64,000 nt of DNA from Halobacillus salinarum. Its GTDB lineage: Bacteria > Bacillota > Bacilli > Bacillales > Halobacillaceae. Below, piece after piece: positions 1 through 64,000 of this stretch. The number at the start of each line of letters is the position of its first letter. Positions within the stretch are counted from its first letter, which is position 1. Where the stretch lies: NCBI RefSeq assembly GCF_022919095.1, contig NZ_CP095073.1, positions 2,480,001 to 2,544,000 of the forward strand, read 5' to 3'. Made by a program: the position numbers and the translations under genes. The notes under the pieces were generated by a model. It was not told the origin of the DNA. It searched no databases and worked only from the letters and a program-made list of their open reading frames with translations.

Positions 1-15
1 GGGATGATTCAGTGA
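1..15 (+). CDS. 3' end of an upstream gene, possibly thiG (partial)
   Basis: The window opens with four sense codons reading G-M-I-Q followed by TGA. The stop overlaps the GTG start of thiF by 3 bases, the typical translational coupling inside an operon. In Bacillus thiamine operons thiG commonly precedes thiF, and short Gly-Met-Ile tails would suit ThiG. Only 15 bases are visible, so the identity is inferred from context alone. Confidence 0.3.
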   Translation, partial: GMIQ

Positions 16-1031
16 CTGTAGAACGTTATTCCCGTCAGGAACGATTTCATCCCATCGGGAAAGCCGGACAATCGCTGTTAGCTCGCTCCCACGTGCTCAT
101 CATAGGCGGAGGAGCACTAGGAAGTGCTAATGCAGAAATGCTAACGAGAGCAGGAGTTGGCCGCCTCACAATCATAGACCGGGATTATGTTGAATGGAGT
201 AATCTTGGCAGACAGCAGCTTTACACGGAGACAGATGTTCAGGGTTTCCTTCCAAAAGCGAAGGCCGCTGAAAAAAAATTACAAAAGATCAATTCCACTC
301 TTTCCATACTAGGGGTGGCGGAGGAATTTTCCAGTGAAAATGCAGAGCGATGGCTTCAGGATGTTGATATCATCATCGATGGAACCGACAACTTTGAAAC
401 CCGATTCATCCTAAATGATGCAGCTGCAAAACAAGAAATCCCTTGGATCTACGGGGGGTGCGTAAAGAGTCATGGTCTCTGCCTGCCAATACTTCCTGGA
501 AAGACTCCATGTCTGCAATGTTTAATCAATCAAATCCCACAGGATGGTGAAACCTGTGACACAGCAGGGATCATTGCACCAGCTGTCCAGATGGTGGCTG
601 CCCACCAAACAACGAACTGTTTGAAGTTTCTTACTGGAAATCAAATGTCTAAAAAGCTTTTTTTCTTCGATATATGGAATGAGGAACATTCATTTATGGA
701 TGTCTCTAGCCTATTGGATTTTCGGTGTCCTACTTGTTCCGAGCATGCGACCTATCCTTATTTAACAAAAAGAAAAGGGGTAAGGACAGCAGTTCTCTGT
801 GGAAGAGACACTGTTCAAATTCGTCCAGAGGAAAAAAACAGCATCTCGCTTTCCGTTCTCTATCAAAGGCTTGAACCAGTAACAGATAAACTGATCCACA
901 ACGGGGAGCTGTTGATGTTTTATGCAGAAAACACTAGATTTGTTGTATTTAAAGACGGAAGGACTTTAATCCATGGCACAAATGACATAAAGCAAGCGAA
1001 AAAATTATATCAGCAATTCATTGGTGCTTGA
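12..1031 (+). CDS. thiF: ThiF/MoeB-family adenylyltransferase (ThiS activation)
   Basis: E1-like enzyme that adenylates the C-terminal glycine of the sulfur carrier ThiS (or MoaD for MoeB) in the cytoplasm. The 339-residue protein carries the nucleotide-binding loop GGGALGS (residues 32-38), the acidic residue D56 at the end of the next strand, the NLGRQ motif (64-68, canonical NLxRQ), two zinc-binding CxxC pairs (CLQC near 168 and CPTC near 243), and GETCDTAG, which holds the conserved cysteine of the ThiF/MoeB family. There is no C-terminal rhodanese domain. The GTG start overlaps the stop of the preceding frame, so it is the distal gene of an operon that begins left of the window; a terminator follows directly. 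ThiF is preferred over MoeB because of the probable thiG end upstream; MoeB cannot be excluded. Confidence 0.8.
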   Translation: MTVERYSRQERFHPIGKAGQSLLARSHVLIIGGGALGSANAEMLTRAGVGRLTIIDRDYVEWSNLGRQQLYTETDVQGFLPKAKAAEKKLQKINSTLSILGVAEEFSSENAERWLQDVDIIIDGTDNFETRFILNDAAAKQEIPWIYGGCVKSHGLCLPILPGKTPCLQCLINQIPQDGETCDTAGIIAPAVQMVAAHQTTNCLKFLTGNQMSKKLFFFDIWNEEHSFMDVSSLLDFRCPTCSEHATYPYLTKRKGVRTAVLCGRDTVQIRPEEKNSISLSVLYQRLEPVTDKLIHNGELLMFYAENTRFVVFKDGRTLIHGTNDIKQAKKLYQQFIGA

Positions 1032-1065
1032 GTGCCTGGCAGTTTACGCCAGGTACTCTTTTCTT
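1032..1065 (+). terminator. Rho-independent terminator after thiF
   Basis: Nine-pair stem GTGCCTGGC / GCCAGGTAC (one G-T pair) with a 7-base loop, followed by CTCTTTTCTTTT. It starts on the base after the thiF stop codon. Confidence 0.85.
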
Positions 1066-1296
1066 TTATTATTAACAAATACTTTCCATAGTTCAATACA
1101 ATGACCACGCTAAGAACTTTCTTAAAATGTTATTGTTTTACCTGAAGATGGGGTTAATAAAACTAAGAAAAGGTAATTGTATGACTAAGACCCGCTAATC
1201 ATGATTTTGAAAGAAAGAGGATAAGGTTCTGGTCAGCCACATAAACTAACTAGCAGTCGTTTGTCATAAAGAAAGCAGAGAAGGAAGGATTTTAAC

Positions 1297-2985
1297 ATGT
1301 TTGGAAACAGAAGAAAATCAGTAAGGACGTTCTTTTGGATGACCATATTCCTGGTTTTTCTAATCGCAGGTGGACTTTATATGTTGAATGAAAATGGAAA
1401 TGAAAAGGAAACGGGTTCTAAAGATGTCTCTGAACCTAAAACGGAAAAAAACCATCATAAAGAATTGATAAATAAAATATTTCACTCCTCAAAAGAAGGA
1501 AAAGTAGAGTACGTTCCTTTTGTGATCGGTCAAGCAGACAAGAACGATGCTGCCTCCCAATGGGGAAAACCAGATCGAAGCAGCAGGCAGAATGAAAAAA
1601 TATATGAAGATTATAACAACAAAGAAGCGACGCTCGGTTATAAGTATAATCTTCTCGTAGATATACGTTCCCATTCAAAGGACCTACATAAAATTCGTTA
1701 CGAAGATCTTAAAAAGGTTAAAGGAGATCCTGATGAAGTTCATTATTATAAGGATGACACACATAATCAAATCATTCTTTACTATCAAGTTCAAGACCAG
1801 TATCAGTTAAAATGGATTCTTCCCAAACCTACTGATGCTGAATCTAACCCGCGTGTGGACCATGTTTCTCTAACCTATACAGATACAGAACATGAAGCTG
1901 ATGCATTGATTTCCAAAATGAGTCTTGAAGAAAAAATCGGACAAATGATTATTGCAGGCACAGATGGTACATCCATTCAGCCAATGACCAGAAAATTGGT
2001 CGACCAGTACAAAGTTGGAGGCTTGATTTTTTATTCCGTAAATTTAACCTCTCCTTCTCAAACAGTCAAGCTGTTAAACCAAATGAAAGAAAGCAATAAA
2101 CCGAATCGTTTTCCGCTTCTTTTAAGTACTGATCAAGAAGGAGGCAGAGTAACTAGGCTGCCGGGTAATTTAGTTCACGTCCCGACCAATCAAAAGATCG
2201 GAAATCTCAATAACCCTTCCTACTCGAAGAAGGTGGGGCAAGCCTTAGGTAAGGAAATGAAAGCCTATGGGTTCAATTTGGACTATGCCCCTGTTCTTGA
2301 TGTGAACAGCAACCCTGATAATCCAGTTATTGGAGACCGTTCTTTTGGAGATGATCCTCAATTGGTAGCGAAGCTTGGGACTGCTACTATGGAAGGACTG
2401 CAGACACAAAACATCATTCCTGTTATTAAACATTTTCCTGGTCACGGAGATACTTCAGTCGATTCCCATCTGGAGCTTCCTAAGGTAAATAAAACTTTAA
2501 CGCAATTACAACAGCTAGAACTGATTCCTTTTAAGCAAGCAGTAAACCAAGGAGCAGATGTAGTGATGGTCGCTCACATCCTGATTCCGGAACTGGATGG
2601 CAGCTACCCTTCATCTATGTCGAAAAACATGATTACTGGGATATTGCGGGACAACCTTGGTTATAACGGAGTGATTATGACAGATGATATGACAATGAAA
2701 GCTATCACCAATCATTATCATTTAAAAGAAGCTGCCATTCAGTCGATTCGCGCAGGAAACGATATCATCTTGATTGCCCATGGTCCCCAAAACGCCATTG
2801 ATTCGATAGAAGCTATAAAAAGAGCTGTTAAACAAGGGGATCTATCCGAAGAGCGGATTAACCAAAGTGTAAAAAGAATCATTCAATTAAAGATGAAATA
2901 TGGATTGACTGACGAAAAATCGGATCAATTCAACCTTTCAGACCTTAACCAGTCGCTCAGAAGCCTGCTTCAATCATCTCAATGA
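1297..2985 (+). CDS. membrane-anchored GH3 beta-N-acetylhexosaminidase (NagZ type) with extra N-terminal domain
   Basis: Cell-wall recycling enzyme expected to remove N-acetylglucosamine from muropeptides outside the membrane. Residues 10-30 form one hydrophobic segment after a basic tail, without a lipobox cysteine, so it looks like a signal anchor. Residues about 60-195 resemble the DUF4309 (YjgB-type) domain, including GQADKNDAASQWGKPD and a KGDPDEVHYY stretch. Residues about 205-540 are the GH3 barrel: KHFPGHGDTSVDSH holds the Asp-His catalytic dyad (D389/H391), and VIMTDDMTMKAI holds the nucleophile Asp (D463). Bacillus NagZ has a second C-terminal domain, which is absent here. The start follows AGAAGGAAGG at good spacing. 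It stands alone between two terminators. The GH3 call is firm; the N-terminal domain call is recognition by eye. Confidence 0.85.
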   Translation: MFGNRRKSVRTFFWMTIFLVFLIAGGLYMLNENGNEKETGSKDVSEPKTEKNHHKELINKIFHSSKEGKVEYVPFVIGQADKNDAASQWGKPDRSSRQNEKIYEDYNNKEATLGYKYNLLVDIRSHSKDLHKIRYEDLKKVKGDPDEVHYYKDDTHNQIILYYQVQDQYQLKWILPKPTDAESNPRVDHVSLTYTDTEHEADALISKMSLEEKIGQMIIAGTDGTSIQPMTRKLVDQYKVGGLIFYSVNLTSPSQTVKLLNQMKESNKPNRFPLLLSTDQEGGRVTRLPGNLVHVPTNQKIGNLNNPSYSKKVGQALGKEMKAYGFNLDYAPVLDVNSNPDNPVIGDRSFGDDPQLVAKLGTATMEGLQTQNIIPVIKHFPGHGDTSVDSHLELPKVNKTLTQLQQLELIPFKQAVNQGADVVMVAHILIPELDGSYPSSMSKNMITGILRDNLGYNGVIMTDDMTMKAITNHYHLKEAAIQSIRAGNDIILIAHGPQNAIDSIEAIKRAVKQGDLSEERINQSVKRIIQLKMKYGLTDEKSDQFNLSDLNQSLRSLLQSSQ

Positions 2986-2995
2986 TACACAAATC

Positions 2996-3029
2996 CCCTC
3001 GTGAACATCAGTTCACGAGGGCTTTTTTA
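2996..3029 (+). terminator. Terminator between nagZ-like gene and convergent transporter
   Basis: Perfect stem CCCTCGTGAAC / GTTCACGAGGG with loop ATCA, followed by CTTTTTT on the plus strand. The convergent transporter stop lies within the T run, so the hairpin can also slow transcription from the other side, though the minus-strand T tract is poor. Confidence 0.9.
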
Positions 3030-4433
3030 CATCCCTGTTTTTCGAACTGCTTCAGGAGTTCTCCTCAGTCTCATTTCCAATTGCTCCAGAGACTTTCCTT
3101 TCGTTTCAGGAACAAATTTCCACACAAAAACGGCAGACAAGATACTCATCAATCCATAAAAAGAGTAGGTTAATCCTCCGCTGAATTCCATCATCATCGG
3201 ATAAGTAGAGGAGATGAAATAATTGGCTGCCCATTGTGCAGCCACGGCGAGGGCAACTGCCTGACCTCTGATTTTATTAGGAAAGATCTCTGAGATTAAT
3301 ACCCAGACAATAGGACCCCAGGACATCATAAATGAGGCAGTATAAACAATGATAAATATCAATGTAGCAATTCCAATGGCATTCGAAAATGCCATTCCTG
3401 CCACGCCGAACATTCCAATCGTCATCCCAATAGATCCTGTAATTAATAAAGGTTTCCGACCTAATTTATCAACGGTTACAATCGCAGCAACTGTAAAGAC
3501 CACGTTAACAAGACCCATGATGATGGTTTGTACCATAGAAGCATCCCGGCCGGCGCCTAAGCTCTCAAATATACGCGGTGCATAGTATAAAGCTACGTTT
3601 ATTCCAACAAACTGCTGGAAAATGGAGAGCACGATTCCCACAAACACAATCGTTTTTCCAAAAGCAAACAGCTTAGCTTTCTGCTGGTCAAAGGACTGGT
3701 TAATTTCAAATAAAGTAGCTTTAGCCATCGTTTGATCGTAAATTTTGTTAAGAATTTTAAAAGCATCGTTCTTTTTTCCTTTAGAAGCAAGATACCTGGG
3801 GGTTTCTGGTACCGTAAACAACAGCAGTAAGAACAAGACTGCTGGTATTCCTTCGGAAGCAAACATATAGCGCCATCCCAGATCGTTCAGCCATTCTGTC
3901 GTCTGTCCTTGACCAATTCCCCAGTTTACAAAATATACGACCAGCATTCCAAATATAATTGCAAATTGGTTTAACGAAACCAATGTTCCCCGCACGTGCG
4001 GAGGAGCGATTTCCCCTATGTACATCGGGGACACAGCAGAAGCAAGACCGACTCCAATTCCTCCGATAATTCTGTAAAAATTAAACATGAACAGTAAACG
4101 ATACGTAGCTTCATCCGCATTAGGAAAGAACAAGAACTCTGGATAAGCCGAACCGAGAGCAGAAATTAAAAAGAGACCTGCTGAGAGAATCAATGTATAT
4201 TTTCGACCGATTCTTGTTGAAAAATAGCCGGAGACGAGCCCTCCTATAATACATCCAATTAACGCACTGGATACAGTCAAACCATGTGCGAGAGAACTAA
4301 GATGAAGATGATCAGCGAAATAAACCTGGAGGGAGCCTTCAGCTCCGGAAATAACAGCTGTATCATACCCAAACAATAGCCCTCCAAGTGTCGCGACGAG
4401 TGTAATCAATACAATGTATACTTTACTTTTCAT
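3027..4433 (-). CDS. MFS sugar:H+ symporter, XylE-like
   Basis: Twelve-helix sugar porter of about 468 residues. It shows the family marks: LGGLLFGYDTAVISG in helix 1, RIGRK and KLGRKP loops, PETPRYL after helix 6, QQFVGINVALYYAP in helix 7, and VPETKGKSLEQ near the end. XylE of E. coli is of similar length and motif content; the exact sugar (xylose, arabinose, glucose) is not visible. I start it at ATG 4433 (MKSKVYIVL) because homologues begin there; a TTG 48 bases upstream has no ribosome binding site. The only good Shine-Dalgarno, AAGGAGG, is 33 nt away, with a hairpin between (separate entry). A promoter and a cre site lie just upstream, so CcpA repression by preferred sugars is likely. 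No pentose catabolic genes are adjacent. Confidence 0.85.
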   Translation of the reverse strand: MKSKVYIVLITLVATLGGLLFGYDTAVISGAEGSLQVYFADHLHLSSLAHGLTVSSALIGCIIGGLVSGYFSTRIGRKYTLILSAGLFLISALGSAYPEFLFFPNADEATYRLLFMFNFYRIIGGIGVGLASAVSPMYIGEIAPPHVRGTLVSLNQFAIIFGMLVVYFVNWGIGQGQTTEWLNDLGWRYMFASEGIPAVLFLLLLFTVPETPRYLASKGKKNDAFKILNKIYDQTMAKATLFEINQSFDQQKAKLFAFGKTIVFVGIVLSIFQQFVGINVALYYAPRIFESLGAGRDASMVQTIIMGLVNVVFTVAAIVTVDKLGRKPLLITGSIGMTIGMFGVAGMAFSNAIGIATLIFIIVYTASFMMSWGPIVWVLISEIFPNKIRGQAVALAVAAQWAANYFISSTYPMMMEFSGGLTYSFYGLMSILSAVFVWKFVPETKGKSLEQLEMRLRRTPEAVRKTGM

Positions 4434-4441
4434 AGTGTGTT

Positions 4442-4473
4442 GAGCAGTGTATCTTGGACTGCTCTTCCTCCTT
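4442..4473 (-). promoter_or_regulatory. Shine-Dalgarno separated from its start codon by a hairpin
   Basis: On the minus strand AAGGAGG (4467-4473) is followed by GAGCAGT, nine loop bases and ACTGCTC (4442-4464), then eight bases and the ATG at 4433. The linear spacing is 33 nt, too long for initiation; if the 7-bp stem forms, the effective spacing becomes 10 nt. Sequence is directly visible; function is inferred. Confidence 0.6.
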
Positions 4474-4482
4474 CCCTGCAAC

Positions 4483-4496
4483 TGTAATCGTTTTCA
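4483..4496 (-). promoter_or_regulatory. cre site (CcpA operator)
   Basis: TGTAATCGTTTTCA matches the cre consensus TGNAANCGNWNNCA at every defined position. It lies just downstream of the predicted -10 box of the sugar transporter, covering the transcription start, which fits repression by CcpA. Confidence 0.75.
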
Positions 4497-4501
4497 AACA
4501 T

Positions 4502-4530
4502 ATTCTATCAACCGCTCGTTTGTTTGTACA
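4502..4530 (-). promoter_or_regulatory. SigA promoter of the sugar transporter
   Basis: Minus strand TGTACA (4525-4530), 17-bp spacer, TAGAAT (4502-4507). The start site would fall about at 4495, inside the cre site. Confidence 0.6.
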
Positions 4531-4717
4531 GTGAATAAACAAAGATAGTTCTATCGTTTCATATAGAGAGCTGGGGATTGGAATACTAGCGATCTAGGAC
4601 TTTCATCTATTTCTTCAGTCAATAATATAGCTATTGAAAAAGATAAAGAAATTGCTCATGAGGAGGTGTTTAAGTATAATTGATAATGAATTTCAATGTA
4701 GAAAGTAGGTTGGCCGA

Positions 4718-6427
4718 TTGTTTTCACGTTTCTTTTCTTACTATAAACCTTACAAATGGTTATTTTTATTAGATTTTACATGTGCCGTATTCGTAGGGGC
4801 ACTGGAGCTGGCATTTCCACTAGCCGTGAACCAGGTCATAGATAAACTGCTCCCTCAAGGGAACTGGTCTATTATCACACTGGCTTGCCTTGGGTTATTA
4901 CTCATTTATCTACTTAACACTTTTTTACATTACATTGTGACGTACTGGGGCCATATGCTGGGGATCAATATTGAGACGGATATGAGACAAAAATTGTTTA
5001 CCCATATGCAGAAACTTCCATTTACTTATTATGATAATAATAAAACAGGTCACAGCATTTCCCGTTTAACTAAAGATCTAGAGGAAATAGGCGAAGTGGC
5101 CCACCACGGTCCCGAAGATGTATTTGTAGCTGTCATGACTCTTGTTGGGTCGTTCAGTCTAATGGTAATGATCAATTGGAAATTGGCCGTGCTGTCATTT
5201 ATCGTTATTCCTCTCCTCATTATTTGTGCGATTTATTTTAATAAAAAGATGACCTACACGTTCCGAAAAATGTTTCAAAGTGTCGCTGAGATTAACTCCC
5301 GCGTGGAAGACAGCATCGGTGGAATTCGAGTTGTGCAAGCCTTTGCCAATGAAAAATACGAGCAGAAAAAATTTCACTCGAACAATAACAACTATCGATC
5401 CACAAAACTTCAATCCTACAAGATCATGGCTCAGAATGTCATGGCTAATTATGTACTCATGCGTCTCGTCACGCTGTTCACCTTGTTATTTGGTACATAC
5501 TTTGTACTTTCCGGGGAGCTGACCTATGGAGAGTTCGTCGCATTTATTTTACTGTCTAATGTATTAATCGGTCCGATTCAAAAAATAAATGCCGTCATTG
5601 AAAGTTACCCAAAGGGAATTGCCGGCTTCAAAAGATATACAGAAATCATTGATACTGAACCTGAGATTAAGGATTCATCCGAAGCCAGAGATGTTGTATT
5701 ACAAGGCACCATTCAATATTCTAATGTTACTTTTGGATATGAGGGGTTGGAAAATGTCTTTGAAAGGACAAATTTACACATTCAGGCTGGAGAGACAGTA
5801 GCATTTGTCGGACCGTCAGGAGCAGGAAAAACGACTCTTTGCAGCCTGCTTCCCCGTTTTTATGATGTAAAAGAAGGGACGATTACGATAGATGGAGTCG
5901 ATATAAAAGACATTACATTAGATTCTCTTCGTGGTCAGATCGGTATTGTCCAGCAAGATGTCTTCCTTTTCTCAGGAACAATCAGAGAGAATATTGCTTA
6001 TGGGGATCTATCTGCAAGCGATGAAGATATTATAGAAGCGGCACAAAAAGCTAGGCTCGATGGCTTTATCGAGAGCCAGCCGGAAGGATTATATACGATT
6101 ATTGGGGAAAGAGGGGTTAAACTCTCAGGCGGACAAAAGCAGAGACTAGCAATTGCACGCATGTTTTTGAAAAATCCTCCGATCCTTATTTTAGATGAAG
6201 CGACTTCAGCGCTTGATACGGAGACGGAAGCAGCCATCCAGAAGTCTTTAGAAGATTTAACCATTGGTCGCACTACCCTTGTAATTGCTCATAGACTGGC
6301 TACAATTAAAAATGCAGACCGGATCATGGTCGTGACAAAAGAAGGGATTGCCGAGCAGGGGAGCCACCAGGAGTTGATTAAGTCCCAGGGAATTTACAGT
6401 AAGCTGCACCGGGCTCAATTCGGTTGA
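4718..6427 (+). CDS. ABC exporter, fused permease/ATPase (multidrug/lipid type)
   Basis: Half-transporter of 569 residues that should act as a homodimer in the membrane. The N-terminal about 320 residues carry six helices of the type I exporter fold, starting MFSRFFSYYKPYKWLF. The ATPase has Walker A GPSGAGKTT, Q-loop GIVQQDVFLF, signature LSGGQKQR, Walker B ILILDEATSALD and H-loop IAHRLATI, all intact. Start is TTG 4718 after AGTAGGTTGGCCGA, where homologues of the YfiC/YknU group begin. It is a single gene without a partner half-transporter beside it, and no regulator is adjacent. Substrate unknown; drug or lipid export is the family norm. Confidence 0.85.
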   Translation: MFSRFFSYYKPYKWLFLLDFTCAVFVGALELAFPLAVNQVIDKLLPQGNWSIITLACLGLLLIYLLNTFLHYIVTYWGHMLGINIETDMRQKLFTHMQKLPFTYYDNNKTGHSISRLTKDLEEIGEVAHHGPEDVFVAVMTLVGSFSLMVMINWKLAVLSFIVIPLLIICAIYFNKKMTYTFRKMFQSVAEINSRVEDSIGGIRVVQAFANEKYEQKKFHSNNNNYRSTKLQSYKIMAQNVMANYVLMRLVTLFTLLFGTYFVLSGELTYGEFVAFILLSNVLIGPIQKINAVIESYPKGIAGFKRYTEIIDTEPEIKDSSEARDVVLQGTIQYSNVTFGYEGLENVFERTNLHIQAGETVAFVGPSGAGKTTLCSLLPRFYDVKEGTITIDGVDIKDITLDSLRGQIGIVQQDVFLFSGTIRENIAYGDLSASDEDIIEAAQKARLDGFIESQPEGLYTIIGERGVKLSGGQKQRLAIARMFLKNPPILILDEATSALDTETEAAIQKSLEDLTIGRTTLVIAHRLATIKNADRIMVVTKEGIAEQGSHQELIKSQGIYSKLHRAQFG

Positions 6428-6651
6428 ACCTGGCCTTTATATGAATTAAAAATTGAAGCTTTTAGAAAACACAATCACGAGTTCATAACTTTCATCAACT
6501 TCCCTGTATTTTCAATGCTGTTACAGTTGAACACCCCCAAAGCAAACTTCGGTGCTCTTATAGAGGGCCCGAGCCAGAAACAAATGGTTCCTCAAGTTTC
6601 TCCCAATAAAAACGTGGCTTTATAGAAGTCTTAACTGAAAATTTGCCTGCC
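6428..6651. other. Intergenic, no gene seen
   Basis: About 220 bases between the ABC exporter and the next terminator. All frames are interrupted by stops and no ribosome binding site with an open frame was found. It may be the 3' untranslated region of the exporter. Confidence 0.5.
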
Positions 6652-6692
6652 AGCTTACAGAACTCTTAGGAGTTGTTCTGTAAGCTTTTTAT
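6652..6692 (+). terminator. Terminator after the ABC exporter
   Basis: Twelve-pair perfect stem AGCTTACAGAAC / GTTCTGTAAGCT with an 11-base loop, followed by TTTTATTT. It lies 225 bases after the exporter stop. Confidence 0.85.
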
Positions 6693-6921
6693 TTCTCATC
6701 ATTAAGCTGAAGAATTTGGAATAACTATGGATAGCACCAGTAGAATCAAAAAATTCTAAAAAAATGAAACTTTCGTCATACTGGCGCGTATTTAGAGAAA
6801 AGGATTACCTCTCAAGCTGTCAACATAGGATTTTAGAGACTTTGTTTTTAAATTCGATTAGAGGAATGGAGGAATTTCTCTAATTCAAATGGAACACTTT
6901 TTTATTATGGGGGGAAGAACA

Positions 6922-7830
6922 ATGATTGATGTAATGAAAGTAAGTAAAAGTTACGGACAGCTCGAAGCATTAGCAGATGTTAGTTTTCATATTCCAAAAG
7001 GAACTTCATTTGGGCTGGTAGGACCAAATGGTGCAGGAAAGTCGACAATCATGAAAATCCTTTCCGGCGTACTATTAGATTTTGATGGAGAGATAGTGAT
7101 CAATAATCAATCAGTAACAAAGGAAAGATTGAATACAAAAAAACTGATTGGTTATATTCCACAGGAAGTTTGTCTTGAAGAGACACTGACCGCAAAAGAC
7201 AATCTAATATTGTTTGGAAACCTGTATGGATTATCCGGAAAACAACTGCATCATCGAATAGAAATCGTACTGAAACAGATTGGCCTGCATGAACGTGCCA
7301 AAGATAAAGTAACCACATTCTCTGGAGGCATGAAACGACGACTGAATATTGGATGTGCTTTACTCCATGAGCCAACCGTTGTCGTTATGGACGAACCGAC
7401 GGTAGGGATCGATCCTCAGTCAAGAAACTCAATCTTTTCTATAGTGAATCAATTAAAAGAGTCAGGCAGCACAATTATTTATTCCAGCCATTACATGGAA
7501 GAAGTCGAGCAGCTTTGTGATAGTGTCGCGTTAATTGACAAGGGAACGCTAATTGAATTTGGAAGGATGGCCGAAGTTCTTGAGCGTCATTCTAAACCTT
7601 GTATTTTTGTGGCAGGGGATGATATATCGAAGGATGATTTAGCTGGCATGGAGGCAGAAGAGAAAGGAAATGGATACTTAGTTTACACGGATCAGCCACT
7701 TTTTTCATTAGAAAAACTGATTAAAGAATTTAACACTAGAGAAAAGCAACCTCATCGATTGGAACTTTATCAACCGAAGCTGGAGGATATTTTCTTTAAC
7801 TTAACCGGAACACAGCTCAGGGATCAATAA
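6922..7830 (+). CDS. ABC-2 type transporter, ATP-binding subunit
   Basis: Cytoplasmic ATPase of about 302 residues that drives the permease encoded next. Walker A GPNGAGKST, Q-loop GYIPQE, signature FSGGMKRRLNIG, Walker B VVMDEPTVGID and switch histidine SSHYMEEVEQL are all present. This DrrA/NatA-like pattern belongs to exporters of drugs, antibiotics or sodium. I chose ATG 6922 (MIDVMKVSKSYG) because GGGGGGAAG precedes it at normal spacing; an ATG 33 bases upstream lacks a ribosome binding site. The permease follows after 14 bases, so the two form an operon ended by a terminator at 8602. Confidence 0.85.
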   Translation: MIDVMKVSKSYGQLEALADVSFHIPKGTSFGLVGPNGAGKSTIMKILSGVLLDFDGEIVINNQSVTKERLNTKKLIGYIPQEVCLEETLTAKDNLILFGNLYGLSGKQLHHRIEIVLKQIGLHERAKDKVTTFSGGMKRRLNIGCALLHEPTVVVMDEPTVGIDPQSRNSIFSIVNQLKESGSTIIYSSHYMEEVEQLCDSVALIDKGTLIEFGRMAEVLERHSKPCIFVAGDDISKDDLAGMEAEEKGNGYLVYTDQPLFSLEKLIKEFNTREKQPHRLELYQPKLEDIFFNLTGTQLRDQ

Positions 7831-7844
7831 AGGGGGAGAAGCTT

Positions 7845-8588
7845 ATGTGGGCCATTGCACGGACCGAATTAAAAAAAACGCTGCAGGATAAAGGACTATG
7901 GTTTTGGACGTTTATTTTGCCTATTATCTTTATTGTTGGATTTGTTGCCATATTTTCCGGCACAGAAGATGTAGAATTTAAAGAGTTAGTCACGCAAATC
8001 ATTCCGGGTTACACGGTTATGTTCAGCTTTTACATAATGATTTCCATAGTTATCGCCTTTGTAAAAGATCGTGATAGAGGTATGGTAGCCCGGATTGCAA
8101 GTACGCCGCTTTCGATTAGAGACTATTTTATAGGTAAATGGATTCCGTTCATGGTGATCGTTCTGTTACAAATTGCCGTTTTATTTACGTTTGGTGTGAT
8201 TGTATACGACCTTCCTTTGGGAGATCCTTTAGCTTTAGTAATCCTGTCTTTCATTCTTGCATTTCTTACTACCGGTTGGGGGATGGCAATGGCAGTTCTC
8301 GTAAAAACAGAGAATATGGGGCTTGCGCTTACCCAGGTCATTGCTCTTGGAGGTGCACTGCTCGGAGGTCTATGGATGCCGGTGGAAGTAATGCCTGATG
8401 TTATGCAGACGATCAGCCGGTTTCTACCTCAATACTGGGCATTAGAGGGCTATAAGGAAATCATGCTTAATGGAGGGGGAATAGGAGATATTTGGCTTTC
8501 TCTCTTCATCCTGCTGATTGCAGGGGCAGCTGGCGGTATTCTTGCTATGCTTGCTTATCCTCATTATTTAAAGCAATCGAGAAGTTAA
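7845..8588 (+). CDS. ABC-2 type transporter, permease subunit
   Basis: Integral membrane protein of 247 residues with six predicted helices: one near 20-40 (WFWTFILPIIFIVGFVAIF), then about 55-75, 105-127, 133-155, 165-185 and 220-240. The segment around GGLWMPVEVMPDVMQTISR is the typical ABC-2 membrane domain region before the last helix. The start follows GGGGGAG. It shares an operon with the ATPase just upstream and together they should form an exporter; the substrate cannot be read from sequence. A terminator follows 14 bases after the stop. Confidence 0.85.
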   Translation: MWAIARTELKKTLQDKGLWFWTFILPIIFIVGFVAIFSGTEDVEFKELVTQIIPGYTVMFSFYIMISIVIAFVKDRDRGMVARIASTPLSIRDYFIGKWIPFMVIVLLQIAVLFTFGVIVYDLPLGDPLALVILSFILAFLTTGWGMAMAVLVKTENMGLALTQVIALGGALLGGLWMPVEVMPDVMQTISRFLPQYWALEGYKEIMLNGGGIGDIWLSLFILLIAGAAGGILAMLAYPHYLKQSRS

Positions 8589-8601
8589 GCATTCATATTG
8601 A

Positions 8602-8632
8602 CAAAAACTGTCCCAAAGAGGGCAGTTTTTTT
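8602..8632 (+). terminator. Terminator of the ABC-2 operon
   Basis: Stem AAAAACTGTCCC / GGGCAGTTTTT (one bulged T), followed by a T run. Confidence 0.85.
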
Positions 8633-8970
8633 ATGCAGAGAAGAGAAGTTTACATATTCTTTACCTTATTTAATCCTAACTTGACATGCATTTTATAATC
8701 ATCATTTATGCTGTATGTAAAGACAGCAGGAGGGGTATAGTGACTTCCTATCTGGAAAAACGTAAAGTCATTCATGCACTGCGTTCTTCGTGAATTCTGC
8801 TGATTACCTTTCTAATTTCAGGAAACAACTTGTTCAAAATTAAACATGAGCTGCTGACCATTTAACTCATCCAAGACTTTTTCATTCATTCTAAACACTA
8901 CGCGGCACATTGCTTTCATTAGCAGCTTATTCAGATTTAATGACACCCTATCAGAAAGGATGGTTGCTTG
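8633..8970. other. Intergenic region with little content
   Basis: About 340 bases between the ABC-2 operon terminator and the small membrane protein gene. It contains the TTGACA box, the possible 17-codon gene at 8740, and nothing else I can support. Confidence 0.5.
8740..8793 (+). CDS. possible 17-residue peptide gene
   Basis: GTG start placed 4-6 bases after the very strong AGGAGGGG; it reads a 17-codon basic peptide (VTSYLEKRKVIHALRSS). A TTGACA at 8682 could be part of a promoter, but its -10 is unclear. No family recognised. Could equally be a chance ribosome binding site in an intergenic region. Confidence 0.2.
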   Translation: MTSYLEKRKVIHALRSS

Positions 8971-9165
8971 ATGGATCGTACTTTAATAAAAAATTTTTAT
9001 TTGATCAGGGAATTACTCGGATACCAGCTATTATTTTTCTTTATTACCCTTGGCATCATGTATGATCAAATGCTGTTCATCATTATTGGCGGGTTATCGA
9101 TCCAGGCAGTACGCGTATTTATTACTAATGATCCTATGCAAAAAGCAGGAGTCCCCTTTAAGTAA
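8971..9165 (+). CDS. small membrane protein, unknown function
   Basis: Sixty-four residues with two hydrophobic stretches, about 16-29 (LGYQLLFFFITLGI) and 31-48 (DQMLFIIIGGLSIQAV), so probably a hairpin in the membrane. ATG 8971 follows AAAGGA at 10 bases; a TTG directly before it is the alternative. A perfect terminator overlaps the stop codon, which supports a real transcription unit. No known family recognised. Confidence 0.55.
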   Translation: MDRTLIKNFYLIRELLGYQLLFFFITLGIMYDQMLFIIIGGLSIQAVRVFITNDPMQKAGVPFK

Positions 9166-9193
9166 GCTGCTGAAATTTTCAGCAGCTTTTTTA
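9164..9193 (+). terminator. Terminator after the small membrane protein
   Basis: Stem AAGCTGCTGAAA / TTTCAGCAGCTT with a tight loop, followed by TTTTTAT. Confidence 0.9.
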
Positions 9194-9263
9194 TGTGCCC
9201 AATACACTTTTACCTAGTTTGCATAAAGTGGTATTGGATAGCTAGAAGGGAGGTTTTTGTGTA

Positions 9264-9688
9264 ATGGCGCAATTGCCTAAATTGTTTGATGATGCTTTTT
9301 ATGATTTTGTCAGATCGATTGATTCCTATTTTGAGAAATCAATTAAACAATTGAACCGCTTCTTTGAAGATCATACTTTCCCTGTAGATATGTACGAAAC
9401 GGAAACTGAATTGGTCATAGAGGCAAAACTTCCGGATTATGAAAAGGAGCAAATTCATGTCAGCTTTCTTGGGACAGGGTGCGGATTATTGTAGAAGATT
9501 CTAAAATAACCGAATACGTGAATGAAAGCAGCAGCACATCTAATAAACAACAATCGCTGCAGAGGATGGAAAGATTTATTACGCTGCCTTTTATTATTTC
9601 AGAATCGAAAACTCACGTATCCTATACGAATGGTGTATTAAGAATCGTTACACCTAACCATCATCCTCGTGGACGCTATATTGAATAA
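9264..9688 (+). pseudogene. Hsp20 / alpha-crystallin small heat-shock protein, frameshifted
   Basis: ATP-independent chaperone of the cytoplasm. The first frame (9264-9494) reads MAQLPKLFDDAFYDFV and the start of the crystallin domain (FPVDMYETETELVIEAKLPDY). At the GGG run 9471-9473 the reading must shift by one base: the downstream frame reads D-R-V-R-I-I-V-E-D and runs to the TAA at 9688 with a late LRIVTP motif close to the family's IxI/V tail. Restoring one G in that run gives about 141 residues without a stop, the normal Hsp20 length. So the observed sequence lacks one base, by mutation or by sequencing error. The start has GGGAGG upstream; a terminator follows. If truly frameshifted the product would lose most of the crystallin domain. 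Confidence 0.8.
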
Positions 9689-9693
9689 AGGCA

Positions 9694-9731
9694 AAAAAAG
9701 AAAGGGCATAAAGATACACCCTTTCTTTTTT
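9694..9731. terminator. Bidirectional terminator, hsp20 / aldo-keto reductase
   Basis: Thirteen-pair stem AAAAAAGAAAGGG / CCCTTTCTTTTTT with a 12-base loop between two convergent genes. The A and T arms supply a T tract in both directions. Confidence 0.85.
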
Positions 9732-9740
9732 ATTTTATTG

Positions 9741-10721
9741 CTACAAGTTAACTCCGCTCATATCAGGGTAACGAGCCCCGGATGCAACATTTTTTGGAGA
9801 AACCTGATCAATTCGCTCCAAGTCCTCCTTAGTCAGAGTGACATTTAAGGAACTTATATTTTCCTTTAAATAGCTTCTTCGTTTTGTACCGGGTATGGGG
9901 ACGATGTCATCTCCTTGAGCGAGCAGCCAAGCGATGGCTAACTGAGAGGGATGACAATCTTTCTCTTCAGCTAATTTTTCAATATCTTCTACAAGGTTTA
10001 AGTTTTTTTGAAAGTTTTCTCCCTGAAAACGAGGAGAGTGTCTTCTGAAATCATCTTCGGCTAAATCCTCAAACTTTTTGATTTGACCAGTTAGAAAACC
10101 TCGTCCAAGCGGACTGTAAGGCACAAAACCAATGCCAAGTTCTCTGCATGCCGGCAGAATTTCTTCTTCCACATCTCTGCTCCATAAGGAATATTCCGTT
10201 TGAAGCGCAGTAATTGGATGTTCCTTGTGTGCCTTTCGTACTGTATCTGCAGCAGCTTCTGACATGCCTAAGTAACGGACTTTTCCTTCTTTCACCAGAT
10301 CTGCCATCGCCCCAATCGTTTCTTCTATCGGTACATCTGGATCCACCCGGTGCTGATAGTATAAATCAATATGGTCGACACCCAACCGCTTTAAACTATT
10401 ATCACAAGATTGTTTAACATAATCCGGCCTGCCGTTCACGCCTAGAAAAGAACCGTCTTCACTCCGTACATTTCCAAACTTGGTCGCTAGCACCACCTGG
10501 TTGCGGCGGTGTCTAATCGCCCTGCCAACCAATTTCTCGTTGTCACCGATGCCATACATATCAGCCGTATCCAGGAAAGTAACTCCTAGTTCCAGTGCAT
10601 AATCAATTGTTTTCAAAGATTCCTCATCATCTCTCCCACTGTAAAAATCAGACATTCCCATACAGCCTAACCCTATTGACGACACTTCAAGACCTTGTTG
10701 TCCCAACTTTCTTTTTTGCAC
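9741..10721 (-). CDS. aldo/keto reductase
   Basis: NADP(H)-dependent oxidoreductase of 326 residues with the TIM-barrel AKR signature. The catalytic tetrad is visible: D51 and Y56 (FLDTADMYG), K81 (ATKFG), H124 (YYQHRVD). The cofactor-binding C-terminal part has [14 protein letters not shown]. It resembles the AKR13/YakC-like group acting on small aldehydes; the natural substrate is not readable. It is transcribed alone, divergently from the GntP-type permease, with about 290 bases between the two starts. The start is ATG 10721 with AAGGATG upstream. Confidence 0.85.
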
Positions 10722-10795
10722 GCTTTCACATCCTTGTTCAATAGAATAGCCGTGACGAACTTTCCATTTCTTACAAGTAAAGTGTACCTAATTAA

Positions 10796-10811
10796 GTTAG
10801 AATCTTCTAAC
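10796..10811. promoter_or_regulatory. Palindrome between aldo-keto reductase and gntP-type gene
   Basis: Perfect inverted repeat GTTAGAA-TC-TTCTAAC in the divergent intergenic region; a candidate operator for one or both genes. No matching regulator is adjacent. Confidence 0.4.
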
Positions 10812-10879
10812 AATATGCTGTAAGACTCTAAATAAGATTCTTCCACAGATGGAGCAGAATTACGAAAACTTCCATTTGA

Positions 10880-10911
10880 AGAGGCTCTATAAGCAGAGGC
10901 TCTCTTTTTTT
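10880..10911 (+). terminator. Hairpin with T tract in the leader of the gntP-type gene
   Basis: Two direct copies of AGAGGCTCT, six bases apart, can pair with each other over 9 positions (one G-G mismatch); CTTTTTTT follows. There is no plus-strand gene ending nearby, so this reads as a leader terminator or attenuator upstream of the permease. Confidence 0.45.
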
Positions 10912-11015
10912 GGAAGGAGCTATATAATAAACGGGAAGAAGAAAAAATGTTTGGTAAACTTTCTTTTAAGGAAAGGGAATCCAATAAATATGATTTTCTT
11001 AGGAGTGATTGTAGT

Positions 11016-12371
11016 ATGGATGGTCCAGGTTTATTACTTATCATTGTTCTTGGTGTAGCATTTATCATTATAGCAACAGCGAAGTTTAATCTTCACCCTT
11101 TTTTATCGCTGCTTATCGCTTCATTCGCAATAGGGATTGTAGCTGGTCTTCCTTTAAACGATGTAGTGAAAGCGGTTAATTCAGGTTTCGGAGATTTAAT
11201 GGGTGGCATTGGCTTAGTCATCGTTTTTGGAACCATTATTGGCGTTATTCTCGAGAAGTCCGGTGCGGCTTTGCGCATGGCTGAAGTTGTGTTAAGAATA
11301 GTTGGAGAGAAACGGCCGCAGCTTGCCATGAGTGTCATCGGGAGCATCGTCAGCATCCCTGTGTTCTGCGACTCGGGATATGTCATATTGTCTTCCTTAA
11401 AAAAAGCAATCGCAAAAAGAGCGAAAGTTACGATTGCATCAATGGCGATTGCTTTGTCCACAGGTCTCTTTGCCACGCACACACTCGTTCCGCCAACACC
11501 GGGACCTATTGCAGCAGCAGGAAATATTGGTGCTGAAAATTACTTAGGTACAGTCATCCTGTTTGGCTTCATCGTATCCATACCGGCAATTATCGTAGGT
11601 TATATTTGGGCCATAAAAGCGGGGAAACATATTCATATTGACGAAGAAAACGAAGAAGAAGGAGATTATGAGGAAGTAATCAGTCAATTCGGAGAAATGC
11701 CTTCTACCGTTAAATCATTTGCGCCGATTCTCACTCCAATACTGCTAATCGGTTTTAGTTCTATCATTAATTTTGCAGGTTGGTCGGGTGCCGTGTTTAC
11801 ATTATTTCAATTCCTTGGTTCACCTGTCGTTGCGCTGTTAACAGGGGTGCTGTTTTCTTTATTACTCCTGCCTAAATTTGATGAAGAAACATTAAATAAC
11901 TGGATAGGTGTCGGATTAAAGGATGCAGCTCCGATCTTATTGATCACGGGTGCAGGTGGTGCTTTTGGTTCGGTAATAAGTGCCACACCAGTAGCTGAGC
12001 TCATTAAAAGCATTTCAAACAACGATTTCGTTACAGGATCCCTGTTTATCTTTATTCCCTTTATCATTGCTGCAGCATTAAAGAGCGCTCAAGGATCTTC
12101 AACCGCTGCTATTGTAATCACGTCCACATTGATTGCTCCATTACTCTCTCAAGTAGGTATTGATGGAGCCGTACCTCTTGCATTAGTAGTCATGTCTGTT
12201 GGGGCAGGAGCAATGGTCGTTTCTCATGTGAACGACAGTTACTTCTGGGTGGTGAAGGAATTCAGCGGCTTATCCATTACTCAAGCTTACAAAGCACAAA
12301 CAGTGGGTACTCTTCTGCAGGGAATAACAGCCATCATTATTACTGCGGCATTATGGTACATTTTCGTATAA
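11016..12371 (+). CDS. GntP-family gluconate/organic acid:H+ symporter
   Basis: Membrane permease of about 451 residues with 12-14 helices. It begins MDGPGLLLIIVLGVAFIIIA and carries the GntP-family regions FGTIIGVILEKSGAA, FCDSGYVIL, HTLVPPTPGP, AAALKSAQGSSTAAIV and SHVNDSYFWVVKEF. Substrates in the family are gluconate, fructuronate, glycerate and similar acids. I start it at ATG 11016 because TTAGGAGTG precedes it at 8 bases; an earlier in-frame ATG has no good site and would add a polar tail atypical for the family. gndA and rpiA, which use 6-phosphogluconate and pentose phosphates, lie 7-9 kb downstream, compatible with gluconate use, but no gluconokinase is seen here. Monocistronic, ended by a terminator. 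Confidence 0.85.
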   Translation: MDGPGLLLIIVLGVAFIIIATAKFNLHPFLSLLIASFAIGIVAGLPLNDVVKAVNSGFGDLMGGIGLVIVFGTIIGVILEKSGAALRMAEVVLRIVGEKRPQLAMSVIGSIVSIPVFCDSGYVILSSLKKAIAKRAKVTIASMAIALSTGLFATHTLVPPTPGPIAAAGNIGAENYLGTVILFGFIVSIPAIIVGYIWAIKAGKHIHIDEENEEEGDYEEVISQFGEMPSTVKSFAPILTPILLIGFSSIINFAGWSGAVFTLFQFLGSPVVALLTGVLFSLLLLPKFDEETLNNWIGVGLKDAAPILLITGAGGAFGSVISATPVAELIKSISNNDFVTGSLFIFIPFIIAAALKSAQGSSTAAIVITSTLIAPLLSQVGIDGAVPLALVVMSVGAGAMVVSHVNDSYFWVVKEFSGLSITQAYKAQTVGTLLQGITAIIITAALWYIFV

Positions 12372-12380
12372 CGGTGAATA

Positions 12381-12415
12381 GAACGGGTTTGGTTGGCCAA
12401 ATCCGTTCTTTTTTA
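12381..12415 (+). terminator. Terminator after the GntP-type gene
   Basis: Stem GAACGGGTTTGG / CCAAATCCGTTC (one G-T pair), loop TTGG, then TTTTTT. Confidence 0.9.
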
Positions 12416-12657
12416 ATTCCATTTCTTCATTAATAAAGGTGTAGGGCAAAACTTTCTAATCAGGTCATTCGTCTATGTAGTAACTTCAATATCAACCTTA
12501 CTAACGTACGACAAAGAAGGTAAGGGGAGGAGGTAACTATCTCAGGAGTCTGCAAAAAAGAAATAATACAAAATAATTACAAAAAAGTTACAAAAATACG
12601 TTTTATTGTAATGTTTCTGGGTAATAAGAAACATGTGAAAACTATTAGGAGGTTTTT

Positions 12658-13245
12658 ATGTTTAGAAAATTGTCAGCAGTACTTATCGCATGTGTAGTGT
12701 TTACAACGTTACATACCTCAGTTTTTGCAGAAAATCATGGAGAACCCCCGGTGACAGATTTGGAGCAGAAGTTCAAGGACTTAGTGAAGCTGGAATATGG
12801 GGATCATTATCAAGTGAAGAAATATGATTCTATCGAGAGAATCGAGGAAGAGTTTAAGAGCATCATGGTCTGGCCCCTGGCAGATTATTATGTAGATAAA
12901 ATCTTTTATGAAAAAGAGAGGAAGTTATATTTAAGAGCAATTGATGGACCGTTTCTACATGATATTGATAGGAGCAAGGATTATCAGCTGGAAAAAATAA
13001 ATGACGGCCACTATAAGCTGACTCAGGAACAGGATTCTGGAGTCACCTTGACGATTGACTACAGCTATGAAGCAGGGAAATGGGTTTTCTCAAACCGGAT
13101 GAATATTATTGGCTCGAATGAGGGAGGAGAACTTCCCGATACAGCCACTTCACTGCCGCTGGCTATGGCTATTGGCGGAGTACTCATGGCGGGAGGATTG
13201 GTTCTGTTAGCTTTAAGCAGAAGGCAAACTATTAAAAAATGCTAG
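12658..13245 (+). CDS. cell-wall-anchored secreted protein with LPDTA sorting signal
   Basis: 195 residues. Residues 1-24 are a signal peptide (basic MFRK, hydrophobic core, SVFA cleavage site). The middle (25-155) is a charged globular region of unknown fold. The C-terminus has LPDTA (about 160-164), a hydrophobic span (SLPLAMAIGGVLMAGGLVLLAL) and the basic tail SRRQTIKKC, the three parts of a sortase signal. LPDTA/LPDTS-type signals are read by class D sortases such as B. subtilis YhcS, so covalent attachment to peptidoglycan is expected; no sortase gene is in this window. ATG follows AGGAGGTTTTT. It is convergent with a secreted protein across an inverted repeat. Confidence 0.75.
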   Translation: MFRKLSAVLIACVVFTTLHTSVFAENHGEPPVTDLEQKFKDLVKLEYGDHYQVKKYDSIERIEEEFKSIMVWPLADYYVDKIFYEKERKLYLRAIDGPFLHDIDRSKDYQLEKINDGHYKLTQEQDSGVTLTIDYSYEAGKWVFSNRMNIIGSNEGGELPDTATSLPLAMAIGGVLMAGGLVLLALSRRQTIKKC

Positions 13246-13261
13246 ATTTTTATTAAATACT

Positions 13262-13298
13262 TATGAGCAAGCTTATGTAAAAAATAAGCTTGCTCATA
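13262..13298. terminator. Long inverted repeat between convergent secreted-protein genes
   Basis: Perfect 14-bp stem TATGAGCAAGCTTA / TAAGCTTGCTCATA with a 9-base loop. T tracts are weak in both directions, but its position between two convergent genes suggests a shared terminator. Confidence 0.65.
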
Positions 13299-13327
13299 TA
13301 AGTTTCAGAAACCTTTATTAAGATCTT

Positions 13328-13729
13328 TTAACTTGGCGGGGTATAAAGACTTCCATAACCATCTACATTCACATACCCTGTTAAATTTAGAGTGTAAGTT
13401 TCATAATTAGAAACGTAAACTGTTCCCTCATCCACTCTTTCTCCAGGAGGGTCTTCTGTTGGAGCGATCCTTCCTTCAGCGACAACATTGCCATCGCCAT
13501 CAGTAATACTCCAGGATAATATTCGAGGAACTACGCTTGCTCCCGTATTGTTTTTAACATAATATTCAATTTTACCTTCTGTGACATAAATAGGGTCTGT
13601 ATACACGACCTTATCATTTTCAGAGAGTATTACGTTTTCGTAATTACTATAAGCTGCTTTGACTATTCCTGAATAACTGAATGCAAAAGCCAATGCTAAA
13701 GCTAAACTAAGGGGTATTTTTCTAACCAT
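13328..13729 (-). CDS. secreted protein of unknown function
   Basis: About 133 residues beginning MVRKIPLSLALALAFAFSYS, a clear signal peptide with probable cleavage after IVKA. The mature part is about 110 residues, rich in beta-prone segments (VVYTDPIYVTEGKIEYYVKN, WSITDGDGNVVAEG), suggesting a small extracellular beta-sandwich. No cysteines or sorting signal, so released to the medium or loosely wall-bound. I use ATG 13729 rather than an upstream start, because AAAGGTGTG lies 6 bases before it. Followed downstream by the long inverted repeat, and preceded by another secreted protein on the same strand 159 bases upstream. Family not recognised. Confidence 0.6.
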   Translation of the reverse strand: MVRKIPLSLALALAFAFSYSGIVKAAYSNYENVILSENDKVVYTDPIYVTEGKIEYYVKNNTGASVVPRILSWSITDGDGNVVAEGRIAPTEDPPGERVDEGTVYVSNYETYTLNLTGYVNVDGYGSLYTPPS

Positions 13730-13887
13730 TGATTCACACCTTTCGTTTTTATTTTCTGGATTACTTAAAGCGCTTACATAATCCATATCCTAAAAGATTA
13801 ATAATGAAACACGAGAGAAACCTGGATTAATCATCTGATAAAAGAAATCTTTATTCATCCTTTTATTAAAAGGCAATTTATAAAATT

Positions 13888-15243
13888 TTATTTTATTGAA
13901 AATTCTTCTTTTCTCAGCAGGTCCTCAGGAGTTTTACCAATCGAACTGTGATGGAAATAATCCCTGATCTTACCGTCTGTTAAGTAGTTGGTCAGGGCAA
14001 CCATCGACATCCCTTGGTCGAGTGCTAGATAAGCTTGTGTAACTTCTCCTGTTTTAACATTGACTGAATCGTGGTAGCCATATTCTCCGTAAGTACCTAA
14101 CGCCCTTAAGACAAATAAATTCTTAAATGCCTGAAACGGAGCATATTCCATTGCTAAGAAGGTGGCATGAGGAGTTACGATTCCATTTGATTCGTATCCG
14201 TCCATTCCTAAAGGTGCGGCCCCTAATGCTGAATATCCGTCCGGGGTTGCTGTAGGCGAAAGTCCCCATGCTGGATAACCCTGCTCTTTAGCATATTCAA
14301 TCTGGAGGTCAACATAGCGGTCATTATTCAAGCCAAGTCCGTCTTTACCTAATTCTTTCTCTTTCAATACCAGTCCTGGCATGAGAGCTTCAAACATGCT
14401 TCCACCCCAGCTAGGTACAAATTTTTTCCCCTTATAGCTGTAATGGCCTTCAAAAACCTCAACACCATCATACGTTTTCGTTACTCCTTCCGGCTGTTGG
14501 GACTGCCAATCCCAGCTCTCCGGCATAGTACGGTACATTTTCCACCAGTGTTCTTTCGGGACGTCCCCTTTCCCGATGGCAATATAACTCGCTACCCGCG
14601 GTTCCGTGTAGAAAGCTCCGTAGTGATGTTCTGTAACACTGCCTTTTTCTACGTCATAACCTCCATACATCTGACCGACTTCAGGGTCATAGAGCTTGCT
14701 GTAATCCATTGCCTCAACCAGCTGATCCGTCTTGTTAGAAAGGCTTGGATAGGCTTCGCCTGCGACAATTAACCCTGCAGATAACCAGCCGTTATCAACG
14801 GTAGAAATAAACTGTCCCCAATCTGTCTTTAATGAAGCATCATCCGTGTAGTACCAGTTGTAAAATAAGCCATTCCACTTTTTCATGTCTTCTAACGTAC
14901 TAAGGGTTGTATCAATTCTAGATACAGCTTCCTTTTTACTTATTTGGCCTAATGTTTCAGCTGAAACCGTACTCATAAGATACATCCCAATATTGGTAGG
15001 GGAGGTGTATTTCTTTCCATTCCAGCTGCCATTTTCTTTTCTTACCTCATCGTAGGTGAGACCAGTTTCTTCGTCGGTGAAATCTTCAAAATACTTGTAG
15101 GTCTTTTTTGAAATCGCTTTCAAATGTTTAGAAAAAATAAATTCCTTCTTATGACTTGAGGAGTGGGCAGAGGAAACGGAAGGAAGACTAAAGCTAATCA
15201 TGAATACTAAAGCAGCCAGCAGACAGACAATTTTCTTAATCAT
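13888..15243 (-). CDS. secreted glucoamylase-domain (GH144-like) glycoside hydrolase
   Basis: 451 residues with signal peptide (MIKKIVCLLAALVF..., cleavage after SSA near residue 26). The remainder matches the glycoamylase-like (PF10091) (alpha/alpha)6 barrel: TSPTNIGMYLMSTVSAETLG, TVDNGWLSAGLIV, YGAFYTEPRVASYIAIG, WGGSMFEALMP, WGLSPTATPDGYSALGAAPLG and YAPFQAFKNL. Characterised members (GH144) are endo-beta-1,2-glucanases; other PF10091 proteins differ, so the linkage is inferred. It is secreted and probably feeds on environmental or microbial beta-glucan. Two LacI-type palindromes and a SigA promoter lie upstream. The LPDTA protein and a second secreted protein are neighbours; no transporter for the released oligosaccharide is adjacent. 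RBS is GAAAGGAAG. Confidence 0.8.
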   Translation of the reverse strand: MIKKIVCLLAALVFMISFSLPSVSSAHSSSHKKEFIFSKHLKAISKKTYKYFEDFTDEETGLTYDEVRKENGSWNGKKYTSPTNIGMYLMSTVSAETLGQISKKEAVSRIDTTLSTLEDMKKWNGLFYNWYYTDDASLKTDWGQFISTVDNGWLSAGLIVAGEAYPSLSNKTDQLVEAMDYSKLYDPEVGQMYGGYDVEKGSVTEHHYGAFYTEPRVASYIAIGKGDVPKEHWWKMYRTMPESWDWQSQQPEGVTKTYDGVEVFEGHYSYKGKKFVPSWGGSMFEALMPGLVLKEKELGKDGLGLNNDRYVDLQIEYAKEQGYPAWGLSPTATPDGYSALGAAPLGMDGYESNGIVTPHATFLAMEYAPFQAFKNLFVLRALGTYGEYGYHDSVNVKTGEVTQAYLALDQGMSMVALTNYLTDGKIRDYFHHSSIGKTPEDLLRKEEFSIK

Positions 15244-15266
15244 TCACACTTCCTTTCTAATAGTAG

Positions 15267-15278
15267 TGAAACGTTTCA
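15267..15278 (-). promoter_or_regulatory. LacI-type operator at the GH144-like gene start site
   Basis: Perfect palindrome TGAAACGTTTCA with the central CG of LacI-family operators. It begins about 6 bases after the -10 box, so it covers the transcription start. Confidence 0.6.
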
Positions 15279-15283
15279 ATAAA

Positions 15284-15312
15284 AGTGTACTAAAAATAGT
15301 AGAGAGCGTAAA
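15284..15312 (-). promoter_or_regulatory. SigA promoter of the GH144-like gene
   Basis: Minus strand TTTACG (15307-15312), 17-bp spacer, TACACT (15284-15289). Confidence 0.5.
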
Positions 15313-15398
15313 CATATTAATCAGAAAATTGCCAAAATGATAACAATAGTCTACATTTTATGAGGGTTAATGTATTAAATAAGACAATAGTGCTAGGG

Positions 15399-15410
15399 AG
15401 AAACGTTTCT
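15399..15410. promoter_or_regulatory. Second LacI-type operator upstream of the GH144-like gene
   Basis: Palindrome AGAAACGTTTCT, same GAAACGTTTC core as the operator at 15267, with centres 132 bp apart. Paired sites at such distance allow looping by a tetrameric LacI-family repressor. Confidence 0.55.
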
Positions 15411-15472
15411 ATAAACTTGATCTTTTCTAATCCATTTAAGTGAACGTAATGAAAGAAAAGGAATATAGGAAA

Positions 15473-15530
15473 GAAGGAATGATCGAACAATCAGATCACC
15501 AGGGGAGGCCGCTAATTGAACCATTCCTTC
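15473..15530. repeat. Inverted repeat of unknown role
   Basis: GAAGGAATG and CATTCCTTC, 40 bases apart. No T tract follows in either direction. The rest of the 15290-15657 stretch holds no gene I can support. Confidence 0.35.
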
Positions 15531-15657
15531 CTTCTATGATGTAAGTATACCAGAACGTTTGTTCTTATATAAGGGGTTTTATGAAATCTTAAGAAATTAT
15601 CCATCTTGTAATAAAGTAAGTATTGCTCAAAATTTATTTGTTTCATTGCCTGAAAAT

Positions 15658-15671
15658 ATTCATTAATGAAT
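15658..15671. promoter_or_regulatory. Palindrome upstream of the ArsR-type regulator
   Basis: Perfect 14-bp palindrome ATTCATTAATGAAT, 70 bases before the regulator start; candidate autoregulatory operator. Confidence 0.4.
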
Positions 15672-15693
15672 CCTTAATAATTCTATTTATATT

Positions 15694-15706
15694 GAATTAT
15701 TAATTC
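15694..15706. promoter_or_regulatory. Second palindrome upstream of the ArsR-type regulator
   Basis: Perfect inverted repeat GAATTA-T-TAATTC, 35 bases before the start codon. ArsR-family repressors bind AT-rich dyads of this size near their own promoters. Confidence 0.45.
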
Positions 15707-15740
15707 TAATTTTATAGAATAAATATAAGGAGGAGATCTA

Positions 15741-16787
15741 ATGGATGTTTATTCTATGAAAACAAAAGAAAGAGAAACCTACCATATAGAACTGAAAAGT
15801 TCTCTCTTGTGGGAGGCTGCCCTTGGAATAGCAGCGTTTACCAATGAGAGGCTTATTGAAACGCTTGATTTGGAAAAAAAGGAACGAAAGAAAATAAAAG
15901 ATTCTTTATCCCAGTCTTTGAAAGAAAAATTAGATGAGGTAAAATCAACCAACACATGGAAAGCTATACTCCAATTATTACATCAAGAAGACTTTTCCGA
16001 CCTGTCTGCGTTTCAAGCCTACGTGAAAAATCTTCCATCAGAAGAGTTTAAAAGGATAGCCATTCCTCATTTGGGTCGAGATCAAGAAGGATTGATTTCA
16101 GAGATGCTCGACGGATCAAAAGAGGCACTGAGAAAGCTGCAGGAATCAACAAAAAACAATTCATTCCTGCCTTCATACTTCTCTTTTATTTTCAATGCTG
16201 ATTTGGTTCAGGTAAAGAAGCATATTGTTGAAGTGATGAGTGAGTGGTATGAACAAGTGATTTCACCTGAAAAAGAAAGCTTGCAATCGATATTAGCCAG
16301 AGATTTAGCCGCGAAAAAAAGAATGCTTGAAAAGCTGCAGCCGGAAGCTTTTGTTCACTGGGCTACTGGAGGGATGGATTACAAGCCTGAGCCTGGAGTC
16401 TATTCGGTCATCATGATCCCGCAATATATCTACCGCCCTTGGAATGTGGAAGCTGATTTAGAAGGTGCCAAAGTTATTTATTATCCAGTTGCAAATGAAA
16501 GCATTACTCCTGATAACAAATATGTTCCCAATCAAATGCTCATACAACGGTACAAAGCTTTGGGAGATCAAAACCGATTAAAGATCTTAAAAATGCTCAC
16601 TGAAAAAGAACGTACTTTACATGAACTAACCGAAGAATTACTGCTGGGAAAAACTACCGTCCACCATCATTTAAAACTTCTAAAATCAGCACGATTAGTA
16701 TTCATAGAATCAAACCAGTACGTAGTAAATGCCAGAAACATAACCTCTTTACCTGAAGAACTTAAACAGTTTTTAGAACAAGAGTGA
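15741..16787 (+). CDS. ArsR-family regulator with long N-terminal domain
   Basis: 348 residues, far longer than a typical ArsR protein (about 100). Residues 265-345 are the winged helix: ALGDQNRLKILKMLTEKER, then TLHELTEELLLGKTTVHHHLKLLKSARLV as the HTH. The N-terminal about 250 residues are mostly helical and charged, resembling the DUF5937-type domain found in such regulators; they likely sense the effector. No metal-binding CxC is seen. The gene ends 10 bases before an MFS gene, so the two form an operon in which the regulator probably controls efflux in response to the exported compound. Two AT-rich palindromes upstream may be its operators. RBS AAGGAGGAG. Confidence 0.8.
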   Translation: MDVYSMKTKERETYHIELKSSLLWEAALGIAAFTNERLIETLDLEKKERKKIKDSLSQSLKEKLDEVKSTNTWKAILQLLHQEDFSDLSAFQAYVKNLPSEEFKRIAIPHLGRDQEGLISEMLDGSKEALRKLQESTKNNSFLPSYFSFIFNADLVQVKKHIVEVMSEWYEQVISPEKESLQSILARDLAAKKRMLEKLQPEAFVHWATGGMDYKPEPGVYSVIMIPQYIYRPWNVEADLEGAKVIYYPVANESITPDNKYVPNQMLIQRYKALGDQNRLKILKMLTEKERTLHELTEELLLGKTTVHHHLKLLKSARLVFIESNQYVVNARNITSLPEELKQFLEQE

Positions 16788-16797
16788 GGGCAGTTAT

Positions 16798-18020
16798 ATG
16801 GAAGATCAAGTAAGACAAAACAAGGAAGCTCCAGACTTTAAAAGAAACGTTCAAGTGTTTCGGTTTATAGGTGGAAATCTAGTTTCATTTTTTGGGGATC
16901 AAATCTATTTTATAGCTCTTCCGTTAATTATTTTAGCTATTACTAACTCTCCCCTCAGCATGGGGATCGCTGCCGCAGTAGAGAAGCTGGCCGTACTGCT
17001 TCAGCCCTTGGCAGGGGAGTTGGCAGACCGCTTATCTCGTAAATGGTTATTATTGTTTTGTGATTTTGGAAGATTCATCGTAATGGGAGTGATGGGGTTT
17101 CTTCATATCATTGGAAATCTCACCTTGTGGGAAATTTACACAGGGGCATTTGTATTTGGAGTATTGACCCAGATTTATAACACCTGCCAGTTTGCTTCGA
17201 TCCCGGCACTTGTCCAAGAGAAAGATTTACAATTAGCAAATTCTATAAATTCAGGAATTTTTCAAACAGCAGTGTTCATTGGGCCAGGTGTAGGCGGGCT
17301 GTTGATTAGTTTATTCAACCCTGGTGTTGGTTTAATCTTGAACAGCCTCACATTTCTTTTTGGTTTTGTGATGGTGCTGAGTTTACGGCTGGAGTCTCAG
17401 GTGCGTTTGAAGGAGAAGGAAGGACGCAGCATACTTGATGGAATCCAAGAAGGATTTCAGTTTGTCCTAACGCAGAAACCGATATTAGTTACCAACCTTG
17501 CGATGTTGATTTCGGTATTTGGAACTACCTTGTTTTTAACCATGCTTGTCGTACATTTAAAAGCAGCTGCTGAGCTTACCGCTATTCAAATAGGCTGGGT
17601 ATTATCCATAGGCGGAGCTGCCTCTATTATCGGCTCACTATCCACTTCAAAACTCAAAAAGCATTTTTCATATAGAAAAATTCTTTTTACAGCAGGATTC
17701 ACTGGAGGGCTTTCCATTGTTTTGTTTGGAATGTCCGAGCATTTATTAACTCTTGCCGTAATGAATGCAGTGGGGCAGCTGCGGCATCAATCATGAGCCC
17801 TTGCATCATCACGCTTAGGCATCAATTAAGTCCGTCACATTTGCTTGGAAGAGTACAGGCGACAAGCCGATTTATGACATGGCTGCTCATGCCTGCAGCT
17901 TCTTTAACTGCAGGACTGTTAGCAGATCAGTTCACTACTTCAACTGCCATTGGTATTGGAGGAATTATTGCTGCAGGAGCCTCATTCTTTTATCTCCATC
18001 CGTCACTTCATATGAAATAG
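16798..18020 (+). pseudogene. MFS efflux transporter, frameshifted near the C-terminus
   Basis: Twelve-helix exporter of the MFS_3 type (macrolide/enterobactin exporter-like). The first frame (16798-17796) gives 332 residues from MEDQVRQNKEAPDF through helix 10, with GELADRLSRKWLL as the loop 2-3 motif. At the GGGG run 17772-17775 the frame breaks: the observed frame turns to Q-L-R-H-Q-S and stops, while the frame one base back continues G-A-A-A-S-I-M-S and on to helices 11-12, ending at 18020. Adding one G restores a normal length of about 407 residues. Either a real single-base deletion removing the last helices or a sequencing error. It is co-transcribed with the ArsR-type regulator 10 bases upstream. 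Substrate unknown. Confidence 0.8.
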
Positions 18021-18065
18021 AAGAGTGGAGGAGGTACTTCTGCTGCTATACATAACAATAGGTTG

Positions 18066-18302
18066 TTAGCCTTCAGCATTCTGCGCTTTTAAACGACGTT
18101 CCGTAATAAAACCTGCCGCTAATCCTATCGCAAATGGAAAAATGGCCATATCTGCATCGACAATAAACCCTTTTTCTAAAGGTTCATTAAAATCGATGTT
18201 CAATCTCAGAAAAGAAAAATCGAAAACATTGCCGACCAAGTAAAGCAGTGCCATTGTTCCAATAGATACTGACAAAGGGATCCATATGAGTTTGTCTCTC
18301 AT
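18066..18302 (-). CDS. small two-helix membrane protein
   Basis: 78 residues with hydrophobic segments at about 7-25 (WIPLSVSIGTMALLYLVG) and 51-68 (MAIFPFAIGLAAGFI), and a short basic C-terminus. ATG follows AAAAGGAG at good spacing, so it is probably expressed. It is convergent with the MFS gene, with only 45 bases between. No family recognised. Confidence 0.55.
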   Translation of the reverse strand: MRDKLIWIPLSVSIGTMALLYLVGNVFDFSFLRLNIDFNEPLEKGFIVDADMAIFPFAIGLAAGFITERRLKAQNAEG

Positions 18303-18463
18303 TGAATGTACTCCTTTTGATAAATATTTTTATGATCAAGCTTCGTCATTTTTTAACTTTCATATGAATACACACGTTAATTTTATCATGAATTATATTA
18401 GATTGGAATTTTTTAACACTGAAAATAAATTCGGATAAGACCAGGGTATTTTTGCATGAAAAA

Positions 18464-18495
18464 GTTCGGTGCTGGTAAGGAGGCCGGCACCGAAC
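18464..18495 (-). terminator. Terminator downstream of rpiA
   Basis: Stem GTTCGGTGC / GCACCGAAC with a 14-base loop; on the minus strand it is followed by TTTTTC. It lies about 75 bases after the rpiA stop. Confidence 0.75.
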
Positions 18496-18571
18496 AACAG
18501 AATGAGAACTTGGTATTAAATAGAGGAAGGCACCTGAATAATGAGAACAAAAAAGAGAAGATCCGTTCTTG

Positions 18572-19264
18572 TTATTTGCTTCGTTCCAAAAAACGGATGT
18601 TGTTCTCTTTACCGAGGATTACTTGATCAGCTGAGTTCACAAACAGCCCCGTTTCCACAACCCCGGCGAGGCTAGTTAATTGCTCGTGTAAGGAAGCAGG
18701 GTGGGTAATCGTTGGAAAGTCGCAATCTAAAATGTAGTTGCCATTATCTGAGATGAAAGGATGTGAACCTTCTAATCTTAAAGAACATTCTGCTCCTACT
18801 CTCGTTATTTTCCGGCAGGTCACTTCCCAGCCGAAACGAATGACTTCAATTGGGAGCGGCCGATTTCCAAGCCCTTTCACAAGTTTGGATTCATCTCCTA
18901 TAATAATCACATGCTTTGAAGCTTCAATCACAATTTTTTCACGCACGAGAGAACCGCCGCCTCCTTTTATGAGGTTTAGGTAGTCATCCACTTCATCAGC
19001 GCCATCGATGGCTAAATCAAGTTCCTGGATGTCGTGAAAACTCGTTAACGGAATGCCGAATTTATCCGCGAGCTTTTCTGTTTTTACAGAAGAAGGGACA
19101 CCTTTAACCTTCAGTCCTTTGCTTACTCTTTTCCCTAGATTTTCTAATAGCCAGTAAACGGTCGAGCCAGAGCCTAAACCAATCGTCATTCCGTCCTCAA
19201 TATAAGAGAGCGCTTCTTCTGCCGCCGATTGTTTACCAGACTCTAATGGATCTTGCTCTGTCAC
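18572..19264 (-). CDS. rpiA: ribose-5-phosphate isomerase A
   Basis: Cytosolic enzyme of the non-oxidative pentose phosphate pathway, converting ribose 5-phosphate and ribulose 5-phosphate. The 230-residue length is normal. Family motifs: GLGSGSTVYWLLE (30-42, phosphate loop), LDLAIDGADEVDDYLNLIKGGGG region around 82-104 with the catalytic Asp/Glu and Lys, DESKLVKGLG (123-132) and LPIEVIRFG. GTG start 19264 has GAGGAG five bases upstream. It lies 33 bases after a 2-hydroxyacid dehydrogenase gene and downstream of gndA on the same strand, so ribulose 5-phosphate formed by GndA is the substrate of RpiA. Most Bacillus use RpiB instead, so an RpiA here is a minor distinction. Confidence 0.92.
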   Translation of the reverse strand: MTEQDPLESGKQSAAEEALSYIEDGMTIGLGSGSTVYWLLENLGKRVSKGLKVKGVPSSVKTEKLADKFGIPLTSFHDIQELDLAIDGADEVDDYLNLIKGGGGSLVREKIVIEASKHVIIIGDESKLVKGLGNRPLPIEVIRFGWEVTCRKITRVGAECSLRLEGSHPFISDNGNYILDCDFPTITHPASLHEQLTSLAGVVETGLFVNSADQVILGKENNIRFLERSK

Positions 19265-19297
19265 ATTATCTCCTCACTTTCCTGCATAAAAGCGATA

Positions 19298-20272
19298 TCA
19301 GGTAGCTATTACTTCTTTGTTTACAATGTATCTTGGCAATTGACCTCTTAGTACATCTGCTGCGTTCTGAGCGGTCTTTTGTTTAAGTTCAAGTTCCGAT
19401 TCCTCTGAATAGTAAGCGGTGTGAGGATTTACAATGACATTCGGCATTTCCAGCAGAGGGTTGTGCTTTTCTACAGGCTCCGTCTCCAGTACATCAAGAG
19501 CTGCACCCGCAATTTCTTTATTCTTAAGTGCCGTGATTAAGGCAGCCTCGTCAATGACCGGCCCTCTTGAAGTGTTGATAATAAAGGCATTTTCTTTCAT
19601 GTTTTGGAATTGATCCGTGCTGATCATTCCTTTTGTATGTTCGTTTAACGGCGGATGAACAGAAAGATAATCAGATGAACGGCATAATTGATTTAACTCC
19701 ATCAGTTCGACCCCCTGCGACTCAGCAATTTCTGAAGAAACAAAAGGATCGTACGCAGCCACTTTCAAACCGAAAACCTTTGCTTTAACGGCAAGGGACT
19801 GGGGAATGTTTCCAAATCCGACTAACCCTAAAGTTTGATTGGATAACCGTGTAATGGGCTTCGCTATCTGAGGATCCCACGCGCCGCTTTTAACAGATTG
19901 GTTTAAAAGGACAACTTTTCTTGCACATGCCATGAGCAGCGCAAAGGCATGGTTTGAAACTTCATCTAAACAATAATCGGTCACATTACAAACCATAATG
20001 CCTTTTTCAGTAGCAGTCTGTACATCCACGGTATCAAATCCGACTCCGTATCTGGATATGACTTTGCAATGGTCAAGGCTTTCGATGACGTTTCTGGACA
20101 GTGGAGCATATTGATTAATGATCGCATCCACACCTTTTGCTGCTTCAATCACGTCATCTTCCGTTCTGCACTGAGCAGTGACAAGTTCAGCATCTGCTGT
20201 TTCCAGCACTTTCCTTTCAGGTTCCAGTGTGGGGTAAGTATAATCTGTTACCAGAACTTTGAATGTTGCCAC
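19298..20272 (-). CDS. D-isomer 2-hydroxyacid dehydrogenase (CtBP-like)
   Basis: NAD(P)-dependent 2-hydroxyacid dehydrogenase of 324 residues. The Rossmann motif is GLVGFGNIPQSLA (about 148-160), slightly unusual because the third glycine is replaced (GFGNIP rather than GxGxxG). Catalytic triad: Arg in INTSRGPVIDEAAL, Glu in LDVLETEP and His in NPHTAYYSEES. These marks place it near C-terminal-binding-protein-like dehydrogenases and phosphoglycerate dehydrogenase relatives. It sits between gndA (12-base gap) and rpiA (33-base gap), in one operon of pentose phosphate genes, so a sugar-acid substrate such as 2-ketogluconate or hydroxypyruvate is an attractive inference. ATG 20272 has AGGAGTGATC upstream. 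Confidence 0.8.
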   Translation of the reverse strand: MATFKVLVTDYTYPTLEPERKVLETADAELVTAQCRTEDDVIEAAKGVDAIINQYAPLSRNVIESLDHCKVISRYGVGFDTVDVQTATEKGIMVCNVTDYCLDEVSNHAFALLMACARKVVLLNQSVKSGAWDPQIAKPITRLSNQTLGLVGFGNIPQSLAVKAKVFGLKVAAYDPFVSSEIAESQGVELMELNQLCRSSDYLSVHPPLNEHTKGMISTDQFQNMKENAFIINTSRGPVIDEAALITALKNKEIAGAALDVLETEPVEKHNPLLEMPNVIVNPHTAYYSEESELELKQKTAQNAADVLRGQLPRYIVNKEVIAT

Positions 20273-20284
20273 ATGATCACTCCT

Positions 20285-21706
20285 TTATTTTTCCTGCCAT
20301 TCTGTATGAAAGCTTCCTTCCTTATCTAGACGCTGATACGTATGAGCTCCGAAATAATCCCGCTGAGCCTGCAATAAGTTGGCCGGAAGTCTTTCAGAAC
20401 GATAGCTGTCATAATAAGCTAGTGCACTTGAAAGGGTGGGCACAGCGATTCCGTGACTTATGGCTAAGGAAACGACCTTTCTAAGAGCTGGGTGATATTC
20501 ATTGGCAATTTTATTAAAGTAAGGATCGAGTAAAAGGTTGTCTAAGTTGTTATCCGTGTCATAGGCTTCTTTTATTTTTTGCAGGAACTGGGCACGAATA
20601 ATACATCCGCCGCGAAAAATCATCGCAATATTTCCATAATCCAAATTCCAGTTATATTCTTCAGAAGCTGCGCTCATTTGTGCAAAACCTTGGGCATAGG
20701 AACATATTTTACTAAAATATAAAGCTTGGCGCAGTGATTCAAGTAGTTCTTCACGGTCAAAAGCGTTCTCAGGCTGTTCAGGACCATTAAGCACTTTGCT
20801 CGCTTTTATACGCTGATTTTTTAAGGCAGAAATGAAACGGGCATACACAGATTCAGTAATCATTGTCTGTGGAACCCCTAAATCAAGCGCACTTTGGCTG
20901 GACCATTTTCCCGTTCCTTTTTGAGCAGCTGTGTCCAGTATATTGTCTACGAGCAATGTACCTGGCACTTCCTTATCTTCTTTTGTGAAGATGTCGGCCG
21001 TAATTTCAATTAAATAACTGTCAAGCTCTCCCTTGTTCCATTCCGCAAACACATCATGGAGTTCCGATCCTGAAAGCTTGAGAATATTCTTCATAATAAA
21101 ATAAATTTCTGAAATCAGCTGCATATCACTGTATTCAATTCCGTTATGGACCATCTTGACATAATGACCGGAACCATCGGGACCTGTATGGGCAGCACAC
21201 GGTTCGTCATCTACTTTGGCGGAGATCGCAGTTAAGAGAGGTTCGACATGACGATAAGCTTCTGCTGAGCCTCCCGCCATAATAGAAGGGCCGTTCAATG
21301 CGCCTTCCTCGCCGCCGGAAATACCCGTACCTATAAAATGAACTCCGAGTGCGTTCATTTTTTCATTTCGCTCAATTGTATCTTTATAAAATGTATTTCC
21401 TCCATCGATGAGAATATCCCCTTGCTCTAGATGGGGGAGGAGGGCATCAATGGTGGCATCCGTAGGCTGGCCGGCTTTTACCATCAATAGAATAACGCGA
21501 GGCTTTGCAAGAGAAGCCACAAAGGACTCAATCTGTTCATTTCCTTGAAAGTTTTTCCCTTGACCTTCATTTTCTAAAAAGTCCTTCGTCCGTTGATATG
21601 TACGATTGAAAACGGATACAAAATAACCTCTTTTCTCGATATTAAGCGCTAGATTCTTTCCCATTACGGTTAAACCGACAACACCTACATTATTTTCTTT
21701 TGGCAT
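20285..21706 (-). CDS. gndA: 6-phosphogluconate dehydrogenase, decarboxylating
   Basis: Oxidises and decarboxylates 6-phosphogluconate to ribulose 5-phosphate with NAD(P)H formation in the cytosol. The 473-residue length is normal. Motifs: [20 protein letters not shown] (cofactor fold; a Thr replaces the usual Ala after GL), VFNRTYQRT with the Asn-Arg-Thr that marks NADP preference, [33 protein letters not shown] with the catalytic Lys and substrate contacts, and the C-terminal FHTEW. It heads the operon gndA, dehydrogenase, rpiA. A SigA promoter and a palindrome covering its start site lie upstream. RBS AAAAAGGAGAC. Whether it is the housekeeping enzyme or the gluconate-specific copy (gntZ) cannot be decided here. 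Confidence 0.92.
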
Positions 21707-21731
21707 GCATTAGTCTCCTTTTTATAAAAAT

Positions 21732-21745
21732 TTGAAAATCTTTTC
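21732..21745 (-). promoter_or_regulatory. Palindrome in the gndA leader
   Basis: Perfect inverted repeat TGAAAA-TC-TTTTCA located about 6-19 bases downstream of the predicted start site; a likely operator for a repressor. It departs from the cre consensus in the central CG. Confidence 0.45.
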
Positions 21746-21757
21746 ACTGTACCTTGT

Positions 21758-21785
21758 ATTATACATAAATAAATTTTCATGTAAA
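21758..21785 (-). promoter_or_regulatory. SigA promoter of the gndA operon
   Basis: Minus strand TTTACA (21780-21785), 16-bp spacer, TATAAT (21758-21763) preceded by TG. Confidence 0.65.
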
Positions 21786-22295
21786 TAAATAAAAACAGAA
21801 AAAATTTTTCGCAACCTTGAAATAAAGAGGTTTGAAATGGGTGGAAAGGACCAGGAAAAATATTAAATTGGTAAAAACAGGTATAAAGAAAGCAAATATA
21901 AAAAAAGCGAGTACGAAAGCAACCTTACTTAACTTCTCTTGATTTGAAGGAACATTCAGGAAATTGGATCCATTATGAATATAGGGTTCAGAGCGTATTT
22001 CATGAGGGCAGGAGTTGCTGTCATCAGTGGAGTGAGAGGGGATAAATTTCTACGCTGGCAGGATTGTAAAAGGGAAACGATTCGTATAAAAAAAGAATCA
22101 TCGACCATGAGGCTTGAAAAATCAAGCTGCCCAAAATCCTCCAGAAAGGATTTCACAAGCAAGCTAAGCTTGTAATTCGTGACAGGAAATCCTGATAGAT
22201 AAACTGAAGGGTTTAGGCTGAATTAAAGAATGGCTTCATAACGAGTGGATCATTCAACTGCTTGTGTACGGCTTACAGAATGGGAGAACAATCGT
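21786..22295. other. Intergenic region without a supported gene
   Basis: About 510 bases between the gndA promoter and the sulfotransferase-like gene. Short open frames of 66-68 codons exist on both strands near 21960-22175 but lack ribosome binding sites and family features. Small imperfect dyads (for example ACAAGC / GCTTGT near 22155-22173) are present. Confidence 0.45.
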
Positions 22296-22898
22296 CTAAG
22301 ACCATTCATTCCGTTTATTCAACCAAGGAAACGGTTTGTCAGGAACAGGAAGATTTAATGCATGACAAATTGGTTCCCAGCCATCAGCGGCTTTCCATTC
22401 TACGAGCCGGTCAGAAGGTATTGCATTTCTTACTTCCTGATTATGCTTCAAATAGGCGTTTTTCATTACTTCTGGGTGATCCCAGTCTTTTGTACCTGTA
22501 AATTGCTCAAGCATGGCAACTAAATCCCGGCCTTCCTGCCAGTCTGGAGACATGGCTTTGCGAGCATGCTTAAGGATTGTAGAATCTACGCTTTCCCACC
22601 AATCTTCAACATTTTCACGTACTGATAAAAGAACAACAGCATCAGGATAATGCTCACTTAACTGCTTCCAAAACAAGGAAACCGGCCAGTCTACAGCAGC
22701 TATGTACTCTTCCAGAAGCTTATCCCAATTTGTGGAACCAGTTTTTAACGCTTCCTTCCAGCCATTCGCAAGGTTAAATGGGTGACCGGGAAGAGCACTC
22801 ATATGACAGCAAGGGGCACCTAACAATTCTTCAAGTGTCTTCTTTAACGAACTTGTTCCCGTTCTCGGGAGGCCAGCACCAACAATTTTCAGATCCAC
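22296..22898 (-). CDS. sulfotransferase-family P-loop protein
   Basis: 200 residues. The N-terminus GAGLPRTGTSSLK (7-19) is the PAPS-binding loop of sulfotransferases, and the rest fits the Sulfotransfer_4 type: PCCHM (about 29-33), FWKQLSEHYPDAVVLLSVRENVEDWW (the 3'-phosphate region with Arg and Ser), LVEWKAADGWEPICHALN and PVPDKPFPWLN at the end. Transfers sulfate from PAPS to an unknown acceptor; such enzymes are common in proteobacteria and eukaryotes and rare in Bacillaceae. Start ATG 22898 has AAGGAGGAC upstream. It is separated from rlmN by a strong terminator and seems to be transcribed alone. The acceptor is unknown; a non-sulfotransferase P-loop function is possible. Confidence 0.7.
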   Translation of the reverse strand: MDLKIVGAGLPRTGTSSLKKTLEELLGAPCCHMSALPGHPFNLANGWKEALKTGSTNWDKLLEEYIAAVDWPVSLFWKQLSEHYPDAVVLLSVRENVEDWWESVDSTILKHARKAMSPDWQEGRDLVAMLEQFTGTKDWDHPEVMKNAYLKHNQEVRNAIPSDRLVEWKAADGWEPICHALNLPVPDKPFPWLNKRNEWS

Positions 22899-23048
22899 GA
22901 AAAGTCCTCCTTAATTTGGCAATTTCGGTCTAGATTGATTATATCATGCCTGATTTTTGCGAGAAACGGTTAAGGGAACCTAAGGTCCGCTTAACAGGCT
23001 GTTCAATCATTGAGGTTAGAGAGAAAAACAGGGGAGGAAGATGAAAGA

Positions 23049-23084
23049 AGCCTCCAGAGGAAGTAGAGTCTTCCTCTGGAGGCT
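23049..23084 (-). terminator. Terminator after rlmN
   Basis: Perfect 15-bp stem AGCCTCCAGAGGAAG / CTTCCTCTGGAGGCT with a 6-base loop; TCTTTC follows on the minus strand. Confidence 0.85.
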
Positions 23085-23105
23085 GAAGTTTGACTATTCA
23101 AGCCA

Positions 23106-24191
23106 TTAATTGGCCTGCAGCTTCTTTTTTTTGCGCGCTTTTTCTTTCTCAATTTGTTTACTTCTCAACTGTCCGCAGGCAGCATCTATGTCTGTTCCGT
23201 GTTCTGTACGGACACCACATTTAATTCCACGATCCATTAAGGTTTGGTAGAAGGTAAGAATGGATTCCTTTTCACTTCGTTCATAAGGATGGTCAGCTAC
23301 TGGATTATAGGGAATCAAATTTACATAAGAGAGATGTTTCTTATCTTTCAATAAATCCGCAAGCTGTTCCGCTTCTTCTTTATGATCGTTGACATCTTTT
23401 AAAAGAATATATTCAAAGGTTATTCTACGATTTGTTTTTTCCAAATAATAATCGATTGCCTTCATTAATTCCTCTAATGGATAGGCGCGATTAATCTTCA
23501 TGATTTTAGATCGCAGCTCATTGTTTGGGGCATGAATAGAAAGGGCTAAATTAATTTGGATTCCTTCATCTGCGAATTCGTACATTTTTGGTGCAATCCC
23601 GCTTGTAGAAACTGTGATATGGCGGGCTCCGATAGAAAGTCCTTTCTGATCATTAACAACTCTTAAGAAGTCAATTAAGTGATCGTAATTATCAAAAGGC
23701 TCTCCAATCCCCATTACAACAATGTGGCTGACACGTTCTTCTTTGCCTTGTTGATCCAGGTGCTTTTGAACATTCATAATCTGTTCAACAATTTCACCGC
23801 TCGTAAGATCACGATTCTTTCGCAGGATTCCGCTCGCACAGAAAGAACAGCCAATATTACAGCCTACCTGTGTAGTCACACAAACCGACAACCCATAATT
23901 GAACCGCATTAATACAGTTTCAATGACATTGCCATCTTCCAATTTAAACAAGAACTTAATCGTTCCATCTTTTGATTCCTGTTTAATCTCTTCCTGCAGC
24001 GTTTCAATAGTAAACGATTGAGTCAGTAAATCCAGACAGCTTTTATTTACGTTCTTCATTTGAGTAAAATCAGCAACTCGTTTGTTATAGAGCCAGTCCC
24101 ATACTTGCTTAGCACGAAACTTTTTCTCTCCTCGTTCAACGAGCCAGTTCGTCAGCTGGTCAAGCGTTAATCCGTAAATGGATTGTTTCAT
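23106..24191 (-). CDS. rlmN: radical SAM 23S rRNA adenine-C2 methyltransferase, RlmN type
   Basis: Methylates C2 of A2503 in 23S rRNA and A37 of some tRNAs. 361 residues from ATG 24191, chosen because GAGGAG lies upstream and homologues begin here; an earlier ATG would add 22 hydrophobic residues. The [4Fe-4S] motif is C111-x3-C115-x2-C118; the catalytic cysteines are C104 (SVCVTTQ) and the one in [11 protein letters not shown] near 340. [25 protein letters not shown] and [16 protein letters not shown] are also typical. After CAS it reads [15 protein letters not shown], the streptococcal/enterococcal RlmN form, while the usual Bacillus enzyme has TLGGLKRNLEAGEIV. It is also outside the usual rsmB-prpC context, so it may be a second RlmN-like copy. 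Not Cfr: those lack several of these motifs. Confidence 0.85.
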
Positions 24192-24415
24192 AAATACGCT
24201 CCTCTTAAAAAAATTCACTATTTTTATCATAAAGGATGAAAAAGGATTAAACAACAAGAAAGAGATTTACGAAATTTTCAATAAAATCTCAGTAGTGATG
24301 ACAAAGGATTAACCTTTTATTACTATTGATTAATACTTAGTAGTAACTCCGAACATAAAATAAAAATACACACAACTAATATTAACAAATTGTCGAAAAA
24401 TGAAAAGATATTTAT

Positions 24416-24865
24416 TTAATTCTTTTTGTATTTATATCGAATACGAAAGAATGTCCACATTATCTGAAGATAGATGATATAACCGATAAAAGAATACCAG
24501 TGTCTCCATAATTCATTATGTTTAAACCACCCAACTTTTTCAGACCCTATTTCCAGCAGCATGGCAGCTAGTCCGCAGATCGCTAACATAATCATTCTCT
24601 CAAGCCGAGTGGAATACTTAAAAACAAACAGCAGAAAAACAGTGGAAAGAGGGAGAAGCACCAGTGTAAAACCAATATGAATATCAAAGACTTCAGGAAA
24701 TGGACGAACAGGAAAAGAATATAAGCCCTTTGAAATTAAAATAAGATCAAGGGTAGTGGCGATGATGGCCGCTAGAAGCATTTGCTGAACCAGCACAGGC
24801 ATGTTTTCAGGAAAATAAAATTTTCTTTGCCATCGCAGCCATTTCAATCTTTTCAAGATTTTCAC
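24416..24865 (-). CDS. integral membrane protein, CBO0543-like
   Basis: Up to 149 residues with about four helices (24-45, 62-82, 87-105, 120-140 roughly) and the motif GLYSFPVRPFPEVFDIHIGF, which resembles the GYIKYPVRLFPKYFDIS region of the CBO0543 family. Function unknown in the family. Its first 59 bases overlap the end of the yppC-type gene in another frame. The GTG start at 24865 has no Shine-Dalgarno and neither does the next ATG at 24802, so translation probably depends on coupling to the upstream gene and the exact start is uncertain. Confidence 0.6.
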   Translation of the reverse strand: MKILKRLKWLRWQRKFYFPENMPVLVQQMLLAAIIATTLDLILISKGLYSFPVRPFPEVFDIHIGFTLVLLPLSTVFLLFVFKYSTRLERMIMLAICGLAAMLLEIGSEKVGWFKHNELWRHWYSFIGYIIYLQIMWTFFRIRYKYKKN

Positions 24866-25964
24866 AATAAAGATGCTGCACAGCTCCTTTCACTTCATAG
24901 CTTTCTCTAATGAGATAATGAACAATTGCAGGATCTTCAAACCAATCCTTGCCATCAGCCTTTGTATGAAATATGTTTTCCCAAGCATAATTTAAAGGAG
25001 GGCTGTAAAGCTTTGCAGAATTGTTGATTAATTGGCAGTTTTTTATTTTGCGTTTCAAGTTATTTCCAGGTAAATTTTCTCTTATATCATGAAAGAGTTG
25101 ATTCCAGTAATCTTTCCTTGAACCCGAATGGGGGGTGCTCTCCGCCCATTTTGTTATCCTTTGCAGTCTGGATTCAGAAGCAAATAAGAGTTCATACAGT
25201 CGTTTACCTAACATAACCCTCTCGCGCAATGAAGCAAAATGCTGGAGCGTCTGACCAATAAGTTTCACTTGTTTCCCTGATTGATCTGGTAAAGGAAATA
25301 ATATTTGATTGAATTTAAATAAATCCTGTACTTGAAATTCAAGAGTATCAAGCACTGTTTGTTGATAATGGTGGTTTTGGATTAAACGGCCTTCTAAGTA
25401 ATTTTGTTCATTGACCACTTGAGCTATGGCGAGTGAGTAGTTATCGAAACTGTTCCAAAAATACTTCCAAACGGTTTCCATAAAGATAGAGACACCGAAA
25501 AAAGGAAGTAAATAAAATAATGGACGCTGCTGTTTTTTACTTTCTTCATATATTAAGAATTGAGGATAAGCATCTTGAAAGATCAGCCAATTCCCTCGTT
25601 CGAGAAACAGAAAGTAATGAGTCCTTTCTTCTGCAGACAAAATTTCCGGAAGAAATTCTCCTTTTAAGTCTGTCATGTTCCAACCGCCGTTTCTTGAGAC
25701 CATATGTCCGAGAAATGCCCAATGGATTTCTGTGTGGTTCAAGTAAAAGCTTAAATAAGCCTGCGTACGGGTGAGATTATTTACATTGAACTGCTCGGTC
25801 TTCGCTTTGATGCTGTTAATTATTGATTGTTCATAGTCAGTAAGAGATAACTGGTTTCCGGGCAATGTGCTGTTTAGCTGATCCTTTAAATCTTTTTTCA
25901 ACCTTTTTAAATGCTTGGGAAGAACAGGATGATGAAGAGACCATAATTTTTCTAAGTTTAGCAA
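24807..25964 (-). CDS. yppC: DUF2515 family protein (YppC-like)
   Basis: 385 residues, cytoplasmic, matching the DUF2515 family of Bacillus (YppC) in its layout: N-terminal NLTRTQAYLSFYLNHTEIHWAFLGHMVSRNGGWNMTDL, then ERTHYFLFLERGNWLIFQDAYPQFLIYEES, and HYQQTVLDTLEFQVQDLFKFNQILFPL further on. Function is not known; the wording of the family suggests a large conserved Bacillaceae protein. TTG 25964 is taken as start because AAAGGGGGAG lies 7 bases before it. The downstream membrane gene overlaps its 3' end, indicating a two-gene operon. Confidence 0.75.
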   Translation of the reverse strand: MLNLEKLWSLHHPVLPKHLKRLKKDLKDQLNSTLPGNQLSLTDYEQSIINSIKAKTEQFNVNNLTRTQAYLSFYLNHTEIHWAFLGHMVSRNGGWNMTDLKGEFLPEILSAEERTHYFLFLERGNWLIFQDAYPQFLIYEESKKQQRPLFYLLPFFGVSIFMETVWKYFWNSFDNYSLAIAQVVNEQNYLEGRLIQNHHYQQTVLDTLEFQVQDLFKFNQILFPLPDQSGKQVKLIGQTLQHFASLRERVMLGKRLYELLFASESRLQRITKWAESTPHSGSRKDYWNQLFHDIRENLPGNNLKRKIKNCQLINNSAKLYSPPLNYAWENIFHTKADGKDWFEDPAIVHYLIRESYEVKGAVQHLYCENLEKIEMAAMAKKILFS

Positions 25965-26485
25965 GGAAACGCTCCCCCTTTATACCAAGACAAATGATAA
26001 AGGTTTGTCTATTCCATCTTATTAAGAAAAGAGGAAGCAAATGATTGTAATTACACTCGATCTTATTTATTAGCTGATTTTATTGGTGAAAAAGGATTTC
26101 GAATAAATGTACAGAATGGGATTAAAGAAAGGATAAGGAGCTGCGAATCATGAAGAGACATGAGATTATAGGAGAATCATCATTATAGACTCCATACAGA
26201 ATCAGGCAGGGAGCAAGGAGGACCTTCCTTTTTGGTGGGACAGGTTATTTGGCTGTCTTACCTGAATACATAGGAAGAGGTTCAGGCACATGTATGCCTT
26301 AACGGCTGTTACGGAATTAATGCTTTCTTGTCTTTCTTGTGTCGTTAAATGTGGACGGCCGTAACCCAGTGATCGGGTATTATACAAGAGTATTCATTTT
26401 ATACCATGGCGCAGAAAGGGCACAACTTGGGATATGATTGTTGAACTGACTGATACTAAGCGTATTATAAGGAAGGGGGAAGAGT
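25965..26485. other. Intergenic region without a supported gene
   Basis: About 520 bases between divergent genes. A 12-codon frame (26150-26188) with AAGGAG upstream, an inverted repeat CCTGAA/TTCAGG near 26260-26285, and TTGAAC (26442) 16 bp from TATTAT, a possible promoter for the RNase H-like gene, are the only signals seen. Confidence 0.4.
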
Positions 26486-27148
26486 ATGAAAGTAAGAATT
26501 GAGTGGATTTACCGTACACTAAAAGGAACAGAAACCAGTTTCAGTTCAGAAAACATGAACGCCAGTAAAGCACTTTTGATAGCAGAGGATCTGGAAAAGT
26601 CAGGAAGAGTGGGTGCTATCTCTTTTATCGATAGCCATGATACGGCTTTAAGCATAAAAGAACTGCGGAAGTATCTTCAAGGTATCCAGACGGAGCCCCA
26701 TAACGTCACGGTTTATTTCGATGGAGGGTTTGATATCAAAACGCATTCTTCAGGCTTAGGGTGTGCGATATACTATGAGCAAAATGGCAAATTTTTTCGA
26801 CTAAGAAGAAACGCACTTGTCGAAGAATTATCCTCTAATAACGAAGCTGAATATGCCGCAATTCATCTTAGTATACAAGAATTGGAGCTCTTAGGGGTCC
26901 ACCATCTCCCTGTCACATTTATTGGTGATTCCCAAGTCGTTATCAACCAATTAAATGACACGTGGCCGGTACTTGAGGAGGAATTGGCTCGCTGGGCTGA
27001 TCGAATTGATGAACATTTAGAAAGGCTGGGAATTACACCAGAATTAGAAGTAGTCTCTAGAAAAAAGAATCGTGAAGCTGACAAATTAGCGACTCAAGCA
27101 TTAAATGGAATCGAGATTACGAGTACAGTTGAACTTACAGAGCAATAA
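26486..27148 (+). CDS. RNase H-like (RVT_3) domain protein, YpeP-like
   Basis: 220 residues. Residues 1-68 form a separate N-terminal region; 73-205 are the RNase HI fold. Catalytic acids are visible: D79 in VYFDGGFD, E122 in SNNEAEYAA, D148 in FIGDSQVVINQL and an Asp in NREADKLA near 204. All four are retained, so RNase H activity on RNA-DNA hybrids is plausible. The Bacillus homologue YpeP has the same layout. RBS AAGGAAGGGGG. Single gene with its own promoter-like element upstream and a weak hairpin downstream. Confidence 0.8.
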   Translation: MKVRIEWIYRTLKGTETSFSSENMNASKALLIAEDLEKSGRVGAISFIDSHDTALSIKELRKYLQGIQTEPHNVTVYFDGGFDIKTHSSGLGCAIYYEQNGKFFRLRRNALVEELSSNNEAEYAAIHLSIQELELLGVHHLPVTFIGDSQVVINQLNDTWPVLEEELARWADRIDEHLERLGITPELEVVSRKKNREADKLATQALNGIEITSTVELTEQ

Positions 27149-27150
27149 AT

Positions 27151-27179
27151 AGGACAGTCTGCTTAAAAAGCCTGTCCGT
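27151..27179 (+). terminator. Weak terminator-like hairpin after the RNase H-like gene
   Basis: GGACAG / CTGTCC flanking GCTT / AAGC inside; no strong T tract immediately after. Confidence 0.4.
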
Positions 27180-27424
27180 ACATCAAAAAGTATACTTTTA
27201 TTTTTCATGCTCTTGCCTGCTGAATTCTTACCTTCATTTTTATAAACACAAAGTTCTCTGGATTGCGAAGTTGTGGCTCGATGCAACAGACGAGACGTTA
27301 AGTAAACCAATAAGCTTGTGCACTTTTCCTGATTCTGACAGCTGGATCTTTTTTATTAATTCTCGAAGATCTAAGAGTTAGGAACGCACTAATTAATAGA
27401 GATTAGAAGTTAAGGAGTCAAACG

Positions 27425-27955
27425 ATGAAAAACATTTCTTACAACAGTATGAGTGGTACAAAAGATGTTCAAGCTTGTGCAGAACTATACTGCCATGTGT
27501 TTATAGGAGATGACTTTACGAATAAAGACTTTCAAATTTCTTTAGAAAACTTACATAAACATAGTATTTACGAGGGGTTTAAAGGAGTAAAAGCTGTCAA
27601 CGAAAACGAGGACATCATTGGATTTGCTTACGGATACACAAGTAAACCGGGGCAATTTTACAGAGAAAAGTTAATCGAACATTTACTGGAAATCAAGCAC
27701 CTCTGGCTGAATGATTGTTTTGAATTTGTAGAGCTGGCCGTCCACCCTGGCCATACACGAGAAGGGATCGGTACGAAGCTGCAGAATCATTTACTCGAGG
27801 GGCTTCCTCATCATACCGCTGTACTTACGGTTTCTGTTACAAATCAGCCAGCCTTCCACTTGTATAGAAAACGAGGGTGGGAGACGCTTCAATACAACGC
27901 ACCTCTCATTTCTAAAGACGATTTACAAATGATTTTAGGGCTGAAATTGTCTTAA
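27425..27955 (+). CDS. GNAT family N-acetyltransferase
   Basis: 176 residues with the GNAT fold: acceptor-side helices at the N-terminus, VELAVHPGHTREGIGTKLQNHLLEG as strand 4 and the acetyl-CoA loop (R/Q-x-x-G-x-G/A appears as REGIGT), and AVLTVSVTNQPAFHLYRKRGWETL as the C-terminal motif. Substrate unknown. ATG 27425 follows TAAGGAG at 7 bases. The RDD membrane protein gene begins 18 bases after its stop, so the two are probably co-transcribed. Confidence 0.85.
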   Translation: MKNISYNSMSGTKDVQACAELYCHVFIGDDFTNKDFQISLENLHKHSIYEGFKGVKAVNENEDIIGFAYGYTSKPGQFYREKLIEHLLEIKHLWLNDCFEFVELAVHPGHTREGIGTKLQNHLLEGLPHHTAVLTVSVTNQPAFHLYRKRGWETLQYNAPLISKDDLQMILGLKLS

Positions 27956-27973
27956 AAAAAAGGAGATATAGTG

Positions 27974-28405
27974 ATGGAAGCTGGAATCGACAAAGCGCAC
28001 AGCGGGATTCGTCTATTAGCTGACATCCTTGATATCAGTGGCTTCTGTGCGTTATTTTTTCTTATTTCAATGATTAACGGCAGCGAATATCCTATACTTT
28101 ATCCTTTTGGGTGGGCGGTTCAGATAGGTTACCTTCTTTACTCTATCATTCTCCCAAGTATATGGACCGGGTATATTCTAGGAAAAAGAATCTTTAGAAT
28201 TAAAATTGAGAAAGCAAACGGAAAGGCCGTTACTTTCTTTGATATGTTCATACGTGAATGCATAGGAAAATTTATTTTCGGTTACCTTTCATTTGGAATG
28301 ACTACTGTCATTAGTGGACTTATGATTACTTTCAGAAAAGACAGAAGAGCGATTCACGACTTTTTAGCAGGTACAATGGTGAATAATGATTGGAATATTA
28401 AATAG
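27974..28405 (+). CDS. RDD family membrane protein
   Basis: About 143 residues with three membrane segments (roughly 22-42, 50-72, 100-122). The family signature is degenerate here: RLLADILD near residue 12 in place of R-x-x-A-x-x-x-D, and GKRIFRIKIEKANG in the loop after helix 2 is typical. Related RDD proteins have been linked to Na+ or other ion transport in halophiles, but function here is unproven. ATG 27974 is 8 bases after AAAGGAG; the GTG immediately before it is the alternative. Confidence 0.7.
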   Translation: MEAGIDKAHSGIRLLADILDISGFCALFFLISMINGSEYPILYPFGWAVQIGYLLYSIILPSIWTGYILGKRIFRIKIEKANGKAVTFFDMFIRECIGKFIFGYLSFGMTTVISGLMITFRKDRRAIHDFLAGTMVNNDWNIK

Positions 28406-28560
28406 GCACGGCAATGGATGAAGAAGACCATAAGACCCCTCCTGCTTTTATCCATCTGTTCTTAAGCATTGAGTAAATATTCATTAAACTTTATTATGAA
28501 TAGTAAGCAAACCGTTTCTTTACAATTTAATTCAAACTAGAGTATAAAAGGGGAAACGCC

Positions 28561-29775
28561 ATGGATGCTTTAGACATAGTTGACAACTTGCATAAATTAA
28601 AACCAGTATTTCAGCCTATCATTAGTGCCATAAGACATGATGTTATAGGATATGAAGTACTTGGCCGAATCGAAGAGAATAATGATTGGGTGGGGTTAAG
28701 TTCTTTTTTCCATGATAATGATGTCCCTGAAGAATTCAAAGTGGACGTAGACCAGCACCTTCTGCAAATCGCCATGGAAGAAATGCTTACCTCTAACATA
28801 GATGGGCTGCTATTTATTAACAGAAGTGCCAAACAACTGATGGTTCATGATGGGGAAGACCTCCTGGAGACGCTTCTTTTATTCGAACAAAAAGGTTTTT
28901 CCATGAACAGAGTCGTCGTAGAAGTGACAGAACACGATTTTGAAGAAGATTTTCAGGAACTTAGTCATCTGCTGCTATATTACAAAACATTTGGTATCCA
29001 AATAGCGATCGACCACGTAGGTGCCAAAAGTTCGAATATTGATCGCATCCGTCAGTTGGAACCGCACATCTTAAAAATCAATACAAGAATCATTCGTCAT
29101 TCTGATTCAGATGGCTTTCAGGACATTATGTATTCTCTTTCGATGTTAGCTAGAAAAATAGGTTCAGCGTTACTGTTTGACAATATTGAAGATGATTACC
29201 AGCTTTACTTTGCTTGGAAGAACGGCGGCCGTTATTACCAAGGTGATTACCTTGCACAACCTGACTTTCAATTTGTTTCCAAAAATTCTCTTGCCCTTAA
29301 CATTGGAAAAAGAATCGAACGTTACATTAACAGGGAAAAGTCGTTAATTGAACAACGGTTAGCGTTTATACTCTCCTGGGAACAAAAAATTAAGGAATTG
29401 CTTCCTAAATGGACAGGGCAGAAGGATGTAGACCCTTTTATAGAATTAATTACCCATCAATTTAATGAAGAATGTTTTCGGATGTTCATTTGCAACAGTG
29501 ACGGCCAGCAAATCTCCTCCAACTTTAGAAAAAAAGGAAACTCGTGGAATAGAGAACCGGATAAAAAAGGGTCAAATTGGGCATTCCGTCCATACTTTCT
29601 GGAAAACGTTATGCAAATGAAAACATGGGGAAAAGGCATCCTGTCCGATATCTATTCAGATATAGATACCAAGGAAATGATACGAACTTTTAGTTACCCA
29701 TTAACGGATCAGTACTTCTTGTTCGTGGACATTCGTTATGCTTACCTTTATGATCATGAGAGTTTACTAATCTAG
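28561..29775 (+). CDS. ykuI: EAL-domain c-di-GMP protein YkuI
   Basis: 404 residues, same length and order as B. subtilis YkuI: EAL domain about 10-245, then a PAS-like C-terminal domain with EECFRMFICNSDGQQISSNF and RPYFLENVMQMKTWGKGILSDIYSDIDTKEMIRTFSYP. The signature EAL is EVL (E32), as in YkuI. Other positions: INRS, VEVTEH, IDHVG in place of the active DDFG (second Asp replaced by His), LKIN, and YYQGDYLAQP. YkuI binds c-di-GMP but lacks phosphodiesterase activity in vitro, and the altered loop here fits a sensor role. In B. subtilis ykuI is monocistronic and linked to zinc-related stress and extracellular matrix effects. Cytoplasmic. A RBS AAAAGGGG is present. Confidence 0.9.
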   Translation: MDALDIVDNLHKLKPVFQPIISAIRHDVIGYEVLGRIEENNDWVGLSSFFHDNDVPEEFKVDVDQHLLQIAMEEMLTSNIDGLLFINRSAKQLMVHDGEDLLETLLLFEQKGFSMNRVVVEVTEHDFEEDFQELSHLLLYYKTFGIQIAIDHVGAKSSNIDRIRQLEPHILKINTRIIRHSDSDGFQDIMYSLSMLARKIGSALLFDNIEDDYQLYFAWKNGGRYYQGDYLAQPDFQFVSKNSLALNIGKRIERYINREKSLIEQRLAFILSWEQKIKELLPKWTGQKDVDPFIELITHQFNEECFRMFICNSDGQQISSNFRKKGNSWNREPDKKGSNWAFRPYFLENVMQMKTWGKGILSDIYSDIDTKEMIRTFSYPLTDQYFLFVDIRYAYLYDHESLLI

Positions 29776-29812
29776 CTGTATTATTTCGAACTGGGAGGGA
29801 TCTTCACAGAAA

Positions 29813-29845
29813 AACTCCCAACGTTGTTGATAAACCTTGGGAGTT
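29813..29845 (-). terminator. Terminator after egtB
   Basis: Stem AACTCCCAA / TTGGGAGTT; reading on the minus strand the stem is followed by TTTTTCTG. Confidence 0.8.
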
Positions 29846-29852
29846 GTGGCAA

Positions 29853-31103
29853 TTATTGATCATCCGCTAAGCGGAAACCGCTGAATTGCCATCTCATATC
29901 AGGATAGAAAAAATTTCGATAGGTGAGGCGGATATGCGACCTTGGCGTCACACAAGATCCCCCTTTTAATACAAATTGGTTCGCCATAAACTTAGCATTA
30001 TATTCTCCCAGCGAACCGGCTAACGGTTTGCTCCTTGGATAGGGGACATAGGGGCTCTGCGTCCACTCCCAAACATCTCCGAATGCTTTATGGAACGCAG
30101 CTTCTTCACTATAGTGAGAATGCGGCTGGTAGTAACCATCTTCCATAAAGTGACCATCCAACGTATGGGTTTCCAACGCATACTCCCATTCCTGTTCTGT
30201 TGGAAGCCTCTTTCCTGCCCAACGTGCATAAGCATCAGCTTCATAATAGCTCACATGCGAAACAGGCGCATTTAAATCTAACTTCGTTAATCCAGCCAGA
30301 GTATAGCTATACCATTCTCCCTCCTGTTTTTCCCAGTATTGAGGATGCCCCCAATGTTCCTGATGTACTTTCTGCCAGCCATCCGACAGCCAATGTTCCG
30401 GATGTTCATAGCCACCATCATTGATAAACTGGATAAATTCCCAGTTGGTTACTGGTCGGTTAGCCAATTGATAAGGTGCGAGATATGTCTTGTGGCGAGG
30501 GTTTTCATTGTCAAAGCAAAATCCTTCACCGTCATATCCTACCTGCACGAGTCCTCCATCAATTTTTTCAAACTGAAGTGCCGGCACACTTTCATGCGGA
30601 TGTTGGTTGTTATGAAAAGCCGGATAGAGGGGATTAAAGGAAAAATTATATTTAATGTCCATTAGAATCAGTTCTTGATGCTGCTGTTCATGTTGAAGCC
30701 CGATTTCTACCAGTTCCTGTATCTCCTTTTTTTCTCCATGAGTAACTAGTAATTTACTCATTGTTTGATCGACACGCTTGCGGTATTCCATCGTTTCATC
30801 AACAGTGGGGCGGGTGATAAGTCCTCGCCTGGCCTGTGGATGAGGAGTTCCTACCGTTTCATAATAGGAATTAAATAAGTAAAGGAACTCTTCATTAAAG
30901 TGCTGATAGTCAGGAACAAACTTTTCTAATATAAACTTCTCAAAAAACCAGGTTGTATGGGCCAGGTGCCATTTAGCAGGGCTGACATGAGGGGCAGCCT
31001 GTACGACAAAATCCTCCGTTTTTAGGTTAGACACGAGTTTTTCACTATAGTTTCGCACTTTCTGATACTGGTTTTGAAGATTAACTTCTGTAGTCGTTTG
31101 CAT
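29853..31103 (-). CDS. egtB: ergothioneine/ovothiol-type sulfoxide synthase, EgtB-like
   Basis: Non-heme iron enzyme that joins trimethylhistidine to a thiol (gamma-glutamylcysteine or cysteine) with O2. 416 residues: N-terminal DinB-like domain with the iron ligands H49 (HLAHTTWFFE), H138 and H142 (HEQQHQE), then an FGE-sulfatase domain with GYEHPEHWLSDGW, WAGKRLPTEQEWEYA, FGDVWEWTQSPY, FVLKGGSCVTPRSHIRLTYRNFF and FSGFRLADD. No methyltransferase domain follows, so it is EgtB rather than OvoA. The companion EgtD (histidine methyltransferase) is not adjacent, which leaves the pathway incomplete in this window. Monocistronic. Antioxidant role inferred. RBS AGGAGTGGATAC. Confidence 0.85.
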   Translation of the reverse strand: MQTTTEVNLQNQYQKVRNYSEKLVSNLKTEDFVVQAAPHVSPAKWHLAHTTWFFEKFILEKFVPDYQHFNEEFLYLFNSYYETVGTPHPQARRGLITRPTVDETMEYRKRVDQTMSKLLVTHGEKKEIQELVEIGLQHEQQHQELILMDIKYNFSFNPLYPAFHNNQHPHESVPALQFEKIDGGLVQVGYDGEGFCFDNENPRHKTYLAPYQLANRPVTNWEFIQFINDGGYEHPEHWLSDGWQKVHQEHWGHPQYWEKQEGEWYSYTLAGLTKLDLNAPVSHVSYYEADAYARWAGKRLPTEQEWEYALETHTLDGHFMEDGYYQPHSHYSEEAAFHKAFGDVWEWTQSPYVPYPRSKPLAGSLGEYNAKFMANQFVLKGGSCVTPRSHIRLTYRNFFYPDMRWQFSGFRLADDQ

Positions 31104-31223
31104 GTGTATCCACTCCTATTTTTTGATCTCCACTTCCTTTAACCCTTCATTCAAGTAAAAGTGCATTATTAACCGTTTTTCCCCATCTCTCCTAATCTCA
31201 ATCGCAAACTTGTATTTATTAAA

Positions 31224-32816
31224 TCACGCTTTTCTTTTTGCTTGAATAGAATTTCGTTGTAGATTTTTACTTTGAGAAAAATCTGCTGGAGAACTAGAAG
31301 TAATTCCTCTTACGGTCGAAATCGACTGCAATATCATGAAAAATAGAACGGGGAACCCCGCTACGGTTGCCATTTGCTTGACCGCGTCTACACCAGTAAT
31401 TTCTCCTCCTGTACCTGCTGTAATCGTCAGCAAAGCCATCAATCCCATTACCACCCCCCAAAAAATTTTCACTTTAGCCGGAGGCTCCGGGTCTAAAATC
31501 GTGTTTCCAGTCGTCGTTAAGGATGAAATTGTCGTCGTCAGGGAATCAGCAAGGGTTGTAAAAGAAATGAAGATCGTCAACAGCATCAGCCAGCTGATAA
31601 TAACTGCCAAGGGAAAATGTTCAAGAAATGCAAAAAGCGACAGTTCCAGCCCGCCTTCCTGGTTATGAATTAAATTCCAAAGCTGGCCGTCTCCTTTCCA
31701 GTCAAAATAAATCGCACTTCCACCAAATGCCCAGAACCACAGCATTCCAAAAGCAGCGGGGAGGAGGAGATTGACGACTACAAATTCCCGAATCGTTCTG
31801 CCATAGGCTAGTCTAGCTAAAAACATCCCGGTAACAGGCGCATAAGCAAGCCAAATGGACCAGTTAAATATCGGCCACCACCTCGGCCAGTCCGAACCTT
31901 TCATTGCACTCATCCATAAAAATCGTTCAGGAAGATGAGTGAGAAAATAGCCGGTCGATTGAGTTCCTAAATTTAATATAAATACTGTTGGACCAAACAC
32001 AAAGACAAACAGCAGTAATAAAAGGAATACTTTTGTATTTTGATCGGCTAAAAACCGTATACCTCTCTGCAAGCCTGTATAACTAGAAATTATGTAAGTG
32101 ATGGTAATCACAATGACAAGAGAGCCCCATAAAACAGGGCCGGTGCTTAAGCCTGTCAAGTGACCAATACCGCTTCCAATCTGGAGCACTCCTTCGCCTA
32201 GAACAGCAGCCATACCTCCAGCGATTGCAAACATTGTCAAACAATCGACAAGCGTCCCTGTGATTCCAAAAGCTCTTTTCCCAATTAACGGATACAGCGT
32301 AGAACTGATTGCATAAGGAAGCTGTAAATTATAATGGGCATAAGCTACGGCAATTCCCGATAGTACATAAATCGCATAAGGGGCAAGCGTCCAGTGATTC
32401 AAACTCGTTGATATTGCAAATACCCCGGCTTGCTCTGTACCGGGCTTAATCCCTAATGCTTGAGGGGGCTGGCTGAAATGGTTGATCGGTTCGGCCAGCC
32501 CCCAAAATAGGATTCCAACACCAATTCCCGCAGTAAGAGAAATGGCGAACCACGTCCATTTATTTACAATCGGGCGGGCCTGTTTTCCTCCAAATTTGAT
32601 ATCTCCATATTTAGAGAAGCCAAAATATAAACAAAGGAATATCAACGAAAATACAGTTAAATTGAACAGCCAGCCAAAATTAATAAAGGCAAAATTAACA
32701 ATCTTTGTTTGAATATCATAGAAACTCTGCGGAAAAAATACTCCAATTAAAACAGTAACCAACAACAAGACAGCCATAGGGAGGAACACGTTCCACCTGA
32801 TTTTCTTCTCTTCCAT
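31224..32816 (-). CDS. BCCT family transporter (carnitine/choline/betaine type)
   Basis: About 530 residues with 12 helices. The substrate and ion region reads WFAISLTAGIGVGILFWGLAEPINHF, where GIGVG stands in place of the GMGIG of glycine betaine specific members. WSIWLAYAPVTGMFLARLAYGRTIREF is the conserved second part. I start at ATG 32816 (MEEKKIRW); a TTG 33 bases upstream has no good ribosome site. It is divergent from an aminotransferase and RpiR regulator with 160 bases between, sharing a regulatory region with two palindromes. An amino compound taken up here and transaminated by the neighbour is a reasonable inference; substrate not known. Confidence 0.85.
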   Translation of the reverse strand: MEEKKIRWNVFLPMAVLLLVTVLIGVFFPQSFYDIQTKIVNFAFINFGWLFNLTVFSLIFLCLYFGFSKYGDIKFGGKQARPIVNKWTWFAISLTAGIGVGILFWGLAEPINHFSQPPQALGIKPGTEQAGVFAISTSLNHWTLAPYAIYVLSGIAVAYAHYNLQLPYAISSTLYPLIGKRAFGITGTLVDCLTMFAIAGGMAAVLGEGVLQIGSGIGHLTGLSTGPVLWGSLVIVITITYIISSYTGLQRGIRFLADQNTKVFLLLLLFVFVFGPTVFILNLGTQSTGYFLTHLPERFLWMSAMKGSDWPRWWPIFNWSIWLAYAPVTGMFLARLAYGRTIREFVVVNLLLPAAFGMLWFWAFGGSAIYFDWKGDGQLWNLIHNQEGGLELSLFAFLEHFPLAVIISWLMLLTIFISFTTLADSLTTTISSLTTTGNTILDPEPPAKVKIFWGVVMGLMALLTITAGTGGEITGVDAVKQMATVAGFPVLFFMILQSISTVRGITSSSPADFSQSKNLQRNSIQAKRKA

Positions 32817-32913
32817 TCTCGTCTCACACTCTTCCCTTCTAATCTGCAATCTGAGTAACGGTTACCCTAACCACTTGAAAAACAAACCTTCTACATTTAA
32901 AGAAGGTCAATGG

Positions 32914-32942
32914 TTGACGATGAAATATATATTTCATAAACT
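32914..32942 (+). promoter_or_regulatory. SigA promoter with an 18-bp palindrome in its spacer
   Basis: TTGACG (32914-32919), 17-bp spacer, TAAACT (32937-32942). The palindrome ATGAAATATATATTTCAT (32920-32937) fills the spacer, so a bound repressor would block RNA polymerase. It serves the aminotransferase and RpiR genes. Confidence 0.75.
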
Positions 32943-32951
32943 TTATTTATA

Positions 32952-32967
32952 TGAAACATCTATTTCA
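32952..32967 (+). promoter_or_regulatory. Second operator copy in the aminotransferase leader
   Basis: TGAAACATCTATTTCA repeats the TGAAA-N6-TTTCA pattern of the upstream palindrome (TGAAATATATATTTCA). Centres are 31 bp apart, three helical turns, and this copy covers the first transcribed bases. The adjacent RpiR regulator is the obvious candidate binder. Confidence 0.7.
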
Positions 32968-32975
32968 AAAAGGAG

Positions 32976-34355
32976 ATGTCGAAGATTCCACAACTATCAC
33001 CCTTACTCTTTGAAAACGCAACAAGGTCCAGAGATTTTTTTGACCATGCCAAAGAGGTTATTCCCGGAGGAGTAACAGCTCAAATTAAACATTTTGATCC
33101 GCATCCAGTAGTGATGGAGAAAGGCGACGGGAGCAAGCTTTATGACGTCGACGGAAATCAGTACATCGATTATTTGCTTTCTTACGGTGCTTTGATTCAC
33201 GGACACGGTCACCCTAATGTTATCAATGCGGTTATGAACCAAATGAAAACCGATGGAAGTACTATTTTCGGCACCCCTCATCAAAAAGAAGTAGAAATGG
33301 CAGAAAAACTTATTCATCTATACCCCGGAATAGAAATGGTACGGTATACGAATTCTGGTTTAGAAGCGACCCTGCTTGCTATCCGTACAGCACTTGCAGT
33401 CACCGGCAAGCCAAAGCTCGCCAAGTTTGAGGGACATTATCACGGCGGTCACGACCAAGTGCTTGTCAGTGTCAACCCTGGGAAAAGAGAACGAGGAAAA
33501 CCGGAACAGCCTCAGGCAGTACTGGAATCCACCGGTATTCCTGATTACTATGTAAAAAATACGGTGGTTCTGCCTTTTAATCAATTGGATGCTTGTGAAA
33601 AGATTCTCAGAGAGCAGGCTGATGAAATCGGCTGTCTTATTTTGGAGCCTGTTCAAGGCGGCTTCATTCCTGCTGAAAAGGTTTTTATAGAAGGAATTCG
33701 AAAGCTGACAGAAGAATTAAATATTGTCCTGATTTTTGATGAAGTAAAGACTGGTTTTCGTGTTGGACTAGGAGGGGCGCAGGGGGAATATGGAATTCAG
33801 CCTGACCTAACCACCCTCGGAAAAGTACTGGGCGGAGGATTTCCAATCGGAGTATTAGGAGGAAGTAAAGAGATTATGGCGTTGACTTCGGGCGAAAAAC
33901 GAGACTTACTTTCCACAGGTGCAGAGCAAAGAGGAGGACCGGATGCTGTTTTTCACAGCGGTACGTATAATGGTCACCCAACAGTACTTGCTGCAGGATT
34001 AGCTACGATACATGAGCTCGAGAAAGAGGAAGCCATGGATGAACTATTTCGTAAAACACAACATCTCCGAGATGGTCTGGAAAACGTTTACCGCTCTTAT
34101 GGTCTCCCCATGCAGACCATTGGAACAGGCAGCATCTTTAATCTTCTGTTAACCGATAAAAAGGTATTGAACTACAGGGATTTAAGCAAGGCAGACTTCA
34201 CATTAAGAAGAGAAATCGACCTTCAGCTGCTTGCTCAGGGGATCTATACGAAGCCGCTCAATCGTTATTCTATGTCTACCGTTCATTCTGAAGAAGATCT
34301 AGAAAGTACGATTCACTGTCATGAGCAAGCCATTAAAGAGGTTCTCAAGAAATGA
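32976..34355 (+). CDS. class III aminotransferase, glutamate-1-semialdehyde aminomutase-like
   Basis: PLP enzyme of up to 459 residues. Motifs: IPGGVTAQIKHFDPHPVVM, YDVDGNQYIDYLLSYGALI, YTNSGLEATLLAIRTA, FEGHYHGGHD, LIFDEVKTGFRVGLGGAQ (PLP ring Asp), TTLGKVLGGGFPIGVLGG (Schiff-base Lys), and FHSGTYNGHP. It resembles HemL-related transaminases but has a different flanking region, so a degradative omega-aminotransferase is likely. The ATG 32976 directly abuts AAAAAGGAG, leaving no spacing; ATT 32985, in frame, has 9 bases. RpiR starts 34 bases after its stop and the genes share a promoter. Substrate unknown; a BCCT importer is divergent. Confidence 0.85.
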   Translation: MSKIPQLSPLLFENATRSRDFFDHAKEVIPGGVTAQIKHFDPHPVVMEKGDGSKLYDVDGNQYIDYLLSYGALIHGHGHPNVINAVMNQMKTDGSTIFGTPHQKEVEMAEKLIHLYPGIEMVRYTNSGLEATLLAIRTALAVTGKPKLAKFEGHYHGGHDQVLVSVNPGKRERGKPEQPQAVLESTGIPDYYVKNTVVLPFNQLDACEKILREQADEIGCLILEPVQGGFIPAEKVFIEGIRKLTEELNIVLIFDEVKTGFRVGLGGAQGEYGIQPDLTTLGKVLGGGFPIGVLGGSKEIMALTSGEKRDLLSTGAEQRGGPDAVFHSGTYNGHPTVLAAGLATIHELEKEEAMDELFRKTQHLRDGLENVYRSYGLPMQTIGTGSIFNLLLTDKKVLNYRDLSKADFTLRREIDLQLLAQGIYTKPLNRYSMSTVHSEEDLESTIHCHEQAIKEVLKK

Positions 34356-34389
34356 TGATCCTAACCGACTGGAGGAAGGAGGGATAAAG

Positions 34390-35238
34390 GTGGCAGATAT
34401 ATATAAGCAAATCGCCAGTAATATGGAAGACATGAGCAATGCCCAGATAAAAATTGCGGAATATTTAATCAATCATTCTTCTTCTGCACCTTTTTTGACG
34501 GCTGGCAAATTAGCGAAAATGTCAGAAGTCAGTGCCGCTACAGTAGTAAGGTTTGCAGCATTTTTAGGTTTTTCTGGCTACGCAGAATTACAAGAAGAGC
34601 TTCAAAATTCGGTTCAACAACAGCTGACTACCTTTCAAAGGTTGAAACTTTCTCAAAACGTGTACAGTAAAGAAACAGGAGTCTATGAAATATTCCAAGA
34701 TGACCTCGCAAATTTGCAAAGGACAATGGAAAACTTAGATGCTCAAGTTTTTCAACAAGCAGTAGATACGATTTTAAGAGCAGACCGTATCTTTATACTG
34801 GCCAATCGAAGTGCCGCATCATTAGGAATGTTCCTAAACTACTATCTAGGCATGATGTTCGAACACGTCGTACAATTGCAGTCGTTGGAAAATGCCTCGG
34901 AGAAACTAGCCGATCTAAGTGAATCAGATGCAGTAATTGGACTAAGCTTTTCCCGTTACACGAAGAGTACGGTTGAGATGTTTGCATACGCAAATTCTCA
35001 TCATGCATCAACCATTGCAATAACGGATCAACTTCGTTCACCGTTGACTCCTCATGCAGATATTTCACTGCTTGCTGCAAGTCAAATGCCCAGCTTTATC
35101 GATTCATTCACTGCTCCCTTAAGCTTAATAAATGCATTACTAACGGTAATAGGCAAAGAAATGCAGACAGATATTCAACATCGTCTCCAAGGTCTGGAAG
35201 ACATATGGAATCACTTCAACGTATTTCACCATTCTTAG
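34390..35238 (+). CDS. MurR/RpiR family transcriptional regulator
   Basis: About 282 residues. Residues 1-75 are the HTH_6 domain (AQIKIAEYLINHSSSAPFLTAGKLAKMSEVSAATVVRFAAFLGFSGYAELQ), 105-250 the SIS sugar-phosphate-type sensor domain (RIFILANRSAASLGMFLNYYL, DAVIGLSFSRYTKSTVEMF, TIAITDQLRSPL). Members usually sense phosphosugars; here the genetic link is to amino-compound metabolism, so its ligand may differ. I start at GTG 34390, placed 6 bases after AGGAGGG; an ATG 69 bases upstream lies inside the preceding gene and lacks a site. Two matching palindromes occur upstream of the operon, and it probably represses its own operon and the divergent BCCT gene. Confidence 0.85.
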   Translation: MADIYKQIASNMEDMSNAQIKIAEYLINHSSSAPFLTAGKLAKMSEVSAATVVRFAAFLGFSGYAELQEELQNSVQQQLTTFQRLKLSQNVYSKETGVYEIFQDDLANLQRTMENLDAQVFQQAVDTILRADRIFILANRSAASLGMFLNYYLGMMFEHVVQLQSLENASEKLADLSESDAVIGLSFSRYTKSTVEMFAYANSHHASTIAITDQLRSPLTPHADISLLAASQMPSFIDSFTAPLSLINALLTVIGKEMQTDIQHRLQGLEDIWNHFNVFHHS

Positions 35239-35299
35239 TCTTAAAATTCATTTTATCGTGTCTGCAGAAAATTCAGCTTGTTTCCTATGTTAATAATAA

Positions 35300-35323
35300 A
35301 AGGTGAGCCAATTGGCTCACCTT
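35300..35323. terminator. Bidirectional terminator between RpiR gene and guaC
   Basis: Perfect palindrome AAGGTGAGCC/GGCTCACCTT with AATT at the centre. On the minus strand TTATTATT follows, better for guaC than for the plus-strand gene. Confidence 0.8.
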
Positions 35324-35331
35324 CAATTTCA

Positions 35332-36315
35332 TTAATACACTTGATCACCATTAAATATAGAATTTTTTACAATGACATAGTCTACATGTCTGATGGCATC
35401 CAAAGAGTCTCCGCCCGCATAGGAAATCGAGGATTGCAGATCCTGTTCCATCTCCGCTAACGTATCTTTTAAAGAGCCTTTATGCTCGACAAACATCTTT
35501 TTGCCTTCTACATTTTTTCTTTCTCCTTTTTGAAACTCAGAGGCAGAACCGAAATATTCTTTATACCGCTTGCCTTCTTTTTCGAAAGTTTCTCCAGGGG
35601 ATTCTTCATGGCCAGCAAACAAAGAGCCAATCATCACCATAGTCGCTCCAAATCTGATCGACTTAGCTATGTCCCCGTGGGTTCGAATTCCCCCATCGGC
35701 AATAATTGGTTTTGTCGCAGCTTTTGCACACCATCTCAATGCAGCAAGCTGCCAGCCGCCTGTACCAAAGCCAGTCTTTATTTTTGTTATACACACTTTT
35801 CCTGGTCCAATACCTACTTTTGTTGCATCAGCACCAGCATTCTCAAGTTCCCGTACAGCTTCTGGTGTACCTACGTTTCCTGCGATTACAAAACTGTCGG
35901 GTGCATGTTTTTTGATATGCTGAATCATTTCAATAACCGAATTCGCATGACCATGTGCTATATCCACCGTTATATAATCTGGTACTGCATTTTCTAGACA
36001 GAGCTGCTCTACAAACTGAAATTCTTCCTCTTTAACACCTACACTTATGGAGGCATACAAATTACGTTCCTTCATCTTTTTAATAAAAGCCATGCGTTTA
36101 GCAGGCTCAAAACGATGCATCACATAAAAGTAACCTTGCTCAGCTAAAGTGATTGCAATGCTTTCATCTATAATTGTCTGCATATTTGCCGGAACCACGG
36201 GCAGTTTAAAGCTGCGTCCTCCTAAAGTAGCCGTAGTATCACATTGAGATCGGCTGTTGACAATACATTTTGCGGGAATTAATTGAATATCTTCATAATC
36301 GAATACATTTTCCAT
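35332..36315 (-). CDS. guaC: GMP reductase
   Basis: Converts GMP to IMP with NADPH. From ATG 36315 ([17 protein letters not shown]) the protein has 327 residues, the usual length; AGGGGTG is 7 bases upstream. Motifs: catalytic cysteine loop [65 protein letters not shown] and [14 protein letters not shown]. The segment [15 protein letters not shown] and C-terminal [21 protein letters not shown] mark it as GuaC rather than IMP dehydrogenase; there are no CBS domains. Monocistronic. No purine riboswitch is visible upstream. Confidence 0.92.
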
Positions 36316-36506
36316 TATGCACACCCCTAAACGCGAATATTGAAGCCGCATTCATTTATAATTGTTCGGCCCTTGAGTAATTTACCTTATTTCGTGCAAT
36401 CTGTCAAAGTTTTTTGTCTATTTCCTATATCCTTTGCCAAGCTGTTAAATCTATCAGGATTTCGTATCACCAAGCATGAATGCGTAGGAAAAACGTGGAA
36501 TTCTTT

Positions 36507-36512
36507 ATATAA
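36507..36512 (+). promoter_or_regulatory. -10 box upstream of the cysteine-rich microprotein
   Basis: TATAAT 15 bases before the ORF start. No convincing -35 at 17 bp; assignment is tentative. Confidence 0.35.
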
Positions 36513-36526
36513 TAGAGGGACCAGGT

Positions 36527-36673
36527 GTGATAAAAGGAGAAGGAAAGCCGAAGGAACATGACAGGAAGAAAAGTTTTTGCCAGGAGCAGTGTAACCTCTG
36601 TAAACTTTGTTTAAAAGATGCAAAGGGCAGAATCATTCCGGTCAGAATAAGCACTTCACCTTTACAAATTTGA
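36527..36673 (+). CDS. 48-residue cysteine-rich microprotein
   Basis: GTG start at 36527 lies 7 bases after AGAGGG and 15 bases after TATAAT. The frame runs 48 codons and ends 14 bases before the ATG of the GNAT gene, which has its own AGGAGG. Residues 18-28 carry C-x3-C-x2-C-x2-C (CQEQCNLCKLC), a spacing that could bind zinc or an iron-sulfur cluster; basic N-terminus (KGEGKPKEHDRKKS). No homologue recognised. Being short, it may be missed by standard gene calling. Confidence is limited because length alone does not exclude chance. Confidence 0.4.
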   Translation: MIKGEGKPKEHDRKKSFCQEQCNLCKLCLKDAKGRIIPVRISTSPLQI

Positions 36674-36687
36674 ATAGGAGGGGAATC

Positions 36688-37176
36688 ATGAGGATACGAA
36701 ACGTTAAGGAGGGGGATTATTCGGATATTTCTCCAGTGATCAACAACTGGTGGGGAGGAAGGGATATGTCGGATATGGTACCCAAACTGTTTTTCGTCCA
36801 TTTTACAGAGACAAGTTTTATTGCAGAAGAGGATGGAAAAGTCGTCGGTTTTTTAATCGGATTTCTCTCCCAAACTTATCCCGACGAAGCCTACATACAT
36901 TTTGCAGGAGTTCATCCAGAATATAGAAGAAGCAAAATAGGAAGGAAGCTGTACGAGCAATTTTTTTCTGTTGTTTTACAACAGGGAAGATCAGTCATTC
37001 GTGCAGTTACCTCACCCGTCAATAAGGATTCCGTAAACTACCATAAACGAATGGGCTTTGAACTGGAAAAAGGAGATAAAGAATTGAACGGCATCCCTGT
37101 GCACACTCATTACGACGGAATAGATCAGTCCCGCGTGTTATTTATGAAGTATTTCCAGAAGGAGGAAACAAGATGA
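36688..37176 (+). CDS. GNAT family N-acetyltransferase
   Basis: 162 residues from ATG 36688, placed 6 bases after AGGAGGGG. The GNAT features are IHFAGVHPEYRRSKIGRKLYEQFF, the acetyl-CoA loop (RRSKIG), and SVNYHKRMGFEL near the C-terminus. The N-terminus MRIRNVKEGDYSDISPVINNWW is typical of small-molecule or amino-acid acetyltransferases of Bacilli. Its stop overlaps the start of the VOC gene by 4 bases, so the two are translationally coupled, and the microprotein may lead the operon. Confidence 0.85.
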   Translation: MRIRNVKEGDYSDISPVINNWWGGRDMSDMVPKLFFVHFTETSFIAEEDGKVVGFLIGFLSQTYPDEAYIHFAGVHPEYRRSKIGRKLYEQFFSVVLQQGRSVIRAVTSPVNKDSVNYHKRMGFELEKGDKELNGIPVHTHYDGIDQSRVLFMKYFQKEETR

Positions 37177-37592
37177 AGCCAAAAATCACAGTGGTAACGC
37201 TTGGTGTTGAGAATCTTGAAAAAGCCGTAGCCTTTTACAAGGAAGGGTTAGGATTTCCTACGAAAGGAATCATTGGGGAAGAGTTTGACCAAGGGGCGGT
37301 TGCTTTTTTTGACCTTCACGAAGGTCTTAAACTTGCCGTTTGGCATCGGGAAAACATTGCATCTGAAGCAAAAATCCCCCTAACTCCTTCGAGTGCTGCA
37401 GCGTTCACAATCGGGCATAATGTAGCTAGCAAAAATGAAGTGAATCAAGTTATGGAAGAAGCAGAAAAAGCAGGGGCAGTCATTACAGATCCTGCTCACG
37501 AAACCTTTTGGGGAGGATATTCAGGCCATTTTCAGGACCTCGACGGCCACGTATGGGAGGTAGTATGGAATCCTGACTTTGAATCTTTATAA
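37173..37592 (+). CDS. VOC (glyoxalase/bleomycin resistance) family protein
   Basis: 139 residues with two beta-alpha-beta-beta-beta modules. VTLGVENLEKAVAFYKEGLGFP opens module 1; FWGGYSGHFQDLDGHVWEVVWNP closes module 2 with the metal-ligand Glu. Members bind a divalent metal and act as dioxygenases, glyoxalases or drug-binding proteins; nothing here decides. ATG overlaps the GNAT stop, so it is the second or third gene of a short operon. Confidence 0.85.
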   Translation: MKPKITVVTLGVENLEKAVAFYKEGLGFPTKGIIGEEFDQGAVAFFDLHEGLKLAVWHRENIASEAKIPLTPSSAAAFTIGHNVASKNEVNQVMEEAEKAGAVITDPAHETFWGGYSGHFQDLDGHVWEVVWNPDFESL

Positions 37593-37686
37593 CCTCTTTT
37601 TCCATGTGTGTCTAAACATAACTGGGTGAATAAACCATATAATGGACTAGTATAACCTTCCAAATACTTTGAGTTGAGGTGATTTG

Positions 37687-38421
37687 TTGAAGGTAGCAGC
37701 TATTATTCAAGCCAGACTAAGTTCAACAAGGTTAGCAGGGAAAATCATGAAGCAAGTGCTGGGAAAACCATTATTAGAATACCAAATTGAACGAATAAAA
37801 CGAGCAAAGCTTGTAGATGTTATTTGTGTCGCCACAACGACTAAAGAATCCGACCAGCCCATCATTGATTTATGCAGACGCTTATCTATTCCATATGTTC
37901 AAGGCTCAGAAGAAGATGTCCTTTCCCGTTATTACAAAGCAGCAAAAATAGTCAAAGCTGACTGCATCGTAAGATTGACTTCAGATTGTCCTTTAATAGA
38001 TCCAGCCGTTATGGATGCCGTAATTAATAAATACATTTCCAATTATCCACAATATCACTATGTCTCCAATGTGATTGAGCGAACGTATCCTAGAGGACTG
38101 GACGTAGAAGCCTTTTCGATGTCCGTGCTTACCCACTTGCATAAATCTCTGACAAAACAAAACTATAGAGAACATGTAACCCTTTATGTGAACAAACATC
38201 CTGCTAACTATTCGATCGCTCATGTAAAGAACAAATCAGGAGACTATAGCCATATTCGTTTAACAGTGGACACGATTGAGGATTTTCAGTTAATCGAAAA
38301 AATAATAACTGAATTATACCCTTTAAATAAGTGCTTTACTTTTGAAGACGTACTTTCATTATTATCGAAGCATAGCGATTGGCTGGAAATAAACGCTAAT
38401 GTTCAGCAAAAAGAACATTAA
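37687..38421 (+). CDS. cytidylyltransferase-like protein (SpsF N-terminal type)
   Basis: 244 residues, nucleotidyltransferase fold. MKVAAIIQARLSSTRLAGKIMKQVLGKPLL has the G-x-G-T/S-R-L nucleotide loop variant common to SpsF and neuA-like enzymes; IVRLTSDCPLIDPAVMDAV is the metal-binding Asp region, and YVSNVIERTYPRGLDVEAF follows. SpsF proteins make sugar nucleotides for spore-coat polysaccharide. Start TTG 37687 has GAGGTGA 7 bases upstream; TTG 37684 is the alternative. It stands alone, and no spore polysaccharide gene is adjacent. Confidence 0.8.
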   Translation: MKVAAIIQARLSSTRLAGKIMKQVLGKPLLEYQIERIKRAKLVDVICVATTTKESDQPIIDLCRRLSIPYVQGSEEDVLSRYYKAAKIVKADCIVRLTSDCPLIDPAVMDAVINKYISNYPQYHYVSNVIERTYPRGLDVEAFSMSVLTHLHKSLTKQNYREHVTLYVNKHPANYSIAHVKNKSGDYSHIRLTVDTIEDFQLIEKIITELYPLNKCFTFEDVLSLLSKHSDWLEINANVQQKEH

Positions 38422-38545
38422 TTCAAAAGGTCAGCTGTCCAGAAAAGAAGAGAAGAATGGAAACTTATCCTGCTTTCTCATCCTGCATTTCTATTCTTCA
38501 GTTTTCATATTTTCGAAATAATTGATATTTCCACAAAGAAATAGC

Positions 38546-39103
38546 TTAAAGCTTTTTCACCAAAAATCGGCGGTCTTTCAAGAGAGCAGGATGAACAGCT
38601 CTTACTTTACCGGAAAAGCTTCCAAGATTAATTCCCGCTCCGTTATAGTAGGAGAGCCAGACTAGTTTGGAGCAATATTGTTCATGGTAGTTGTCATTAA
38701 GGGATGTAAAAAGGCGGTATACAGCATTAGTATGTTGACCAAAAAGAATTTCAAGCTGCGTACATGCTTCTATAGCTTTCTCCGAATTGTTAGGAGAGAA
38801 GATGGTGATCGACCGAAACTTCTTAAAATAATCGGGAACTTCATCTTTTATTAATCCACTGGGAATGGAATGAACCACACGTTTATCGCTGCCGACCATT
38901 CCTACATGGCCTACATATTTAGACTCTCTTTTTCCTATAGGGGAGAAAAGCAAATCACCGGGTTCTATTCGTATTCGGGTTGATGGATATAACTCAGGAT
39001 GAGGTTCCGCTCCAGGGGAAACTGTTTTCTTTGGCCGTAAGCAAAGCGAAAGCAGCACGGCTGCTAAACCGGCACAAAGAGTGTATACTGTATTCTTTTT
39101 CAA
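38546..39103 (-). CDS. membrane-anchored papain-like (YiiX/NlpC-P60 type) hydrolase
   Basis: 185 residues from TTG 39103, taken because AAAAGGTG lies 6 bases upstream; longer readings to 39202 lack a site. Residues 1-24 form a signal anchor (KKNTVYTLCAGLAAVLLSLCL). The catalytic parts are GDLLFSPIG, YVGHVGMVG (His) and EQYCSKLVWLSYY (Cys), the permuted papain-like order of YiiX/YebB proteins. Substrates in the family are peptides, lipids or wall fragments. It lies 120 bases downstream of the BCCT gene on the same strand, but a terminator separates them. Confidence 0.65.
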   Translation of the reverse strand: MKKNTVYTLCAGLAAVLLSLCLRPKKTVSPGAEPHPELYPSTRIRIEPGDLLFSPIGKRESKYVGHVGMVGSDKRVVHSIPSGLIKDEVPDYFKKFRSITIFSPNNSEKAIEACTQLEILFGQHTNAVYRLFTSLNDNYHEQYCSKLVWLSYYNGAGINLGSFSGKVRAVHPALLKDRRFLVKKL

Positions 39104-39184
39104 GTTTTTCACCTTTTCAATAAAATATAATAAACCTAGAGTAACATATAGTAGAGGATGATCCGCTAAGATGTGTGACAAAAA

Positions 39185-39214
39185 AAGACTCGCTGCGATC
39201 AAGCAGTGAGTCTT
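39185..39214 (-). terminator. Terminator after the second BCCT gene
   Basis: Stem AAGACTCGCTGC / GCAGTGAGTCTT (one G-T pair) followed on the minus strand by TTTTTTG. Confidence 0.9.
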
Positions 39215-39222
39215 CTTTCATT

Positions 39223-40749
39223 TTATTCAACCTTTGAAATCTTATGCGATTTTCTATTTTTTTTCTTTTTTGAAACGACTTCCTGATTTGCGGCGCGGTA
39301 AAAGGAATAACCCATTAACAGAACGACGAAGGAAAAAGGAAAAGCTGCGATAATGAGGACATTCTGCAAACCTTGGGTACCCCCAAAATAAACGATAATA
39401 GCCGCCATCGCGGATAAGGCTAATCCCCATAAAATTTTTACGATTCCTGCAGGGTTCAATGAACCTGAAGTGGACAGCATACCCAGCACAAACGTAGCCG
39501 AGTCAGCAGAAGTAATGAAAAAGATCGCAATGACAAATATGGTTACAAAGGACATTAATGTACCTAACGGATAATGCTGGAGCGTTGCAAAAGTAGCTGT
39601 TTCCATAGGAAATTCAGATATTGCTTCGATTCCTTTCTGTTGTAAATCAAGCGCTGAAACACCAAATACAGCAAAAAAGATGAAACAAACGATGGCCGGC
39701 ACAAATAAAACGCCGAGCATAAACTCTTTAATTGTCCGTCCCCTTGAAATCCTGGCGATAAAGATCCCGACAAACGGGGACCAGGAGATCCACCATGCCC
39801 AGTAAAAGATGGTCCAGTTGTTAATCCAGGTCCGATTCTCTTGGTTCAAAGGGGCAATTCGAAAACTCATTTGGAAGAAATTCGTGATGTATCCACCGAT
39901 GGAATCAGTGAACATATTTAGAATGTATAAAGTAGGTCCTACAATCAGCAGAAGCAGCATGAGAAGAAAACCTAGAACCATGTTGATATTACTTAAGTAT
40001 TTAATCCCTTTATTAAGACCAGACCAGGCTGACGTAATAAACAGGGCTGTCGAAATAATTAAAATAATTAATTGGGTCCCATAATTACTAGGGGTCCCGA
40101 ACAAAAAAGCTAGTCCTTCATTGATTTGCGCTGACCCAAAACCAAGTGTAGCAGCTACTCCAACCACTGTTGCGACTACAGCTAGCGTATCGATCAATTG
40201 GCCAGCCTTGCCTTTCATACTTTTCTCGCCAAAAACCGGAATCAAGGTTGCACTTACAAGCCCTGGGTAGTTTTTATGAAATTTAAAATAAGCAAGCACA
40301 AGAGCGACAAGCGCATACACGGCCCATGCATGAATTCCCCAATGGAAAAATGAAAACTGCAAGGACTGTTTAATCGCTTGACTGCTTCCTTCCTCAGCTA
40401 CAGGACTGCTTTTAAATGCGTGCGATATTGGTTCAGCCGTAGTCCAAAATACCAGTCCCATTCCCATCCCTGCACTGAATAGCATGGCAAACCACGTAGG
40501 AAGATTAAAGTCCGGCTGATCATCTTCCTTTCCTAATTTGATCTTATTAAATCTCGAAAAAATTAAGTACACACAAAAAGCAAGCATAAGCACAATGATT
40601 AATAAATAGTACCAGCCAAATCGGTTGGATAGGAAAGTTGTAACTTTTGATGTCACTGTTTGAAGATTTGAAGGATCTACGACTCCCCAAGTGACAACTA
40701 ATGCACAAATAACGAGTCCATACCAGAAAACAAATGAAATATTCTTCAT
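39223..40749 (-). CDS. BCCT glycine betaine transporter, OpuD/BetL-like
   Basis: About 508 residues, 12 helices. The substrate loop reads WFAMLFSAGMGMGLVFWTTAEPISH, close to the GMGIG of glycine betaine transporters (Ile replaced by Met). WWISWSPFVGIFIARISRGRTIKEF and SADSATFVLGMLS are also typical. The basic C-terminal tail (KKKKNRKSHK) is a site of osmosensing in relatives. ATG 40749 has GAGAGGTG upstream; a GTG-like start 15 bases earlier is possible. It is divergent from the gbsA operon, so import of betaine or a betaine precursor would fit that operon. Substrate is inferred. Confidence 0.88.
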   Translation of the reverse strand: MKNISFVFWYGLVICALVVTWGVVDPSNLQTVTSKVTTFLSNRFGWYYLLIIVLMLAFCVYLIFSRFNKIKLGKEDDQPDFNLPTWFAMLFSAGMGMGLVFWTTAEPISHAFKSSPVAEEGSSQAIKQSLQFSFFHWGIHAWAVYALVALVLAYFKFHKNYPGLVSATLIPVFGEKSMKGKAGQLIDTLAVVATVVGVAATLGFGSAQINEGLAFLFGTPSNYGTQLIILIISTALFITSAWSGLNKGIKYLSNINMVLGFLLMLLLLIVGPTLYILNMFTDSIGGYITNFFQMSFRIAPLNQENRTWINNWTIFYWAWWISWSPFVGIFIARISRGRTIKEFMLGVLFVPAIVCFIFFAVFGVSALDLQQKGIEAISEFPMETATFATLQHYPLGTLMSFVTIFVIAIFFITSADSATFVLGMLSTSGSLNPAGIVKILWGLALSAMAAIIVYFGGTQGLQNVLIIAAFPFSFVVLLMGYSFYRAANQEVVSKKKKNRKSHKISKVE

Positions 40750-40994
40750 ACATTCACCTCTCATAAGCTATGATTGTTTGTTCGTTCTATTCCAGGAAAG
40801 GGACAAAATTTGTCAACAGTTTCACATGTTACATACGATTTCAAGGAATTGCAAATAAATGCCAGGGTGATAAGAGAATTCGAAAAATCGTATTCGATGG
40901 AAAGGAGAATGGTAAAATCCTGCCGCAATCCTGTTCTCTTCCCATATTTCCATTCTGGGGAAAAGTAAACAACAAACAAAAAAATAAAATGCTG

Positions 40995-41034
40995 TCACTG
41001 AACGTTACTGAGCGTCACTGGCTGTCACTGAACC
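40995..41034. repeat. Four tandem 10-bp repeats in the divergent promoter region
   Basis: TCACTGAACG, TTACTGAGCG, TCACTGGCTG and TCACTGAACC follow each other without gaps. A 10-bp period places all copies on the same face of the helix. It lies between the BCCT gene and the amidohydrolase operon, so it may bind a regulator cooperatively. The remaining intergenic bases (40765-41135) hold no gene I can support. Confidence 0.65.
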
Positions 41035-41135
41035 ATCTAAATTGCTCTCAGTCCTTCTCATGAGATTTGGAGGAAGTCAGCCTCCCTTGCTACGCTTCTT
41101 AATAGCCGGCAATAAAATGATGAAGGAGTTTTCCT

Positions 41136-42197
41136 ATGCAGAGAAACCAAATTCCACTAATTGACACTGACATTCATGAAAGAGTGCAATACGAGGATAT
41201 CCTTAATAAGCTAGATGAACCTTTTAAGCACTACATTGAAAATTGTCACTGGATACAGGAAAAACATATGCCTTATACCCAGCCTGCCGTAGCTGGAGTA
41301 GACCGGGCCGATGCGGTCCTGCCCGATGGACGTCCTGCCGGGTCCGATCTCGCTTTTATGCAGGAGCAATTGCTCGATGATGTCGGGCATAAAGCAGGGA
41401 TCCTTACAAGTGCGCTCGATCCGTCTCCATCTTCCATGCATGGCTGGCATGAAATGGCAGCTGCATTAGCAACCGCCTATAATGATTGGCAAATAGAAAA
41501 TTGGTTAGAGAAAGATGAACGGTTATATGGATCGGTTCACATCGCTGCACAAGACCGGGAAAGGGCCATTCAAGAGATTAAGAGAGCTGGTTCCCATCCA
41601 AAAATGGTGCAGGTCCTGCTGCCAATTGATGACATTATGTGGGGAGATCCTTATTATCATCCAATTTTTGAAGAAGCTGAAAAGCAGAGTCTGATGATTG
41701 GAATGCACCATAATGAGCCCCCTGTTTATTACGGCAGATGGCCGCGCTATTTTATCGAGTGGCACAGCTTAATTCCTACTGCCCATATGAAACAAGTCAC
41801 AAACATGATTTTTAATGGAGTATTTGATAAATTTCCAACACTCGGCTTGATGATGATTGAAGGAGGATTTACGTTTATTCCACACATGATGTGGAAGCTC
41901 GATCAGCAATTTAGAGATTTACGTCATGAAGTGCCCTGGCTGAAACGTAAGCCCAGCGAAATTATGAAAGAGCAAGTCCGTTTTACGACGCAGCCAGCTG
42001 AAGAGCTGACAAAACAGGAATTCACCTCATTATTGGAGCAGATGGGTACAGATGAAATGCTATGTTTCTCCACGGATTATCCGCATTGGGATTTTGACTC
42101 ACCGACACGTGCTCTCCCAAAAATGGACGAGCAATTAACACGTAAAATCTTTTCAGAGAACGCTAAAAACTTTTATCCAAAACTGCACGCCATATAG
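41136..42197 (+). CDS. metal-dependent amidohydrolase (PF04909, ACMSD-like)
   Basis: 353 residues with a TIM barrel. The N-terminal metal site is IDTDIHE (one His of the usual HxH is Asp); later metal and catalytic parts are MIGMHHNEPPV, MMIEGGFTFIPH and FSTDYPHWDFDSP near the C-terminus. Members of this branch are decarboxylases and hydrolases of carboxylic acids. It is the first of six genes (41136-46201) with gaps of 3-21 bases and overlaps, including a Rieske ferredoxin and its reductase, so its product probably enters an oxidation pathway. RBS GAAGGAG. The specific reaction is unknown. Confidence 0.8.
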   Translation: MQRNQIPLIDTDIHERVQYEDILNKLDEPFKHYIENCHWIQEKHMPYTQPAVAGVDRADAVLPDGRPAGSDLAFMQEQLLDDVGHKAGILTSALDPSPSSMHGWHEMAAALATAYNDWQIENWLEKDERLYGSVHIAAQDRERAIQEIKRAGSHPKMVQVLLPIDDIMWGDPYYHPIFEEAEKQSLMIGMHHNEPPVYYGRWPRYFIEWHSLIPTAHMKQVTNMIFNGVFDKFPTLGLMMIEGGFTFIPHMMWKLDQQFRDLRHEVPWLKRKPSEIMKEQVRFTTQPAEELTKQEFTSLLEQMGTDEMLCFSTDYPHWDFDSPTRALPKMDEQLTRKIFSENAKNFYPKLHAI

Positions 42198-42209
42198 GAG
42201 TGACCGCGT

Positions 42210-42569
42210 ATGAGAGAACAAGTGGTTTGTAATTCAACAGATCTTAAACCTGGTGAAATGATGAAATCGACCTTTGGCAAACAGAGTGTACTCGTGTGCA
42301 GGACACCTGATGGAGAGTACTATGCGTTTATGAATCAGTGTATTCACCAGGGGGCACCGCTTGATAAAGGAATGCTTTGCGGCGCCACGACTGAATCCAG
42401 TAATCCTGGAAAATACGAGTACTGTCATAAAGGAGAAATCATTCGCTGCCCGTGGCACGGAAGGGAATTTGATATCAAAAATGAAGGCAGAATGCTTGCC
42501 AATCCAAACAAGAAGATACCAAGCTTCAAAGTAAGAGTGGAAGGGGAGCAAGTGATTGTCTATAAATAA
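42210..42569 (+). CDS. Rieske [2Fe-2S] ferredoxin
   Basis: 119 residues containing the two Rieske ligand pairs: C44-x-H46 (NQCIHQG) and C80-x2-H83 (IRCPWHG). The spacing of 34 residues between the pairs is longer than in many bacterial Rieske ferredoxins, with an insertion carrying C57 and C72 (disulfide or extra metal not decided). No oxygenase catalytic domain is attached. It should pass electrons from the reductase encoded next to an oxygenase; no large oxygenase subunit occurs in the operon. 12 bases after the amidohydrolase stop; RBS GGAGTGACC. Confidence 0.85.
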   Translation: MREQVVCNSTDLKPGEMMKSTFGKQSVLVCRTPDGEYYAFMNQCIHQGAPLDKGMLCGATTESSNPGKYEYCHKGEIIRCPWHGREFDIKNEGRMLANPNKKIPSFKVRVEGEQVIVYK

Positions 42570-42590
42570 TGAGTAAAGGAAGGTGAAGAA

Positions 42591-43592
42591 ATGAGGGACC
42601 ACCAAAATCCAACGGACGTTATTATCATTGGAGCCGGTCCTGCTGGGTTATTTTCGGCTTTCTATGGAGGTATGCGGGAGATGTCTGTAAAAGTAATCGA
42701 CAGTCTTCCCCAACCCGGAGGACAACTGATGGCCTTGTATCCAGAAAAATACATTTATGATGTCGCCGGATTTCCAAAAGTACTAGCTAAAGATTTAGTC
42801 CATCAGCTTGAGGAACAAGCCGCGCAATTCGATCCAGACATGTGTCTTGAAGAGAGCGTTCAAAACGTGGAGAAGCTGGATGAGCTTCTGTTTCGAGTTA
42901 CTACCTCTAAAAATGTACACTATGCTAAAACGATCTTAATTACAAGTGGAGCCGGTGCTTTTCAACCGAGGAAGCTGAAACATGAAACAGCTTGTAATTA
43001 TGAGGGCAGAAACCTATTTTATTCGATTACGGATTTACAGGCGCATAGCGGCAAGCGTATTTGCATTTCAGGTGGTGGGGATTCGGCAGTAGACTGGGCG
43101 CTGATGCTTAAAGATGTAGCAAGTGAAACCATTCTCGTCCATCGCCGAAACCAATTCAGAGCCCATGAATCCAGTGTCAACAAGCTGAAAGCATCGAATG
43201 TTCAAATTAAGACACCGAGGGCCATTGATCGTCTTATCGGATCAGACGATAATCTTGAATCCATCGTAATTAAAGAACCTAAAGGAGATACAGCTGAGCA
43301 TTTGGAGATCGATTCATTGATCGTCAATCATGGATTCCATTCGAGTCTTGGAGCTATTAAAGAATGGGGACTTAAGCTTTCGAACAATTCTATTGTCGTT
43401 AACCAGCAGATGGAAACCAATATTTCAGGAATCTATGCAGCTGGAGATATTACTACGTACCAAGGCAAAGTAAAACTTATCGCTTCCGGATTTGGAGAAG
43501 CTCCAGCCGCAATCAGCCAGGCCAAGCATTCTATTAATCCTGGAACGAGAGTACAGCCGCCTCATAGTACCCGGGTTCTAAGTGGAGAATGA
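42591..43592 (+). CDS. ferredoxin-NADP+ reductase, YumC/YcgT type
   Basis: 333 residues, thioredoxin-reductase-like FAD fold: GAGPAG (14-19), PQPGGQLMALYPEKYIYDVAGFP (substrate/FAD loop), SGGGDSAVDWALML (NADPH site), and IYAAGDITTYQGKVKLIASGFGEAPAAI at the C-terminus. It lacks the CxxC of thioredoxin reductase, as in the Bacillus ferredoxin reductase class (YumC). Follows the Rieske gene by 21 bases, so it is the likely electron donor to that ferredoxin. ATG with AAAGGAAGGTG upstream. Good confidence for the class, inferred for the partner. Confidence 0.88.
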   Translation: MRDHQNPTDVIIIGAGPAGLFSAFYGGMREMSVKVIDSLPQPGGQLMALYPEKYIYDVAGFPKVLAKDLVHQLEEQAAQFDPDMCLEESVQNVEKLDELLFRVTTSKNVHYAKTILITSGAGAFQPRKLKHETACNYEGRNLFYSITDLQAHSGKRICISGGGDSAVDWALMLKDVASETILVHRRNQFRAHESSVNKLKASNVQIKTPRAIDRLIGSDDNLESIVIKEPKGDTAEHLEIDSLIVNHGFHSSLGAIKEWGLKLSNNSIVVNQQMETNISGIYAAGDITTYQGKVKLIASGFGEAPAAISQAKHSINPGTRVQPPHSTRVLSGE

Positions 43593-43595
43593 CCA

Positions 43596-44186
43596 GTGGC
43601 TGAAAAAATACAAGGTAGGGAGACAAATAAAGTAACGCCCTGCACACTCGCTTCGATTTTTTTCACATTTTTAAAGATCAGCCCTCTAACCTTTGGCGGA
43701 GGAATCACCATGGTTCCGCATATTGAAAATGAAATGGTAAGGAAAAGAAAGTGGTTCACAACCTGGGAAATTCCCGAAATCCTGGCTGTTGCTCAATCTG
43801 CGCCTGGATCAATTGCCATAAATGCTTCTATATATATTGGTTTCAAAGTGAAAGGAGTAAAAGGTTCAATTTCAGCTATACTTGGCATGCTGCTTCCTGC
43901 AAGCACCATTACGATACTACTCACTTATCTAGTTTTCAAATTTCAAGACTTCTCTTTATTCAGTGATGCACTTGCAGGGATTCGTCCCGCTATCATTGGA
44001 CTTATATTTTTCGCAGCTTTTAAAATCGGCCGGACTTCCATTACGAATGCAAACTCACTCCTCATCTTCTTCCTTGCCGGGTGTTTATTGGCTGCCTCTT
44101 TTTCTCCAATAGGTTTGATTGCAGGAGGAGGGGCGGCTGGTCTGGTGACTCTGATTTTTCATAATAAAAGGAAAATTTCGTGCTGA
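43596..44186 (+). CDS. CHR (chromate-type) transporter, half-size, first subunit
   Basis: 196 residues with about six helices. The CHR motifs are FGGGITMVPHIENEMV and AQSAPGSIAINASIYIGFKVKG. Short CHR proteins come in pairs and work as a heterodimer; the partner follows with a 7-base overlap. GTG 43596 has GGAGAATG upstream and begins three bases after the reductase stop. In B. subtilis the pair YwrA/YwrB exports chromate; in this operon of carboxylic acid and aldehyde enzymes another oxyanion or organic anion is equally possible. Confidence 0.82.
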   Translation: MAEKIQGRETNKVTPCTLASIFFTFLKISPLTFGGGITMVPHIENEMVRKRKWFTTWEIPEILAVAQSAPGSIAINASIYIGFKVKGVKGSISAILGMLLPASTITILLTYLVFKFQDFSLFSDALAGIRPAIIGLIFFAAFKIGRTSITNANSLLIFFLAGCLLAASFSPIGLIAGGGAAGLVTLIFHNKRKISC

Positions 44187-44713
44187 CACTACTATCGCTC
44201 TTTACTGAATTTTTTAAAATTGGAATATTCGGCTTTGGTGGAGGATATCCAATGCTTTCTTTAATGAAACATGCAGCAGCGGAGCATCATTGGCTTACGA
44301 TGGAGCAATATTCTACGATCATTGCAATTACCAGCAGTGCCCCTGGACCAATCGCCATGAATACGGCATTATTCATCGGTTATCGTGCTGCAGGTGTGCC
44401 CGGAGCTGTAGTCGCAGTGGGGAGTACGACCCTCCCGTCGATCCTAATGGTATTTACTTTCATTAAATTAATGGCTAGCCACAAGTACAGAAACATAGTT
44501 CATCATACATTGACAGGCATTTATCCTGTCATCACAGCATTAATTTTCTACACCGGCATCCGCCTGGGGATGGACATCCATTTATTTTCTTTCAAGAACA
44601 GCTTTCAACTCGGAATAATGGTCTTATCTTTTGTGCTGTTATGGAAAAAACACTCCCCTTTTTTCGTTATCCTGTTAGCTGCAGGAGCCGGAGTAATGTA
44701 TCACTGTTTATAA
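44180..44713 (+). CDS. CHR (chromate-type) transporter, half-size, second subunit
   Basis: 177 residues, about six helices, with FGFGGGYPMLSLMKHAAAEHHWL and SSAPGPIAMNTALFIGYRAAGVPG, the same motif pair as its neighbour in slightly different form. It starts at GTG 44180 inside the end of the first subunit gene (AAAAGGAAAA upstream), so the two are translationally coupled. They likely form one transporter. gbsA follows 15 bases later. Confidence 0.82.
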   Translation: MLTLLSLFTEFFKIGIFGFGGGYPMLSLMKHAAAEHHWLTMEQYSTIIAITSSAPGPIAMNTALFIGYRAAGVPGAVVAVGSTTLPSILMVFTFIKLMASHKYRNIVHHTLTGIYPVITALIFYTGIRLGMDIHLFSFKNSFQLGIMVLSFVLLWKKHSPFFVILLAAGAGVMYHCL

Positions 44714-44728
44714 AGGAGATCGTTTACT

Positions 44729-46201
44729 ATGAAACATAAAAATATGTATATTAACGGAAAGTGGACCACTGGCATAAAGGAAAAGACGAGATTCATCATC
44801 AACCCCTTTAACCAAGAAAGAATTGCTGAGGTTGCAGAAGGGGATGAAGAAGACGTGGAGCTGGCCATACAAGCTGCGAGATCAGCGTTTGATTATGGCT
44901 CATGGCGTTCCACTACCGGAGCTGAACGGGGAAAGCTCCTTCTAATGATTGCCGGATTTATCGAGCGTGACAAAGAAGAATTAGCGGAGCTTGAAACACT
45001 GGACACTGGAAAAACCGTGACAGAAAGCATTGCAGATATGGAGGACATTGCCGAAGTATTCCGCTATTACGGAGGACTGGCAGATAAGGATGGTGGAGAA
45101 ATCATTCCATCCCCGCTTCCTGATTCAAGAAGTAAAGTAGTGCGTGAACCTGTTGGCGTCTGCGGGCAAATTACCCCTTGGAATTATCCCTTATTGCAAG
45201 CCGCATGGAAAATCGCTCCTGCTTTAGCTGCCGGTAACACGATTATTGTAAAACCAAGTGAAATCACTCCATTAACAACGATTAAAGTTACAGAATTGAT
45301 GGATGAAGCAGGACTGCCTGATGGAGTGATTAACTTAGTGCTGGGAAATGGATCGTCAACCGGACACATGTTGTCTTCAAGCCACGATGTAGATCTCATC
45401 TCCTTTACGGGAGGATTGGAAACAGGCAGAAAAATCATGAAAGAAGCAGCAGGGAATTTTAAAAAAATTGCTCTCGAGCTTGGAGGGAAAAACCCGAACA
45501 TCGTTTTTGAAGACGCTGAGTTTGAAACCGCAGTCGACCAGGCTATGAATGCTGTGTTTTTCCACGCTGGTCAAGTATGCTCAGCTGGGGCACGACTATT
45601 AGTCCAAGAATCAATACACGATCATTTCTTAGCCGAATTGAAAAAGAGAACCGAAAACATTAAATTGGGGAATGGTTTTGATCAAAAGACCCAATCCGGC
45701 CCCTTAATTTCAGAAGAACATCGGAACAAAGTAGAAGAATACGTTAAATCCGGTTTACAGGAAGGAGCCACCCTGGTAGCCGGAGGGAAGAGGCCGGAGG
45801 AAGAAGAATTACAGGCTGGATTCTTTTATAGACCGACAATTTTTTCAAACTGTACATCTTCGATGCGGATTGTTCAGGAAGAAACTTTTGGCCCTCTATT
45901 AACGATAGAAACGTTTCAGTCAGAAGATGAAGCAATAGACTTAGCGAATGACTCCATATACGGGCTGGCTGGAGCCGTATGGACATCAGATATCGGAAAA
46001 GCAGAACGAGTAGCTGCTCAATTAAGGTTGGGGACGGTATGGATCAATGATTTTCATCCCTATTTTGCTCAAGCACCTTGGGGAGGATATAAATCTTCTG
46101 GAATTGGTCGTGAATTAGGAAAAGAAGGACTTGAAGAATATCAGGAAGTAAAACATGTGTTTGAAAATACAAATCCTGCCCCGATCCATTGGTTTTCTTA
46201 A
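44729..46201 (+). CDS. gbsA: betaine aldehyde dehydrogenase
   Basis: Oxidises betaine aldehyde to the osmoprotectant glycine betaine with NAD+. 490 residues, the normal length, and closely follows the GbsA pattern throughout, for example IINPFNQERIAEV, ADKDGGEIIPSPLPDS, GVCGQITPWNYPLLQAAWKI, E250 in ALELGGKNPNIVF and the catalytic C284 in FFHAGQVCSAGARL, and TVWINDFHPYFAQAPWGGYKSSG. In Bacillus it pairs with GbsB (choline dehydrogenase) and regulator GbsR, neither of which is here. Instead it closes an operon with a Rieske ferredoxin and its reductase. A choline-oxidising oxygenase in place of GbsB is a speculation. RBS AAAGGAG. Confidence 0.92.
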   Translation: MKHKNMYINGKWTTGIKEKTRFIINPFNQERIAEVAEGDEEDVELAIQAARSAFDYGSWRSTTGAERGKLLLMIAGFIERDKEELAELETLDTGKTVTESIADMEDIAEVFRYYGGLADKDGGEIIPSPLPDSRSKVVREPVGVCGQITPWNYPLLQAAWKIAPALAAGNTIIVKPSEITPLTTIKVTELMDEAGLPDGVINLVLGNGSSTGHMLSSSHDVDLISFTGGLETGRKIMKEAAGNFKKIALELGGKNPNIVFEDAEFETAVDQAMNAVFFHAGQVCSAGARLLVQESIHDHFLAELKKRTENIKLGNGFDQKTQSGPLISEEHRNKVEEYVKSGLQEGATLVAGGKRPEEEELQAGFFYRPTIFSNCTSSMRIVQEETFGPLLTIETFQSEDEAIDLANDSIYGLAGAVWTSDIGKAERVAAQLRLGTVWINDFHPYFAQAPWGGYKSSGIGRELGKEGLEEYQEVKHVFENTNPAPIHWFS

Positions 46202-46345
46202 ATGGTATTAGTGTACCTTACTAAAACAGTCATAAAAGAAACAAAGCAAACAATGATTTACCCGATTAGAAGATTGCACGTTTAATTGAACCAGGCCGCT
46301 ATAAAATGAATTGATAAAAAACTTACCATAACAGGAAGTGGGTTC

Positions 46346-46558
46346 ATGAGTCGAATTGCCACACAAATTGGAGTGGCTGTCTTGTTTTTACTTTTTGCCT
46401 CTCTCGCCGCTTGGTATGAAGGAGCAAATTCTTTTGAAAGAATTTGCTCTTTTCATTCTCTCCATCTAATACGTCTTACAGCTGGCAATCTAAAGCTTTA
46501 CAGAAGTGAAAACGGACAGATTTTTTTACTTCTGCTCTCACTAGATTGGCTGATGTGA
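46346..46558 (+). CDS. possible small membrane protein crossing a terminator
   Basis: 70 codons starting at ATG 46346 after AGGAAGTG. The first 25 residues form one hydrophobic segment (VAVLFLLFASLAAWYEGAN). The frame runs through a strong terminator hairpin at 46422-46449, which would truncate the mRNA after about residue 35. So the real gene, if any, is probably shorter, or the frame is chance. Not a recognised family. Confidence 0.25.
   Translation: MSRIATQIGVAVLFLLFASLAAWYEGANSFERICSFHSLHLIRLTAGNLKLYRSENGQIFLLLLSLDWLM
46422..46455 (+). terminator. Terminator downstream of gbsA
   Basis: Perfect 13-bp stem GAGCAAATTCTTT / AAAGAATTTGCTC with a minimal loop, then TTTTCATT. Located 220 bases after the gbsA stop and inside the doubtful small gene. 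Confidence 0.85.
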
Positions 46559-46733
46559 TTCTTATCATCTAAGAAAACCTGTTTCGTTAATTTTCATTCC
46601 TTCGTCATCACCTCAAGTCATACTTCGTAACATCTGACCGAATGCTAACCACCTTCCTCTAAATATTGTCAGGTTTAGCTTTTGCTAAATAAGGAAAGGG
46701 GTAGTGAATGAAAAAATCAAGGAGGTTTTCTTT

Positions 46734-47123
46734 ATGATTTTTGAAATGACCAACCAAATTCGCGTCCCGGATATGAAAGCAGGAAGAAAGTGGTATGAGA
46801 CCTTACTCCAGGCGGAACCTGATTTTATACCGCATGAAGGGATTGCCGAATGGGAAATTGTCCCCGGCAGCTGGCTGCAGCTTTCAGAAGGTACCCCGTG
46901 TGAAGGAAGTGGTCCATTACGTTTAGGGGTAACCAATATTGAAGGAGAACGCAATAAAGTGATCTCTGAGTTGAATGTAAGCCCTTTTGAAATTTATTCA
47001 AGAAAAGAAGTGCCGGTAAAATGGGGAACCTTCCAGGATCCTTGGGGGAATCAACTCGGATTTTTTGAATATGTAATAAAAACAGATGAAGCTGAACGTA
47101 TGCAAAGCATTTTACGTAAATAA
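46734..47123 (+). CDS. VOC (glyoxalase) family protein
   Basis: About 129 residues from ATG 46734 (MIFEMTNQIRVPDMKAG), placed 8 bases after AAGGAGG; the ATG 30 bases earlier has a weak site. The beta-alpha-beta-beta-beta modules begin IRVPDMKAGRKWYETLL and end VKWGTFQDPWGNQLGFFEY. Substrate unknown. Independent gene with no visible partner. Confidence 0.8.
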   Translation: MIFEMTNQIRVPDMKAGRKWYETLLQAEPDFIPHEGIAEWEIVPGSWLQLSEGTPCEGSGPLRLGVTNIEGERNKVISELNVSPFEIYSRKEVPVKWGTFQDPWGNQLGFFEYVIKTDEAERMQSILRK

Positions 47124-47243
47124 GCACTCTTTAGATGTCAATTTTATTCAGCTTTCGTATATAATTGAAGTTGATAATAGGAATATTTCCGCATCTCTCC
47201 AAGTACCTTAAGAAAAGAGCTTTTGCTATGGAAAGGGGGAGCT

Positions 47244-47495
47244 ATGAACAAGTTATTAGGGTTCCTTTCACTATTATTAACCATATTGGTGATCATAAGC
47301 TTTGTTTTCATAACTCCTGCTATAAATAGCATTTACTTTCAACTTGCCTGGCTGGGTTTAATAATAGCTTTGCTTCTGGCCATATTCAGTAATAAAGGAC
47401 CAGCGCGGAAAATTGCTTTTAGCAGCATTATTACGGTAGGAATATTTTTGATCATTTATATCACTATGTTCCTTTCAAAAGTCAGTGGACCATAA
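47244..47495 (+). CDS. small three-helix membrane protein
   Basis: 83 residues from ATG 47244, 4 bases after GGGGGAG; the upstream ATG would add seven residues without a site. Hydrophobic segments at about 4-27, 31-50 and 56-77 cover nearly the whole protein. A terminator follows 26 bases after the stop. No known family recognised. Confidence 0.6.
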   Translation: MNKLLGFLSLLLTILVIISFVFITPAINSIYFQLAWLGLIIALLLAIFSNKGPARKIAFSSIITVGIFLIIYITMFLSKVSGP

Positions 47496-47521
47496 TCATT
47501 ATTCATCTCTACATAAAAATG

Positions 47522-47550
47522 AACGCATGCCTATGCAGACATGCGTTTTT
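47522..47550 (+). terminator. Terminator between small membrane gene and cupin gene
   Basis: Stem AACGCATG / CATGCGTT with a 10-base loop, then TTT. It lies between convergent genes. Confidence 0.8.
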
Positions 47551-47560
47551 CTGCTTTACG

Positions 47561-48178
47561 TTAATAGTAATAGGGGTACCCTGAAAACTGTCGTGCATAG
47601 TAAGTGCCTTTCTGATGGTAATAGGGTGAGACTGGATTTCCATTATTTTCACAGCCTTTGTAGGGTCCAATATACGTAGAAGGCTGAATTGGGGAAATCG
47701 TGTTTTTCCACTCTTGTTCATCTAAGCAATACGTATGGGCCATTACGTTAGCTGGTGTAAATTTCAAGATATCTGAACCTAATATAACCTCAGGCGTATC
47801 TGCATCAAAAATGGCAAGTAAATGAGTATCATCTTCAGTAGCCACTTCGTAATGCCACCATCCTTGAGGGACATTGGCTACCTGTCCTTTTGTAATAGGA
47901 AAATTAAGAATTTGATTCGTAAAAGCATTCATAATAGAAACGACAGCCGCTCCAGATATACAATAGACGAGTTCAGCAGCATTTTGATGATAATGAGGCT
48001 CCACCACATTATTTTTGCTTAAAAAGATATCAAGCAGCGAAACGTTTTCTAAAGAATTCAGCTGTTGAATGCCAAGAATATTTATTAAATTTTGATCATC
48101 TTTTACAAATAAATGGCTCTTATTAACATCAAAGGAATATTGAACTTCTGGCGATGTATAATCCAACTTGTTTTTCAA
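47561..48178 (-). CDS. cupin domain protein
   Basis: About 205 residues with one cupin barrel. Motif 1 is PHYHQNAAELVYCISG (two His and the Glu metal ligands); motif 2 region is NVPQGWWHYE. The C-terminal tail is rich in Tyr and Gly (YYARQFSGYPYYY), reminiscent of spore coat or surface proteins. Could be an oxalate decarboxylase-like protein of one domain or a coat protein. I use TTG 48178, 6 bases after AGAGGTG; the GTG 9 bases earlier has no spacing. Single gene. Confidence 0.75.
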   Translation of the reverse strand: MKNKLDYTSPEVQYSFDVNKSHLFVKDDQNLINILGIQQLNSLENVSLLDIFLSKNNVVEPHYHQNAAELVYCISGAAVVSIMNAFTNQILNFPITKGQVANVPQGWWHYEVATEDDTHLLAIFDADTPEVILGSDILKFTPANVMAHTYCLDEQEWKNTISPIQPSTYIGPYKGCENNGNPVSPYYHQKGTYYARQFSGYPYYY

Positions 48179-48254
48179 TTTTTCCACCTCTTTTGTAAAC
48201 CTCTATGCAGGGTATGCGCCTAAAATAAATTACGTGAGTGATATTTTTCGAATT

Positions 48255-48297
48255 AAAGAAGCTTGGAGAAACGAAAGTAGTTTCTCCAAGCTTCTTT
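48255..48297 (-). terminator. Terminator after the HxlR gene (ytcD)
   Basis: Eighteen-pair perfect stem AAAGAAGCTTGGAGAAAC with its complement and a 7-base loop. Confidence 0.85.
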
Positions 48298-48310
48298 GGT
48301 CGTTTAAGAA

Positions 48311-48673
48311 TTATTCATTCAGCACACTATCTTCAAGTACTTTAGTTTTGTCACCATATGTTCTAATGATATGGCTTTCTCCCCAGGCACATAAGGAATC
48401 AAGAATATCCTGCAGGCTCCAGCCATATTCACTTAATTCATATTCTACTTTTGGCGGGACTTGATTGTAAATAATCCGGTTGATGACACCGTCTTCTTCC
48501 AATTCACGAAGCTGCTGCGTCAACATCTTTTGCGTGATGTTAGGCATTAACCTTCTTAATTCGCTGGTCCGTTTCTTTCCATAGGTTAAGTGGCAGAGAA
48601 TCACACACTTCCATTTTCCTCCAATAATTTCTAAAGTTGCTTCCACTGGGATGTTGTATTTCTTCTTTTCCAT
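48311..48673 (-). CDS. ytcD: HxlR-family regulator, YtcD-like
   Basis: 120 residues, winged helix: VEATLEIIGGKWKCVILCHL, YGKKRTSELRRLMPNITQKMLTQQLRELEEDGVINRIIY and the beta wing PPKVEYELSEYGWSL. HxlR proteins repress or activate divergent genes, often responding to reactive electrophiles. Divergent from an MFS gene and an AKR gene, the same layout as ytcD-ytbDE of B. subtilis. A triple 19-bp operator lies between. Its own ATG follows AGGAGGA. Confidence 0.85.
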   Translation of the reverse strand: MEKKKYNIPVEATLEIIGGKWKCVILCHLTYGKKRTSELRRLMPNITQKMLTQQLRELEEDGVINRIIYNQVPPKVEYELSEYGWSLQDILDSLCAWGESHIIRTYGDKTKVLEDSVLNE

Positions 48674-48690
48674 TATTCGTTCCTCCTAGG

Positions 48691-48742
48691 GCACTTTATA
48701 GTACCTATACAACTTTAATGTGCCTATAGCACTTTAAAGTGC
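48691..48742. promoter_or_regulatory. Three 19-bp direct repeats, HxlR operator array
   Basis: Three dyads at 48691, 48710 and 48729: GCACTTTATAGTAC, CAACTTTAATGTGC and GCACTTTAAAGTGC. The first two are each followed by CTATA, giving a perfect 19-bp spacing. The third is a perfect palindrome. They lie between ytcD and ytbD. Likely sites for the HxlR-type YtcD, with cooperative binding. Confidence 0.75.
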
Positions 48743-48821
48743 GTACTTCTCAATAGAATCTTTATAAATCATAATAACATGTGCCGGCAAATAATGCTCA
48801 CTTCTAAAGGAGGTAATAAAA

Positions 48822-50036
48822 ATGTCAGTGAACCGAAATCGAAGCCTAATGGGACTAATGGCGCTGGCCCTTAGTGCTTTTGCAATAGGAACTACTGAAT
48901 TTATCAGTGTTGGATTGCTGCCGCTGATTTCAGAGGATTTAAATGTTTCCGTTAAAATTACAGGACTTACGGTTTCACTTTATGCTCTCGGCGTGACGAT
49001 CGGAGCTCCTGTTTTAACATCCTTAACGTCAAAAATGGAGCGAAAAACGGTGCTGCTCTGGATCATGATTGTATTTATCGTAGGAAACACCATTGCCGCC
49101 AGTGCAACAACTATCGGGATTTTATTAGCCGCTCGCGTGCTTTCAGCATTTTCACACGGGGTATTTATGTCGATCGGATCAACAATAGCTGCCAGTCTTG
49201 TTCCGAAAGATAAGAGAGCAAGTGCCATTTCCATTATGTTTACAGGACTAACGGTAGCTACGGTTACAGGGGTTCCATTTGGAACTTTTCTGGGCCAGCA
49301 GTTTGGCTGGAGAATCGCATTTGCATCCATTGTCCTTATTGGCTTAATTTCCCTCGTTGGGAACAGCTTATTAGTGCCTTCTGACCTTGCGAAAGGAAAA
49401 CAAGCATCGTTTAAAGAACAGCTAAAACTGATCACAAACCAAAGGTTAATGCTGATTTTTGTTATCACAGCTCTTGGTTATGGAGGGACATTCGTAGCGT
49501 TCACTTATCTTTCACCATTACTACAACAGGTGACTGGATTTCGATCGGATTCCGTAGCCATTATTCTATTAATGTACGGAGTGACTATCGCGGTTGGAAA
49601 TATGATTGGTGGGAAAATCGCTAACCATAAACCAATTCAGGCGTTATTCTTTATGTTCCTGATTCAGGGAGTCATCTTATTCACTTTGTCTATGACAGCC
49701 CCGTTTAAATACGCAGCGCTTGTGACGATTGCCTTTATGGGATTATTTGCATTTATGAACGTGCCTGGACTGCAAGTATACGTCGTTATGCTTGCGGAAC
49801 GCTTTGTTCCAAGTGCCGTCGATGTTGCCTCAGCGATTAACATCGCTGCTTTTAACGCAGGAATAGCCATTGGTTCTTATTTGGGTGGTACTATTACTGA
49901 GTCTTATGGACTCATTCATACAGGATGGCTTGGAGGGGTTATGGTTAGCCTAGCTGTATTCCTCACAGCCCTGGGAATCAAATTAGATAAAAAAGATCGC
50001 CAATTATCTCACAGCGACGTACGTTCAGCTTGTTAA
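48822..50036 (+). CDS. ytbD: MFS transporter, YtbD/YdhP-like
   Basis: 404 residues, 12 helices, DHA1 family. N-terminus LSAFAIGTTEFISVGLLPLI is typical of the AraJ/YdhP group of sugar or drug exporters. Divergent HxlR gene upstream and AKR gene downstream match the ytcD-ytbDE layout of B. subtilis. RBS AAAGGAGG 7 bases before ATG 48822. The AKR starts 28 bases after the stop, so both are one operon under the triple operator. Substrate unknown; efflux of toxic aldehydes or related compounds would fit the AKR partner. Confidence 0.85.
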   Translation: MSVNRNRSLMGLMALALSAFAIGTTEFISVGLLPLISEDLNVSVKITGLTVSLYALGVTIGAPVLTSLTSKMERKTVLLWIMIVFIVGNTIAASATTIGILLAARVLSAFSHGVFMSIGSTIAASLVPKDKRASAISIMFTGLTVATVTGVPFGTFLGQQFGWRIAFASIVLIGLISLVGNSLLVPSDLAKGKQASFKEQLKLITNQRLMLIFVITALGYGGTFVAFTYLSPLLQQVTGFRSDSVAIILLMYGVTIAVGNMIGGKIANHKPIQALFFMFLIQGVILFTLSMTAPFKYAALVTIAFMGLFAFMNVPGLQVYVVMLAERFVPSAVDVASAINIAAFNAGIAIGSYLGGTITESYGLIHTGWLGGVMVSLAVFLTALGIKLDKKDRQLSHSDVRSAC

Positions 50037-50064
50037 TAAACATTGGTTATAGGAGGAATTTATC

Positions 50065-50904
50065 ATGAATCATATTAATACTGCTGTCACTTTATCAAAT
50101 GGAGTTCAAATGCCATGGGTAGGGTTAGGTGTTTTCAAGGTGGAGGAAGGAGCTGAATTAATCCATGCCGTTACTTCCGCTATCAGACACGGGTATAGAA
50201 GCATTGACACGGCATCAATATACGGAAATGAACAGGGAGTCGGCGAAGGAATCCGTAACGGAATGCAACAGGCCGGGATTAAAAGAGAAGACTTATTTAT
50301 TACTTCTAAAGTCTGGAATGACGACCTTGGATATGAATCAACTTTAAAGGCTTTTGAAAACAGTTTGGAAAAGCTCCAATTGGAGTATCTTGATCTTTAC
50401 CTTATTCATTGGCCGGTAGAAGATAAATTTAAAGAAGCGTGGAAAGCGCTCGAAACACTCTATAAACAAGGAAAAGTGAAAGCTATCGGCGTGAGTAACT
50501 TTCACATTCATCATTTAGAAGAACTAATGATGCATGCAGAAATAAAGCCAATGGTGAATCAAGTAGAGAGGCATCCGAGACTTAATCAACAAAAGCTGTA
50601 CGATTTCTGTAAGACTTCAGGCATTCAAATCGAAGCCTGGTCCCCATTAATGCAAGGAGAAATTCTTCAGCAGGAAGACTTAGTAGACATTGCACGCAAA
50701 TACAAAAAAACAACGGCCCAGATCATACTCCGATGGCATTTGCAAAACGAAGTTATTGTGATTCCTAAATCAACAAAAGAAACAAGAATTGTCGAAAATA
50801 GTGATGTCTTTGACTTTGAGTTAACATCAACAGACATGGATCATATCGATCGGATGAATCAAAACTTCCGGGTAGGTCCAGATCCAGACAACTTTGATTT
50901 CTAA
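50065..50904 (+). CDS. ytbE: aldo/keto reductase, YtbE-like
   Basis: 279 residues. Tetrad D48 and Y53 (SIDTASIYGNE), Lys in ITSKVWND near 78, His in YLIHWP near 111; cofactor motif VIPKSTKETRIVENSDVF at the end. YtbE of B. subtilis is of the same length and in the same operon place; such enzymes reduce aldehydes and glyoxals. RBS AGGAGGAAT. Follows ytbD by 28 bases, and a terminator follows. Confidence 0.88.
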   Translation: MNHINTAVTLSNGVQMPWVGLGVFKVEEGAELIHAVTSAIRHGYRSIDTASIYGNEQGVGEGIRNGMQQAGIKREDLFITSKVWNDDLGYESTLKAFENSLEKLQLEYLDLYLIHWPVEDKFKEAWKALETLYKQGKVKAIGVSNFHIHHLEELMMHAEIKPMVNQVERHPRLNQQKLYDFCKTSGIQIEAWSPLMQGEILQQEDLVDIARKYKKTTAQIILRWHLQNEVIVIPKSTKETRIVENSDVFDFELTSTDMDHIDRMNQNFRVGPDPDNFDF

Positions 50905-50907
50905 TTG

Positions 50908-50939
50908 AAAAATCCGCCTGTTTTCAGGTGGATTTTTTT
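50908..50939 (+). terminator. Terminator of the ytbDE operon
   Basis: Stem AAAAATCCGCCTG / CAGGTGGATTTTT with loop TTTT, then more T. It stands between convergent genes. Confidence 0.9.
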
Positions 50940-50953
50940 GTTTTCACTAGAGA

Positions 50954-51343
50954 TCATTGCGGCGAAGCTACTCCGGGATATAACATCGCTTTCGATTTCT
51001 CAAGTAATACTACATATGTATGGAAGCCATTTTCATCTTTCTCATCCAGGGCCTGGTTTATTTTATATTCATAAAAATTTGTTTCCAAACTGACGTCAAA
51101 AGCAGACTTTATTTTTTCCGTTTCAAGCAACGCTTCCAGGTCATCGGCATGGATAAAGAATTGATAGGATTGATTAACGACAACGCGGACATACCAGCCA
51201 AGAGATTCTACAAATTTTGTACCTTCCGAAATGAAAATCTGATCTCCTATTTGAAAATAGATGGTGTTCGCGTGCTTCTGGGAAGCACAAAAACAATCCA
51301 CTGGATGATTAAATTCTTGAGTAGCTATAAACGTTGAATCCAT
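50954..51343 (-). CDS. small protein with IDEAL-like C-terminal region, Fur-controlled
   Basis: About 129 residues from ATG 51343, chosen because AAAGGAG is 7 bases upstream; a longer reading to 51409 lacks a site. The C-terminal segment YEYKINQALDEKDENGFHTYVVLLEKSK resembles the IDEAL motif found in ComK and a few Bacillus proteins, but the match is by eye. The first 75 residues (CFCASQKHANTIYFQIGDQIFISEG) are beta-rich and show two close cysteines. Divergent from the 163-residue protein gene, with two Fur boxes in their opposite promoters, so expression should rise when iron is scarce. Function unknown. Confidence 0.65.
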   Translation of the reverse strand: MDSTFIATQEFNHPVDCFCASQKHANTIYFQIGDQIFISEGTKFVESLGWYVRVVVNQSYQFFIHADDLEALLETEKIKSAFDVSLETNFYEYKINQALDEKDENGFHTYVVLLEKSKAMLYPGVASPQ

Positions 51344-51392
51344 AGTAGAGCTCCTTTCTTGTTGAAAACGTAAGTGTAAAGTATTGATTAAA

Positions 51393-51422
51393 AGTATAAT
51401 TGAAAACAATTCTCATCGTCAA
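51393..51422 (-). promoter_or_regulatory. SigA promoter with Fur-like box in the spacer, minus strand
   Basis: Minus strand TTGACG (51417-51422), 18-bp spacer, TATACT (51393-51398). TGAAAACAATTCTCA (51401-51415), inside the spacer, matches the 7-1-7 Fur consensus TGATAATNATTATCA with three mismatches. Confidence 0.65.
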
Positions 51423-51429
51423 TAGTTAA

Positions 51430-51459
51430 TTGACATTGATAATCGTTATCAATTATTCT
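51430..51459 (+). promoter_or_regulatory. SigA promoter with a strong Fur box in the spacer, plus strand
   Basis: TTGACA (51430-51435), 18-bp spacer, TATTCT (51454-51459). TGATAATCGTTATCA (51437-51451) matches the Fur 7-1-7 consensus at all but one base. Confidence 0.8.
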
Positions 51460-51488
51460 ATATTTAAGAAGATTTTGGAGGTGGTACG

Positions 51489-51980
51489 GTGAAGGATAAG
51501 CAGATGAAAATTGAACAACTGCAGCTTTTTGTTGATCAAGTCATTGACAAACTGTATCAATTGCCATTGCAGCAGAGAACCACTCTCTCTGTTTTAGAGG
51601 TTATATATCAGCAGCAACAGCAAATGGGAAGAGAGAGTATGCTTAATAGTGGATGCGACTACATATCACTGGCACAGGTCATTGACCATTTACTGCAGCA
51701 GCTTTCCACAGAGGAAAATAAATTATTTTGGTTTTGTAAATCATGGCAAGTATTTGAACCTGCCGATGAAATGACTTACACTCTGGAAAATACCATGATT
51801 GCAGCTGCAGAAAAAAGTGTACGCTTTAAAAAATTCTTTACAGCCTGTGAAGAGAAACACCTCAATCATTATTTTTCCACCGCTGTCCGTTGTGCGGCCC
51901 ATATGTTTACTGAAAAAGAGCCGATTGTAGAATACGTCAATCTATTGACAGGGGACCACAAATTAATGAATGCAAGCTAA
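51489..51980 (+). CDS. unknown helical protein, Fur-controlled
   Basis: 163 residues, mostly helical, with QQQQQ (about 37-43), VIDHLLQQL and several histidines and cysteines (C56, C83, C119, C134 approximately). No signal peptide or membrane span. RBS TTGGAGG 7-8 bases before GTG 51489. The only gene after a SigA promoter whose spacer is filled by a strong Fur box, so it is probably induced by iron limitation. Not recognised as a siderophore, heme or ferritin protein. A terminator follows. Confidence 0.65.
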   Translation: MKDKQMKIEQLQLFVDQVIDKLYQLPLQQRTTLSVLEVIYQQQQQMGRESMLNSGCDYISLAQVIDHLLQQLSTEENKLFWFCKSWQVFEPADEMTYTLENTMIAAAEKSVRFKKFFTACEEKHLNHYFSTAVRCAAHMFTEKEPIVEYVNLLTGDHKLMNAS

Positions 51981-51989
51981 GATGTTGTC

Positions 51990-52022
51990 AAAAGCGGTTT
52001 CTATCCAGAAATCGCTTTTTAT
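51990..52022 (+). terminator. Terminator after the Fur-controlled gene
   Basis: Stem AAAAGCGGTTTC / GAAATCGCTTTT (one G-T pair) with loop TATCCA, then T. Confidence 0.9.
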
Positions 52023-52256
52023 TAGTAACGGAAGGAGAGAGGAGAATAAATTATTTCCATTGCTTCATTTCAATCTATATTCTTTACTGCATGTTTTTGT
52101 AGCCATCGATCTCTCTCTAACTGCCAACGTTACTCCAACATTCAAATTTCTTTCATTCCAATGCTCCATCACCTATTATGAAAGCTGTAAGAACATATCC
52201 AAGCTCAACCAACATTGAATTCAGCTTGTCCAAAGAGGAAGAAGGAGGTACATCCA

Positions 52257-53162
52257 TTGAAAATGAAAGGAGTCATATTCGTCTTACTCGGCGCATCATT
52301 TTTTGGACTGACCCCTATCTTTGTCAAGACCGGTTTTGAATATGGGTACACGCTTGGCCAGTTAAACATTACACAAATGTTGATCGCGTTCTTTTTATTA
52401 TGGGGATTGAGCTTCGTTTGCATAGGGAAGGTGAAAGAACTTTCCACTAGAGGGGTTATTAAAATTCTGATTACAGGATCATTCGTAGGGCTTACGAGTA
52501 TTTTTTATTACGGAGCTATGCAGTTTCTGCCTGCATCATTAGCCATTATCCTCCTGTTTCAATTTGTGTGGATCGGCATGATTTTTGAATGGATTTTCAC
52601 AAAAATAAGACCAACAAAAGTAAATCTTCTATCTATGGTCATCACATTAACCGGCGTAGTTTTTGCTTCGAATGTAGTAAATGGAAAGATTACTGAAATG
52701 CCTGGAATCGGTCTTTTCCTAGGTTTACTGGCAGGGGTCACTTATGCTGGGTTCATATTTTTCAGCGGACAGGCAGCTGAAGGAACGCCCCCTTTGCTTA
52801 GAGCGGCCCTCATGATAACAGGGGCCGCCATCCTTGTTTTTATCATTTTCTATAATGACTTCTCAATGGTGGTTACCAATGATGGACGCTTATGGGCGGT
52901 AGGAGCTGCCATCGCAGCTGTCGGAGCCATTCTTCCCCCTTTACTTTTTGCTGGAGGTGCTCCCTATATTACGGGAAGACTAGCCAATGTTTTAAGCTCG
53001 GTCGAACTGCCGGTCGCCATTATTTCTGCGATGATCGTCCTCTCTGAAAGAGTAACTTTTCTTCAGTGGATCGGCATAATATTAATAATTAGTGCTATCT
53101 TTGTCAATGAACTATGCGGCCGATTTACGAAGAAGAGCTTCACTTTTACTAACATGAAATAA
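52257..53162 (+). CDS. EamA/DMT family permease
   Basis: About 301 residues with ten helices in two EamA repeats: MKMKGVIFVLLGASFFGLTPIFVKTGFEYG opens the first, and GIGLFLGLLAGVTYAGFIFFSGQA the second; VLSSVELPVAIISAMIVLSERV is a family mark near the end. Members export amino acids or metabolites, or import sugars; the substrate is unclear. TTG 52257 has GGAGGT 7 bases before; ATG 52263 is the alternative. Stands alone. Confidence 0.85.
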   Translation: MKMKGVIFVLLGASFFGLTPIFVKTGFEYGYTLGQLNITQMLIAFFLLWGLSFVCIGKVKELSTRGVIKILITGSFVGLTSIFYYGAMQFLPASLAIILLFQFVWIGMIFEWIFTKIRPTKVNLLSMVITLTGVVFASNVVNGKITEMPGIGLFLGLLAGVTYAGFIFFSGQAAEGTPPLLRAALMITGAAILVFIIFYNDFSMVVTNDGRLWAVGAAIAAVGAILPPLLFAGGAPYITGRLANVLSSVELPVAIISAMIVLSERVTFLQWIGIILIISAIFVNELCGRFTKKSFTFTNMK

Positions 53163-53239
53163 CACTAACCATTGTAAATAAAAAACACCGCAGCAACAGG
53201 TCAGTTAATTCTATGAAAATAGAGAGGAAGGCCGCTTTG

Positions 53240-53610
53240 TTGATTAAAATAAATGATCTAAGCGATACTCTGGTAAAAGAGTTGGTTAAGGAACACTTAA
53301 ACAATATGGCTGTCCATTCTCTGCCCGAAAGCAGACATGCCCTGGATGCCACCGAATTAATAAAACCAGATATTTCTTTCTATTGTGCCAGGGAGGGCAT
53401 CCATTTAGCTGGGTGCGGGGCACTTAGAGAGCTCGATGATACACATGGGGAAATTAAATCTATGAAAACAGCTGACCATTACTTAAGAAAAGGGGTTGGA
53501 AAGCAAATACTCACTCACCTCATAAATGAAGCAGAAAAACGCAGTTACAGCCGTTTAAGTTTAACCACGTATAACCGGACAGCCTTTTCATGACAAAAAC
53601 AATCCATTAA
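53240..53610 (+). pseudogene. GNAT acetyltransferase remnant with an internal deletion
   Basis: TTG 53240 (GAGAGGAAGG before) reads MIKINDLSDTLVKELVKEHLNNMAV, with the family region HLAGCGALRELDDTHGEIKSMKT and acetyl-CoA loop LRKGVGKQILTHLI, then SRLSLTTYNRTAFS and a stop at 53591-53593. In the next frame the sequence continues P-D-S-L-F-M-T-K-T-I-H and stops at 53608-53610; this is the expected GNAT C-terminus. About 25-30 residues between SLTT and PDSLFM, including the LYxKxGF region, are missing, and the frames differ, so a deletion of 3n+1 bases is implied. The gene is most likely dead. Confidence 0.65.
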
Positions 53611-53638
53611 GATTTTTCGATACGGTGTTTTCATGAAC

Positions 53639-53671
53639 AAAAACCATTGGGACTACACCCCCAATGGTTTT
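53639..53671 (-). terminator. Terminator between the GNAT remnant and AKR gene
   Basis: Eleven-pair stem AAACCATTGGG / CCCAATGGTTT; on the minus strand TTTTTG follows, so it mainly ends the aldo/keto reductase transcript. Confidence 0.85.
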
Positions 53672-53680
53672 CGTAAGAAT

Positions 53681-54703
53681 TTATTCTCTGCCACGTGATC
53701 GCTGAGCCTCTGCATCGTTGTCATAAGGGTACGTAACCGTTCTTTCACTCGCTTGATCCAATTTTTCCATAGATGAAGCCTGCAATTGCCACCCAGACGC
53801 TCCCAAGTTTGCCTCCAATTGCTCCATCGTTCTTGCACCAATGATTGGAGCTGTGACACCAGGCTTCTGTAAAAGCCAATTAAGAGCTGTCTGAGCAGGA
53901 GTTTTTTGTTCAGCTTCCGCCACTTCAAATAGCGTATCAATAACTTTCCACGTGAATTCATTATTATAGTTGCTCCAGCTTTCTCCCCAGCCTTTTTCCT
54001 CAGCAATGCTGATTCGGGAATTGGACGGAGGCTCAGTCATATCACGGTGAAATTTACCGCTTAACCAACCGCCGCGAAGGGGACTCCAAGGAATTACACC
54101 AAGTCCTTCATGCTGGCACACGTCTATTAATTCCCATTCTGTCGCACGTGTTAACAGGTTATACTGCGGCTGCAAGGATGCGAAAGACTCCCAGCCTTTT
54201 TGCCGGCTGAGATCAACGGCTTTCTGCAGCTGCCAACCTTTAAAATTACTCGCCCCAATATAACGAACCACTCCTTCTTTGACGAGTTCATTTAAAGTGG
54301 CCAAGGTTTCTTCAAGCGGAGTTTGTGGATCCCAGGCATGGACTTGATAAAGATCAATATAATCGGTTTGAAGCCGGTGGAGACTCTCTTTGATTGCTTT
54401 CATTATATGTTTTCTGCTCAACCCAATGTCATTTGGGCCCTCTCCCATACCAAAGCGCACTTTAGTGGCAACTACGTAATCGTCCCGCTGCTGATTTTGC
54501 AGCCACTTTCCAACAATTTGTTCAGAGGCTCCCTGGGAGTACACGTCTGCTGTATCAATGAAATTACCGCCTTCGGCTTTAAAACGATCCAAAATTTTAA
54601 AACTGTCTTCGTCACTGGTCTCTCTTCCAAGGGTCATTGTACCTAAGCATAAGTCACTAACTCTAAGTCCCGTCTTTCCTAAATACCTGTATTCCATATT
54701 CAT
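53681..54703 (-). CDS. aldo/keto reductase (Tas/YdjG-like)
   Basis: 340 residues. Tetrad D50 and Y55 ([12 protein letters not shown]), Lys in [10 protein letters not shown] near 80, and His in [10 protein letters not shown] near 123; [20 protein letters not shown] closes the cofactor site. It differs from the other two AKRs of this window in length and motifs. Start ATG 54703 has GGGAGGGAATG upstream. Downstream of the SDR gene by 14 bases, so both form one operon, divergent from an HxlR regulator. Confidence 0.88.
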
Positions 54704-54717
54704 TCCCTCCCGAATGG

Positions 54718-55572
54718 TTAATTTTCTTGATTTACATAGTCACGCCAATTATGAACAGGCTGCCAGTTCAACAATTTTTTCGCTTTTTTATTGGAAAGTA
54801 ATGTTTCGAAACCGCTTACTTCATCACGTATATCGTGAACATCCGGATAGATCCGTGCCATTAATTCCTTGCTTTCAATATCCATGCTTGTGTCATCTGC
54901 AGCAATATTAAACGCTGCAGCTCCTAAGCCCTTCGTTTCGACAGCTGCTCTAAATGCCGAAGCAGCGTCTCTAGCATCAATATAACTCCATAGAATCGTC
55001 TTTCGTTGGTCTGCATCGTGAATAAATTCAGGGAAGCGGCTGTACATTTCTGGTGTAATAATGTTGCCTAATCGGAGGGAGGCGACAGACATCCCGGTGC
55101 GCATATGGATCATGGCTGCATTCTTTTCATTCACAATTTTAGACAACCCATAACTATCTTCCGGCAGTTGAGGATGTTCTTCATCTACTGGCACATACTT
55201 CGGCTCCAGATTGTTTTTTGAAAAAACTATTCCATAAGAGGATTCGCTTGACGCAATAACTCCTTGTTTAATACCTAGAGCTCCTGCGGCTTCGAGTATA
55301 TTGTAAGTACTCATCACGTTATTCCGAAAAGTCACTTCATTTGGATGTGAATAAGCCACAGGTATTGCCCCTGTATGTACAAAAGCATCCGCACCTTCGA
55401 GAACTCCATACACTTGACCCAGGTCGGTTAAATCAGTAATGACTGTTCTGCACGACGGTTCTTCCGGCACCTTCAAATCAGCATTTATCACTTCATAGCC
55501 ATGATCAAGGAACTCTTTTATGACCCATGGCCCGAGCCGGCCGCTTCCGCCGGTAATGACAACTTTACTCAT
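54718..55572 (-). CDS. NAD(P)-dependent epimerase/dehydratase (extended SDR)
   Basis: 284 residues, Rossmann fold. [10 protein letters not shown] (8-17) binds the cofactor; SESSYG (around 109) and the active-site pair Y-x3-K in [11 protein letters not shown] (around 141-145) are present. The rest resembles UDP-sugar epimerases but the length is on the short side, so a small sugar or aldehyde substrate is likely. RBS AAGGAGAGAGG. First gene of an operon with an AKR, divergent from an HxlR regulator; the set probably deals with a reactive carbonyl compound. Confidence 0.85.
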
Positions 55573-55664
55573 ATTTATACCTCTCTCCTTATATGTGTCA
55601 TTAATCTCTTGTACTATTATCGTATAACTTTTTCAATATTTTTAAAGTACTGAATATTTTTTGA

Positions 55665-55670
55665 TATAAT
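55665..55670 (+). promoter_or_regulatory. -10 box of the second HxlR gene
   Basis: TATAAT; the -35 (TTAAAG at 55642) is weak. The start site would be just before the operator at 55683. Confidence 0.45.
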
Positions 55671-55682
55671 TAACACATTCTC

Positions 55683-55707
55683 AGTTACTACATTTTTTTT
55701 AGTAACT
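55683..55707 (+). promoter_or_regulatory. HxlR operator candidate
   Basis: Perfect inverted repeat AGTTACTA / TAGTAACT with a 9-base spacer, located after the -10 and before the start codon of the HxlR gene. Sites with TACTA/TAGTA arms are common for HxlR proteins such as YodB. Confidence 0.6.
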
Positions 55708-55730
55708 ATATTTGTGAAAGGAGAACTGCA

Positions 55731-56048
55731 ATGAATCAAGTAAAAGAAGAGGAGATAGAATGCTCGATCGAAAAGGCGTTGAATATTATTGGTGGAAAAT
55801 GGTCGTTTCTCGTATTGAAGGAACTATTTGATGGAACGAAGCGGTTTGGAGAACTTCAAAAAGAAATAAAGGATATTAGTCCGACAGCGTTAACCAACAC
55901 GCTTAGACACTTAGAAGAAAACACTATTCTGACTCGAAAAGCTTATGCAACGGTTCCTGTCACAGTGGAGTATTCCTTAACTGAAAAAGGGGAGGAGTTA
56001 CATAAAATATTAAAAGAAATGAAAATCTGGGGAAGTAAATGGGGATAG
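55731..56048 (+). CDS. HxlR-family transcriptional regulator
   Basis: 105 residues. C11 in ECSIEKALNIIGGKW sits at the position of the redox-sensing cysteine of YodB/HypR-type regulators. HTH region RFGELQKEIKDISPTALTNTLRHLEENTILTRKAY and wing PVTVEYSLTEKGEEL are standard. Divergent from the SDR-AKR operon with 158 bases between; a dyad overlaps its own transcript start. RBS AAAGGAGAA. Electrophile or quinone sensing is inferred from C11. Confidence 0.85.
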   Translation: MNQVKEEEIECSIEKALNIIGGKWSFLVLKELFDGTKRFGELQKEIKDISPTALTNTLRHLEENTILTRKAYATVPVTVEYSLTEKGEELHKILKEMKIWGSKWG

Positions 56049-56072
56049 AAGGGTGAACACCTCTTATTTTTT

Positions 56073-56103
56073 AAAGGCTGTCCAGCTGGCAGTCTTTTTT
56101 TAT
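56073..56103 (+). terminator. Terminator after the second HxlR gene
   Basis: Stem AAAGGCTG / CAGTCTTT (one G-T pair) with a 9-base loop, then TTTT. Confidence 0.8.
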
Positions 56104-56223
56104 ATCCTTCAGTTTAGATTTCGGACAATGATAAAACAAGTTAAACATAATTTTATTATGTTAACTAAAGGTTTTCATTCATTACTAGGAATAAATATAC
56201 AATTATTTGTGTTTTCTGAAGTA

Positions 56224-56251
56224 TTGAAAAATTTGTCGATTTCTATATAGT
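56224..56251 (+). promoter_or_regulatory. SigA promoter of the YfcC-M20 operon
   Basis: TTGAAA (56224-56229), 16-bp spacer, TATAGT (56246-56251). Confidence 0.55.
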
Positions 56252-56296
56252 AGAAGATAACCATTTTATCACTAATATACTCTAGGAGGGAACGCG

Positions 56297-57724
56297 ATGG
56301 AGGAACGTAATCAAACCGAACAAAAGAAGAAAGAGAACCACACAGGAAAAGTACCTCATATTTATGTAATTTTATTCATTATGATACTGCTTGCTTCCAT
56401 AGCAAGCTACATCATTCCGGCAGGTTCATTTGAACGTGTTAAAAACGAAAGCGGTGCTGAAATTCTCCAGCCCGGAACCTTTAAATTCATTCATTCTGAT
56501 CCTATCGGCATCATGGATTTTATGCTTTCGATACCAGAAGGCCTTATACAATCCGCTGAGATTATTTTTGGGATTTTGATGATCGGAGGAATGTTTGCCG
56601 TCATTGAACGAACGGGAGTAATCGATGTAGGAGTAAACAGGCTTGCTCATGCATTTTCTAACAAGGGTGTTTGGATTGTTCCGACATTAATGGTACCTTT
56701 CGCTCTTTTCACCACTTTTACTGGACAAGTCGAGCTTAGCCTTGTGTACCTGCCCGCAATTCTGCCGCTGATCATAAAGCTCGGCTTTGACAAAATTACA
56801 GCTGCTGCCATTGTCCTCGTCTCAACGATTGCTGGATTTGCCATTGCTCTAACGGTGCCTGCGAACCTTGGAACAGCACAAGAAATTGCTGAACTGCCTA
56901 TATATTCCGGGATTGGTTACCGCATTTTTATCTTTATTATCATATTGCTTCTTGGAATTGTTTTCGTATGGAGATATGCTAAAAAAGTATATGACGACCC
57001 TGAAAAAAGTATGGTCTACGGTGAAGCTTCAGAAGAACTCTCCATAAATGAGGATTCATCCTCTCCACAAAAAGCAACGAAGCGCCAGAAGATGGTATCT
57101 TTGACCTTATTGATTTTCTTTGCCATTTTACTATTTGGGTTACTTAAATACGCGTGGTACTTCCGGGAATTAACAGGTTTATATGCAATTATCGGTATAG
57201 TTACCGGCCTTGTTGCAGGTCTCAGACCGAGTGAAATTGCCGAATCATTCAACACAGGATTTCGCAAAATTTTACTCGGGGCCCTTGTAGTAGGGGTAGC
57301 GAGAGGAATTGCTGTCGTAATGACAGAAGGACAAATCATGGATACGATCATCTATGGTTTTGGCCAGCTTGTCAGCGTAATCCCTGATTCTTTGACAGCT
57401 GTAATTATGATGTTCATTCAAGGATTGCTTAACTTTCTCATTCCATCCGGAAGCGGCCAGGCAATGGTATCCATGCCGATAATGAGTGGCCTCTCAGACA
57501 TCTCAGGTGTGACCAGGCAGACTGCGGTTCTTGCATTTCTGATGGGCGATGGTTTTTCCAACATTTTTTATCCTACCTCCGGCTATTTTATGGCTACACT
57601 TGTGATCGGGGGAATCCGCTGGGAAAAATGGATCAAATTTATTTTTCCTTTACTCATTCTCTGGTACGGGGTATGTATCGTATTTTTAGTCATTGCCCAA
57701 TTTATTAATTACGGGCCACTATAA
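56297..57724 (+). CDS. YfcC family (DcuC-like) permease
   Basis: 475 residues, 12-14 helices. N-terminus VPHIYVILFIMILLASIASYIIPAGSFERV is typical for YfcC; GQVELSLVYLPAILPLI, IIPSGSGQAMVSMPIMSGLSDISGVTRQ (PSGSGQA) and MGDGFSNIFYPTSGYFMATL are family marks. Members are annotated as short-chain carboxylate, amino acid or peptide carriers. The M20 amidase gene starts 16 bases after its stop, so the substrate is likely the compound that enzyme cleaves, such as an N-carbamoyl or ureido amino acid. RBS AGGAGGGA. Confidence 0.85.
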   Translation: MEERNQTEQKKKENHTGKVPHIYVILFIMILLASIASYIIPAGSFERVKNESGAEILQPGTFKFIHSDPIGIMDFMLSIPEGLIQSAEIIFGILMIGGMFAVIERTGVIDVGVNRLAHAFSNKGVWIVPTLMVPFALFTTFTGQVELSLVYLPAILPLIIKLGFDKITAAAIVLVSTIAGFAIALTVPANLGTAQEIAELPIYSGIGYRIFIFIIILLLGIVFVWRYAKKVYDDPEKSMVYGEASEELSINEDSSSPQKATKRQKMVSLTLLIFFAILLFGLLKYAWYFRELTGLYAIIGIVTGLVAGLRPSEIAESFNTGFRKILLGALVVGVARGIAVVMTEGQIMDTIIYGFGQLVSVIPDSLTAVIMMFIQGLLNFLIPSGSGQAMVSMPIMSGLSDISGVTRQTAVLAFLMGDGFSNIFYPTSGYFMATLVIGGIRWEKWIKFIFPLLILWYGVCIVFLVIAQFINYGPL

Positions 57725-57739
57725 AAGGAGGCATCACCA

Positions 57740-59026
57740 ATGGAAAGTCAGCTGTTATTAAAAGATTATGACCAAACACTTGATAAAAATGGGTTGAGTG
57801 GAAAAAGGCTGGCAGAGAGGCTGGCACGTCTGTCAGAGATTGGCTTAACCCCTTCCGGCGGCTCACACCGCCTTGGCTTTTCTAAAGAAGAAAGAGAAGC
57901 AAAACGGCTCGTGATCGATTGGATGAAGAAAGCAGGACTTGAAGTAAAAGAGGATGAGGCAGGGAATGTGTCAGGACGTCTTCAAGGTGCAGATGATAAT
58001 GCTCCAGCAGTCCTGTCCGGCTCTCATGTAGATACCGTACCAAACGGCGGTCACTTCGATGGGACTCTCGGAGTGCTCGCCGCTCTAGAAGTAGTAGAAG
58101 CATGGAAAGAGACCGGATTCAAGCCTCCAGCTCCTTTTGAAGTGATCATCTTTTCTGATGAAGAAGGTTCAACGTTTAACCAGGGATTTACCGGCAGTAA
58201 AGCCATGGTAGGAGATCTTGACGAGAGCGTAAAAGAACTAACGGATCTAAACGGTGATTCTTTTGAAAACGTATTAAGAAGCGATGGGCTTTCAGCAGAC
58301 AATATCCCCCTGGCAGCACGTCAGTTCGACACGATGAGAGCATTTCTGGAAGTTCATATCGAACAGGGAAAAAGGTTGGAGAAGGAAAATCTGCCCGTCG
58401 GGATTGTTACAGGAATAGCTGGACCTTGCTGGGTTAAGTTTCAATTTACTGGGGAAGCAGGGCATGCAGGAAACACACCGATGGATGACCGCCAGGATGC
58501 TTTAGTTGCTGCTAGTGAATTTATTTATGTTGTAAAGAAACTGCCTGAACGTGTAAGCTCTACAGCTGTAGCTACAATAGGGAAAATCTCCAACCATCCG
58601 AATGGTGTAAATGTCATTCCTGGAGAAGTTGAATTATTTGTTGATATTCGTGATATAGATGAAAGCGCACGTGATCAGCTTGTTAGAATGGTTATTGAAC
58701 TGGGTGAAAAAGTGGCTGCAAAGAATGAGGTTTCCATGGAATACAAGGTAACGAATCAAGTGAAGCCTATTCCTGTCAATGATGAGCTTGAAAAAGTGAT
58801 GATAAAAGCTGTAGAAAAAAGTGGGTTGAATACTTACTTTCTTCCAAGCGGAGCAGGACATGACGCGATGGTGCTCGGAGCTCACCTCCCTATGGCAATG
58901 CTGTTTGTAAGGAGCAAGCAGGGGATCAGCCACAATCCGGATGAATGGTCCTCGCTCGATGACTGTGTCCAGTCCGTTCATGTCTTAAAACAAGCAGTCG
59001 AGTTAATTATGGCAGCTGATGCATAA
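57740..59026 (+). CDS. M20 family amidase, N-carbamoyl-L-amino acid hydrolase / allantoate amidohydrolase type
   Basis: 428 residues. Metal ligands are visible: H in SGSHVDTVPNGGHFDG (with the bridging D in FDGTLGV), E pair in SDEEGSTFNQGF, H in FLEVHIEQGKRLE, and H in PSGAGHDAMVLG near the end. Residues 215-325 form the dimerisation domain (GEAGHAGNTPMDDRQDA). Known members remove a carbamoyl or related group from ureido acids to release amino acids, CO2 and ammonia. Directly downstream of the YfcC carrier, so uptake and hydrolysis are coupled. RBS AAAGGAGG. Which substrate it uses cannot be read. Confidence 0.88.
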   Translation: MESQLLLKDYDQTLDKNGLSGKRLAERLARLSEIGLTPSGGSHRLGFSKEEREAKRLVIDWMKKAGLEVKEDEAGNVSGRLQGADDNAPAVLSGSHVDTVPNGGHFDGTLGVLAALEVVEAWKETGFKPPAPFEVIIFSDEEGSTFNQGFTGSKAMVGDLDESVKELTDLNGDSFENVLRSDGLSADNIPLAARQFDTMRAFLEVHIEQGKRLEKENLPVGIVTGIAGPCWVKFQFTGEAGHAGNTPMDDRQDALVAASEFIYVVKKLPERVSSTAVATIGKISNHPNGVNVIPGEVELFVDIRDIDESARDQLVRMVIELGEKVAAKNEVSMEYKVTNQVKPIPVNDELEKVMIKAVEKSGLNTYFLPSGAGHDAMVLGAHLPMAMLFVRSKQGISHNPDEWSSLDDCVQSVHVLKQAVELIMAADA

Positions 59027-59066
59027 CATCGTCATTTAAACGTATAATGAGACTCAATAAAAAAGT

Positions 59067-59123
59067 AATCCGAACTATGATGTGAACCCTGTCGAGGGAC
59101 TTCATTATAGTTCGGATTTTTTG
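59067..59123 (+). terminator. Terminator after the M20 amidase
   Basis: Sixteen-pair stem AATCCGAACTATGATG / CATTATAGTTCGGATT (one G-T pair), 20-base loop, then TTTTTT. Confidence 0.9.
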
Positions 59124-59254
59124 CGGCTGAAGTACTGATTGGAAAGCTTTATGGGGGTTCAGGATCCAAATATATTGTAAAAAAAATGGACCTTTGCTAG
59201 AATCAAGTGAACTGAGTGCTTGACGGAAACAAGCTGGAAAGGTGTTTGAATGCT

Positions 59255-60487
59255 ATGTTACATAATCCAACCGGTAAAGAACGACTAGGATTAGCTTTTC
59301 TTCTCGGGATGCTGGGGATCTTAGGACCGCTGAATATTGATATGTATTTACCCAGCTTCCCTGGGATTGCATCAGACTTGAATGCAAACGCTTCGCTGGT
59401 ACAGCTGAGCTTAACGGCCTGTTTGATCGGGCTTGCTGTCGGACAGATCGTCGTTGGACCTATTAGTGATGCACAAGGAAGAAGAAAACCTTTGCTCGTC
59501 TTTATCTTTTTATTTGCCGCAGCTTCGTTTTTCTGCGCCCTTGCCCCTAATATCACCGTGTTAATTACTGCACGTTTTATCCAGGGTTTTACTGCTTCTG
59601 CCGGTATTGTACTATCAAGGGCTGTAGTAAGAGATGTATTCGATGGCAGAGAACTGACTAAATTCTTTGCGCTTCTAATGGTAATCAATGCTACCGCGCC
59701 GATGATTGCCCCAATGACCGGGGGAGCGATTTTACTGCTTCCTTTTGCTTCTTGGAACACGATTTTCTATTTTCTATGCCTGCTTGGTCTATTAATTGTA
59801 TTTGTTATTTTCATGAAATTAAGAGAGACACTTCCCGAGGAAAACAGGATTCCAAGCTCGCTCGGAAGTTCCTTACGAACCATTGGAAGTCTCCTTAAAG
59901 ACCGCTCCTTTATTGGATATGCACTTACGATTGGATTCGTACATGGAGGCAGCTTTGCTTACGTGTCCGGCACTCCTTTTGTATATCAGGAGATTTACCA
60001 TGTCTCTCCTCAAGTGTTTAGTATCTTGTTTGGAATTAACGGGCTTGCCATAATAACCGGCAGTTTTCTTGTAGGGAGGTTAGGCGGCATCGTTCATGAG
60101 CGGAACCTGCTGAAAACAGCAGTGATTACTGCTGTTAGTGCCACTTTTGTTCTCCTTATCATGACTATCATAAAAGGGCCGCTTGCAGGGCTTGTTATCC
60201 CGATTTTCATATATATGACCTCCATGGGGATGGTGTTAACGAGTACATTTACTCTGGCTATGGAGCACCAGGCACATCGTGCGGGAAGCGCCAGCGCCGT
60301 ATTAGGGATGCTTCCATTATTATTCGGTTCGATCGTCTCTCCACTCGTTGGTATCAATGAGTCTTCAGCCGTGCCAATGGGGGCGCTTTTATTTACAACA
60401 GCGTTGATTGGATCTATTGTTTTCTTTAGTTTAACGGGGAAGATGCAAATAGAAAAATCTAATAAGCTATCATTGAATGAAAACTAA
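59255..60487 (+). CDS. Bcr/CflA family multidrug MFS exporter
   Basis: About 410 residues from ATG 59255, 10 bases after AAAGGTG; two upstream in-frame starts lack good sites. The Bcr/CflA marks are LGMLGILGPLNIDMYLPSFP, GQIVVGPISDAQGRRKPLL, and GFTASAGIVLSRAVVRDVFDG. The family exports bicyclomycin, sulfathiazole, chloramphenicol or cysteine. Stands alone between a terminator and the TPP riboswitch, so drug export is a family guess. Confidence 0.88.
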   Translation: MLHNPTGKERLGLAFLLGMLGILGPLNIDMYLPSFPGIASDLNANASLVQLSLTACLIGLAVGQIVVGPISDAQGRRKPLLVFIFLFAAASFFCALAPNITVLITARFIQGFTASAGIVLSRAVVRDVFDGRELTKFFALLMVINATAPMIAPMTGGAILLLPFASWNTIFYFLCLLGLLIVFVIFMKLRETLPEENRIPSSLGSSLRTIGSLLKDRSFIGYALTIGFVHGGSFAYVSGTPFVYQEIYHVSPQVFSILFGINGLAIITGSFLVGRLGGIVHERNLLKTAVITAVSATFVLLIMTIIKGPLAGLVIPIFIYMTSMGMVLTSTFTLAMEHQAHRAGSASAVLGMLPLLFGSIVSPLVGINESSAVPMGALLFTTALIGSIVFFSLTGKMQIEKSNKLSLNEN

Positions 60488-60544
60488 CTGAACTTGTACT
60501 CAGTAAACTTCTATGTTCTAATAAAAACCAGGAATCTTATATAC

Positions 60545-60640
60545 CTTCACTAGGGGAGCCGCGTACTTTCGGCTGAGAAAAGCACAAAAGCTTTGACCCT
60601 TATTACTTGATCTAGGTCATACTAGCGTAAGGAAGTGAAG
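60545..60640 (+). promoter_or_regulatory. TPP riboswitch
   Basis: P1 pairs CTTCAC (60545-60550) with GTGAAG (60635-60640). The conserved pyrimidine-sensor core CTGAGA is at 60573-60578, GACCCTT near 60595-60601, and the pyrophosphate arm is ACTTGATCTAGGTCATACTAGCGTAAGGA in layout (60605-60633). AGCGAGC (60639-60645), overlapping the end of P1, can pair with GCTCGCT (60682-60688), so an antiterminator forms when P1 is open. It controls ylmB and tenA. Confidence 0.95.
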
Positions 60641-60681
60641 CGAGCCACTTGCAACCGCAATCTTGTACACTTTTATCTACA

Positions 60682-60717
60682 GCTCGCTCCTTCGTTAAAG
60701 GAGCGGGCTTTTTTCAT
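60682..60717 (+). terminator. Riboswitch-controlled terminator
   Basis: Stem GCTCGCTCCTT / AAGGAGCGGGC, loop CGTTA, then TTTTTT. Its left arm competes with the riboswitch antiterminator at 60639-60645. Confidence 0.92.
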
Positions 60718-60800
60718 GAAAATAAACAGAGTCATAAACTCCCGAAACAGAGAGGCCGGTCGTTATGATTACTTTTCTTATTATAAATGGAGGTGAATAA

Positions 60801-62081
60801 ATGAAAGAACTAACTGAATTATTATCAGAAGTGGAGAGAAGAGAGAATGAATTGTACCAGCTGTTATCCGACTTAATCTCCTATCCAACTGTAAGTCCTC
60901 CTGCAAGAAACACCACAGAAGCCCAGGATTACGTCAGTGATTACCTTAGGAAAATAGGATTTTCCATTGAACAATGGGAGCTGTATCCTGGAGATTCTAT
61001 TGTGGCAGGAACAAAACTCGGAAGGGATGAGGATAATGCTGGAAGCCTGATTCTGAATGGACATCTGGATGTAGCAGCTATTGAAGAAAATGAACAATGG
61101 GATTTTGATCCTTTTACCTGTGCAGTGACGGAGGAAAAGATTTACGGACGCGGCACGGCAGATATGAAAGGAGGAATGGCCGGGATTTTATTTGCCTTAA
61201 AACTGCTTTATGAATGGGGGATTGAACCGCTTGGCACGGTATATGTGCAGTCTGCGGCAGGAGAAGAAGTTGGCGAAGCCGGCACAAAATCCTGCTGTGA
61301 AAATGGATATCACGCTGATCTTGCCTTAGTAGCAGATACAAGCAACTGTATGATTCAAGGTCAGGGAGGGGTGATTACAGGTTGGATCATCCTTCAGAGC
61401 CCAGAAACATTTCACGATGCCAGCAGACGATCGATGATCCATGCTGGAGGCGGTGTGCACGGAGCAAGTACAATTGAAAAAATGATGAAAATAATAAGCG
61501 GGCTGCAGGAGCTTGAAAAGCATTGGGCTATTACAAAAAGCAGTCCAGGGTTCCCTCCCGGGTCCAATACGATCAATCCTGCTGTTATCGAAGGAGGCAG
61601 GCATCCTGCGTTTATTGCGGACCGGTGCGGACTTTGGGTCACAGTTCATTATTATCCTGAAGAAAACTACAACGACATTGTTCATGAAATCGAAGAGCAC
61701 CTTTCCCATGTAGTTCAAGCTGATCCGTGGCTCAGAGAACATCCTCCTGCATTTCAATGGGGAGGGAACTCGATGATCGAAGAAAAAGGAGAGATTTTCC
61801 CTTCCTTTTCTGTCGACCGTCATCACACAGGGGTTGAGATGCTTGCTCATGCCCACGAGCTTGTGAACCAAACACCTGTACAATTCTCCATGTCGCCGAC
61901 TGTGACCGATGGAGGATGGTTGGCAGAAGCAGGTATACCAACGATTTTATATGGCCCTGGAACCCTGGAACAAGCTCATGCGGTCAATGAATCTATCGAC
62001 AGAATTCAGCTTCTTCAGTTTACAAAAACAATGGTCGCTTTTTTATATCGTTGGTTTTTGAATAGTGAAAAGAAAGGATGA
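60801..62081 (+). CDS. ylmB: N-formyl-4-amino-5-aminomethyl-2-methylpyrimidine deformylase (YlmB-like)
   Basis: M20 metallopeptidase-type deacylase of 426 residues, the same length as B. subtilis YlmB. Metal ligands: LNGHLDVAAIEENEQW (His and Asp), GRGTADMKGG (bridging Asp), AAGEEVGEAGT (catalytic and metal Glu) and the C-terminal GPGTLEQAHAVNES His. It removes a formyl group from thiamine breakdown products so TenA can act. The gene lies under a TPP riboswitch and is followed by tenA after 6 bases, as in the known base-degraded thiamine salvage route. Other M20 deacylases (ArgE, DapE) are excluded by this context. RBS TGGAGGTG. Confidence 0.88.
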   Translation: MKELTELLSEVERRENELYQLLSDLISYPTVSPPARNTTEAQDYVSDYLRKIGFSIEQWELYPGDSIVAGTKLGRDEDNAGSLILNGHLDVAAIEENEQWDFDPFTCAVTEEKIYGRGTADMKGGMAGILFALKLLYEWGIEPLGTVYVQSAAGEEVGEAGTKSCCENGYHADLALVADTSNCMIQGQGGVITGWIILQSPETFHDASRRSMIHAGGGVHGASTIEKMMKIISGLQELEKHWAITKSSPGFPPGSNTINPAVIEGGRHPAFIADRCGLWVTVHYYPEENYNDIVHEIEEHLSHVVQADPWLREHPPAFQWGGNSMIEEKGEIFPSFSVDRHHTGVEMLAHAHELVNQTPVQFSMSPTVTDGGWLAEAGIPTILYGPGTLEQAHAVNESIDRIQLLQFTKTMVAFLYRWFLNSEKKG

Positions 62082-62087
62082 TGACTC

Positions 62088-62765
62088 ATGTTTACAGATC
62101 GGCTGTTCGAGAAGACAAGTACAATTTGGGAAAAGTATTTAGAACATCCGTTTGTTAAAGAAATTGGAAAAGGAAGCCTGGATCTGGATAAATTTCAATT
62201 CTTTATGGAACAGGATTACTTATATTTAATCGATTACTGTAAAGTATTTGCGTTAGGAAGTGCAAAGGCGAGCCGTTTAGAAGTCATGACTATCTTTTCT
62301 GATTTGCTGCATTCAACCCTCAATGAAGAAATGGAGCTGCACAGACAATACGCAGAAAAATTAGGTATGACAAGAACACAGCTGGAAAACAGTACCCCTT
62401 CATCCACCTTGTCAGCTTATACAAGCTACATGCTTCAAAAATCCTATCAAGGCTCTGAGGCTGATGTTGCGGCCTCTGTTCTCGCGTGTACTTGGAGTTA
62501 TAATTTCATCGGATTGAATTTAGCTCAAACAGAGGGTGCGACCGAGCATCCATTCTATGGCGATTGGATTAACATGTATGCTTCCGACGAATTCAGCCAG
62601 CTCGCAAGCCAAATGAAACAGCTGATGAACGAGCTGGCTGAAGAGAAACCTGAGCGGGAAAAAGCAGAATTAGAAGCCATATTCGTGCATTGCAGTAAAC
62701 TGGAGTATTTATTTTGGGACATGGCGTATGATAAACAAATGTGGCCGCAAGAAATCAGTTCGTGA
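62088..62765 (+). CDS. tenA: aminopyrimidine aminohydrolase / thiaminase II
   Basis: 225 residues, all-helical TenA fold. D43 (EQDYLYL), the nucleophile C134 (ACTWSYNFIG), Y138 nearby and the Glu in KLEYLFWDMAYD (near 203) are all retained. It hydrolyses aminomethyl-HMP to HMP, so the pyrimidine part of degraded thiamine is recovered; thiaminase activity is secondary. It is the second gene under the TPP riboswitch, 6 bases after ylmB, and a terminator follows. Confidence 0.92.
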   Translation: MFTDRLFEKTSTIWEKYLEHPFVKEIGKGSLDLDKFQFFMEQDYLYLIDYCKVFALGSAKASRLEVMTIFSDLLHSTLNEEMELHRQYAEKLGMTRTQLENSTPSSTLSAYTSYMLQKSYQGSEADVAASVLACTWSYNFIGLNLAQTEGATEHPFYGDWINMYASDEFSQLASQMKQLMNELAEEKPEREKAELEAIFVHCSKLEYLFWDMAYDKQMWPQEISS

Positions 62766-62774
62766 ACCCTAAGT

Positions 62775-62805
62775 AAAAGGTCCAAATCAATCATTTGGGC
62801 CTTTT
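62775..62805 (+). terminator. Terminator after tenA
   Basis: Thirteen-pair stem AAAAGGTCCAAAT / ATTTGGGCCTTTT (one G-T pair) with loop CAATC. Confidence 0.85.
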
Positions 62806-62814
62806 ACAATTTCA

Positions 62815-62828
62815 TCGAAGCGTTTGCA
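62815..62828 (+). promoter_or_regulatory. LacI/cre-type operator before the LacI-family gene
   Basis: Minus-strand reading TGCAAACGCTTCGA matches cre TGNAANCGNWNNCA except for one base in the last pair. It overlaps the -35 box, so either CcpA or the encoded LacI-family protein itself could bind. Confidence 0.5.
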
Positions 62829-62853
62829 AAAGCTCCATCAAATAAGATATCAT
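62824..62853 (+). promoter_or_regulatory. SigA promoter of the LacI-family gene
   Basis: TTGCAA (62824-62829), 18-bp spacer, TATCAT (62848-62853). Confidence 0.5.
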
Positions 62854-62901
62854 AGTACATGAAACTGATTTCACATTTTGATAAAAGAGGATGTTATAAA
62901 G

Positions 62902-63894
62902 ATGGCAACGATTTCAGATGTCGCTAAGTTAACCGGCTTGTCCAAATCTACCGTATCCCGAGTGATCAATAACCATCCGTACATTTCCAAGGAAAAGAGA
63001 AAACTGGTCGAAAAAGCGATGGATGAACTAGGTTACCAGCCAAACCCTTCAGCCAGGCGGCTGAGAGGACAGCTGACAAGCACGATCGGTGTTGTTGTAC
63101 CAAGGATCGCAAACCCTTTTTTCTCTTATCTATTAGCTTCGATTGAACAAACCGCTTTTCAAAACAACTACCAGGTCCTCATGTTTCAAAGCAACGAAAA
63201 CAAAGAAAAAGAAGTTTATTTTCTTAACTTATTAAAAACGAAACAAGTGGATGGTCTTATTATGACTGCGGTTGAAAATGACTGGAACACCATCGAGCCT
63301 TTTACAAAATACGGACCGATTATCCTCTGCAATGAATATCTCAGTTCAGCTAGTATTCCGATGATACGTGTCAACCAAACCAAAGGCGCGTATTTAGCTG
63401 CCAAGCATTTCATTGATCAAGGGCACACGAAAATCGCCTATTGCACCGGTGGGTTATTTGCTGACGACGGTAAAGATAAAGATCGAAACAAAGGGTATCA
63501 ACAGGCCCTTGAGGAAGCAGGAATTCCTCTAAACCCTTCGTGGATTTTCATCAATAAGCATTCCATTGAGGATGGAAAAAAGGTTATGAAAGATATCATA
63601 GAGCTCAAAGACAACCCCACCGCTATTTTCACAGGCAGCGATGAAATAGCAGCAGGTGTTATTATCCAGGCTAAGGAACTCGGCTTGAAGGTCCCGGAAG
63701 ATATCGCCGTCATCGGATTTGATGATCAGCCCAGCGCGGAAATGCTGGACCCGAAACTAACGACCATCCGCCAGCCTATTGAGCAGATGGGACAAAAAGC
63801 AGTAGAGGTACTTCTCTCTTTGCTGAATAAATCAGAACCCGAAAATAAGATGCCGGAACTTCCTGTTGAGTTAGTCGTCCGCAACTCTACGTAA
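62902..63894 (+). CDS. LacI-family transcriptional regulator
   Basis: 330 residues from ATG 62902. HTH: MATISDVAKLTGLSKSTVSRVINNHPYISKEKRKLVEKA with hinge region NPSARRLRGQ; the effector domain is type 1 periplasmic-like (TIGVVVPRIANPFFSYLLASIEQ, DGLIMTAVENDWNT, AIFTGSDEIAAGVIIQAKELGLKVPEDIAVIGFDDQPSA, TTIRQPIEQMGQKAVEVLL). GAGGATG lies 12 bases upstream, a weak-to-fair site; an in-frame start at 62878 would add eight residues. The target genes are not visible; the downstream region falls outside the window. The promoter region carries a LacI-type dyad, consistent with autoregulation. Confidence 0.88.
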   Translation: MATISDVAKLTGLSKSTVSRVINNHPYISKEKRKLVEKAMDELGYQPNPSARRLRGQLTSTIGVVVPRIANPFFSYLLASIEQTAFQNNYQVLMFQSNENKEKEVYFLNLLKTKQVDGLIMTAVENDWNTIEPFTKYGPIILCNEYLSSASIPMIRVNQTKGAYLAAKHFIDQGHTKIAYCTGGLFADDGKDKDRNKGYQQALEEAGIPLNPSWIFINKHSIEDGKKVMKDIIELKDNPTAIFTGSDEIAAGVIIQAKELGLKVPEDIAVIGFDDQPSAEMLDPKLTTIRQPIEQMGQKAVEVLLSLLNKSEPENKMPELPVELVVRNST

Positions 63895-64000
63895 AGCTGT
63901 AAATAAACTAATAAAATCAACCCTTGAAACCGATACCATATTTGAATATACTAGATAGTAATTACGACTATTATTTTTTACTCATTTATGAAACCGTTAT

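Follow-up and report, generated by a model that had tools for sequence, protein, structure and literature searches.

Background

Escherichia coli MurR, a member of the RpiR family of transcriptional regulators, binds two adjacent repeats. It is a tetrameric repressor that adjoins its target genes, and RpiR crystal structures are tetrameric according to PMC12713135, in whose comparison all four structurally studied regulators sense phosphosugars. The Streptococcus pneumoniae regulator NanR, composed of an HTH and a SIS domain, activates sialic acid genes and responds to ManNAc-6-phosphate. As described in PMC12713135, its nanE site, TCTGAAAGTACTTTTAGA, contains a TGAAA half-site and has arms 4 bases apart, the effector stabilises the NanR tetramer, and the authors propose that the tetramer bridges to a second contact at a half-site 23 bp downstream. 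For Pseudomonas RccR, an RpiR regulator with KDPG as effector and a wide carbon regulon, a 15-bp palindrome occurs twice upstream of aceE, with half-sites TGTAGT/ACTACA and 68 bp between the copies (PMC5489143). The RpiR family, palindromic operators and multi-site promoters are already known.

The locus described here lies in a 64-kb stretch of Halobacillus salinarum DNA (hereafter the window) and comprises an aminotransferase gene, the gene of an RpiR-family regulator (rpiR) and, upstream of both, two palindromes of the form TGAAA-N6-TTTCA. The regulator shares the HTH and SIS architecture of NanR and the palindromes share the TGAAA half-site. Unlike the NanR arrangement of one full palindrome and a half-site, however, there are two full palindromes spaced at about 31 bp, the arms are 6 rather than 4 bases apart, and the effector loop of the protein is changed. 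RccR resembles the present case in having two palindrome copies, but differs in half-sites and spacing. MurR is a sugar regulator (MurNAc-6-phosphate), whereas the protein studied here scores 42.9 bits against a MurR cut-off of 408. What is new is the operator and an orphan subgroup of the known RpiR family; a literature search of titles and the starts of abstracts found no description of either.

The operon and its twin palindromes

The features of the promoter region and the two genes are listed in Table 1. The regulator carries an N-terminal HTH_6 domain (PF01418; residues 5-77, 54.5 bits against a cut-off of 28.3) and a C-terminal SIS domain (PF01380; residues 128-252, 72.7 bits against 25). 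In addition to the MurR model, it falls below the NCBIfam cut-offs for HexR (77.1 vs 296) and AlsR (57.6 vs 400).

Table 1 Features of the aminotransferase-rpiR locus in the window
Feature	Position	Strand	Remarks
-35 hexamer TTGACG	32914..32919	+	predicted aminotransferase-rpiR promoter; read from the letters and a promoter scan
Operator site 1 (putative) TGAAATATATATTTCA	32921..32936	.	exact TGAAA-N6-TTTCA inside the -35/-10 spacer; motif conserved
-10 hexamer TAAACT	32937..32942	+	read from the letters and a promoter scan
Operator site 2 (putative) TGAAACATCTATTTCA	32952..32967	.	exact TGAAA-N6-TTTCA just past the predicted start
Class III aminotransferase, glutamate-1-semialdehyde-aminomutase-like	32976..34355	+	Aminotran_3 206 bits; 459 aa if ATG 32976 is the start
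RpiR-family regulator (HTH_6 + SIS)	34390..35238	+	282 aa, GTG start; proposed binder of both sites

An earlier note on this DNA had claimed that a palindrome fills the 17-bp spacer of the promoter and that a second TGAAA-N6-TTTCA copy lies 31 bp downstream, just after the start site. Both claims hold. The spacer (32920-32936) is occupied by an 18-nt perfect palindrome, ATGAAATATATATTTCAT (32920-32937), of which 17 bases constitute the spacer and the final T serves as the first base of the -10 hexamer. Site 2 begins 31 bp, or three turns, after the beginning of site 1 and follows a transcription start predicted from the -10 position at about 32949. The arms of both sites are 6 bases apart and enclose the centres ATATAT and CATCTA, respectively. 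The promoter scores 9/12, and promoter-like sites in the 241 bp scanned number 2 against 0.4 expected.

The window contains two exact copies of TGAAA-N6-TTTCA, both at this promoter. Copies with at most one mismatch number 8 against 8.5 expected, which is chance level; because the window count alone therefore proves little, orthologous loci were compared. The 4.24-Mb genome holds exact copies at 24 places (10 for a control pattern), and the only closely spaced pair among them is the one at the aminotransferase-rpiR promoter. By a simple ORF test, 18 of the remaining 22 overlap ORFs and four are intergenic (L046, L048, L062 and L065); a search for a wider regulon through these exact sites found none of the 22 paired, and further targets are not indicated. 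Site 1 also fits the stricter pattern TGAAAYWWWWATTTCA, which has no second occurrence in the genome.

Conservation of the palindromes in orthologous loci

Orthologues of the regulator were collected from 19 of 44 family genomes (E up to 1e-30), 90 of 397 order genomes (1e-60) and 37 of 299 class genomes (1e-55), these genome sets overlapping, and from four named contigs of Cytobacillus, Pseudalkalibacillus, Bacillus and Halobacillus. Of the order matches outside the family 61 of 85 were taken in, and of the class matches outside the order 20 of 32. Loci with both genes and a reachable aminotransferase start numbered 75 including the window, or 69 non-redundant loci, again with the window. L027 was dropped as coming from the same genome as L042; L036, L042 and L043 were excluded from the 69 because the match ended short of the aminotransferase start, and L114, L128, L135, L140 and L141 lacked an aminotransferase match.

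To obtain an unbiased count, every palindrome with arms of 5 bases and a gap of 0-12 (13,312 in total) was scored in the 160 bp upstream of the aminotransferase, with expectations taken from first-order Markov resamplings of each upstream stretch. TGAAA-N6-TTTCA ranked first, occurring in 46 of 69 loci against 0.12 expected; the top palindrome of any kind in 100 shuffles reached 7 loci at most. With one mismatch allowed, the motif was found in 67 of 69 loci (about 3 expected) and not found in two. Pairs spaced at 29, 30 or 31 bp, with up to two mismatches per site, were present in 54 loci against 0.21 expected and not found in the other 15; in the majority of loci at least one of the two sites is degenerate. 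The consensus over the loci reads ATGAAATA(A/T)ATATTTCAT. Among the 20 loci from beyond the order, counted without a shuffle control, an exact site was seen in 9, a site with at most one mismatch in 16 and a pair in 11, while L148 had no site even with two mismatches. The earlier note had tied its proposal to the palindromes being conserved along with the gene order and had suggested searching near orthologues; the top rank of the motif and the 54 pairs agree with that expectation.

Proposed control of the operon

As the arrangement recurs beside the regulator in many related bacteria and is absent from the relatives examined that have no such regulator, the twin palindromes are very likely its landing site. 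The reading that we favour, and consider probable, is that they form a two-site operator through which the RpiR protein, bridging both sites as a tetramer, represses its own operon until its SIS domain binds a small molecule that lifts the repression. One RpiR dimer would occupy each TGAAA-N6-TTTCA site and, with the two sites on the same face of the DNA 31 bp apart, two dimers would probably join through their SIS domains into a tetramer that holds both. Bound in this manner, the protein would lie over the start region as well as the -35/-10 spacer and would most likely repress both the aminotransferase and rpiR itself. Direct binding is an inference, as are a bridging tetramer with one dimer per site, which agrees with the presence of two in-phase sites at a near-fixed distance, and repression, which agrees with the placement of the sites over the spacer and the start.

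The earlier note had also stated that a divergent BCCT gene shares the region. The gene divergent from the aminotransferase in the window is indeed a BCCT transporter gene, but it is not a conserved neighbour: no divergent BCCT gene was found in the other orthologous loci scanned, among which only L041 has a distant BCCT homologue, located downstream. The BCCT gene is thereby ruled out as a conserved partner. Control of this gene by the twin sites in this one genome, through an overlapping minus-strand promoter, is unlikely but deserves the most weight among the alternatives. A minus-strand promoter-like sequence (TTGAAA at 32968-32963, a 17-bp spacer and TAAAGT at 32945-32940) overlaps site 2 and faces site 1, and deeper relatives have sites between the aminotransferase and a divergent KamA-like gene. 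This sequence scores only 9/12, however, the divergent gene is missing from the other loci scanned, and a terminator-like hairpin (32908-32885) stands between the promoter and the BCCT gene.

That hairpin, on the minus strand downstream of the weak minus-strand promoter (32968-32940), could possibly serve as a leader attenuator. The BCCT gene is closely followed, on its own strand, by an EgtB-type ergothioneine biosynthesis gene (29853-31103, minus strand; 552 bits against a cut-off of 360), and a related betaine is a conceivable substrate of the BCCT protein.

The position of the pair relative to the promoter was analysed in 51 loci that have both a pair and a scorable promoter, one promoter per locus being chosen by score. 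The first site lies at -16 from the -10 hexamer, filling the spacer as in the window, in 10 loci (window included) and at +5, overlapping the last -10 base, in 17; the pair lies wholly from the last -10 base downstream in 17 of the 51. Positions -16 and +5 together account for 27 loci against 0.8 by random placement (at most 5 in 2000 trials), in a control that ignores the overlap of A+T-rich sites with hexamers, and in the other 24 the pair is at neither position. As a single promoter was picked for each locus, positions around -65 are likely to stem from a neighbouring pair. The two favoured positions are 21 bp (two turns) apart, whereas the spacing within the pair stays at about three turns. 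This retention of the 29-31-bp pairing while the pair shifts along the promoter offers a testable signature of tetramer bridging.

These positions bear on the sign of control. That the sites belong to RpiR, with the protein activating the operon instead of repressing it, is rather improbable: site 1 in the spacer and site 2 past the predicted start are repressor-type positions, as are the 17 pairs lying from the last -10 base downstream, and the promoter spacer has the standard 17 bp. Activators do occur in the family, where GlaR, ClaR and GlvR are described as such in PMC6528599 and S. pneumoniae NanR in PMC12713135; the latter source presents the other reported RpiR regulators besides NanR as all repressors.

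Association of the sites with rpiR

The strict pattern TGAAAYWWWWATTTCA occurs at 19 places in the 44 family genomes, 16 of them at the aminotransferase-rpiR locus; of the three others, one is in a genome (G024) without rpiR. Strict sites are present in 14 of 19 family genomes with rpiR and in 1 of 25 without it (Fisher P 1.3e-6, a nominal value as related genomes are not independent). A search for the pair from DNA alone in the 397 order genomes matched six genomes; in five of them, including that of the window, the match is at the aminotransferase-rpiR locus or operon, and in the sixth (G158) it is distant from rpiR. The near-exact pair is thus found at the locus in 5 of the 90 order genomes with rpiR, a low number because most loci deviate from that pattern at one site or at both. 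In loci where the aminotransferase and rpiR genes are divergent (L039-L041), the sites lie between both genes, so that the sites stay with the two genes when the gene order changes.

Four family genomes (G003, G006, G007 and G023), all of one genus, have the aminotransferase but no rpiR orthologue anywhere in the genome and no detectable remnant at the locus. Their aminotransferases are 61-68% identical, and their neighbourhood is shared with the rpiR-bearing loci L037, L038, L044 and L045. TGAAA-N6-TTTCA is absent upstream of all four aminotransferases, where the best matches have 3, 3, 3 and 2 mismatches, like those in shuffles. The four loci, being from one genus, may represent one or two losses. 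At the level of sequence, this comparison shows that the sites exist, occur in pairs, are conserved and accompany rpiR. A widespread RpiR subgroup thereby gains an operator that is well supported and has natural negative controls.

The same results make it very unlikely that another transcription factor, possibly a global one, recognises the palindromes. Many operators are palindromes of about this size, and binding by RpiR is here a prediction; yet 16 of the 19 strict places are at this locus, the sites are absent from all four aminotransferase loci without rpiR, and the other 22 exact sites of the genome, 18 of which overlap ORFs, include no pair. The 14-bp CcpA cre WGWAARCGYTWWMA, in the form given in PMC6528599, is not matched either, the arms being 6 rather than 4 bases apart and the central CG absent. 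A global regulator was rejected in view of the dependence on the locus and on rpiR. Two further readings, in which the palindromes function as RNA hairpins or arise by chance in A+T-rich DNA, can be set aside. Site 2 would be transcribed, and the window holds no more one-mismatch copies than chance predicts; but site 1 is located within the promoter, which does not transcribe it, and the orthologue counts rule out chance.

Effector pocket of the regulator

SpNanR contacts the phosphate of its effector through Ser135, Ser179, Ser181 and Thr184, as described in PMC12713135. We paired these residues with those of the regulator by phmmer alignment to the 8tx9 chain, treated as SpNanR on the grounds that its residue numbering agrees with PMC12713135, and compared 83 orthologues. 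Ser135 aligns with Ala142, which is alanine in 81 of 83 orthologues; Ser179, Ser181 and Thr184 align with Ser186, Ser188 and Thr191, serine being found at position 186 in 58 and at 188 in 35 of the 83. Arg140, Ser141, Arg189 and Tyr190 are invariant among the orthologues, the last two replacing Gly182-Ser183 of NanR; the RpiR structure 3sho has a similar R-Y. The gene neighbours in relatives include a 2,3-aminomutase-like enzyme (19 loci), a fused TRAP permease (26), a TAXI binding protein (21) and, in single loci each, glutamine- and glutamate-type transporters.

Because the SIS pocket is altered and the neighbours are of an amino-acid type, a carboxylate is favoured; our guess is that an amino or keto acid is a likelier effector than a phosphosugar. 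As the subgroup sits with amino-acid enzymes and its effector region has changed, the operator provides a direct assay for the ligand. A broader and more tentative model, to which we give slightly less than even chances, is that of a Bacilli-wide RpiR subfamily with a remodelled SIS domain (Ala142, Arg140 and Arg189-Tyr190). This domain would detect a carboxylate, namely an amino or keto acid and perhaps one related to beta-amino acids or glutamate. The tetramer would grip paired 16-bp sites with a constant spacing of three turns and would thereby control the GSAM-like aminotransferase as well as, in deeper branches, a KamA-like aminomutase.

Deeper relatives carry four-site arrays spaced at about 30-40-30 bp. 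In L119, L120 and L132 these arrays separate the aminotransferase from a divergent KamA-like radical SAM gene; in L121, L136 and L145 they are located beside other genes. In L076 a pair stands upstream of an operon that contains, besides the aminotransferase and rpiR, genes for a glutamine-type ABC transporter and a carbon-nitrogen hydrolase. Of 19 KamA-like genes, 17 have a site with no more than one mismatch within 250 bp, a count made without a shuffle control. TAXI solute-binding genes were rejected as targets: 22 were listed, four with less than 60 bp upstream were set aside, and of the 18 scanned only that of L089 had such a site within 250 bp.

The KamA-like gene (2,3-aminomutase family) is found near rpiR in 19 loci, for instance at 1351-2568 of L118, and the representative from L114 scores far under the curated cut-offs for lysine and glutamate 2,3-aminomutases.

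The aminotransferase

The aminotransferase of the operon falls below the HemL cut-off (TIGR00713; 385-386 bits vs 527.3) and just passes the broader subfamily model NF000818 (398.4 vs 398). Its best PDB match is 3k28, a GSAM (303 bits), followed by weaker matches to D-phenylglycine and beta-phenylalanine aminotransferases. The GSAM motifs NSPVR and LSWGPL are replaced by TAQIK and LSYGAL, and the lysine of the former and the tyrosine of the latter are kept in at least 90% of 78 aminotransferase orthologues. Two bona fide HemL genes elsewhere in the genome (G000:C1 2005426-2006685 and 3360180-3361445) pass the cut-off.

The Shine-Dalgarno sequence AAGGAG directly abuts the ATG at 32976 (32970-32987, plus strand), and in L030 the codon in this abutting position is CTG. 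An ATT located 9 nt after GGAG (32985 here) is present in all five sequences compared, namely the window and its close relatives L028-L031. AUU is therefore a possible start codon of the aminotransferase. In L042 (4461-5712) and L043 (4392-5839), from the relatives G028 and G034, the aminotransferase is split into two ORFs, and both loci retain rpiR and the upstream sites.
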